A DNA stretch of 41,824 nt. Origin: Gemmatimonadota bacterium (GTDB lineage Bacteria; Gemmatimonadota; Gemmatimonadetes; Palauibacterales; KS3-K002). The notes under the pieces are model-generated. The model had not been told where the DNA came from. It searched no databases and saw only the letters and a program-made list of their open reading frames with translations. This document shows positions 1 to 41,824 of the stretch, piece after piece (position 1 is the stretch's first letter; each line of letters begins with the position of its first letter). Both the position numbers and the translations under genes were made by a program. The DNA is taken from assembly GCA_016209945.1 (NCBI GenBank), contig JACQVD010000169.1:1-41824 (forward strand), read 5' to 3'.

Positions 1-2
1 AG

Positions 3-821
3 GTCCAGGTCACGGACCTGAACGGGGAGACCCAGGCCCTACCGGCCTGGGCGGTGATGGACAAGACCGGCGAGATCCCTTGGTGCCCGCCGGAGCTGAT
101 CGCGCTGGGCGTCAACTGCGGAATCCTCCTATCCACGACCCCGAACAGCGGGGCCACGCTCACCGGCCTCCCGCCGGCGAGTCCGGTCGCGGTTGAGGTT
201 CTCGGCAAGATCGACGAAGAACAGGGCTTCCTGGCATTCAGCACGGAGGTGACGACTCCGGACGAAGGAGAGGCCCCACTTCAATTGCAGGTTCAGTCCG
301 AGCCGCTCATGTGCACGCTCGAGCGGAAGAACGAGCCGACAGGTGACGGCGCGCCCGGGAAGGTCGACTTCCTTGGGCCCGTGAAAGATGGCCTGCGCGG
401 CGACCCCGGCGTCCCGATCACGCGCCGCAACGAGATCGCGATCTTCTACGACCAGACGGGGAACGGCAACGCCAAGCTCATCATGCGGTTCGCTCGCCGG
501 GCCGGCCGGGTTCTCGACCTCGCGGCGCCGTACAACTGCACCAACGGGAGCTGCAGCGCGGGATCGCCGAGCGGGTCCGCCATCGATGCCGGCATCAGCG
601 TCGAGAGCTTCTTCTCGAGCGACGACGGCGAAGTTCGAGTCACCTGGTCGGTGGACTTCGATGGCCTGGAGAGTGAGCTTCGCGCTGCGGAGTACGAACT
701 CTCCGCGAAGGACGATTCGCCCAGGGGCGACGTGTTCGGCCGCGCGTTCAACCTGCACCCGCTGCCGAGCACCTGCACCGCGGACCAGGGGAACGACGAC
801 GAGTGGTGGATCGGCGGGTAG
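3..821 (+). CDS. Hypothetical protein, 5'-truncated at window edge
   Basis: Reading frame is open from nt 3 through the listed ORF (54..821) to TAG at 819-821; upstream in-frame residues VQVTDLNGETQALPAWAV. No family recognised. Confidence 0.55.
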   Translation, partial: VQVTDLNGETQALPAWAVMDKTGEIPWCPPELIALGVNCGILLSTTPNSGATLTGLPPASPVAVEVLGKIDEEQGFLAFSTEVTTPDEGEAPLQLQVQSEPLMCTLERKNEPTGDGAPGKVDFLGPVKDGLRGDPGVPITRRNEIAIFYDQTGNGNAKLIMRFARRAGRVLDLAAPYNCTNGSCSAGSPSGSAIDAGISVESFFSSDDGEVRVTWSVDFDGLESELRAAEYELSAKDDSPRGDVFGRAFNLHPLPSTCTADQGNDDEWWIGG

Positions 822-828
822 CGCCTCC

Positions 829-867
829 GCAGGGTGCCCCGGTGGGTTGAACGCCGGGGCACCCTGC
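829..867 (+). terminator. Strong hairpin, probable transcription end of the first CDS
   Basis: Perfect 14-bp stem GCAGGGTGCCCCGG / CCGGGGCACCCTGC with an 11-nt loop, 8 nt after the stop codon; no T-tract. Confidence 0.6.
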
Positions 868-959
868 CGCACCCTCCCGCACCCTCCCCTCCCCGGCCTA
901 CGTACGCTAGCTTGCCGTAAAGTCACGGGCCTTCTTAGACCCGTCGCCCTCCGCTGAGC

Positions 960-3626
960 ATGACCGTTTTCGTAGGTCGCACGGGAGAGCTCCAGGAGCT
1001 CGAGCGCCGGCTCGAACGCGCGCTCGACCGCAGGGGGAGCATCGTCTTCATCACAGGTGACGCGGGAGCCGGGAAGAGCTCTGTGGTCGAGCGCTTCCTT
1101 GTAGACGCGGCGCTCAAGGCTCCCGACGCTCGGATCATCGGCACTGCCTGCTCGGAACAATACGGAGCGGGTGAGCCCTACCAGCCGTTCGCGGAGGGGT
1201 TCCGCGACCTCGTGTCCGAGCCGGAGCGGCGGGGCTCAAAAGGCCGGCTCAAAGAGATGGCGGCGGAACTCGCCCCCTACTGGCTGGCCGCGATCCCCCT
1301 CGCCGGCGGCCTCATCGCCGCCACGGCGGCGACCGCCGTCGAGCTCAAGAAGACCTTGGGCGGCGTCGCCACGGCGGTGGCGCCCCCGAGCGAAGAGGCC
1401 CTCTTCTTCCAGTTCACCGAGGTCTTCCTCACGGCGGCCGCTCATCACCCCATCGTCCTTTTCATCGACGACCTTCACTGGGCGGACCGCGCATCGGTGT
1501 CCCTCCTCGCACACCTGGGCCGAAAGATCGCGGACCAGCCGGTTCTCATCCTCGGAACCTATCGCCCCGCCGATGTGGAGGTCACAAACCACCCCATCAA
1601 GCAGGCAAAGCTCGAGCTGGAGCGCTACGGGATCGCACACGAGCTCGCGCTTCCACCGCTCGAGACCGATGCGCTGGCGCAGTTCATCCGCGAGGAGCTG
1701 GGCGCCCCTCCGACACCCGAACTCCTCACTTGGCTGGAGCGGCGCGCCGGGACCAACCCGCTCTTCTTCGGCGAGCTCCTGAAGTGGCTCGTCGAACACA
1801 GGATCGCACAGGAACAGCACGGCGAGTGGGCGCTCGCCCGACTCCCGGAGGAGATCGAGATCCCACGCTCCGCGGAGAGCGCCATCGAGAAGCGCCTCAC
1901 GCGATTGCAACCCGACCTCTACCGCCTCCTGGAATATGCGAGCGTCGAGGGGAACGAGTTCCATTCCACGATCCTCGCTCGACTGCGGGACATCGACGAG
2001 CTCGCGCTCGAAGAGGCGATGGAGCCTCTCGTGAAGGTGCACCGGCTCGTGCGCCTGGCCGGCACGCGCACGCTGCCGGACGGCGAGCTCGCGAGCGTCT
2101 ACGAGTTCCAGCACTCGCTTGTCCAGGACGTCCTGCACAGGAACCTCCAGGGGAAGCGACGCATCCTCCTGCACCGGAAGATCGCGGAGATCCTCGAGCA
2201 CATCTACGCGGCGGACCCGGCCCTCATCGCGCACAGGCTGGCCATCCACTACGACGAGGCCCGCGATCCGGAGCGCGCCTACGGGTTCGCGGTGAGCGCC
2301 GCGGAGCGGGCGAGCCATGTGTACGCCCATTGGGACGCGATCGAGCTCCTCCAGCGCGCGCTCCGGAACAGCCTGTCCGACGATGAGAAAACCGAAGTCC
2401 TCGACCGGCTCGCGGATGAGCATCGACTCATCGGCCGTTACTCGGAGGCGCTGTCGCTCCTGCGGGACGCGTTGAAGGTCACAGCCTCGCGCGACGATCA
2501 TCTGCGCGCCCTCGCCCTGAAGCGAAAGTGTGTCGTGGTGGACCGCGAGTTCGGGAACCGATCGCCGGAGCGGCTCCTCGATCAGCTGCGCGAACTCGCT
2601 CAGGAAGCACGGCAGCTGGAAGCGCGGGCGGAGCTGTGCCACATCCTCTGGACATACCGCGGACTGCCGGGAGCCGGGAAGGCGCACGAGGCGGCCCAGG
2701 AGGCGCTCCGGATCGCGGAGGAGCTGGGCGAACCCGCGCTCGTCGCCAAGGCGCAGTACGAGTTGGGCACCGTGCTGCTCCTCGGCCAGGAACCCGCGCG
2801 GGCGATCCCGCACCTCCGCGAGGCGCTGCGGCTCTACACCGAGCAGGAAGACACGGATCGCGCCGGACTCTGTCACAACTGCCTCGCCATCGTCCATGTG
2901 CGTCTCGGGGACTATCGCATGGCGATCCAGGAGTTCGACGCCGCCGCAGGCGCGTTCGAGAGCGCGGGCGACCCTCCGAACGCCGCCTCCGTGCGGAACA
3001 ACCTCGGGGTCCTCCTGGCCCGAATCGGAGACTGGGGGCGCGCCGAGACGAACCTGCGCGAAGCGATCCGGATCGCGCAGCGCATGGACGCGACGGCCCG
3101 GCTCCTGCACCCTCTCGAGAACCTCGCCCGGCTCCACCAGCTGAAAGGCGATCGGGAGGCCGCCCGGGAGCACTGGCGCCGGCTTCTCGAAAAGGCGCGC
3201 GAGACCGGATACTGGAACGCCGAGATCATCGCCCGTTGCGGGTTGGGACTCCTCGACCTCGAGGAGGGCGACCTTCCACCGGCCCGGGCCGAGCTCGACG
3301 AAACGCGGCGTCTCCAGCGGGACGAGGATGCCTGGACCGAAAGCCGTCAGGCGTGCCAGCTGCTCGGCGCGCGACTCGCCGCCACAGAGGGCGACCTGGA
3401 CAGCGCGATCGAATTGCTCGAGGCGGGCGAGACCGCCCTCGCGTCGCGCGATCGCTTCCACTGGGCGACGTTCCGGTTGGCCCACGGGGAGATCCTTGCG
3501 CGGAAGGACCCCGAGCGTGCCGCGCCGATCCTCCGGGAGGCACTGGAAACGTTCCGAAACCTCGGCGCGGAGCCCATGCGACAGAAAGCTGAGTCGCTTC
3601 TGGCGAAGATGAGCGACGTCTCGTGA
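960..3626 (+). CDS. AAA_16-type predicted ATPase with C-terminal TPR repeats (signal-transduction-like)
   Basis: N-terminal FVGRTGELQELERRLERAL, Walker A GDAGAGKSS, Walker B-like IVLFIDDLHWAD, NPLFFGELL motif, TPR-like repeats to the C-terminus. Confidence 0.8.
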   Translation: MTVFVGRTGELQELERRLERALDRRGSIVFITGDAGAGKSSVVERFLVDAALKAPDARIIGTACSEQYGAGEPYQPFAEGFRDLVSEPERRGSKGRLKEMAAELAPYWLAAIPLAGGLIAATAATAVELKKTLGGVATAVAPPSEEALFFQFTEVFLTAAAHHPIVLFIDDLHWADRASVSLLAHLGRKIADQPVLILGTYRPADVEVTNHPIKQAKLELERYGIAHELALPPLETDALAQFIREELGAPPTPELLTWLERRAGTNPLFFGELLKWLVEHRIAQEQHGEWALARLPEEIEIPRSAESAIEKRLTRLQPDLYRLLEYASVEGNEFHSTILARLRDIDELALEEAMEPLVKVHRLVRLAGTRTLPDGELASVYEFQHSLVQDVLHRNLQGKRRILLHRKIAEILEHIYAADPALIAHRLAIHYDEARDPERAYGFAVSAAERASHVYAHWDAIELLQRALRNSLSDDEKTEVLDRLADEHRLIGRYSEALSLLRDALKVTASRDDHLRALALKRKCVVVDREFGNRSPERLLDQLRELAQEARQLEARAELCHILWTYRGLPGAGKAHEAAQEALRIAEELGEPALVAKAQYELGTVLLLGQEPARAIPHLREALRLYTEQEDTDRAGLCHNCLAIVHVRLGDYRMAIQEFDAAAGAFESAGDPPNAASVRNNLGVLLARIGDWGRAETNLREAIRIAQRMDATARLLHPLENLARLHQLKGDREAAREHWRRLLEKARETGYWNAEIIARCGLGLLDLEEGDLPPARAELDETRRLQRDEDAWTESRQACQLLGARLAATEGDLDSAIELLEAGETALASRDRFHWATFRLAHGEILARKDPERAAPILREALETFRNLGAEPMRQKAESLLAKMSDVS

Positions 3627-5254
3627 GCCCCGCACGCGCGCCTCAGCTGGTCAGCCTGCTCGCGCTCACGCTCGCGATCTCGGCGGGCGGGTGCGAGCGT
3701 CGAGGCGCAGAGGGCCCGTCCGCCGAGCCCTCTGACGCGGAGAAGCGAGGCGGCCTGGCCGTCGTGTGCACCCAGGCCGCTCCCGAAAGCCTCGACCCCT
3801 TCCTGTCTCCCGATCTCGGGGTGGGCGATCTCCGCCCTCTGCTCTTCACCCCGCTCGTCCTCTACGACACCGCCGGCGGATTCCGCCCGTACCTCGCCCG
3901 GGAGTGGGCGTGGGAGGACGCTCAGCGAAAACTCACGCTCCGGCTCCGTAGCGACGTGCGCTGGCACGACGGCACGCCGCTCACCGCGGAAGACGTCGCG
4001 TGGACGGTCCGGACTGCGGCGAATCCCGAATACGGATACCGCAGCGCGCGGGACTTCTCGGCGGTTCGGGAGGCCGTGGCTCGCGACTCTGTGACGGTGG
4101 AGTTCCGCTTCAGCGAACCGGTAGCCGCTGGCCTTGAGCCGTTCATCCGACTGCCGATCCTTCCCCGACACCTCCTGGGCAGCCTCGGGCCGACCGAGTT
4201 CCGGCAGGCGGAGTACCACAGGGCGCCGGTCGGAAGCGGGCCCTTCAAATTCGCCGGGCGCAGGCCGGACGGCTCCTTCCAGTTCGACCGTTGGGACGCT
4301 TTTCCCCCCGAACTCGGCCAACTGTTCCTCGATCGGATCGTGCTCCGTGCCATCCCGGAGGCCACCACCCTGCTGGTCGAGCTCGAGACCGGCAGCGTCG
4401 ATCTGTGCGTGACCGGATCCGCACTCGCCGAGAAGGTGCAGGGCTCGAGCCGCTTGCAGCTCCTCGCGCTGGAACCTGCGGGCATTCAGGTCATCTACCT
4501 CAACACTCGCCACGCGCCGCTCAACGATGCGCGCGTCCGGCGCGCCCTGTCCGCGGCCGTCCGGCGGTCCGATATCGCCGCGGTCACCTCGTCGCTCGCA
4601 CGTCCCGCTCGAACTCCGCTCCCGGCAACGAGCCCATGGATCGACCCTGCACTCGGCCAGCCCGACGACGACTCGGCCCTCGCGGTATCGCTGCTGGAGA
4701 GCGCGGGCTGGACGGCGAAAGCCGCCGACGGCCCGCGCAGGGATGCTGCGGGCCAGCCGCTGCGCCTGACGCTCCTCGCCCCGCAGCAGCTGGAAGCGCC
4801 CGTCACAGCGCTCCAGGCCCACCTCCGCCGAGTGGGGGTCGCGCTCGACCTCCGCTTCATGGAGTACGCGGCGTACGTCCCCACGATCCTGAACCCGAAC
4901 ACCCGTCCGGACGCCATGGCCGTCGGCTCCTATCCCGACAGACTCGTCTATCCCGACCTGTACGATCAGCTGCACTCGAAAGCGCCCCGGAACCTCTCCT
5001 CCTACTCCAACGCTTCCCTCGACTCCGCGATCGAGCGCCTGCGGACGACGTTGCCACCCGAAGAGCGCGCGGGGCTGTACGGCGAGATCCAGCGCCGGGT
5101 GGCCGAGGACGTTCCCATTCTGTACCTCGTCTACGTTCCCAGACTGGCCGTCGCGGGCCCGAGGCTGCGTGGAGTGCGAGTGGACTTCAACGGGCCCTTC
5201 GCCTCGGTGGCGGAATGGTGGATCCCACCCGGGCAGCGGGTCGCCGGTCGCTGA
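3623..5254 (+). CDS. Extracellular solute-binding protein family 5 (oligopeptide-type), probable lipoprotein
   Basis: Signal peptide ending SAGGC; SBP_bac_5 features RSDVRWHDGTPLTAEDVAWTVR, APVGSGPFKF, IQVIYLNTRHAPLNDARVRRALSAAV. GTG start overlaps the previous stop. Confidence 0.85.
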   Translation: MSPARAPQLVSLLALTLAISAGGCERRGAEGPSAEPSDAEKRGGLAVVCTQAAPESLDPFLSPDLGVGDLRPLLFTPLVLYDTAGGFRPYLAREWAWEDAQRKLTLRLRSDVRWHDGTPLTAEDVAWTVRTAANPEYGYRSARDFSAVREAVARDSVTVEFRFSEPVAAGLEPFIRLPILPRHLLGSLGPTEFRQAEYHRAPVGSGPFKFAGRRPDGSFQFDRWDAFPPELGQLFLDRIVLRAIPEATTLLVELETGSVDLCVTGSALAEKVQGSSRLQLLALEPAGIQVIYLNTRHAPLNDARVRRALSAAVRRSDIAAVTSSLARPARTPLPATSPWIDPALGQPDDDSALAVSLLESAGWTAKAADGPRRDAAGQPLRLTLLAPQQLEAPVTALQAHLRRVGVALDLRFMEYAAYVPTILNPNTRPDAMAVGSYPDRLVYPDLYDQLHSKAPRNLSSYSNASLDSAIERLRTTLPPEERAGLYGEIQRRVAEDVPILYLVYVPRLAVAGPRLRGVRVDFNGPFASVAEWWIPPGQRVAGR

Positions 5255-5509
5255 GCTCAGGCGGGGATTCCTACGGACTGAGCGGAGGGCGAAGACTGCC
5301 CCGGCTCTTGCCACGCCAGAGCCCCGCCCGTAGTTTGCCCGCGGTGGCGGCGGGGCGGTTGGGTGCAGCCGGCAGGCCAGGCATTTCCTCGCACCGGAGC
5401 CCCACATGCAACATCGCGCCCGAGTGCGCGTCAACCCGGGCGTCTCGGCATCGCGCCTCCCGAAGCCAGCGTCTGGGCGCGATCGGGATTTCTTAGCGTC
5501 GTTCTCACC

Positions 5510-7417
5510 ATGGCCGAGGTAGCCGTCCGGCCTCGCGAGCACCTCGATCTCCTCTACCAGGCGGCCCTGGAGTTCAACTCCACCCTGGATCTGGAGGAGC
5601 TCCTGCCTCGGGTCTTCGACAGAATCATCCAGATCCTCGACGCGGAGGCCGGTTCCATCTGGCTGCGCAGCGGTGACAAGCTCATCTGCCGGCTCGCGCG
5701 CGGCCCGGTGGGTGAAGAGATCGAAGGCCTCGAGCTGCCGCTGGGCGCCGGGATCGTCGGCGACGTGGCGCGCAAGGGCGAGGCGGAGCTCGTCGCCGAC
5801 GCCCGTAACGACCCGCGCTTCATCCACCAGGTCGATGAGGCGACGGGCTTTGCGACCCGGTCCATGGTCGCGGCCCCGCTCAAGGCGAAGGGAGAAGTCC
5901 TCGGCGTCTTCCAGGTCCTGAACAAGCGATCGGGGAACGGCCAGTTCGATGAGAGCGACAAGGGCTTGCTCGTGGGCCTGGCGGCCACCGCCGGGATGGC
6001 GCTCCGCAACGCCCAGTTGCACGAGGCGGAGAAGCGCGCGCGCGACCTGCGCGCACTGCTCGGCATCAGCCGGGAGATCACCTCGACCCTGGACCTCGAC
6101 CGCCTGGTGCTTTCGGTCGTGAACCTCGCGAGCCAGGCCGTGGCCTACGACCGTGCGGCCATCGTCCTCGACGAGAAAGGGCGACCTCTTCTGCGGGCGA
6201 TCTCGGGGCGGGAAACGCTCGACCCGAAGGCCGAGGAGAACCGGGAGCTCGAGCGCCTCATCACCTGGCTTCTCGAACGCGACGAGGTCGCCTACGTACC
6301 GGAGATCTCGGACGAGGAGGACGAGCTGGCCCCGGCCGCGCGCGCCGCGTTCGGCTCGTACTTCGAGCGCACCGGCGTCCGCTCCTTCTGCCTCATCCCT
6401 CTCAAGGACGAGGAGGGGCGGCTGGGTGGCCTGTACATGGAGTCCTCCAACCCCGAATTCCTGGGAGAGGGCGGCCGCGAGGCGGCGGAGCTCCTGGCCT
6501 ACCAGGCGGCGGTCGCGATCCGGAACGCCACGCTGTACAGCCAGGTCCCGTTCATCAGCGTGCTGGAGCCCGTGGCGGCGTGGCGGCGCCGCATCGCCGC
6601 CATGCCCCGGCGAACGCTCGCGAAGAAGGTGGGGATCCCGGCCGCCGTCGCTCTCGCCGTGTTCCTGATCCCGCTGCACGAGCGGATCTCCACGCGCGAG
6701 GCCGTTCTCCTGCCCGGCAGCCGGATGCCGGTGCGCGCCACCGTCGCCGGCGTGATCTCGGAGATCCGGGTGGACGAAGGCCAGACGGTCGAGGCCGGCG
6801 ACATCCTCGCGGTGCTCCGAGACGACGAGATCCGCACGAGGCTCCAAGAGGCGGAGGCAGGGCGCGCGATCGCGGAGCGCGAAGCGGCGGCGGCCCAGAC
6901 CGCGGGAGACGAGGCGAAAGCCCAGATCGCCCGGATCCAGGCGCAGGAGCTCGCGGCACGGCTGAGCCTCCTGAGACAGGAATTGGAAAGGACGCGACTG
7001 CGGGCGCCGGTGGCCGGGGTCGTCCTGACGCCGCGACCCCGCGAGAGGCTGGGCGCGTCGCTGGAGCCGGGCGAGACGTTTGTCGTCCTCGGCCGGACGG
7101 ACCGTCTGGAAATCGAGGCCCGCGTCGCGGACCGGGACATCGACCGCGTCCGAGCCGGCCAGCGCGTTCGTCTCAAGGTCCCGTCGCGCCCGGAGTACAC
7201 GTTCGTAGGGACGGTCACGGAGATCGCGTCGCACGCGGATCCTCCGGAGGGCCGCGGGGGCTCGACGTTCGCCGTGCGCGCGGGACTCGAAAACGGCGCG
7301 GGCCTCTTGAAACCCGGGATGGACGCGAAGGCGAAGATCGTGGGATCCTGGCGGCCCATCGCCGCTCTCCTCATGCGCCCAGTGATTCGGTTGATCCAAT
7401 GGCACGTCTGGCGGTAG
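5510..7417 (+). CDS. Tandem GAF domains + TM + HlyD/biotinyl-lipoyl membrane-fusion domain protein
   Basis: Two GAF-like regions (LEELLPRVFDRIIQILDAEAGSIWL…; LDRLVLSVVNLASQAVAYDRAAIVL…), TM VGIPAAVALAVFLIPL, then HlyD MPVRATVAGVISEIRVDEGQTVEAGDILAVL … LRAPVAGVVLTPRPRERLG. ATG at 5510 preferred over the ORF-track start at 5363. Confidence 0.82.
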   Translation: MAEVAVRPREHLDLLYQAALEFNSTLDLEELLPRVFDRIIQILDAEAGSIWLRSGDKLICRLARGPVGEEIEGLELPLGAGIVGDVARKGEAELVADARNDPRFIHQVDEATGFATRSMVAAPLKAKGEVLGVFQVLNKRSGNGQFDESDKGLLVGLAATAGMALRNAQLHEAEKRARDLRALLGISREITSTLDLDRLVLSVVNLASQAVAYDRAAIVLDEKGRPLLRAISGRETLDPKAEENRELERLITWLLERDEVAYVPEISDEEDELAPAARAAFGSYFERTGVRSFCLIPLKDEEGRLGGLYMESSNPEFLGEGGREAAELLAYQAAVAIRNATLYSQVPFISVLEPVAAWRRRIAAMPRRTLAKKVGIPAAVALAVFLIPLHERISTREAVLLPGSRMPVRATVAGVISEIRVDEGQTVEAGDILAVLRDDEIRTRLQEAEAGRAIAEREAAAAQTAGDEAKAQIARIQAQELAARLSLLRQELERTRLRAPVAGVVLTPRPRERLGASLEPGETFVVLGRTDRLEIEARVADRDIDRVRAGQRVRLKVPSRPEYTFVGTVTEIASHADPPEGRGGSTFAVRAGLENGAGLLKPGMDAKAKIVGSWRPIAALLMRPVIRLIQWHVWR

Positions 7418-8271
7418 CCGACGGCACGCGCGGTCGCGTGCTCCGCCCGCTCGTCGTGGCCGCCCTCACGGTGGCGCCGGCGGCCTGCGGGAAGGAGATC
7501 GAGTCGAAGGCCGGCCCGGACATCCGCGATGCGACGCCCGTGAGCCTCGGCCCCACGATGTCGGCGGCGGGCGAGGAGAACCGCTACCGCACGCACCTCT
7601 ACTCGGAGCGCGACGCCGATGTCTACACCCGCTGGAACTCGGACGAGAGCGGCAGCGTGGGCGCGCTCGTGAAGGCGATCCACGTGGAGATCGGCGACCG
7701 CGTGGCCGCGGGTCAGCTCCTGGCGACCCTCGAAGACGATCAGGCGGCGATCGATGTCGAGGCCACCGGGGCGCGCGCTGAGGAGGCGAGGGCGAACTTC
7801 CGGCGCGTTCAGGAGCTTCGCGAGAAACAACTGGCCTCCGCCTCGGAGTATGAGGCGGCGCTCTCAGCGATGCGGAGCGCGGAGGCGGATCTCAGACGCG
7901 CCCAGCTCCGGCTGTCGTGGACGCGCGTGCGCCCCCCCTTCGGGGGCGTCGTGGCGCGGCGCTACGTGCGAGTCGGCGAGCGCGTGGAGGAGGGGAAGCC
8001 GCTCTTTCGCGTCACGGCGATGAGCCCTCTCCGCGCGCGCTTGCTCGTTCCCGAGGATCGCGCGGCGGCGTTTCGCATCGGGTCGCCCGTCCGGCTCACC
8101 GGCGCGCAAGGCGTGAGCGGCCAGGGCCATGTGCTCCTCGTGAGCCCCACCGTTGACCCAGCAAGCGGCACGCGCGAGGTGATCGTCGAGCTCGCGCAGC
8201 CTGGCGACTTCCTCCCCGGCGCCGCCGTGATCGCGGAGCTCATAGCCGGGCGAGAGGGTGCAGGACGGTGA
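7399..8271 (+). CDS. HlyD-family periplasmic adaptor subunit, probable lipoprotein
   Basis: Start MARLAVADG… overlaps the end of the previous gene; lipobox-like APAAC; VGALVKAIHVEIGDRVAAGQLLATLEDD … RVRPPFGGVVARRYVRVGERV. Confidence 0.8.
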   Translation: MARLAVADGTRGRVLRPLVVAALTVAPAACGKEIESKAGPDIRDATPVSLGPTMSAAGEENRYRTHLYSERDADVYTRWNSDESGSVGALVKAIHVEIGDRVAAGQLLATLEDDQAAIDVEATGARAEEARANFRRVQELREKQLASASEYEAALSAMRSAEADLRRAQLRLSWTRVRPPFGGVVARRYVRVGERVEEGKPLFRVTAMSPLRARLLVPEDRAAAFRIGSPVRLTGAQGVSGQGHVLLVSPTVDPASGTREVIVELAQPGDFLPGAAVIAELIAGREGAGR

Positions 8272-10337
8272 CGTCGGCGCTGGAAGCCCGCCCGAAGCTC
8301 CGGACGGACTTGAAGATCGTGCGCCGCGAGCACGAGGGCCGCGTGCACTACGTCGTGAAAGAGCCCCAGGAACAAAAGTACTATCAGTTCGGAGAGCTCG
8401 AGATCGATCTCATGCGGCTCATGGACGGGCGCCGCACTCCGGCAGAGATCGCCGAACTGGCAGAAGAAACGCTGCGCGTGCGCCTCACCGCGGGACACAT
8501 CGCCGACTTCGCCCACAAACTGAAGAGGCGCGGCCTCGTGGAGCGCTCCCCGGCCGAGCAGCACCTCATCCTGATGGAGCGGCTGCGGGCCCAGCGGAAG
8601 GTGCGCGTGCGCCGCCGCACCCGCGGATCCATCCTCCGATTGCGATTCTCCGTCGGCGACCCCGACCGTCTCTTCGAGCGGATGGTGCAGCGCCTTCACT
8701 GGATGTGGTCGCCCGGGTTCGTAGGGGCCTCCATCGTCCTGTTCGCCGCGTATTTTCTCATCCTCGGCCTTCAATGGGAGGAGTTCTTCGCAGGGACGAT
8801 GGCCCTCTACACCCTCCAGGGCGTCGCCTGGACGGACTACGTGCTGATCTGGGCCCTCGAGATGCCCATCACCGTCGTGCATGAGCTTGGGCACGGGCTC
8901 ACCACCAAGCGCTTCGGGGGCGAGGTGCGCGACGTAGGCGGGATGCTCCTCTACTTCTCGTTCGCGCTCTACTGCAACACGAACGACGCCTGGACCTTCC
9001 AGAAGCGAAGCCACCGTCTGTGGGTGAACTTCGCGGGCCCCTGGATCGAGCTGGTGATCGCCGCGGTGGGCGCCGTCGTCTGGGTGCTGGCCGAGCCGGG
9101 CACCTTCGTGCATCGAGTGGCGTTCCTCTCGATCCTGGTGGGCGGCATCGGCGCGGTCATGGCGAACCTGAACCCGCTGATCCCGCTGGACGGCTACTAC
9201 GCTCTCTCCGACTGGCTCGAGATCCCGAACCTGCGCGGCCGCTCCTTCGAGTACTGGGGCTGGCTGACGAAGCGATACGTCCTGGGGATCGACGCGGCAG
9301 AGCCGGCGGTGACGCCGCGCGAGCGGAAGGCCTTCCTGCTGTACGGCGGGCTGGCCTCCGCCTACAGCGCTGCCGTGATCGTCATCTCCGTGATCTTCCT
9401 GATCCTCGTGTTCGGCAGGTTCGTCGGAGGCTGGGTCTGGATCGCTGTCGCACTCATGATGGTCCCGCTCGTGCGCCGCGTTCGGGGTCGCTGGAGCGCC
9501 ATCGCCGTTGCCGCCAGAACGACATGGCGCGCAGCCCTGAAGCGGAGCGGGAAGCGAAGCCGTATGGCGTTGGCGGGAACCGCCCTCGGCATCGTCGTGC
9601 TCCTCGTTCTCCCGTGGACGTTCCGAGCGCGGGGCGAGTTCCGGGTCGAGGCGGCGCCGCGGGCGTATGTGCGAGCGGAGGTGCTCGGTGTGCTCGATCG
9701 GCTGCACGTGCGAGACGGCGATACGGTACGCGCGGGCGCGCCGCTCACGACCCTGTGGAATCCTCAGTTGGAGTCGGAGTTCCTGGCACAAGAGGCCCTG
9801 ACCGAGCAATGGAGGATCACCCTCGCCCAGGCGGAGGCGCAGAACGATCGCGCCGCTGCCGCGTCCGCCGCGACGATGCTCCGGGAGGGCCTCGAGAAGC
9901 TCGCCGTCCTGCGGGCCCAGCGCGAGCGGCTCGTCGTCCGCGCACCGATCGACGGAGTCGTGCTCGCCTACCGTCCGTGGGAGCGGCTGGGAGAGGGGCT
10001 CGAGCCCGGCGACCTCCTCTTCGAGATCGCGTCGCTGCAAGGACGCGTCGCGCGGGTCCGCGTGCCGCCGAGCGTGGCCGCCGACGTTGCGCCGGGCCAG
10101 CGTGCCAGCCTCAAGTTCGCGGCAAACCCTCGACTCAAGTTCAGAGCGACCGTGGCCGCCGTGTCACCCGCCGCCGAGGAAGGCTGGCTCGAGGCCGTGA
10201 TCCCCCTCCCCGCCGCCGACTGGCAGCCGGCCCCGGGGATGACGGGAGTCGCGAAGATCGAGACCGGCCGCGCGACCGTGGCAAAGGCGATCGCCCGCGC
10301 GGTGCGGCAGACGATCCGCATGGATCTCTTGCTATGA
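8268..10337 (+). CDS. PqqD-like (RRE-type) winged helix + M50/site-2-protease-like membrane metallopeptidase + HlyD domain fusion
   Basis: N-term RPKLRTDLKIVRREHEGRVHYVVKEPQEQKYYQFGELEIDLMRLMDGRRTPAEIAE resembles PqqD; HEXXH in VVHELGHG; distal NLNPLIPLDGYYALSDWLEIPNLR; C-terminal HlyD RAEVLGVLDRLHVRDGDTVRAG … VRAPIDGVVLAYRPWERLGEGLEPGDLLFEI. Confidence 0.82.
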   Translation: MTSALEARPKLRTDLKIVRREHEGRVHYVVKEPQEQKYYQFGELEIDLMRLMDGRRTPAEIAELAEETLRVRLTAGHIADFAHKLKRRGLVERSPAEQHLILMERLRAQRKVRVRRRTRGSILRLRFSVGDPDRLFERMVQRLHWMWSPGFVGASIVLFAAYFLILGLQWEEFFAGTMALYTLQGVAWTDYVLIWALEMPITVVHELGHGLTTKRFGGEVRDVGGMLLYFSFALYCNTNDAWTFQKRSHRLWVNFAGPWIELVIAAVGAVVWVLAEPGTFVHRVAFLSILVGGIGAVMANLNPLIPLDGYYALSDWLEIPNLRGRSFEYWGWLTKRYVLGIDAAEPAVTPRERKAFLLYGGLASAYSAAVIVISVIFLILVFGRFVGGWVWIAVALMMVPLVRRVRGRWSAIAVAARTTWRAALKRSGKRSRMALAGTALGIVVLLVLPWTFRARGEFRVEAAPRAYVRAEVLGVLDRLHVRDGDTVRAGAPLTTLWNPQLESEFLAQEALTEQWRITLAQAEAQNDRAAAASAATMLREGLEKLAVLRAQRERLVVRAPIDGVVLAYRPWERLGEGLEPGDLLFEIASLQGRVARVRVPPSVAADVAPGQRASLKFAANPRLKFRATVAAVSPAAEEGWLEAVIPLPAADWQPAPGMTGVAKIETGRATVAKAIARAVRQTIRMDLLL

Positions 10338-11035
10338 CCCGAGGAGCGCAGAAAGAAGACCTTTCGAGCGTGCTCGCGAGCTCGCCACTGCTCCGGGGCG
10401 TCGGCAAGGAGGCTCTGAAAGAGCTCGCAGCCATGGCGCGCTGCCATGACTACCCGAAGAACAACATCCTGCTTTACCAGGGCGACCCTGCCGGCCCGGT
10501 CTTCCTTGTGGTCCGGGGCAGCGTCAAGGTCACCCTCGCCCATGAAGCCGGCCGCGAGGTCGTCATCGCCAGAGCCCGGAGCGGTGGCTTGGTGGGGCTC
10601 GTCTCCGCCCTCGATGGCCGACCGCAACCGGCGAACGCGATCACGGAAACAGCCTCACACCTGGCGAAGTTCGACGGGGAACCCTTCATCGCCTGGATGG
10701 AGCAGCAGAAGGCGACGCAGCAAGCGGTCTTGCGCGACCTGAGCCAGTCGGTGAGGCGCGCCTATCAGAAGATCGGGGAGCACGCGCTCCTGGGAGTCAA
10801 GGAGCGGGTTCTCTACGCGCTCCTTGAGATCGCCGAGCAGGAGGGCGAGCCGGAGCGGGCCAGCGGGTACGTCGTGTTCACCCGGCCCACCCTCCAGGAC
10901 CTTGCCCAGCGTGTGGGATCCAGCCGAGAGGTGGTGTCCCGGATCATGAAAGAGCTTCTGGAGAGCGATCTCCTGCGGGCCGAGGGGCGGGTGATCCGGG
11001 TGTCGGCATCCGCACTTGTTGTAAGGGAGGACTGA
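10334..11035 (+). CDS. Crp/Fnr-family transcriptional regulator
   Basis: Cyclic-nucleotide-binding-like fold (ILLYQGDPAGPVFLVVRGSVKVTL) and HTH_Crp (TLQDLAQRVGSSREVVSRIMKELLES). ATG overlaps the preceding stop. Confidence 0.88.
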   Translation: MTRGAQKEDLSSVLASSPLLRGVGKEALKELAAMARCHDYPKNNILLYQGDPAGPVFLVVRGSVKVTLAHEAGREVVIARARSGGLVGLVSALDGRPQPANAITETASHLAKFDGEPFIAWMEQQKATQQAVLRDLSQSVRRAYQKIGEHALLGVKERVLYALLEIAEQEGEPERASGYVVFTRPTLQDLAQRVGSSREVVSRIMKELLESDLLRAEGRVIRVSASALVVRED

Positions 11036-11041
11036 GGGTGC

Positions 11042-11057
11042 CGTGACCGAAGTCACG
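11042..11057. promoter_or_regulatory. CRP-type palindrome CGTGA-CCGAAG-TCACG
   Basis: Perfect dyad; GTGA-N6-TCAC matches the core CRP consensus; 7 nt after the stop of the Crp/Fnr gene. Confidence 0.6.
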
Positions 11058-11185
11058 TTCAAAAGGGAACTCCCCGTCGCTCGTGGCTTGAACGTCCGTC
11101 ACAGGGATCGCCTTCGCGACGTCACCTTACGCGGACGCTCGGAGTCACAGGCGGGCGGTGATTCGCGTCCTAGGCGGCTCCGAGG
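11048..11185 (+). repeat. Phased GTCAC direct-repeat array A
   Basis: GTCAC at 11052, 11098, 11121, 11144 (steps of 46, 23, 23), degenerate GTCGC at 11076, and GTCCTAGGCGG at 11167 in the same 23-bp phase. Confidence 0.7.
11055..11095. repeat. Inverted repeat ACGTTCAA-N25-TTGAACGT
   Basis: Perfect 8-bp arms at 11055-11062 and 11088-11095. Confidence 0.4.
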
Positions 11186-11200
11186 GGTGGGGTTCATATT
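11166..11200 (+). promoter_or_regulatory. Putative promoter block of peptide A: CGTCCTAGGCG-N18-CATATT
   Basis: CCTAGG (11169-11174) and CATATT (11195-11200) separated by exactly 20 nt, as upstream of peptide B. Confidence 0.5.
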
Positions 11201-11272
11201 GGAGCCGTTAATGGGCCCTCAGAACGGACGAGATGAGGTGCCCGGGTCACCGCCAAGCACAGGAGGTCAGCC

Positions 11273-11452
11273 GTGGAAAAGAAGAAGGAGTCTCTCCGGA
11301 TCCAGCTCACGGACGAGCAGAAGAAGCAGATCCGTGAGGCGACGGGCAAGGACGCGTCCGCGATCGAGCTCAGCCTCCAGGAGCTCGAGGAGCGCGTCTC
11401 TCCGCGTCGGAGAGGGGGCGCCGGCGGCCGTCGGCACAAGTTCATCGCGTAA
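11273..11452 (+). CDS. Short peptide A (59 aa), putative leader/core-type substrate peptide
   Basis: GTG start preceded by CAGGAGGTCAGCC; MEKKKESLRIQLTDEQKKQIREATGKDASAIELSLQELEERVSPRRRGGAGGRRHKFIA, TAA at 11450-11452. Not in the ORF track (59 aa). Coding status supported by the paralogue at 15455. Confidence 0.8.
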   Translation: MEKKKESLRIQLTDEQKKQIREATGKDASAIELSLQELEERVSPRRRGGAGGRRHKFIA

Positions 11453-11480
11453 GACGGCCCGAGCCCTGCCAGCTTCGCGA

Positions 11481-11518
11481 GCGGGGCGACCGCACGGGCG
11501 GTCGCCCCGCCTCGTTTT
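11481..11518 (+). terminator. Intrinsic terminator after peptide A
   Basis: Perfect 13-bp stem GCGGGGCGACCGC / GCGGTCGCCCCGC (loop ACGG), then CTCG-TTTT. Confidence 0.8.
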
Positions 11519-11551
11519 CATCCCGAGCTTCGAGCACGGGTCGAACACAGC

Positions 11552-14500
11552 ATGAACACGCACGTCCGGATCGAGTCGTGCCCCGCGTGTGGGGTCTCCG
11601 TGCAGGAAGGCGCGAAGTACTGCGCGAGCTGCGGGGCGCCCCTGGACGTTCATGACGTGACGAGCTGCGGCGCCTGCGGCCAGCGCAACCCGAAAGGCGC
11701 GCAATTCTGCCTCGCCTGCGGCGCGCCCGTGGGCTCCGTCGCCCAGGCCGAACGGCGAGTCGTGACGGTCCTGTTCGCCGACGTGTCAGGCTTCACGGAA
11801 CTCACCGAAGAATCCGATCCCGAGGAGGTGCGGGAGCTCATCGCCCAGTGCCTCGACCGGCTCTGCCAGTGCATCACGCGGTGGGGCGGATTCGTGGACA
11901 AGTTCATCGGCGACTGCGTGATGGCCCTCTTCGGCGCACCCGTGACCCATGAGAACGACCCCGAGCGCGCGGTGCGCGCGGCGCTCGACATGCACGTGGC
12001 GCTCGCCGGGTTGACCATCGAGGGATTGGCCCGCCGCGGGTACAGACCACAGGTGCGCATCGGAATCAACACGGGGTCTGTCGTGACGGGACTCTTCTCC
12101 GCCGGCGGCGAGCGCGACTATACGGCCGTCGGAGACACTGTGAACGTGGCCTCGCGGGTGCAGGGGCTCTGCGAGCCGGGACGGATCCTGGTCGGCCCGA
12201 CGACCTACGAGCGAACGCGTCACCTCTTCGAGTTCGAGCCCGAGCAGGTCCTCCAGGTCAAGGGACGCCGCGAGCCCGTGCATGCGCGATACGTCCAGGG
12301 GGTCCGGGCCGAGCGTGGCAAGGTCCGCGGCTTCCAGGAGAAGGAGGCCCGTTTCATAGGTCGCGTGGCGGAACTCTCGGGCCTCCGCGACCGCTGGCGG
12401 CGCGCGAAGGAAGGCGAGGCGCAGATCTGTCTGCTCACAGGGCCGGCCGGGCTAGGAAAGTCGCGGCTTCTGGAAGAGCTCGTCGCCGTGGAACGGCTCC
12501 TCGTCGAGCAATTTGCCCAAGGGCGCAGCTACCCGTACGCGAGCAGCACCCCCTGGGCGCCTATCAGCGAGCTCGTGCGCGACCTCTACAACCTCCCGCT
12601 GACGATGGCGCCTGCCGAGGCGGCCGCGAGGATCGCGGAGGCTGGCGGCGGCACGTGGGAGGCCGTAGACGTGGCCGCCCTGAAGGTCGCGCTCGGGAGT
12701 CCGATCTCCGAGGTCCCGGAACTCCAACCCTACAGGCCCCAGGATCGCCATGACCGGATCGTGGCGGCCGTGGTCCGAGCGATCGAGGAGGCGGCAACGG
12801 ATCCGCGGCTTCTCATCCTCGAGGATCTGCACTGGGCGGACCGCACAACGCTGGAGCTCCTGTGCGATCTCCCCCGGCTGGGGTTGCGCGGCCCGATCCT
12901 CACCGTCCTCGTGACCCGGCCGCCCTTGGCGGGAGAGGCGGTGCTGGCCCGCCTCGTCGCGTGCATCGAGGACAGGGTCGATCTGGCACCGCTCACGCCG
13001 GAGGAGGCGCGCGAGTTCGTCGAGGCGACGCTGGGCGCCCACGAGATGCCGCAGGACTTCCTCGACGTGATCATCGGGCGGGCGGAAGGGAACCCCCTCT
13101 TTATCGAGGGGACGCTCAGGTCCGTGGTGGACGCCGGCGCCCTGCGGGCCGAAGACGGGGTGTGGAGGGCACACGCCACGCTGAGCGAGTTCGAGGTGCC
13201 GGACACCATTGAGAGCGTGCTGGCCACGCGCATCGATGCGCTCGACACGTCCGCGAAGCGCGTGCTTCAGTACGCGGCGATCGTCGGACGCCGCTTCTGG
13301 TCCGGGGTTCTGCGAGACGCACTCGCCAAGCAACCTGTGGAGCGCGAGCTGGAGGTGCTGCGGGACGGGGCGTTCGTTCGGCCGCTCCCGTCGTCCATGG
13401 TGAGCGGGGACCACGAGTTCATGTTCGAGCATCTGCTGCTCCAGGAAGTGGCGTACCAGGGCCTTCTGCGGAGCCTGCGCGCACAACTCCATGGCGCCGT
13501 CGCCCGCTGGCTCGAAGAACATTTCGCGGCGCAGGGCACAGAGCACGCCGAGTGGGTGGCGTTTCACTACGAGCGATCGAAGGAGCCGGCACGCGCCGTG
13601 CCGCTTCTCGAGCGCGCCGCCCGGAGTGCCCGGGCGCGCGGCGGCCTGTCCGACGCCAAGTCACTCGTGCAAAGAGCGCTGAAGGCCGCCGCCGAGCCGG
13701 AGGACAGGGTCCGATTGCTGACCCTCGTGGAGGAGATCGCGGCGGCTCTGGGGGACGACGAGGTGCGCCGGAAGGCGATCGAGGATTTGGAGGCCCTTGG
13801 AGGCGAGCGCCGCGACGAACGTATCCTCGCCGAGGCCAGCTTCCGGCGAGCGCGCTACCTCTTCGACTCGGGAGACCTTCCGACCGCACGAGCGACCGCC
13901 CAAGAGGCCCAGAAGCAATTCGAGAAACTCGGCGACGTGTCGCGACAGGGGGACGCGCTCTCCCTTCTGGGCCGCGTCGCCCACCTGTGGGGCGAATACC
14001 CCGAGGCGATGCACCACTATCGCGCTTCCCTCCCCCTCCAGCGGCGCGCCGGGGACCGCTTCGGCGAAGCAGAGGTCCTGGACCGCATCGGCCTCGCGCT
14101 CATCGACATCGGCGACTTCACAAGAAGCCTCGACTACTTCGCTCGCGCGCGCCGGTTCTGTGCAGAACTCGGTGACCTTCCAACGGAGGCGAGGGTCGTG
14201 GCGCACCGCGCGACGGGGCTCTACTGGCTCGGGGAGTACGAGGAGGCGGAGGGAGTGGCGCGCGAGGCGGTCACGCTGGCACGGCAGTGCGGGTCGCGCC
14301 GCGCTCAGGCCGGCACGGAATTGACGCTGGGGATCGTCCTGGCCGCGCGAAAGAACGTCGAGGAAACACGCGCCGCGTTGCAGAGCGCTTGCAACCTTGG
14401 CCGCGAAATCCGGCGACCCAGGGTGGAAGCCCGCGCCTGGTTGGCGCTCTCCGAAATCGAGGGCGGAGAGGAGGCGCACCAGAGCTTGCAACGCGCCCGC

Positions 14501-14854
14501 GACCAGGCGGGCCGGACGGGGCTTGTCCACGTTGAGATCCTGGCGCTCACCCGCCAAGCGCACCTGGCATTGGAGGAGGGAGATCTACCGGCCGCCGATC
14601 GCGACTCGGCACAGGCCGTCCAGAAGCTCATGATCCACTACAACGTGCAGGGCCCCGAAGAAGCCGTGTACTACACGCGAGCACGGGCGCTCCTGGCCCT
14701 GGGACGTCGCAAGGAGGGACAGGAGATGCACACGCGGGCGCAGCAGATCGTTCAGCGCAAGGCCCGACATATCAAGGACGCCGCCCTCCGCCAGCGCTAC
14801 CTGGAAGGGATCCCCCTGAACCGAGAGATCCTAGGCCCGGGGGTGAGCACATGA
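11552..14854 (+). CDS. Double zinc ribbon + class III adenylate/guanylate cyclase + AAA ATPase + TPR
   Basis: CPACGVSVQEGAKYCASCGAPL and CGACGQRNPKGAQFCLACGAPV; cyclase motifs VTVLFADVSGFTEL, FVDKFIGDCVMALFG, DYTAVGDTVNVASRV; Walker A LTGPAGLGKSR; LLILEDLHWAD; TPR-like C-terminus. Confidence 0.9.
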   Translation: MNTHVRIESCPACGVSVQEGAKYCASCGAPLDVHDVTSCGACGQRNPKGAQFCLACGAPVGSVAQAERRVVTVLFADVSGFTELTEESDPEEVRELIAQCLDRLCQCITRWGGFVDKFIGDCVMALFGAPVTHENDPERAVRAALDMHVALAGLTIEGLARRGYRPQVRIGINTGSVVTGLFSAGGERDYTAVGDTVNVASRVQGLCEPGRILVGPTTYERTRHLFEFEPEQVLQVKGRREPVHARYVQGVRAERGKVRGFQEKEARFIGRVAELSGLRDRWRRAKEGEAQICLLTGPAGLGKSRLLEELVAVERLLVEQFAQGRSYPYASSTPWAPISELVRDLYNLPLTMAPAEAAARIAEAGGGTWEAVDVAALKVALGSPISEVPELQPYRPQDRHDRIVAAVVRAIEEAATDPRLLILEDLHWADRTTLELLCDLPRLGLRGPILTVLVTRPPLAGEAVLARLVACIEDRVDLAPLTPEEAREFVEATLGAHEMPQDFLDVIIGRAEGNPLFIEGTLRSVVDAGALRAEDGVWRAHATLSEFEVPDTIESVLATRIDALDTSAKRVLQYAAIVGRRFWSGVLRDALAKQPVERELEVLRDGAFVRPLPSSMVSGDHEFMFEHLLLQEVAYQGLLRSLRAQLHGAVARWLEEHFAAQGTEHAEWVAFHYERSKEPARAVPLLERAARSARARGGLSDAKSLVQRALKAAAEPEDRVRLLTLVEEIAAALGDDEVRRKAIEDLEALGGERRDERILAEASFRRARYLFDSGDLPTARATAQEAQKQFEKLGDVSRQGDALSLLGRVAHLWGEYPEAMHHYRASLPLQRRAGDRFGEAEVLDRIGLALIDIGDFTRSLDYFARARRFCAELGDLPTEARVVAHRATGLYWLGEYEEAEGVAREAVTLARQCGSRRAQAGTELTLGIVLAARKNVEETRAALQSACNLGREIRRPRVEARAWLALSEIEGGEEAHQSLQRARDQAGRTGLVHVEILALTRQAHLALEEGDLPAADRDSAQAVQKLMIHYNVQGPEEAVYYTRARALLALGRRKEGQEMHTRAQQIVQRKARHIKDAALRQRYLEGIPLNREILGPGVST

Positions 14855-14867
14855 GAAGCGCCGCAGG

Positions 14868-15254
14868 GTGACCGCGGAAACGTTCGGGCTGCTGTGCGGG
14901 CTCCTCGTTGCCCACTACCTCGGCGATTTCACGCCGCTCAGCACCGCCCGGATGCTGGAGGCCAAGTATAGCGGCGGGCCGCTCAGCCCCATCGCCGGGC
15001 ACGCGGCGGTGCATGCCCTCCTCGTCGCCCTGGCCGTGATCGTGTTCGTGCGGAGCAGCCCTTGGCTCCCTGCGGCGATCGCCGCTCCGATCGAATTCGC
15101 CACCCACTTCTCGATCGACGCCATGCGGGCGCGCCTCGGGCGCCGCATCCCCGCGCTCAGGGATCCGGGCCAGAACGTCTACTGGTACGCGTTCGGCATC
15201 GACCAGCTGGCTCACGCCCTCGTGCTGGTGGGACTGGCCGCCCTTGTGCTGTAG
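14868..15254 (+). CDS. DUF3307-like small membrane protein
   Basis: HYLGDFTPLS … HAAVHALLVALAVIVF … EFATHFSIDAMR … GIDQLAHALVL pattern; GTG start. Confidence 0.6.
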   Translation: MTAETFGLLCGLLVAHYLGDFTPLSTARMLEAKYSGGPLSPIAGHAAVHALLVALAVIVFVRSSPWLPAAIAAPIEFATHFSIDAMRARLGRRIPALRDPGQNVYWYAFGIDQLAHALVLVGLAALVL

Positions 15255-15255
15255 C

Positions 15256-15394
15256 CAGAGTCACACCAGCGACGACAGGTTCTCGCACCGGCCTTTGGCA
15301 ATTCCGGTCACGCCCCGTGCGTCGGCTGCATCACGGGGTCGCGCGAACGGAAGTCACAGGGCTCTCGTGATGCCCGTCCTAGGCGATCCCCAAC
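15256..15394 (+). repeat. Phased GTCAC direct-repeat array B
   Basis: GTCAC at 15260, 15307, 15353; ATCAC at 15330; degenerate CGCAC at 15284; GTCCTAGGCG at 15376. Steps 47, 23, 23, 23, the same layout as array A. Confidence 0.7.
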
Positions 15395-15409
15395 AGCGTC
15401 CTCCATATT
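15375..15409 (+). promoter_or_regulatory. Putative promoter block of peptide B: CGTCCTAGGCG-N18-CATATT
   Basis: CCTAGG (15378-15383) to CATATT (15404-15409) with a 20-nt spacer identical in length to the A copy. Confidence 0.5.
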
Positions 15410-15454
15410 GGGCGCGTTCGCGATCACATCGCCACAAGCCGCAGGAGGTCAGCC

Positions 15455-15637
15455 ATGGAAAGGAAGAAGGGGTCTCTCCGGATCCAGCTCACGGACGAGC
15501 AGAAGAAGCAGATCCGTGAGGCCACCGGGAAGAACGCCTCCGTGATCGAGCTCACGCTTCAGGAGCTCGAGGAGCGTGTCTCTCCGCGCCGCCGCCGTAG
15601 CCGTGGGCGCGGTCGTTTCAAGCCGCAAATCGGCTAG
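15455..15637 (+). CDS. Short peptide B (60 aa), paralogue of peptide A
   Basis: MERKKGSLRIQLTDEQKKQIREATGKNASVIELTLQELEERVSPRRRRSRGRGRFKPQIG; SD GCAGGAGGTCAGCC-ATG; 51-bp exact nucleotide match with copy A (15472-15522 vs 11290-11340). Confidence 0.85.
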   Translation: MERKKGSLRIQLTDEQKKQIREATGKNASVIELTLQELEERVSPRRRRSRGRGRFKPQIG

Positions 15638-15670
15638 CACAACGCCGGCCGTGCCCGTTGCCGGGGCCTC

Positions 15671-15699
15671 TGGGGCGACCGCCCTTTGCGGTCGCCCCA
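15671..15699. terminator. Hairpin between convergent peptide B and xerD
   Basis: Perfect 12-bp stem TGGGGCGACCGC / GCGGTCGCCCCA with loop CCTTT; stem core identical to the hairpin after peptide A. Confidence 0.65.
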
Positions 15700-15707
15700 G
15701 GCCCGGC

Positions 15708-16628
15708 TCAGGCTCTCGGGTGATACTTCCGATGGATCTCCGCCAGGTACTCGCGATCGACCTGCGTGTACAGCTGCGTTGTGGAGATGTCGGCGTGTCC
15801 CAGCATCTCCTGAACCGCGGCCAGGTCCGCGCCGCCCTGTAGGAGGTGTGTGGCAAAGGTGTGGCGCAGGGTGTGTGGCGTGACGCGCTTCGCGATCCCG
15901 GCAGCCCGCACGTGCTTGCGGATGACCTTCCACGCGCCCATACGGCTCAGGGGCCGGCCCGCCGCGCTCAGGAAGACCACACCCTTTCCCTCTCCGTCGT
16001 CGAGCTGCGGGCGCGTGTCCCGGAGGTAGAGCCGCAGCGATTCCGCTGCCCGGCCCCCCAAGGGGATACCCCGCCGCTTCTCGCCCTTCCCCGTCACCGT
16101 CAGAAAGCGCTCCTCCAGGTCGAGGTCTTGGAGCCGAAGTGTGATGAGCTCGCTGATCCGAACCCCGGTAGCGTACGCCAGCTCAAGGAGCGCCCGGTCG
16201 CGGAGCGCGAGCGGATGCCCGAGGTCGGGCGCGGCCAGGAGCCGCTCAACCTCCGGGAGCGAGAGCACCGCCGGGAGCCGCCGCCACGTGCGCGGGCTCT
16301 CGATCCGCTCGCTCGGATCGGCCGCTAGGAGATTCTCCGAGACGAGAGACCCGAAGTACGAGCGCATGGCGGCCACGTTCCTTCGAATGCTCGTCGCCTG
16401 GAGCCCTTGCGATTTGAGCCAGAAGACGTACTCCCGCAGGTCCTGTGGCCGCACGTCCCGCGGCGAACCCGCACCGCGCGCCCGCAGGAAGTGGACCAGT
16501 CGCCTGACGTCGGAGGTGTATGCCAGCACGGTGCGGGGAGAGAGCCCGCGTTCCAACGCGAGGAAATCACGATACGGCTCCACATGAAACGCGCGGAGGC
16601 CGGGATCCGTGGCGAGCGGTCGCGCCAT
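15708..16628 (-). CDS. xerD: Tyrosine recombinase XerD-like
   Basis: YATGVRISELITLRLQDLDL, HTLRHTFATHLLQGGADLAAVQEMLGHADISTTQLYTQV; full-length 306 aa with N-terminal core-binding domain. Confidence 0.85.
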   Translation of the reverse strand: MARPLATDPGLRAFHVEPYRDFLALERGLSPRTVLAYTSDVRRLVHFLRARGAGSPRDVRPQDLREYVFWLKSQGLQATSIRRNVAAMRSYFGSLVSENLLAADPSERIESPRTWRRLPAVLSLPEVERLLAAPDLGHPLALRDRALLELAYATGVRISELITLRLQDLDLEERFLTVTGKGEKRRGIPLGGRAAESLRLYLRDTRPQLDDGEGKGVVFLSAAGRPLSRMGAWKVIRKHVRAAGIAKRVTPHTLRHTFATHLLQGGADLAAVQEMLGHADISTTQLYTQVDREYLAEIHRKYHPRA

Positions 16629-16631
16629 CCT

Positions 16632-17285
16632 TCAGATCTCCTTGCCCTCTCCCGCCGCGTGCCCGACGGGTCGCCGGCGCGTGCGCCACCACACCCAAAC
16701 GACGACGAGCGCGACCGTGAGCGCGGCGACCGCCAGCAAGCGATTGACCGACGCGAACGCCCGCAGGATGAGTCCCCAGTTCTTCCCCAGCAGGGTCCCC
16801 AGCGCAATGAGAGCGCCGTACCACACGCCCGAAGCGACCGCTATGGGGAGCAGGCTGCGGCGCGGTCGAAGATGAGCGACCCCCGCGAACACAGGAACGA
16901 GCGCCCGAAAGCCGGGGACGAACCGGCTGACGAAGATGATCCTGGGGCCGTGGACGGCGTACAGGCGCTCCAGTTTCCGGAGCTGGCGGGGTCGCAGGAG
17001 AAAGCGGCCCGTCCGCGTCCCGAAGAACGCGCGGCCGTACTTGCGGGCCAAGAGGTACACGGAGAACGAGCCCGCCACGTTGAGGACCCAGGTGCTGAGG
17101 AAGACGCCCGAGACCGTCGCGCGACCCTGCGCGGCGAGGAACGCCCCGAACAGAACGAACGTGTCGGCGGGGACCGGTGGGACGACGTTCTCGATCGCGG
17201 CGCCGAGCCCTAGCGCTACGTAGAGCCAGATCGGGGCGAGCGCCCCGAGGACGTCCAGAATGGAGTCGATCACGAGAGCCGTCAC
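16632..17285 (-). CDS. DedA family (VTT domain) membrane protein
   Basis: IENVVPPVPADTFVLFGAFLA, FVSRFVPGFRALVPVFAGVA; probable GTG start overlapping the ispF stop. Confidence 0.85.
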   Translation of the reverse strand: MTALVIDSILDVLGALAPIWLYVALGLGAAIENVVPPVPADTFVLFGAFLAAQGRATVSGVFLSTWVLNVAGSFSVYLLARKYGRAFFGTRTGRFLLRPRQLRKLERLYAVHGPRIIFVSRFVPGFRALVPVFAGVAHLRPRRSLLPIAVASGVWYGALIALGTLLGKNWGLILRAFASVNRLLAVAALTVALVVVWVWWRTRRRPVGHAAGEGKEI

Positions 17286-17779
17286 GCCCCCGGTGCGGAA
17301 CGGGCGTGGGCAACTTCGATGCACGCCACGGCGAACGCCGCCACCCCCGCCCCGCGACCCAGCGCCCCCAGCCCCTCCGGCGTTGTCGCCTTCACCGAGA
17401 CCGCATCCACATCCACGTTCAAGATCGGCGCCAGGACCTGTCGCATCCGTAGCACGTGGGAAGCGAGTCTCGGTGCCTGCGCGATCACGGTGATGTCGGC
17501 GTTCACCACCCGATAGCCGCGCTCCCCCAGAAGCCCGACGGCGCTGCGAAGGAACTCCAGGGAGTCGAGATCCTTCCAGCGCGGATCCGTCTCGGGGAAA
17601 TGCGTTCCCAGATCGCCGAGCGCGGCCGCACCCAGGAGCGCATCCGTCAGCGCGTGCACGACGACGTCCGCGTCCGAGTGGCCCACGAGGCCCTTCTCGT
17701 ACGGGATGTGCACGCCTCCGAGAACGAGACGACGCCCCTCGCCGAAGGCGTGCACGTCGTATCCGACCCCGACGCGCAT
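17282..17779 (-). CDS. ispF: 2-C-methyl-D-erythritol 2,4-cyclodiphosphate synthase
   Basis: MRVGVGYDVHAFGEGRRLVLGGVHIP, GHSDADVVVHALTDALLGAAALGDLGTHFP, SVKATTPEGLGALGRGAGVAAFAV. Confidence 0.95.
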   Translation of the reverse strand: MRVGVGYDVHAFGEGRRLVLGGVHIPYEKGLVGHSDADVVVHALTDALLGAAALGDLGTHFPETDPRWKDLDSLEFLRSAVGLLGERGYRVVNADITVIAQAPRLASHVLRMRQVLAPILNVDVDAVSVKATTPEGLGALGRGAGVAAFAVACIEVAHARSAPGA

Positions 17780-17783
17780 CGGC

Positions 17784-18188
17784 TCAGCCCGCAGCTCTCA
17801 CGCCCAGGATGCGGAGCGCCAGGTGGGCAGCGTTCTTGGCGTTTCCGATCCCGACACACGCCACGGGGACGCCCGCCGGCATCTGCACGGTGGAGAGGAG
17901 TGCGTCGATCCCGGCCAGCGGGCCTGAGGGCACCGGCACCCCGATCACCGGGAGGTCGGTGCGCGAGGCCACAAAACCCGGGAGCGCCGCCGAGAGGCCC
18001 GCCCCGCAGATGATGACGCCGTACCCCTTCTCCTTCGCCGTCCGTGCGAGCTCGGCGGTCTGCTCCGGCTGGCGATGGGCGCTCGACACCTGAAGGTGAG
18101 CCTCCACGCCACTCTCGCGGAGCACCTCCAGGGCCGGCTCCAGCGTCGGGCGATCCGATTCGGAACCCACAAGGATCAGAACCTTCAT
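17784..18188 (-). CDS. purE: PurE-like AIR carboxylase family protein
   Basis: MKVLILVGSESDRPTLEPALEVL, VSSAHRQPEQTAEL, LPVIGVPVPSGPLAGIDALLSTVQMPAGVPVACVGIG. Confidence 0.8.
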   Translation of the reverse strand: MKVLILVGSESDRPTLEPALEVLRESGVEAHLQVSSAHRQPEQTAELARTAKEKGYGVIICGAGLSAALPGFVASRTDLPVIGVPVPSGPLAGIDALLSTVQMPAGVPVACVGIGNAKNAAHLALRILGVRAAG

Positions 18189-18249
18189 GCGGGGCACCCC
18201 CTGCTCTGGGCCGAGGCGTTCGGTTTACGTGTTATCGGCGGGGACCACC

Positions 18250-18280
18250 AAAAAAGCCCGGAGAAACGCGCTCACCGGGC
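18250..18280 (-). terminator. Intrinsic terminator downstream of mqnC
   Basis: On minus strand GCCCGG-N13-CCGGGC-TTTTTT. Confidence 0.75.
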
Positions 18281-18363
18281 CGGAACCCTCTCCCTGGAGA
18301 CGACCTACACGAGAGCATATCCTCGGCTTCGGCACCGGCACAAGGGCCCACTGTCCATCGCGC

Positions 18364-19464
18364 TCAGGTCCTGCGCCTCTCGCACGCCCGGCATGTGCAG
18401 ACCGTAGGGTCGGCACCGTCCGGGATCATTCGGTAGTCCTGGTACCGCCGGACAGGCTTGAACCCCGCGTCCTCGATGAGTCTACGGATCTCGGCTTCCG
18501 GCATGATGTAGTTCGTCCCCGCCGCCGAGACGACGTTCTCCTCGATCATGAGCGAGCCGAAGTCGTTGCACCCGAATCGGAGCGCCACCTGGGCAACCTT
18601 CGGCCCCTGCGTGACGTACGAGACCTGGAAGTTGGAAACGTTGTCGAGAAGGATTCGCGCCACGGCCACGGTCCGCAGGTAGTCCACACCCGTGGCCTCG
18701 GGGATGTGAGCGAGTTCCGTGCCGCGGGGCTGGAACGACCAGGCGATAAAAGCGGTGAAGCCGGCCGTGCGCGCCTGAAGGGACCGGACGCGCAAGATGT
18801 GCTCGATGCGATCTCCCGCCGTTTCGCCCACGCCGTACATCATCGTGGCCGTCGTGAGCATCCCGAGCCCGTGCGCCGCCTCGTGGATCTCGAGCCAGCG
18901 GTCCGTCCCGATCTTCTTCGGCGCGATCCGATCCCGCACACGGTCTACGAGGATCTCGGCTCCCGCACCCGGCATCGAGTCCAAACCGGCGGCATGCAGA
19001 ATCCGCAGGGTCTCTTCCACGGAGAGCCTGTGGATGCGGGCGATGAGGTCGATCTCGGAGGCGCTGAACCCGTGGACGTGGATCGGGTGGTAGCGCTTGA
19101 TGGTCTGGAGCAGACCCACGTACCAGTCGAGCTTCAGGTAGGGATTGTGCCCGCCCTGCATGAGGATCTGCACGGCGCCCAGCGCCTTCGCCTCATCGAT
19201 CTTCTGCCCGATCTCCTCATATGAGAGGACGTACCCTTCGGGGTGCTTGGGCCGGCGGTAGAACGCACAGAACTTGCAATCGGTGACGCAGATGTTCGTG
19301 TAGTTGATGTTGCGGTCCACGATGTACGTGACGACGCCAGCGGGGTGCTGCCGCTCGCGGACTTCGTCGGCATAGGTGCCCAGCTCGAGGAGCGGGGCTC
19401 GGAGATACAGATCGAGGGCGTCCTCGAGCTCGCCCCTCGGGATCTCGACCGCGAGGGTCGCCAT
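18364..19464 (-). CDS. mqnC: Cyclic dehypoxanthinyl futalosine synthase (radical SAM)
   Basis: NYTNICVTDCKFCAFYR (CxxxCxxC), LMQGGHNPYLKLDWYVGLLQTIKRYHPIHVHGFSASEI; start MATLAVEIPRG within the longer ORF. Confidence 0.92.
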   Translation of the reverse strand: MATLAVEIPRGELEDALDLYLRAPLLELGTYADEVRERQHPAGVVTYIVDRNINYTNICVTDCKFCAFYRRPKHPEGYVLSYEEIGQKIDEAKALGAVQILMQGGHNPYLKLDWYVGLLQTIKRYHPIHVHGFSASEIDLIARIHRLSVEETLRILHAAGLDSMPGAGAEILVDRVRDRIAPKKIGTDRWLEIHEAAHGLGMLTTATMMYGVGETAGDRIEHILRVRSLQARTAGFTAFIAWSFQPRGTELAHIPEATGVDYLRTVAVARILLDNVSNFQVSYVTQGPKVAQVALRFGCNDFGSLMIEENVVSAAGTNYIMPEAEIRRLIEDAGFKPVRRYQDYRMIPDGADPTVCTCRACERRRT

Positions 19465-19466
19465 CG

Positions 19467-20627
19467 TCAGTCGAACTCGCGCATCGGGCGGTACAGGGCG
19501 TCGCGCTCCACCGGGCGCTTCCCCGCCTCTCGGATGAGCCGGACCATCTCGTCGTACGGGAGCCCCACAGGCGTCCGCGCGCCGGCGGCATGCGTGATCT
19601 TCTCCAGCACGACCGTCCCCTCGACGTCGTCCACGCCGAAGTGGAGGGACACCTGCGAGATCTTCGGGGTGACCATGATCCAGTGGGTCTTGATGTGACC
19701 GAAGTTGTCGAGGAGGAGCCGGCCCACGCCGAGGTTCTTCAGGTCGTCGAACCCCGTGGTGGCGGTGCCTTCGCGCCCGAGGCGACGGCCGAGCTCGTTG
19801 TGGTCGGGGTGGTACGCCAGCGGGATGTAGGTGAGGAAGCCGCCCGTCTCGTCCTGGAGTTCGCGCAGGCGGAGGATGTGCTCCACGCGGTCCTCGTAGG
19901 TCTCCACGTGCCCGTACAGGAGGGTGCAGTTGGAGGGGATCCCCAGGCAGTGGGCCTCCCGGTGGATGCGGAGCCACTCCTCCGCCGCGAGCTTTTTCTC
20001 GGCGATCTCTCTCCGGACCGCCGGGCCGAAGACCTCCGCGCCGCCGCCCGGCAGCGAGTCCACACCTGCCTGCTTCATCTCCTGGAGGACCTGGAGCGTC
20101 GTCATCCCTTCGATCCGGGCCAGGTGCGCGATCTCGACGGCGGTGAGCGCCTTGATGTGGACCGTGGGATGCCGCTCCTTCAACCCGCGGAAGAGGTCGA
20201 GGTAGTACTGGAGCCGAAGCTTCTGATGCAGACCGCCCACGATGTGGAACTCGCGCGTTCCGATCTCGCGGGCCTCCTCCGCCTCGGCGAACGCTTCGTC
20301 CAGGCTCATGGTGTACGCGCCCGGCGCTGTGGGGCTCACTCCGTACGAGCAGAAGACGCACACCTTGTTGAGGACGCACACGTTGGTGGGGTTCAGGTGC
20401 TGGTTGGCGACGAAGAAGACGCGGTCCCCGTTCTTCCGCCGGTTCACCCGGTCGGCAAGCGCCCCCACCGTGAGCAGGTCGCGGGTGCGAAAGAGAGCTA
20501 CGCCATCCCCGAGGGAGAGACGCTCCCCGGCCTCCACTTTCTCCACGATCGGCACCAGTGCGGGGTCCCGCGGCCGGATACGGACCCCCTGGTCCATGGC
20601 CATGCGGCTGGATGCGCTCTGGAGCAT
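19467..20627 (-). CDS. mqnE: Aminofutalosine synthase (radical SAM)
   Basis: NQHLNPTNVCVLNKVCVFCSYGV, REFHIVGGLHQKLRLQYYLDLFRGLKERHPTVHIKALTAVEI. Confidence 0.92.
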   Translation of the reverse strand: MLQSASSRMAMDQGVRIRPRDPALVPIVEKVEAGERLSLGDGVALFRTRDLLTVGALADRVNRRKNGDRVFFVANQHLNPTNVCVLNKVCVFCSYGVSPTAPGAYTMSLDEAFAEAEEAREIGTREFHIVGGLHQKLRLQYYLDLFRGLKERHPTVHIKALTAVEIAHLARIEGMTTLQVLQEMKQAGVDSLPGGGAEVFGPAVRREIAEKKLAAEEWLRIHREAHCLGIPSNCTLLYGHVETYEDRVEHILRLRELQDETGGFLTYIPLAYHPDHNELGRRLGREGTATTGFDDLKNLGVGRLLLDNFGHIKTHWIMVTPKISQVSLHFGVDDVEGTVVLEKITHAAGARTPVGLPYDEMVRLIREAGKRPVERDALYRPMREFD

Positions 20628-20740
20628 GTCCACGCCGGTTGAATGTTCTGGCTGACGGAAGCCCCGCGTGCAATCTAGAAGGGCCCGAGGGGACACGCCA
20701 CCCGATTGCGGCCCGACACCCGGCGGGTAGCTTTGCCGCC

Positions 20741-21508
20741 ATGCCGAACGGCACGCTCCGAGTGGGGACCTCAGGCTACGCGTACCCGCAATGGAAGGGG
20801 GCGTTCTACCCGAGAGATCTTCCCGCGTCCGATTTCCTGCGGTTCTACGCCGAACGGCTCTCCAGCGTCGAGCTCAACAACACGTTCTACCGCTTCCCCG
20901 CCGAGGCGCTGCTCGACGGGTGGCGCGCGAGCACGCCCGACGGCTTCTGCTTCGCCGTCAAAGCGCACCAGAAGATCACGCATCAGGGGCGCCTGAAGGG
21001 GGTCGAGGAGTTCACACGCGACTTTGTGGAGCGGTGCACGGTGTTGGGTCAAAAGCTGGGGCCCATCCTCTTCCAGCTTCCTCCGTACCTCAGACGGGAC
21101 GACGAGCGCCTCGCGGGCTTCCTCGCGTCGTCGCCGCGCGGCTTCCGCTACACAGTCGAGTTCCGGCACGAGAGCTGGTTCGACGAGCCGATCTTCCAGA
21201 GGCTCCGCGAGGCGAACGTGGCGCTGTGCATCGCGGAGATGGAGGAGGGGGCCGCTCCTCCCAGAATGGCCACGGCCGACTTCTGCTACCTGCGGCTTCG
21301 CAAGGAAGCGTACGAGCCGCGGGAACTGCGGGAGTGGCGCGCCTGGATTGATGAGCAGCTGTCGGGCGGCCGCGACATCTTCGCCTACCTCAAGCACGAC
21401 GAGGAGGGCGGATCGCCCGAGCTCGCCTTGAGGTTGCTGGAAGCCCGCGGCGCAGACCGGGCGAAGCGGAGGCAGCCGCGCGCCGGTGCCGGACGCCGGA
21501 AGCGCTAG
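20741..21508 (+). CDS. DUF72 domain-containing protein
   Basis: LRVGTSGYAYPQWKGAFYP, SSVELNNTFYRFP, FCFAVKAHQKITH, ILFQLPP, VEFRHESWF. Confidence 0.9.
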   Translation: MPNGTLRVGTSGYAYPQWKGAFYPRDLPASDFLRFYAERLSSVELNNTFYRFPAEALLDGWRASTPDGFCFAVKAHQKITHQGRLKGVEEFTRDFVERCTVLGQKLGPILFQLPPYLRRDDERLAGFLASSPRGFRYTVEFRHESWFDEPIFQRLREANVALCIAEMEEGAAPPRMATADFCYLRLRKEAYEPRELREWRAWIDEQLSGGRDIFAYLKHDEEGGSPELALRLLEARGADRAKRRQPRAGAGRRKR

Positions 21509-21523
21509 CCCCACCGGTCGGGA

Positions 21524-22309
21524 CTACCGTGGTCCGGTCTGGCGGAGCCTCGCAAGGTAGCCCCGAATCCGCCGGGCGTTCGTCCCGAGATCGCTCCGGC
21601 CGACCCGGGAGACCGAGCGAACGTCGATGCGGCTCCCGCCGTCGGCCGGCGTAATGCGGATGACGAGGTCGTCCTTGAAACCGAACCAGAACGTGGTGGC
21701 GGTCGCTTCCATCGTCCCCTCAGCCGCGTTCGCGTCCACGATCTCCCACTCCATCTCACGCGCCGCCGCGAGCGCGCGCTCGAAAGCCTGCGACGGAGGC
21801 ACGTCGAGGACGAGGGGGACGATGTCCGGGTAGGCCGCCTTCTGCTGCGCGGCGATCTCGGGGCCGCCGTACTCCACGGGATTTCGGGCATCCCTGCGCA
21901 GCGGGAGGATCGCCACGAAGGCGGGTGGGCTCTCCATGTCAGTCGTGATGTCGTGAATCGGAGGGACCCGCCGGGCCGTTTGCCGCCAGTTCCACGGCAC
22001 GACCACGACGACCGTCCCGAGGATGACCCCGAGTCCTGCCGACACGAACGCGCGACCGTGGCCCGCGGAGCGCGTGAGCGCGAGGGCCGCGAGGCCGAGC
22101 AGCGACAGGATCGCCGCGGCAAGGCCACCGTAGGCGCCCCACGTCAGGACCGAAAAGGCCCTCCGGAGGTCCCACCACTCCCAGCGGTATCCGGGTCCGC
22201 CGGCCATCACGACGAGCAGCGAGAGCGCGGCCAGCGCGAGACCGAGAACCGCTACGGCCCGCGCGACGCGTTTTGCGGTGTTCGAGCCCAGCGAGGCGCT
22301 CCCTTCCAT
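21524..22309 (-). CDS. DUF1499-like membrane protein
   Basis: Three predicted N-terminal TM stretches followed by QAFERALAAAREMEWEIVDANAAEGTMEATATTFWFGFKDDLVIRITPADGGSRIDVRSVSRVGRSDLGTNARRI. Confidence 0.75.
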   Translation of the reverse strand: MEGSASLGSNTAKRVARAVAVLGLALAALSLLVVMAGGPGYRWEWWDLRRAFSVLTWGAYGGLAAAILSLLGLAALALTRSAGHGRAFVSAGLGVILGTVVVVVPWNWRQTARRVPPIHDITTDMESPPAFVAILPLRRDARNPVEYGGPEIAAQQKAAYPDIVPLVLDVPPSQAFERALAAAREMEWEIVDANAAEGTMEATATTFWFGFKDDLVIRITPADGGSRIDVRSVSRVGRSDLGTNARRIRGYLARLRQTGPR

Positions 22310-22325
22310 AGGTCCTCCCTCTGTT

Positions 22326-22572
22326 TCAGCGGCCGGCGAAGACCGCCCTCGCCATCGGGATGGTGGCCTTGACGGCGCCGTACAGCACGACGGCCAGCAC
22401 GATAGGGAGCACGATTCGGAGAAGCCAGAGCCAGATCCGCCCTCCGAGGCGATGTAGGAGAACCTCCAGAGGTTGCCGAGCCCGATGGCCGAACCCACCG
22501 CGGCGAGGACGAAGCCGAGTGGGCTCTTCCAGGTTTCGCGCTCCAGACCCAGAGCAACCTCCGGTCAAAATC
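22326..22572 (-). pseudogene. Remnant of sodium:neurotransmitter symporter (SNF) family transporter with large internal deletion
   Basis: Minus-strand frame reads RETWKSPLGFVLAAVGSAIGLGNLWRFSYIASEGG (SNF N-terminal signature), then shifts frame into a hydrophobic tail RIWLWLLRIVLPIVLAVVLYGAVKATIPMARAVFAGR*. Confidence 0.75.
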
Positions 22573-22753
22573 GGGCGCCAAGGTAGACGAACCTTAACCC
22601 GTTGTCACGGGCCGTCGGGCGCGGTAGCGTGCCTCGCATGCTCTTCAGGCTGGCCCTGCTTTTCGTCGGCGTCCCGCTTCTCGGGTGAGCGCCCGCTTGG
22701 CGGCCGGCGATCGGCCGGGCTAGATTCGCCAGCAGGCTCGACCAGCGGGCATC

Positions 22754-23638
22754 ATGCGACGAGGAAACGCGGTGCGTGGCGAGGCGGCCAGGAGCGTGCG
22801 CCCCGATCCGGACGTCGTCATCCGACCGCTCCGGTCGTACGACGAGTATCAGGCGTGCGTCGCGCTCCAGAAGGAGACGTGGGGCGAACACTTCACGGAG
22901 TGCGTCCCCGCGGCGATCCTCCTGGTGGGCCAGAAGATCGGCGGTGTCACCGCCGGGGCCTTCGACGCGCACGGGCGCCTCCTCGGATTCGTGTTCGGCC
23001 TCACGGGAGTGATGGACGGCCGGCTCGTCCACTGGTCCGACATGCTGGCGGTCCGCGAGGAGGCGCGAGGGTTGGGGATCGGAAAGAGGCTCAAGGCCTA
23101 CCAGCGAGAGCGACTGCTCGAGCTCGGCGTTGAGCTGGCGTACTGGACCTTTGACCCGCTCGTGGCCCGGAACGCTCACCTCAACCTGAACCGCTTGGGC
23201 GCCGAGATCGCGGACTATCTCCCCGACATGTACGGCCCCGACACGCAAAGCGAGCTCCACAGCGGCCTCGGCACCGACCGGTTCCTCATCGTGTGGAGGA
23301 TGCGTGACGAGCGCGTGGCGCGCGCACTTTCCGGAGAGCGGGCAGCGGACCCCGCACCCTTCGGAGACTCCCCGATCGTGAACTCGCGCGTCGGCGCGGA
23401 AGGACAGCCGGTCCCCGTCCAGCGCGACCTTCCGGCGAGCGATGCAGTACGCGTCGAGATCCCGTCCGACATCCACGCGGTGAAGGCCGCCAACCCCGCG
23501 CTCGCCGCAGAGTGGCGCGCGACCACCCGCCGCGCGTTCCTCGAATACTTGAAGCGCGGGTACAGGGTCGAGACCTTCCACTGCGATCCTCGCATGGGCC
23601 GCTGCTTCTACGGCCTCGCCCGGGACCCGCAACCGTAG
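22754..23638 (+). CDS. GNAT-superfamily acyltransferase, COG3375-like
   Basis: VIRPLRSYDEYQACVALQKETWGEHFTECVPAAILLVGQKIGG … DMLAVREEARGLGIGKRLKAYQRERLLELGVELAYWTFDPLVARNAHLNLNRLG. Confidence 0.8.
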   Translation: MRRGNAVRGEAARSVRPDPDVVIRPLRSYDEYQACVALQKETWGEHFTECVPAAILLVGQKIGGVTAGAFDAHGRLLGFVFGLTGVMDGRLVHWSDMLAVREEARGLGIGKRLKAYQRERLLELGVELAYWTFDPLVARNAHLNLNRLGAEIADYLPDMYGPDTQSELHSGLGTDRFLIVWRMRDERVARALSGERAADPAPFGDSPIVNSRVGAEGQPVPVQRDLPASDAVRVEIPSDIHAVKAANPALAAEWRATTRRAFLEYLKRGYRVETFHCDPRMGRCFYGLARDPQP

Positions 23639-23650
23639 GAAGGGAGACCT

Positions 23651-24769
23651 CTGAGGATCACGCGCATCACTCTGCGCGAGATTCGACTCGCTCTGAGGGA
23701 GCGGTTCGAGATCTCCTCGGGTGCCGTGAGCGATCGGAGGGTGCTGCTGGTCGAGCTCGAGGACGCGGACGGCGCCGTGGGCTGGGGCGAATGCGTGGCC
23801 GGCGAGACGCCGCACTACTCCCCGGAAACCATCGACACCGCGTGGCTCGCGATCCACTCATGGGCGGCGCCGAGGGTGCTCGGCCGTGAGTTCGAGGACC
23901 CGCGCGAGATCCAGTACGCGCTCGAGGTGGGCTTTCGGGGCCACCTGATGGCGAAAGCCGCGGTGGAGATGGCAGCCTGGGCTCTAGCGGCCGAGCGCCG
24001 CGGCATGCCGCTCGCACGGCTCCTCGGCGGGACGCGCGACCGCGTGGCGGCCGGGATCTCCCTCGGCATCCAGCGGACCCCAAAAGACCTGGTGGAGAAG
24101 GCGCGCGCCGGGCTGGCACAGAGCTACCGCAGGATCAAAGTGAAGATCAAGCCGGGCGCCGACCTCGAGTACGTGGCGGCCGTCCGCGAGGCGCTGGGCC
24201 CCGACGCGCCGCTCTCCGTGGACGCGAACGCCGCGTACACGCACGCCGATCTCCAGCGGCTCCTCGCCCTCGACGACTTCGGTCTCCTCATGATCGAGCA
24301 GCCGCTGGGCTGCACGGACCTCCTGCGGCACGCGGAACTCCAGAGGCAGCTTCGCACGCCGATCTGTCTCGACGAATCGATCACCGGTCCGGAACGGGTC
24401 GAGGAGATGATCGCGCTGGGCAGCGCGAGGATCGTCAACATCAAAGCCGGCCGCGTCGGCGGGCTCGCACGGGCCTTGGCGGTCCACGATCTCTGCGCGG
24501 CGCACGCAATCCCTGTGTGGTGCGGCGGGATGCTGGAGACCGGCGTCGGCCGTGCCCACAACGTGGCCCTCGCGTCGCTGCCGAACTTCGTACTTCCCGG
24601 GGATCTCTCCCCGAGCGCCCGCTACTGGGAGCGCGACATCGTGGTCCCCGAGTGGACGATGGAGACCGACGGGACGATCCGAGTGCCCCTCGATCGACCG
24701 GGACTCGGTGTGCGCGTGGATCGCGAGCGCGTGGAGGAGCTCACGGTCCGCCGCGAGACGATCGCATGA
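23651..24769 (+). CDS. Enolase-superfamily protein: o-succinylbenzoate synthase / N-succinyl(acyl)amino acid racemase type
   Basis: KVKIKPGADLEYVAAVREALGPDAPLSVDANAAYT, LLMIEQPL, PICLDESI, NIKAGRVGGL, VWCGGMLETGVGRAHNVALASLPNF. N-terminal (L)RITRITLREIRLALRERFEISSGAVSDRRVLLVEL requires a start at CTG 23651 upstream of the track start. Confidence 0.82.
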   Translation: MRITRITLREIRLALRERFEISSGAVSDRRVLLVELEDADGAVGWGECVAGETPHYSPETIDTAWLAIHSWAAPRVLGREFEDPREIQYALEVGFRGHLMAKAAVEMAAWALAAERRGMPLARLLGGTRDRVAAGISLGIQRTPKDLVEKARAGLAQSYRRIKVKIKPGADLEYVAAVREALGPDAPLSVDANAAYTHADLQRLLALDDFGLLMIEQPLGCTDLLRHAELQRQLRTPICLDESITGPERVEEMIALGSARIVNIKAGRVGGLARALAVHDLCAAHAIPVWCGGMLETGVGRAHNVALASLPNFVLPGDLSPSARYWERDIVVPEWTMETDGTIRVPLDRPGLGVRVDRERVEELTVRRETIA

Positions 24770-25953
24770 ACCTGCCACCCCGGGTCGCGGCCCTCTTCTC
24801 GCCGGAGATGCGGGAACGCCTCACGGCACTCCGCCGAGAGCTGCACAGGCACCCCGAGCTGTCGTCGCAGGAGGAGGAGACGGCGCAGAGGCTCTACGAG
24901 GAACTGGCGGCGCTCGAGCCTGCGGCGCTGGATCGGGTCGCCGGCACGGGCGTGGTGGCGCGGATTCGAGGGCGAGATCCCGGCGCGCCTGTGGTGGCGA
25001 TCCGAGGCGACATCGATGCGCTCCCCATCCAGGAGGGAACGGGTCTGCCCTTCGCGTCGGAGCGGCCCGGCATCATGCACGCGTGCGGACACGACGTGCA
25101 CGCCGCGTGGACCGTCGGGGCGGCGCATCTCCTCTCCAAGGCCCCGGGAACGGGCGACGTGTGTATCGTCTTGCAGCCCGCCGAGGAGACCGGGCGCGGT
25201 GCGCTGGCCGTCCTTGCCAGCGGTGCCCTGGACGGCGTCTCCGTGATCTTCGGCGCCCACGTGGACCGCCGGTATCCGGTGGGCCAGGTGGTGGCGGATG
25301 CGGGGCCGCTGGCGGCCGCGGCCGACACCTTCGAGATCGAGCTCGTAGGCAGCGGAGGCCACGGCGCGAGACCCCACGAGTGCATAGACCCCATCGTCGG
25401 CGCCGGCGCACTCATCGGGGCGGTCCAGACGATCACGTCCCGGCGTCTCGGCCCCGCACGCGCCGCCGTGGTGACAATCGGAACGGTGCACGGCGGGACG
25501 GCGGCGAACATCATCCCCGATCGAGTCAAGCTCGCAGGAACGCTGCGCGCCCTGGATCCCGAGACGCGCCAGGTGCTTCAGAGGGAGCTCCGGAGAATCG
25601 CAGAGTCCACCGCGGCGGCCTACCGCCTGAAGGCGACCCTCACCATCGAGCCAGGGCCGCCTCCCCTCGTCAACGCGCCCGAGGCCGTCCAGTGGGCCAG
25701 AGGCGCGGCCGCTGCCCTGCTCGGCGGAGGCTCGCTCGTGCCGTTCGCGGGCCCGAACATGGCCAGCGAGGACTACGCGTTCTACTTGGAGAAGATTAGG
25801 GGCTGCTTCCTGCGCATCGGCGCTCGCGAAGAGGGAGGCGAGCCGATCCCCGCGCACTCGCCACGGTTCTACGCCGCCGAGGAGAGCATCTTCGTCGGAG
25901 CGGCCGTCCTCGCGGAAGCCGCCCGCATCGCCTCCCAAGAGCTGCGGGGGTAG
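24766..25953 (+). CDS. M20-family amidohydrolase / N-acyl amino acid deacylase
   Basis: LRRELHRHPELSSQEEETA, AIRGDIDALPIQEGTGLPFASERPGIMHACGHDVHAAWTVGAA, LQPAEETGRGA; ATGA overlap with the preceding gene. Confidence 0.88.
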   Translation: MNLPPRVAALFSPEMRERLTALRRELHRHPELSSQEEETAQRLYEELAALEPAALDRVAGTGVVARIRGRDPGAPVVAIRGDIDALPIQEGTGLPFASERPGIMHACGHDVHAAWTVGAAHLLSKAPGTGDVCIVLQPAEETGRGALAVLASGALDGVSVIFGAHVDRRYPVGQVVADAGPLAAAADTFEIELVGSGGHGARPHECIDPIVGAGALIGAVQTITSRRLGPARAAVVTIGTVHGGTAANIIPDRVKLAGTLRALDPETRQVLQRELRRIAESTAAAYRLKATLTIEPGPPPLVNAPEAVQWARGAAAALLGGGSLVPFAGPNMASEDYAFYLEKIRGCFLRIGAREEGGEPIPAHSPRFYAAEESIFVGAAVLAEAARIASQELRG

Positions 25954-25970
25954 GCCCCCGGGTTGCGCAC

Positions 25971-27305
25971 ATGGCTCCGGCGGCATGGGCGCTCGTCCTA
26001 CAGGTGGCAGCCGCCGGCGCCCCGGAACCGAGGGCGCCGGGTCCAGAGCCGCTGGCGTACTCCCTGGCGGGTTGGGCGGACCGCGTGTGGGACCAGATCA
26101 CCGATCGCGCGGGCGCCATCTTCGGGCGACTCGCGCGGGAAGGGATCTTCCAGCGGTACCACCCGTTTCAGGATCACGAGTACCGGCTTGACGAGTTCAC
26201 GGGCGCCTTCCACCTGGGCGGGGAGGCGGCCTGGCACGCGGCCGAAAGCGGCGTGCGGGCATGGGGCGCTAGCATATCCAACCGCGACTTCATCAACGCG
26301 GCGGAGGCAAAGCTCACGCTCCATCTCGCGGGGCGGCTGCACTCGCGCTTCCGCCTGGCTCAGGAGGAGACGCTGGAGGCCGACCGCCAGCGTCTCCTCT
26401 TCACCCTCGACTTCGACTCTCTGGTGGCCGGGTGGACCCCGTGGTTCGGGATGACGCTCGAGTTCGTGAAGCCGGATGCCGATCTGGAATTCGGGGCGCG
26501 GCGGACCTTCGGAGATCGGCTAAGGGTCTCGGCTGTCGTAGCGCTATTGGACGCCTTCAACGACTTCAACTTCGTGACGCTGGGCGTGGACTCGGCGGAG
26601 ACGGACTTCTTCCGCGAGTACCTCACCCACCCCATCGCGATCCGGTACGGGATCGAGTGGAAGCCGAGCCGGTCGTGGCGGGTTGAGTCCCACGGGGCGA
26701 CGACGAACCGTGCGCATCTGAAAGGGGACCTTTTCGACGACGGTGTGGGAGGCTTCGAGCAACGGGAGCGCACACGCTTCCTAGGGGTCCTGGGCGAGTG
26801 GCGGCCGCGGTCCGAGGTCGCGGTCGGCGGTTTCCTGCGGATCGCGGAGGCGGAGATCCGGCGCACGCACGCCGCGGACGATTCGGCGGCCAACTTCCGG
26901 CTGGTGGAGCGCACGCGCGGCGGAGGACTCTACGTGCTCTTCCGTCCGTCCACCGAGTGGCAGGCGGAAGCGACGATCTTCTACACGGACCGCCCCGAGC
27001 GCCGGGAAGGAGAGGCCGCCATCGACCGGGGCGACCGGGAGTGGACGGCGTGGGTCTCGCTCTGGCGACAGCTGGCAGGCCGGGTCTACTTCTCCGTGGG
27101 CTACTACTACGACGACCGATCGATCGATGGCGATCCGGTCCGCGCCGAGGCGTTGCAGGCGACGAACCGGCGACTTCGCACGGACGTCGAGTTCCTCTTC
27201 CTGCGGGGCGCGCGACTCGCCGTCGGCGCCAACTGGGACATGGATTTTCCGGGGACTGCGAGCTTCTTCGACGGAGCGCATGGCAGGATCGTTCTCTCGC
27301 TCTAG
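25971..27305 (+). CDS. Hypothetical exported protein, possible outer-membrane beta-barrel
   Basis: Signal-like N-terminus; repeated amphipathic strand-like segments (FVTLGVDSAETDFFREYLTHPIAIRYGIEWKPSRSWRVE…); no family recognised. Confidence 0.5.
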   Translation: MAPAAWALVLQVAAAGAPEPRAPGPEPLAYSLAGWADRVWDQITDRAGAIFGRLAREGIFQRYHPFQDHEYRLDEFTGAFHLGGEAAWHAAESGVRAWGASISNRDFINAAEAKLTLHLAGRLHSRFRLAQEETLEADRQRLLFTLDFDSLVAGWTPWFGMTLEFVKPDADLEFGARRTFGDRLRVSAVVALLDAFNDFNFVTLGVDSAETDFFREYLTHPIAIRYGIEWKPSRSWRVESHGATTNRAHLKGDLFDDGVGGFEQRERTRFLGVLGEWRPRSEVAVGGFLRIAEAEIRRTHAADDSAANFRLVERTRGGGLYVLFRPSTEWQAEATIFYTDRPERREGEAAIDRGDREWTAWVSLWRQLAGRVYFSVGYYYDDRSIDGDPVRAEALQATNRRLRTDVEFLFLRGARLAVGANWDMDFPGTASFFDGAHGRIVLSL

Positions 27306-27406
27306 GCGTGGCCTTGACTCCTCCCTCCCGCGGCTCGAGCTTTGCGTGCTAGTGAAGGCGGGGGTCCATGGGAACTCACGCTCATGGGGAGCGCGTTTTT
27401 ATTGAG

Positions 27407-27739
27407 ATGCGTGTTCTGGCCCTGATGTTGTTTGCGGCGAACCTCACCGCGTACGCGGGCGCGCCGTTGTGCTCCCACAAGGCACACCGCGCGGACTCCG
27501 CCTGCGCGGAGATGAGCGCATCGCCAGCACCCAGTGCGCCATCCGTGACCGATCAGTGCGACGCATGCCCCATCGCCGACTGCCACAGCATGCTCACCTG
27601 CGCCGCGGTGAGTAGCATCACCCTCGAAGGCCTGAGGGCGACTCTGGCGATCCCCCTCTCTTGGTCCCCGGCGCTGGATCCGACCACGCTGGGCGACGGT
27701 GAACTGACCGCCCCACCGCCTCGACCACCCCGAACGTAG
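27407..27739 (+). CDS. Small exported Cys/His-rich protein upstream of cusCBA-like operon
   Basis: MRVLALMLFAANLTAYAGAPLCSHKAHRADSACAEM … DQCDACPIADCHSMLTCAAVS; start at internal ATG gives a plausible signal peptide. Confidence 0.55.
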   Translation: MRVLALMLFAANLTAYAGAPLCSHKAHRADSACAEMSASPAPSAPSVTDQCDACPIADCHSMLTCAAVSSITLEGLRATLAIPLSWSPALDPTTLGDGELTAPPPRPPRT

Positions 27740-27841
27740 CGCCCCACAGCACCAGCCGTGTCCATTCACCCTGGTCGCGCTCGTGCGCGCCCGGGTGCAA
27801 CGCATGTGTGCACTGAACTCTTGCGCGAGGGACCACGCGCG

Positions 27842-29131
27842 ATGCGAACGACTTTCACCTTGACGCTCCTCTTGGGACTGCTCTCGACGGCCGAAGCCCA
27901 GTCGCAGGTGCCGGGCCCGCTCGTGGATCCGGGCTTGCGCGACTACGTGGCGCAGGTGCTGCAACGCAATGCGGGGCTCGCCGCGGCGGACACGCGGGCC
28001 CGCGCCTCGGCGGAGCGGATCAGGCCCGCCGGCGCGCTCCCCGATCCGACCCTTTCGTTCGGAATCATGCAGGGCACGACCTCGGAGCCGTTCGACCTCG
28101 ACCGCTCAGATTTCACTAACCTCCCGATCAGGCTCCAGCAGATGTTCCCCTTCCCCGGGAAGCAGGGCGCGTCGGCACAGGTCGCACGCAAGGAGAATGC
28201 CGTGGCAGCGGCGGATCTCGGGCTCACGACGCACACGCTGGCCGCCGATGCCGCGCGCGCGTTCTACGAGCTCGCGTACGCCCGGAGCACGCTCGCGATC
28301 TGGCGGCAGCGCGTCGAGGTCGCCGATCAGGCCGTGAAGGTCACGATCGCACGCTACGAAACCGGGCGCGCTCCGCAGACCGAGGCCCTGCGGGCGCAAG
28401 TCCGGCGCGCACATCACGAGGAGGAGGGCCTTGCGTTCGCCGCTGAGATCGAGGCCGCGGCCGCGCGCGCGGACGCGCTGCGACGGGGTCCCGGTGAGCC
28501 GGTGCAGGTGCCGGATCTCGCGGACCCCGACGCGCCGGCTGTGCTCGCCGTGTTCCAGGACACGCTCCCCGGCGTCGAGACCTTCCGCGCCATGCTCGCT
28601 ACGAGGAGCCCGAGTCTGGCCCTGGCGAGCGCCGAAGTGGAGCGCGCCCGGGCCGAGGCCCGTGTATTCGCGCTGGCCGCGCGGCCGGACATCACGCTGA
28701 GCCTGGAGTATGGACCGCGCGTGAACAGGGAAGACTTCTTCACCGGAATGGTCGGTTTCACGATCCCCCTCTGGGCCGGGCGGAAACAGAGTCCGGCGGC
28801 GGAAGCCGCCCGGCTCGACCTCGTGAGCGCGCAGCGGCGCTACGACGATCTCCTGGCACGGCTCGAGGGTGAACTGCGGGCGCAGGTGGCGCGGCTGGAT
28901 GCCCTGCGCGCGCGGATCGCACAGCTCCGGGAACACGTGTTGCAGCTCGCGGCCGCGGCCAGCGAGTCCGCGCTTCGGAGCTATTCGGTCGGAGTGGTGG
29001 ATCTCACGACAGTCCTGGAGGCACAGGACGATCTCTTCCTAGCACAGCTCGACCTCGCGCGCCTGACCGCGGACTACGGGGCGCAGCGCGCCGTGCTGAA
29101 CGCCCTCGTCGGCGAGGAGTGGTACCGATGA
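27842..29131 (+). CDS. TolC/CusC-family outer-membrane efflux protein
   Basis: LLGLLSTAEAQ signal; long coiled-coil halves with LARLTADYGAQRAVLNALVGEEW C-terminus; operon context. Confidence 0.82.
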   Translation: MRTTFTLTLLLGLLSTAEAQSQVPGPLVDPGLRDYVAQVLQRNAGLAAADTRARASAERIRPAGALPDPTLSFGIMQGTTSEPFDLDRSDFTNLPIRLQQMFPFPGKQGASAQVARKENAVAAADLGLTTHTLAADAARAFYELAYARSTLAIWRQRVEVADQAVKVTIARYETGRAPQTEALRAQVRRAHHEEEGLAFAAEIEAAAARADALRRGPGEPVQVPDLADPDAPAVLAVFQDTLPGVETFRAMLATRSPSLALASAEVERARAEARVFALAARPDITLSLEYGPRVNREDFFTGMVGFTIPLWAGRKQSPAAEAARLDLVSAQRRYDDLLARLEGELRAQVARLDALRARIAQLREHVLQLAAAASESALRSYSVGVVDLTTVLEAQDDLFLAQLDLARLTADYGAQRAVLNALVGEEWYR

Positions 29132-30420
29132 TCACGATCTGGAAGCGTATCCCCCTGGCCCTCGCCTTCCTCGGGCTGGCCTGCGGCGGTCCCTCGCGAG
29201 AGGACACCGAGAGGCAGCAAGCGTCGCAGATGCAGGGGATGGAGGGAATGCCCGGTATGCAGGCCGGCGGACCTGACACGCTGGGAATGCCGGGCATGGC
29301 GGGCGGGCCGGGGAGCCCGATCCGGGTGACCGCGCAGCAGGCAGCACTCGCGGGCGTGACCTTCGCCGTGGCGCGGGAAGCACCGCTCGAGCGCACCGTC
29401 CGAGCCGTCGCCATGGTCGTCCCCAACGAGCGCGGCCTCGCGATCGTGAACGCCCGCGTGAGCGGCTGGGTGGAAAAGCTCTACGCGAAGGAGACAGGCC
29501 GGCTGGTCCGGCCGGGACAACCTCTCCTAGAGCTGTACGCGCCGGAGCTCGTCACCGGCCAGGAGGAGCTCCTCCTGGCAAAGCGCCTCGCGGGCACGCC
29601 GCATGGCGACTCGCTGCTCGCCGCCGCACGCCGGCGACTCAAGCTCTGGGAGATCTCGGACGACCAGATCGGGGAGCTGGAGCGCACCGGTGAGGTACGT
29701 CGCACCCTTACCATTCGGTCGAACTACAACGGCCACGTGCTGGAGAGAAACGTGATCGAGGGCGAACAGGTGGAGGCGGGCGACCCGCTCTTCCGCATCG
29801 CCGATCTCTCCACGATCTGGATCGAGCCCGCGATCTTCGAGCAGGACATCGCGCTCGTGCGGGTGGGTCAGTCCGGCGAGGTCACGTTCGACGCGCTCCC
29901 CGGCCGCGCCTTCGAGGGCCGCGTCACGTTCATCTACCCGAGCCTGGACATGCGTACGCGTACGCTCCGGGTTCGGGTCGAGGTTCCCAACCCCGGATTC
30001 GCGATCAAGCCGATGATGTACGGGACGGTTCGCATCCGGGCGTCCGGCCCGCGCGGCGTGCTCGTACCCCTCACCGCCGTCCTCCCCACAGGGGAGCGGG
30101 ACCTCGCGTTCGTCGTTCGGGAGGGCGGCGTCTGGCCCACGCCCGTCGTGGTAGCCGGCCGCGGCGACACGGAGCTCCTCGTCACCGAGGGGATCGCGGC
30201 GGGTGACAGGGTCGTCGCCTCCGCCACCTTCCTCTTCGATTCCGAGTCGAGTCTCGCGGCGGCCATCAAAGGGATCATGATCAACATGGGGATGGGGCTC
30301 GAGATGGGCGGCATGCCGATGGAGGACATGCCTACGGATACCGGAACGGCCGGGATGCGCATTCCGAAGGGCGGCCAGGAGATGCCTGAGATGAAGATCG
30401 AAGGGAGACGCCGCCCATGA
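29128..30420 (+). CDS. cusB: CusB-family periplasmic adaptor with Met-rich N- and C-terminal segments
   Basis: MQGMEGMPGMQ…MPGMAGG, SGWVEKLYAKETGRLVRPGQPLLELYAPELVTGQEELL, C-terminal INMGMGLEMGGMPMEDM. Confidence 0.88.
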   Translation: MITIWKRIPLALAFLGLACGGPSREDTERQQASQMQGMEGMPGMQAGGPDTLGMPGMAGGPGSPIRVTAQQAALAGVTFAVAREAPLERTVRAVAMVVPNERGLAIVNARVSGWVEKLYAKETGRLVRPGQPLLELYAPELVTGQEELLLAKRLAGTPHGDSLLAAARRRLKLWEISDDQIGELERTGEVRRTLTIRSNYNGHVLERNVIEGEQVEAGDPLFRIADLSTIWIEPAIFEQDIALVRVGQSGEVTFDALPGRAFEGRVTFIYPSLDMRTRTLRVRVEVPNPGFAIKPMMYGTVRIRASGPRGVLVPLTAVLPTGERDLAFVVREGGVWPTPVVVAGRGDTELLVTEGIAAGDRVVASATFLFDSESSLAAAIKGIMINMGMGLEMGGMPMEDMPTDTGTAGMRIPKGGQEMPEMKIEGRRRP

Positions 30421-33400
30421 TCGCCCGGATCATCGAGCTCTGCCTCCGCTGGCGCGGGCTCGCCGTGCTCGCCGCCGTGGGCATCCTCCTGGGCGGGATC
30501 GCGGTCGTGCGCACCATGCCGATCGACGCGATCCCCGACCTCTCCGACGTGCAGGTGATCGTGTTCACCGAGGTTCCCGGACAGGCCCCGCAGGTCGTGG
30601 AGGACCAGGTCACCTATCCGCTCGTGACCGCGCTCCTGGCCGTGCCGGGTGCCAAGGTCGTGCGCGGCCAGTCGATGTTCGGCCTCTCCTTCGTGTATAT
30701 CATCTTCGAGGACGGGACCGATCTCTACTGGGCGCGCAGCCGCGTCCTGGAGTACCTGAACTCCGCCGTGGCCCAGCTCCCGGACGGCGTGCGGCCGCAA
30801 CTCGGTCCCGACGCGACCGGCGTGGGCTGGGTGTACCAGTATGCCGTCGTCGGGGAGGGCTACTCCATCGACCAGCTCCGCTCCATCCAGGACTGGTACC
30901 TGCGATTCGGGCTCCAGCAGGTCCCGGGCGTGGCGGAGGTGGCCAGCGTCGGCGGCTTCGTGAAGCAGTACCAGGTGCTCCTGGATCCGGCCAAGCTCCT
31001 GGGGTTCAGCATCACGGCCGATCAGGTGATCCATACCGTCCGCACCTCCAACATCGACGTCGGCGCCCGGACGATCGAGGTGGCGGGCGGCGACTACATG
31101 GTGCGCGGGCTCGGCTACTTCCGGAGCGTGAGCGACATCGCGACGCTGGCGGTGGGCGTGGGTCCGGACGGCGTGCCCGTCCGGGTGCGCGACGTCGCCA
31201 CGGTGACGCTCGGACCGGACATCCGCCTCGGGATCGCGGAGCTGAACGGAAGGGGCGAGGCGGTGGGCGGCGTCGTGGTCATGCGCTACGGCCAGAACGC
31301 GCTGGGGGTGATCCAGGGGGTCAAAGCGAAACTCGCCGAGCTGTCCCGGGGTCTGCCGGCCGGCGTGCGCGTGGTGACCACGTACGACCGGTCGAATCTC
31401 ATCTATCGCGCGGTCCGCACCCTGTGGCGGACCCTCCTGGAGGAGTCGGTCATCGTGGCGCTCGCCTGCGTGCTCTTTCTCTGGCACGCGCGCAGCGCCC
31501 TCGTCGCCATCGCCATCCTCCCTCTCGGGATCGCCGCGGCCCTCGCCGCCACGCGCTGGATCGGTGTGAACGCCAACATCATGAGCCTCGGGGGGATCGC
31601 CATCGCGATCGGCGCCATGATCGACGCGGCGATCGTGATGATCGAGAACATGCACAAGCACATCGAGCGCGAGCCCGAGCGATCGCGCTGGGAGCTGGCG
31701 GCTCTCTCCGCCCGCGAGGTGGGCCCCGCCCTCTTCGTGTCGCTCGTCATCATCACCCTCTCCTTCCTGCCGGTCTTCACGCTGGAAGCCCAGGAAGGGC
31801 GTCTCTTCCGGCCGCTCGCCCTCACCAAGACCTTCGCCATGGCGGCCGCCGCGCTCCTCTCCATCACGGTCGTCCCCGTCTTCATGGGGCTCTTCGTCCG
31901 GGGCCCGATTCGAGGCGAGCAGGAGAACCCGCTCAACCGGTGGGCGATCCGTCTCTACCGCCCGGCGCTCCGGTGGGCGCTGGCGCACCGTTTGTGGGTG
32001 ATCGGCGGCGCCGCCCTGCTCCTGCTGGCGACCCTGTGGCCGTTCTCGCGCCTCGGGAGCGAGTTCATGCCGCCGCTCGACGAAGGCTCCCTCATGTACA
32101 TGCCGAATACGATTCCCGGAGTCTCGGTCGAGCAGCAGCGCCGTCTCCTCCAGAAGCAGGACAGCATCCTCATGAGCTTCCCCGAGGTGGAGTCCGTGTG
32201 GGGGAAGGCCGGGCGCGCGCGCACCGCCACCGATCCGGCCCCCATCTCGATGGTGGAGACGATCGTCAACCTCAGAGATCCCTCGGAGTGGCCCGAGCGA
32301 CTTTCCCAGGAGGAGCTGATCGCCAAGATGGATCGCAGGCTGCGGTTCACAGGCGTCGTGAATACCTGGACGATGCCGATCAAGAACCGGACCGAGATGC
32401 TCTCCACCGGCATCCGCACGACGCTCGGCATCAAGGTCTTCGGGCCCGACCTCAAGACCATCGAGAGGATCGGCGGCGAGATCGAGAGCCGCCTCGCCAC
32501 GCTCCCCGGCACCGCCTCCATCTACGCCGAGCGGTCGTTCGGCGGCCGGTACCTCGACATCCGGCCGGACCGGGAGGCGATCGCGCGGTATGGGCTCACG
32601 GTGGGACAGGTCCAGGAGGTCACCGCTACAGCGATCGGCGGGATGAACATCACGACCACCGTGGAGGGACGCGAGCGCTATCCTGTGCAGGTCCGCTACG
32701 CACGCAGCCTGCGCGACGACCCCCTTCGGCTGGAGCAGGTTCTCGTCTCCACGCCGTATGGCGCGCAGGTCCCGCTTGGCCAGCTCGCGAGCATCCGGTT
32801 CACCGCGGGGGCGCCCATGATCAAGAGCGAGAACGCGGAACTCGTGGGTACGGTCTTCATCGACGTACGGGGCCGTGACGTGGGGAGCTACGTTCGAGAG
32901 GCCCGCGAGACCGTGGAGCGCGAGATCACACTGCCACCCGGGTACCGCCTGGTGTGGAGCGGCCAGTTCGAGGCGATGGAGCGGGTGAGGCGCCGCTTAC
33001 AGGTCGTCATCCCGCTAACCATCGGTATCATCGCCCTCCTTCTGTACCTCAATTTTCGCCAACCGGCAGAAGTGGGGCTCGTCCTCGCGTCCCTCCCCTT
33101 CGCGCTCGTGGGGGGTGTGTGGCTCATGTGGCTCCTCGGCTACAACCTGTCGGTCGCGGTCGCGGTCGGGTTCATCGCCCTCGCTGGGGTGGCCGCTGAG
33201 ATCGGCGTCGTGATGCTCGTGTACCTGGACCGCGCGTGGGCCGATCGGGGTGGGCATTCCCTGGAAGAGGTGATCGAGCGGGGCGCCGTCCTGCGCGTGC
33301 GCCCGATCCTCATGACGGTCACGGCCATCATCGCCGGCCTCTTCCCCATCCTGTGGATCCACGGCACCGGGGCTTCCGTCATGAAAAGGATCGCAGCCCC

Positions 33401-33548
33401 GATGATCGGCGGGATGGTGACGGCCACGGTCCTGGCCCTGATCGTGGTTCCGGTGCTCTACTACCTGTGGCGGCGCCGCGGCCTGCCGCCCGTTCAGGCC
33501 ACGGCGTCAGAAGGCGAACCACCTCACGGAGGTGTCGCGCTCGAGTGA
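30417..33548 (+). CDS. cusA: CusA-family heavy-metal-efflux RND transporter
   Basis: VRTMPIDAIPDLSDVQVIVFTEVPGQAPQVVEDQVTYPL, ANIMSLGGIAIAIGAMIDAAIVMIENMHK, LIALAGVAAEIGVVMLVYLD-type HME-RND motifs; 1043 aa. Confidence 0.95.
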   Translation: MIARIIELCLRWRGLAVLAAVGILLGGIAVVRTMPIDAIPDLSDVQVIVFTEVPGQAPQVVEDQVTYPLVTALLAVPGAKVVRGQSMFGLSFVYIIFEDGTDLYWARSRVLEYLNSAVAQLPDGVRPQLGPDATGVGWVYQYAVVGEGYSIDQLRSIQDWYLRFGLQQVPGVAEVASVGGFVKQYQVLLDPAKLLGFSITADQVIHTVRTSNIDVGARTIEVAGGDYMVRGLGYFRSVSDIATLAVGVGPDGVPVRVRDVATVTLGPDIRLGIAELNGRGEAVGGVVVMRYGQNALGVIQGVKAKLAELSRGLPAGVRVVTTYDRSNLIYRAVRTLWRTLLEESVIVALACVLFLWHARSALVAIAILPLGIAAALAATRWIGVNANIMSLGGIAIAIGAMIDAAIVMIENMHKHIEREPERSRWELAALSAREVGPALFVSLVIITLSFLPVFTLEAQEGRLFRPLALTKTFAMAAAALLSITVVPVFMGLFVRGPIRGEQENPLNRWAIRLYRPALRWALAHRLWVIGGAALLLLATLWPFSRLGSEFMPPLDEGSLMYMPNTIPGVSVEQQRRLLQKQDSILMSFPEVESVWGKAGRARTATDPAPISMVETIVNLRDPSEWPERLSQEELIAKMDRRLRFTGVVNTWTMPIKNRTEMLSTGIRTTLGIKVFGPDLKTIERIGGEIESRLATLPGTASIYAERSFGGRYLDIRPDREAIARYGLTVGQVQEVTATAIGGMNITTTVEGRERYPVQVRYARSLRDDPLRLEQVLVSTPYGAQVPLGQLASIRFTAGAPMIKSENAELVGTVFIDVRGRDVGSYVREARETVEREITLPPGYRLVWSGQFEAMERVRRRLQVVIPLTIGIIALLLYLNFRQPAEVGLVLASLPFALVGGVWLMWLLGYNLSVAVAVGFIALAGVAAEIGVVMLVYLDRAWADRGGHSLEEVIERGAVLRVRPILMTVTAIIAGLFPILWIHGTGASVMKRIAAPMIGGMVTATVLALIVVPVLYYLWRRRGLPPVQATASEGEPPHGGVALE

Positions 33549-34018
33549 TCGTGCACGATCCTCCACCCCTCGGGGCTCCTCTTCAGCACAAGGGTGAACA
33601 CGCCCGTCGCCGTCGTCACGTCGCCCTGAAAGAGCACGTAGCGCGCCGTGGCGAGCCCGAGGTCAGGGGCGAGCAGTCGGGTCTCGAGGCCTTCAAAGCG
33701 AAGCGAATCGCGGGACGCGCCGGGCTCGAAGAGCGGAACGTATCGCACGCGGATGGCATCCCAGCCGCGGAGGAGCCCGCTGGCGCCGATATAGGACGTC
33801 TCCGGTGAACGCTCGTACCACCGCAGGAAGCCGTCCAGGTCACCCGCGTTCCACGACCTGGCAGATTCGGTGAGCAGGCTGTCCACCGCGGCCGCCAACT
33901 GACGCGCATCGCCCCTTCCAGCCGTCTCGGAGTCGTCCGCCCGGCATGCCGCGATGACGACCGCGAGAAAGCAGATGGCCCACCACAGGCCGGGTCGCGC
34001 TATCATGCGTCGCGTCAC
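33524..34018 (-). CDS. SnoaL/DUF4440-like lipoprotein
   Basis: AVVIAAC lipobox; [33 protein letters not shown] … [10 protein letters not shown]. Confidence 0.75.
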
Positions 34019-34983
34019 GGGACCAGAAGCAGTTTCCCGGCGGTCTTGCGCCCTTCCAGATCGCGGTGCGCCTCCGCGGCCGCCTCCAGGGGATACGTCT
34101 TGTGGATGCGGAGTCCAAGCTCACCGGAGACAATCCAGTCGAACAGGTCCTCCGCCCGCTGGAGAAGTTCCGCGCGATCGGCCACGTAGTGCGCGAGAGC
34201 GGGGCGCGTGATGAACAGCGAGCCCTTCGAGGCCAGCCGACCCAGCTCGAGGGGCGGCACCGGGCCGCTCGACTGGCCGAAGAGCACGAGGGCGCCGCGC
34301 GGCCGCAGGCAGTTCAGGCTTCTCTCGAAGCTGGCCGCCCCTACCGAGTCGTACACCACGTCCACGCCGCGCCCGCCAGTGATCCTCTTCACCTCGCCTT
34401 CGAAGTCCGTCTCCGTGTACAGGATCGCGTGATCCGCACCAGCCTCCTGGGCGAGGCGGGCTTTCTCCTCGGTCGAAACCGTTCCGATCACGGTCGCACC
34501 GAGCCGCTTCGCGAGCTGTACCAGCAGGAGCCCCACCCCGCCTGCCGCGGCGTGCACGAGCGCCGTCTCGCCCTGGCGCAGCGAATACGTGCTGTGCGTC
34601 AGGTAGTGGGCCGTGAGCCCCTGGAGCAGCGCCGCGGCTGCCGATCGCGTGTCGAGGGAGTCCGGGATCGGAACGAGCTTCCACGCGGGCACGACCGCGT
34701 GCTCGGCGTATGCGCCCGGCTGCATCACATACGCGACGCGATCCCCTTCGCGTACCTGTGCGAGACCCGAGGCCACCGTTTCCACGACGCCCGCCGCCTC
34801 CACGCCGGGGGTGAACGGGAGCGAGAGCGGGTAGAGCCCTGTGCGGTGGTAGACGTCGATGAAGTTCACCCCCGCCGCCTCGATCCTGACGAGCACTTCC
34901 CCATCGCCCGGCGCCGGGGTGGGAATATCCTCGCGGGACAGCACCTCGGGACCGCCGTAGGCGTGAACGCGGATCGCCTTCAT
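34015..34983 (-). CDS. Quinone oxidoreductase (zinc-independent MDR family)
   Basis: [66 protein letters not shown]. Confidence 0.92.
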
Positions 34984-34993
34984 ATGCTGAGAG

Positions 34994-36292
34994 TTACGGG
35001 CTCCCGACGTACACAATCCTGAAGATCGCGCCGCCCTGGTCGTCGGCGACGTAGAGCGAGCCGTGCGGCCCCTCGGCGAGGCCCGTTGGCCGGTGCCGTG
35101 CAGCCTGGGGGCTCTTCTCCGGCCCCGCGAACCCGTCGGCGAAGGTTTCGTACGCGCCGGCGATCCCGCGGCGGGAGAACGGGACGAACACAACTCTGTA
35201 CCCATCCTGCGGGAGTGGCGCGCGGTTCCAGGAGCCGCGAAACGCGACGAAAGCCCCACCTCGGTACCGTGCGGGGAACTGGACTCCGCTGTAGAAGACG
35301 AGCCCATCCGGCGCCCAGTGCGCCGGAAGCCCCAGGATCGGATTCTTCGCCTTCGCACAGCGATCCTGCCGCTTGCCATCGCCTCCGTACTCGGGTGCCA
35401 GCACCTTTTTGCGGAGGTCTACGTCGTAGTAACAGTAGGGCCATCCGAAGTCGTCGCCGCGCTCGATGCGCACGAACTCCTCCGCCGGGTTCTCGGCACT
35501 CTTCACGGAGTCGAAAGGCGCCGGCCAGTTCTGGTACAACTGATCGCGTCCATGCTGCACGCCGTAGAGGGCGCCGTCAGGCCCTAGGGCGAGCGCTACG
35601 ATGTTCCGCAGGCCCGTGGCAAACCTCTGGCCGTCTTCCTGGCGCTGCCCCAGCCCGTTCGCATCGAATCGCCAGATCCCGGCCCGTCGGTCGAGATCGG
35701 GACAAGGGTCAAGGCCAGGAGATCCCGGCTTCCGGTCCTCGCGCTGGCATGCGTTGGACGGTGCCCCGATGTTGACGTACAGGCTGCCGTCAGGGCCGAG
35801 GGCTATGCTCTTCGCCCGGTGGCTGCGGTCTGCGGGGAGATCCCTTACGATCGTGTCGGCCGCTCCCGTGGCGTGAAGAAGTCCCCGGGCGTACCGGTAA
35901 CGCAGGACGGCGTTGTCCGGTGCGAAGTACAGATAGCCAGGCGCGAACGCGATGCCGGTGCCGCCCGGCTCGGTCCGCGCGAACCAGAACGCGATGTCGG
36001 CCCGCCCGTCCCCCGTCGTATCGCGGAGCGCCATGACACCGCCGGTGTCGCCCCGGATCGCCACGAAGATGTCACCGTTCTGCGCCACGACGAGGTGACG
36101 CGCCCGCCCGATGCCCTCCACCACTTTGAACGCGCAGAAACCCGGTTGGAGTGTCAGGCCCGCGTTGTCCGGGTCGCACAGCGCCGTGGGTGCTTGCGCC
36201 GGAGCCGAGGTCGGGCTCCCTGCCCAGAGGGCAGCAACGAGGGGTCCGGCGCGGTACACGCGCCGCATCTTGACGATCATTGCCATGGGCAT
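34994..36292 (-). CDS. PQQ-dependent sugar (sorbosone) dehydrogenase-like protein
   Basis: Signal peptide; [82 protein letters not shown]. Confidence 0.85.
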
Positions 36293-36400
36293 CGTCTCTC
36301 CCACCGAGTTGTCGCTCTGGACACCCGCCGCGTCGCGGCGTCCGGAAACCAGGACGGCGAGTTTAGTGGGCTCGCCCCAAAGCGTCCAGGGCAACCGCTT

Positions 36401-36429
36401 TTGACATCGCGTGCGCCCCGCCGTAGTGT
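36401..36429 (+). promoter_or_regulatory. Putative sigma70-type promoter TTGACA-N17-TAGTGT
   Basis: Perfect -35 with 17-nt spacing in the divergent intergenic region upstream of the soxC-like remnant; -10 is weak. Confidence 0.4.
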
Positions 36430-36492
36430 GCACGCCGATCCAAGCTGACCGCCGCCACATCGTCCTTCCAATTTCCGAAGGGGCCAGTCACG

Positions 36493-37196
36493 ATGCGCGA
36501 GGCTCACCGACTTCCGCGGGATTACGACCAGAATCCCGGCAACGCTCCGAAGATGTTCATGACGCGCCGTTCCCTGCTCGCCGGCACGGCCGGGGCCATC
36601 GGCGGCGCGATTCTGAAGAAGGCGAGCGCCGTCGCCGGGCAGGTGCCGGCTAGCGAAGCCCGGCCGGAAGTGCCGGCCGATCCCACGAAGCTCCAGGGGC
36701 GCCCGGCCAGCAAGCTCGGCGAGCGCTCGCGGTTCGAGCAGCCACGGCGTGTTGCGAACAAGAGCCCCCAGGGGTTCTCCCTGACGCCTCTCCAGGACCT
36801 CGATGGGATCATCACACCTTCTGCTTCGTGGAATGCTCGGGCAACGGATTCCTGGCCTGGCGGGAGCACTGGTGGGAGATCACCGGGATCGCGTGGAGCG
36901 GGCGCGGCAGGATCACGCGCGTGGACGTCAGCACGGATGGCGGCCGGACGTGGGAGCAGGCGGAGCTCCAAGACCCGGTCCTCCCGATGTGCCACACCCG
37001 TTTCCGTTATCTCTGGAAGTGGAAGGGCGGCGAAGCGGTCTTAATGAGCCAGGCGGTCGACGAGACCCGCTATGTCCAGCCGACGCTCGAGCAGTACTTG
37101 GCGGCGCGCGGCCCTGGGACGTCCCACCACTTCAACTATATCCGAGCCTGGAAGGTGCATCCCGACGGGACCGTTGACTTCGCAGTCGAAGGGTGA
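36493..37196 (+). pseudogene. Decayed SoxC/sulfite dehydrogenase-like molybdoprotein (frameshift plus internal deletions)
   Basis: N-terminal Tat-like MTRRSLLAG… and SLTPLQDLDGIITPS in one frame; FCFVECSGNG…WEITGIAWSGRGRITRVDVSTDGGRTWEQAELQDPVLPMCHTRFRYLWKWKGGEAVLMSQAVDETRYVQP in another. Most of the molybdopterin domain is missing. Confidence 0.8.
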
Positions 37197-37825
37197 GGCC
37201 CGGCGTGCCCACGAGAGTCCCGCGTCTCGCCGGCTGCTGCGCGGCGCCAGGGCGTCTCGGCGCGTGGAGCGCCTGCGTGACGCTCGTTTGCCTCCTCGCC
37301 GTGCCCACTGGGTGCGACAGGGAGGAGCAACCGCCCGAGATCTTCGCCTTCGGCCGGCCTGCCACGCCCGAGGAGATCCGGGCCTGGGATATCGACGTCA
37401 TGCCCGACGGGACGGGCCTCCCGCCGGGGAGCGGGACAGTGGTCCAGGGAGCGAAGGTGTTCGCGGAGAAGTGCGCGCTCTGCCACGGCCCGACCGGTCG
37501 CGAAGGCCCCTTCGACCCCCTGGTCGGACGTGAGCCCAGGGAGGGGTTCCCCTTCGGCCGCGATCCCACGCTCACACGGACAATCGGGAACTACTGGCCC
37601 TATGCCACGACCCTGTACGACTACATCAACCGGGCGATGCCCCTGAACGCGCCCGGCTCCCTCACGCCCGACGAGGTCTACAGCCTCGTCGCCTACCTCC
37701 TCTTCCTGAACGAGATCGTCCCCGAAGACGCCGTCATGAACGCGCAGACGCTCCCGCAGGTCACGATGCCCGCGCGGGACCGCTTCGTCTTGGACAACCG
37801 GCGAGGTGGACAGGAGATCCGGTAG
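37193..37825 (+). CDS. SoxD-like exported c-type cytochrome
   Basis: Signal/lipobox-like region (PTGC); single heme motif CALCH; DPLVGREPREGFPFGRDPTLTRTIGNYWPYATTLYDYINRAMPLNAPGSLTPDEVYSLVAYLLFLN. Confidence 0.85.
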   Translation: MRPGVPTRVPRLAGCCAAPGRLGAWSACVTLVCLLAVPTGCDREEQPPEIFAFGRPATPEEIRAWDIDVMPDGTGLPPGSGTVVQGAKVFAEKCALCHGPTGREGPFDPLVGREPREGFPFGRDPTLTRTIGNYWPYATTLYDYINRAMPLNAPGSLTPDEVYSLVAYLLFLNEIVPEDAVMNAQTLPQVTMPARDRFVLDNRRGGQEIR

Positions 37826-37837
37826 GAACGACCGCGG

Positions 37838-41824
<3,987 letters not shown>

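Follow-up and report, generated by a model that had tools for sequence, protein, structure and literature searches.

Association of an RRE-M50-HlyD fusion with short peptides or giant surface proteins suggests an uncharacterised cleavage and export route

The 41,824-nucleotide stretch of Gemmatimonadota DNA analysed here (the window) carries a gene that joins a PqqD-like domain, an M50 protease and an HlyD adaptor, followed by genes for two closely similar short peptides. What does such a fusion act upon, and are these peptides its substrates? We infer, at a probability of about two in three, that the locus is a leader-directed processing and export system, of which binding, the cleavage site, export and a secreted function are the predicted parts. 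The computed support comprises the association of motif and machine, the RRE fold, intact protease motifs, the adaptor fold and the lack of a Sec-like signal.

The locus and its twin peptides

All features discussed lie on the forward strand. The gene encoding the 689-aa fusion, the core of the system (8268 to 10337; M50 and HlyD by Pfam), overlaps each flanking gene by 4 nt. Upstream lie a GAF-GAF-TM-HlyD adaptor (5510 to 7417; Pfam GAF, 1e-31; HlyD_3, 9e-21), with its ATG at 5510 and a further in-frame GTG at 5363, and an HlyD/RND-type adaptor that is probably a lipoprotein (7399 to 8271; TIGR01730, 1.7e-37; lipobox-like VAPAAC), starting at ATG 7399 or GTG 7438. Orthologues of the GAF-HlyD protein adjoin the fusion in 37 loci, and those of the HlyD lipoprotein were found in 27. 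Downstream, a Crp/Fnr regulator (10334 to 11035; cNMP_binding, 2.9e-16; HTH_Crp_2, 1.5e-9) occupies a position equivalent to that in genome G025. It is followed by peptide A, a zinc ribbon-class III cyclase-AAA-TPR protein (11552 to 14854; Guanylate_cyc, 4.5e-26; AAA_16, 3e-21) whose gene also adjoins a peptide gene in G025 and G029, a DUF3307 protein (14868 to 15254; PF11750, 1.7e-11) likewise present at the G029 peptide locus, and peptide B. The Crp, cyclase and DUF3307 genes are local accessories, with conservation restricted to near relatives, and the upstream SBP5 and AAA-TPR genes (960 to 5254) showed no sign of being conserved neighbours. Crp-like palindromes (GTGA-N6-TCAC) numbered five in the window against 0.5 expected, including one of putative function in the gap between crp and peptide A (11043 to 11056). 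An Rfam scan of the window gave no match at gathering score. ORF and domain checks recovered every feature of the overlapping, same-strand gene series set out in the original prediction.

The proposed domains of the fusion were each borne out. While the Pfam PqqD match was weak (E 0.036), a profile search with the N-terminal domain (aa 8 to 95; 8289 to 8552) matched PqqD (3g2b), PaaA, TfuB1 and TbiB1, and its AF2 model (pLDDT 93.8; 89.9 for the whole fusion) has a beta3-alpha3 fold nearest to PqqD and to leader-bound TbiB1 and TfuB1, so that profile and model both identify an RRE. Catalytic residues of the M50 domain were invariant across 55 fusions, namely H205, E206 and H209 of the zinc motif HELGH (aa 205 to 209; 8880 to 8894) and N300, P303 and D308 of the second motif (aa 300 to 309; 9165 to 9194). 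The C-terminal periplasmic HlyD/membrane-fusion domain (aa 452 to 674; 9621 to 10289; HlyD_D23, 2.3e-16) is an adaptor of the MacA/MexA type (Foldseek, E 1e-14). Against NF041824 (daptide_HExxH), aa 17 to 401 of the fusion scored E 1.2e-55 and 189 bits, below the family cutoff of 300. No relative of the fusion was found in the viral contigs searched.

Peptides A (11273 to 11452; GTG start), which belongs to a family found across Gemmatimonadota, and B (15455 to 15637) have leaders beginning VEKKK and MERKK, respectively, both closing with ELEERVSP (11381 to 11404 and 15563 to 15586). The tails, RRRGGAGGRRHKFIA in A and RRRRSRGRGRFKPQIG in B, are short and very basic and end in FIA and QIG. Overall identity is 76%; codons 1 to 44 are 90% identical in nucleotides and the tails diverge, in keeping with the twin leader/core-like peptides originally described. 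The two genes have identical RBSs and are the sole copies in the 1.73 Mb assembly. A chance origin is excluded because peptides of this type recur next to the fusion in other genomes. The claim that the shared element is a leader of about 47 aa did not hold, the whole leader being specific to Gemmatimonadota and the shared part being the 8-residue ELExRIAP-type motif. NCBIfam and Pfam hits of the peptides to ADP-ribosyltransferase (0.07), DUF3618 (0.002, under the cutoff) and FliX (0.05) were weak and non-credible.

A promoter-like pair, GTCCTAGGCG-N18-CATATTGG, occurs only upstream of A (11167 to 11202) and B (15376 to 15411), with 0 occurrences expected; a sigma-70 scan of these upstream regions found no promoter, and the shared pair is the better promoter lead. 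Peptide A is followed by a terminator-like hairpin with a T-rich tail (11478 to 11514; -34.7 kcal/mol, z -5.8) and peptide B by a strong hairpin (15660 to 15707; -43.4 kcal/mol, z -5.2).

Association of the fusion with LE-x-R tags

Across 298 Gemmatimonadota genomes, the fusion was present in 26 and the peptide in 27, each counted alone, with both in 20 where 2.4 were expected (Fisher p = 2.7e-20). Shared ancestry was handled by a genus-level count, which also gave a significant association (15/3/5/96, p = 2.7e-12). In genomes with both, the peptide mostly lay within about 6 kb of the fusion, and two of the six fusion-only genomes had a different LExRIA peptide adjoining it. The short ORFs keep company with the fusion and are seldom found in its absence, so that the original prediction withstood its own refuting condition. 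In G108 and G277 the peptide is an orphan, its motif degenerate and no fusion close to it. Weak peptide matches in G018 and G035 appear fortuitous, and those in G090, G094 and G157 have the leader in common, with the motif missing.

The N-terminal tag has the form LE-x-R and typically reads ELEERIAP. More broadly, we scrutinized 80 fusion loci from many phyla for ORFs carrying L-E-x-[RK]-[IV]-[AS]-P. Such ORFs lay on the strand of the fusion in 61 cases versus 3 on the opposite strand (p = 5e-15), 60 of the 61 at 5.5 kb or less from the fusion, and four control motifs gave none. A tagged ORF was not found within reach at 37 of the 80 loci, many of them on short contigs. For several planctomycete loci among them the substrates are probably encoded elsewhere; the planctomycete LEDRxxP[AS] test is suggestive only, its controls being Gemmatimonadota alone and including no fusion-negative planctomycetes. 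Outside Gemmatimonadota, the tag is carried by large surface-like proteins of 850 to 2,000 aa as well as by repeat-rich peptides, and a Sec-like segment was absent from 15 of 16 substrates examined.

Among 197 Alteromonadaceae genomes, two paralogous fusions occur, each with its own tag. LE[DE]RIAPG was found in 7/8 genomes with the type-1 fusion versus 1/189 without (p = 3e-11), and LEPR-8K, of the LEPR-XLL tag, in 6/7 with the type-2 fusion versus 0/190 without (p = 9e-11). A TolC gene is adjacent to the loci in several other phyla. No ABC transporter recurred near fusions, with one ABC-like ORF detected by motif in the 80 loci, and no known energised transporter was among the recurrent neighbour families. 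SecA paralogues, sought by tblastn with three queries, were absent from the window and the Gemmatimonadota loci examined, and matched solely at loci L109, L235-L237 and L239.

A predicted route and its alternatives

In the favoured reading, the cytoplasmic RRE of the fusion would recognise LE-x-R within a short leader of non-Sec type (ELEERVSP in A and B). The inner-membrane M50 domain would cut this leader directly after the motif, and the periplasmic HlyD part, together with the GAF-HlyD protein, the HlyD lipoprotein and an outer-membrane TolC, would carry the C-terminal part out. Since the motif has the layout of the daptide leader motif ELExMEAP, where leader removal is assigned to an RRE-M50 protease and products are cut after ELExxxxx, cleavage after the P of ELEERVSP and export through HlyD and TolC are predicted; motif statistics also point to this octapeptide as the putative recognition and cleavage motif in both peptides. 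The window cargo would then be the two basic tails, and in other phyla the same tag would direct repeat-rich peptides or large surface-like proteins. Counting against this reading are the 37 loci with no tagged ORF within reach, the two orphan peptides and the lack of a recurrent energised transporter near the fusions.

Three other accounts of the peptides were weighed. They could be regulatory partners, docking in the RRE to gate the machine or to signal its state, with the true cargo encoded elsewhere and the tail mattering little. Some Gemmatimonadota tails are just 3 to 8 residues long (MKI, KVFV), which is odd for an exported product and counts against the export reading; moreover, Crp, cyclase or BTAD-AAA regulators adjoin peptide genes, and in the window a separate promoter-like pair and hairpin accompany each peptide. 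Against this, the tag elsewhere sits on surface-like proteins and repeat-rich peptides, which resemble cargo, and the presence of several divergent peptides in one genome (as many as seven in G251) better suits cargo. We regard a regulatory role as unlikely, albeit the most serious competitor.

A true RiPP pathway, in which enzymes modify the tails of A and B before cleavage and export, appears improbable. The RRE-M50 protease, the daptide-like ELExxxxP leader, and a conserved leader with a variable tail would all fit, but no modification enzyme was found among the scanned genes of 960 to 15637 or recurred in the 80 loci, where proteins with CxxxCxxC numbered just three, one being itself a fusion. 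Nor do radical-SAM-like genes recur nearby, which leaves a modified peptide unsupported. No modifiable residue is conserved among the tails, and neither A nor B has the C-terminal Thr of daptides. M50 proteases often act in signalling, and the operon includes a GAF and a Crp gene; the locus might instead conduct regulated intramembrane proteolysis or stress sensing, whereby GAF and HlyD sense, M50 cuts a membrane protein and the peptides are incidental. Incidental peptides, however, would not give a co-occurrence at p = 2.7e-20 or a 61 versus 3 strand bias, and this account is the least probable of the three.

Extending the export reading, a distinct secretion pathway may exist in many Gram-negative phyla, a tentative proposal to which we give somewhat less than an even chance. 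Its N-terminal, non-Sec LE-x-R tag (ELEERIAP, LEDRIAPG, LEPRxLL and probably planctomycete LEDRxxPA) would be bound by the RRE, cut by M50 and exported via HlyD and TolC, driven in some lineages by a SecA paralogue dedicated to the task; the window would hold a miniature form with short basic peptide cargo. If true, this would provide a partner for the N-terminal tag (LEPR-XLL and relatives) of some of the largest bacterial proteins, explain what is done by a gene module of which the broader role was called completely unknown in 2015 (PMC4452313), and link leader recognition, as known for small natural products, to the export of entire surface proteins. It would also supply a short signal open to testing, together with predictions of the cut site and of a catalytic mutant.

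Comparison with known systems

The original description of the system as undescribed stands in part. Part of the machine and the LEPR-XLL tag, itself unexplained, were known before: a paper of 2015 had already noted a GAF/M50/HlyD module (PMC4452313), and daptides offer a precedent for RRE-M50 leader peptidases (PMC10036551). We found no open-access paper that describes the fusion-tag pairing or names the machine's substrates.

In daptides, with leader motif ELExMEAP, the RRE-fused site-2 protease MpaP is assigned leader removal, and products are cut after ELExxxxx (PMC10036551, PMC12338566). Like DapP/MpaP, the window fusion joins an RRE to an M50 intramembrane protease, and as in daptides the E-L-E-x-x-x-A-P leader motif substrates are encoded by several precursor genes per locus (PMC10036551). 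The layout E-L-E-x-x-x-[AS]-P fits, whereas positions -4/-3 are R-I/V here and M-E in daptides. Unlike the daptide peptidase, the fusion extends into an HlyD adaptor; A and B lack the C-terminal Thr that is invariant in daptide precursors, and none of the daptide aminotransferase, alcohol dehydrogenase, methyltransferase or DUF-RRE genes was among the scanned genes of 960 to 15637.

Kamneva, Poudel and Ward (2015) described a GAF-HlyD/M50-HlyD/SecA_DEAD/HlyD genomic module with a broader role 'completely unknown' (PMC4452313), and the window likewise has GAF-HlyD, M50-HlyD and a further HlyD in one operon (5510 to 10337). Their module is sometimes extended by a secondary SecA and an efflux protein of the outer membrane. 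A SecA paralogue is encoded in some relatives of the window locus but is missing from the locus itself, and the available portion of their account names neither a substrate nor a leader-binding domain.

LEPR-XLL/LEPR-8K proteins (NF012209) resemble the LExRIAP-type in bearing a short N-terminal L-E-P-R on very large surface-like proteins adjoining a paralogous fusion. They differ in the residues after R (LLYSAD versus IAPG), and the fusions with which they pair form a separate clade that is more distant. Because NF012209 gave no match to LExRIAP proteins at E 0.01, it is their layout that relates the two tags and not a common model. Type I secretion (HlyB-HlyD-TolC) shares the HlyD-type adaptors and, near loci in other phyla, TolC. 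In contrast to type I secretion, no ABC transporter recurs at fusion loci, and the signal here is N-terminal and probably cleaved.

Gene content of the locus and architecture of the fusion protein

The full gene set of the original prediction was present in the window, whose source is a 1.73-Mb Gemmatimonadota draft genome (169 contigs, 83% complete) with relatives that are likewise named Gemmatimonadota. Genes encoding GAF-GAF-TM-HlyD (5510-7417), an HlyD lipoprotein (7399-8271), the RRE (PqqD-like)-M50-HlyD fusion (8268-10337) and Crp/Fnr (10334-11035) overlapped or abutted, all on the + strand, and were followed by peptide A (GTG start at 11273, to 11452), a cyclase-AAA-TPR protein, a DUF3307 protein and, last of the series, peptide B (15455-15637). 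The two peptides were 76% identical, with well-conserved residues 1-44 and basic, divergent tails. Their leader codons shared 90% DNA identity, their ribosome-binding sites were identical, and both had a common promoter-like pair and a strong hairpin 3' of the stop codon. Crp, the cyclase and DUF3307 are local companions of the system. Directly upstream (960-5254) lie genes for an AAA-TPR protein and for a family-5 solute-binding protein of the oligopeptide/nickel type, neither seen as a conserved neighbor of the fusion. GTGA-N6-TCAC palindromes occurred five times in the window (0.5 expected), three of them outside the peptide/export locus (27608, 30555 and 34379).

The AF2 model of the whole fusion (pLDDT 89.9) places a beta3-alpha3 domain at the N-terminus (residues 8-95, pLDDT 93.8), for which the best PDB matches were PqqD and two RREs in leader-bound form, TbiB1 and TfuB1 (Foldseek, E ~0.001, TM 0.64-0.70). 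An independent profile search ranked PqqD, PaaA, TfuB1 and TbiB1 first, at modest E values of 0.003-0.04. An M50 site-2 protease occupies the middle (NCBIfam daptide_HExxH, 1.2e-55); its residues H205, E206, H209, N300, P303 and D308 were unchanged across 55 homologues. A MacA/MexA-type adaptor makes up the C-terminal part.

Co-occurrence of peptide and fusion in Gemmatimonadota

Among 60 relatives searched, the peptide adjoined the fusion in three genomes (G025, G051 and G057), and in G025 the order fusion-Crp-peptide-cyclase matched that of the window. A survey of 298 Gemmatimonadota genomes turned up 26 with the fusion and 27 with the peptide; 20 had both (p=2.7e-20), bearing out the expectation that the short ORFs and the fusion go together; by genus, the same count was 15/3/5/96 (p=2.7e-12). 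The exceptions other than G269 were inspected. The peptide of G221 lay next to a GAF-HlyD gene at a contig end, G029 carried further system genes on broken contigs, and G163 and G316 encoded another LExRIA peptide beside the fusion. Peptide matches in G090, G094 and G157 lacked the motif; in G108 and G277 it was degenerate with no fusion nearby. G016 contained a masked stretch, the match in G099 was limited to the HlyD part, and G144 involved a short contig. At eight loci of other Gemmatimonadota (L041, L044, L048, L050, L053, L054, L056 and L087), genes for AAA-type regulators, BTAD-AAA in L044, were divergent from the peptides.

An N-terminal tag across phyla

The LExRIAP-type motif reaches beyond the Gemmatimonadota peptide family. 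The fusion alignment, used as query against GTDB genomes, retrieved 80 loci spanning Gemmatimonadota, Acidobacteria, Verrucomicrobia, Planctomycetota, Bdellovibrio-like and magnetococcal bacteria, Alteromonadaceae and others, and an iterated profile yielded 63 short peptides, each with the motif followed by a variable tail. When the first 150 residues of ORFs at these loci were scanned for LE.[RK][IV][AS]P, 61 matches lay on the strand of the fusion versus 3 on the opposite strand (binomial p=5e-15), 60 of the 61 within 5.5 kb of it; four control motifs gave 0, and 41 of the 80 loci held a same-strand tagged ORF. Large tagged proteins (851-2,079 aa, tag at residue 14-52) were encoded at Oligoflexia, Bdellovibrio-like, magnetococcal, alteromonad and planctomycete loci. 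Maximum mean hydropathy over the first 80 residues was below 1.5 in 15 of the 16 putative substrates examined (A, B and 14 others) versus 1.83 for a lipoprotein control, the exception being one LEPR protein (1.89, counted from the first annotated codon). Tails repeating GYEGQPGNQGG after LExRIAP were noted in Verrucomicrobia, Acidobacteria and other peptides (L066, L067, L082, L096, L100 and L115), and three loci (L230-L232) encoded leader-like small proteins (LTPEQREMVRRMSGQNIDAIEL) without the motif, near kinase-like genes.

In 197 Alteromonadaceae genomes, two paralogous fusions were each paired with a tag, LE[DE]RIAPG being scored as a DNA pattern and LEPR-8K by NCBIfam. The pattern was found in 7 of the 8 genomes with the type-1 fusion, within ~8 kb, and in 1 of 189 without it (G402; Fisher p=3e-11). 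LEPR-8K proteins were encoded in 6 of the 7 genomes with the type-2 fusion, mostly within 7 kb, and in 0 of 190 others (p=9e-11). Four genomes (G067, G342, G390 and G424) held both machines together with both tags. The type-2 relative on alphaproteobacterial plasmids comes after a giant gene of 12 to 38 kb, which encodes a product starting with an LEPR-like motif (HLETFEPRVLLSAD, FDTLEPRVLLNAD, VEPIEPRILLSAD); on several plasmids a SecA paralogue (640-660 aa), an adaptor and TolC follow. This paralogue is truncated and adjoins the fusion on plasmid loci L235, L236, L237 and L239, and at L109 (10469-12229); DUF3467 and giant LEPR-like proteins accompany it in several of these records.

Fusion-bearing planctomycete genomes held 22 and 8 LEDR.xP[AS] sites in two cases and 0-2 in five, most of the sites read falling between residues 17 and 75 of a long ORF and a few at 129-136 (ORF as called). 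Twelve fusion-negative Gemmatimonadota gave few matches, none of the planctomycete kind, a control from another phylum and hence not a proper co-occurrence test. The planctomycete data suggest that substrates there are encoded away from the machine. Across their genomes, G064 and G060 had long ORFs bearing LEDRxxP[AS] close to the N-terminus and distant from the fusion, an observation that also covers loci L201-L226.

Relation to known systems

GAF-HlyD, M50-HlyD and HlyD proteins, together with secondary SecA_DEAD proteins, were described as a module in 2015 (Kamneva, Poudel and Ward, PMC4452313). That paper proposes a secretion-related function and calls the broader role 'completely unknown'; the sections consulted name no substrate or signal. 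No later publication on the module was found in the open-access literature. The machine is thus already partly known; its link to an N-terminal tag and the recognition of its RRE appear new as far as that literature reaches.

The core of the original prediction, in which the PqqD-like domain captures the leader, M50 processes it and the HlyD parts export the product, is strengthened, with binding, cleavage and export as steps we infer. Neither ABC transporter nor radical-SAM-like genes recurred near the fusion; the idea of peptide modification was unsupported. In the most likely mechanism, by analogy with daptides, the RRE would bind ELEERVSP and the M50 domain would cut after its P; the HlyD parts, with TolC, may then export the tail, SecA being a candidate energy source in lineages with a SecA paralogue. 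Daptide precursor leaders carry ELExMEAP, in which alanine at L(-7) or M(-4) abolishes RRE-dependent modification; leader removal is assigned to an RRE-fused site-2 protease, with the cut in the products falling after ELExxxxx (PMC10036551, PMC12338566). The ELEERVSP of peptides A and B has the same eight-residue layout.
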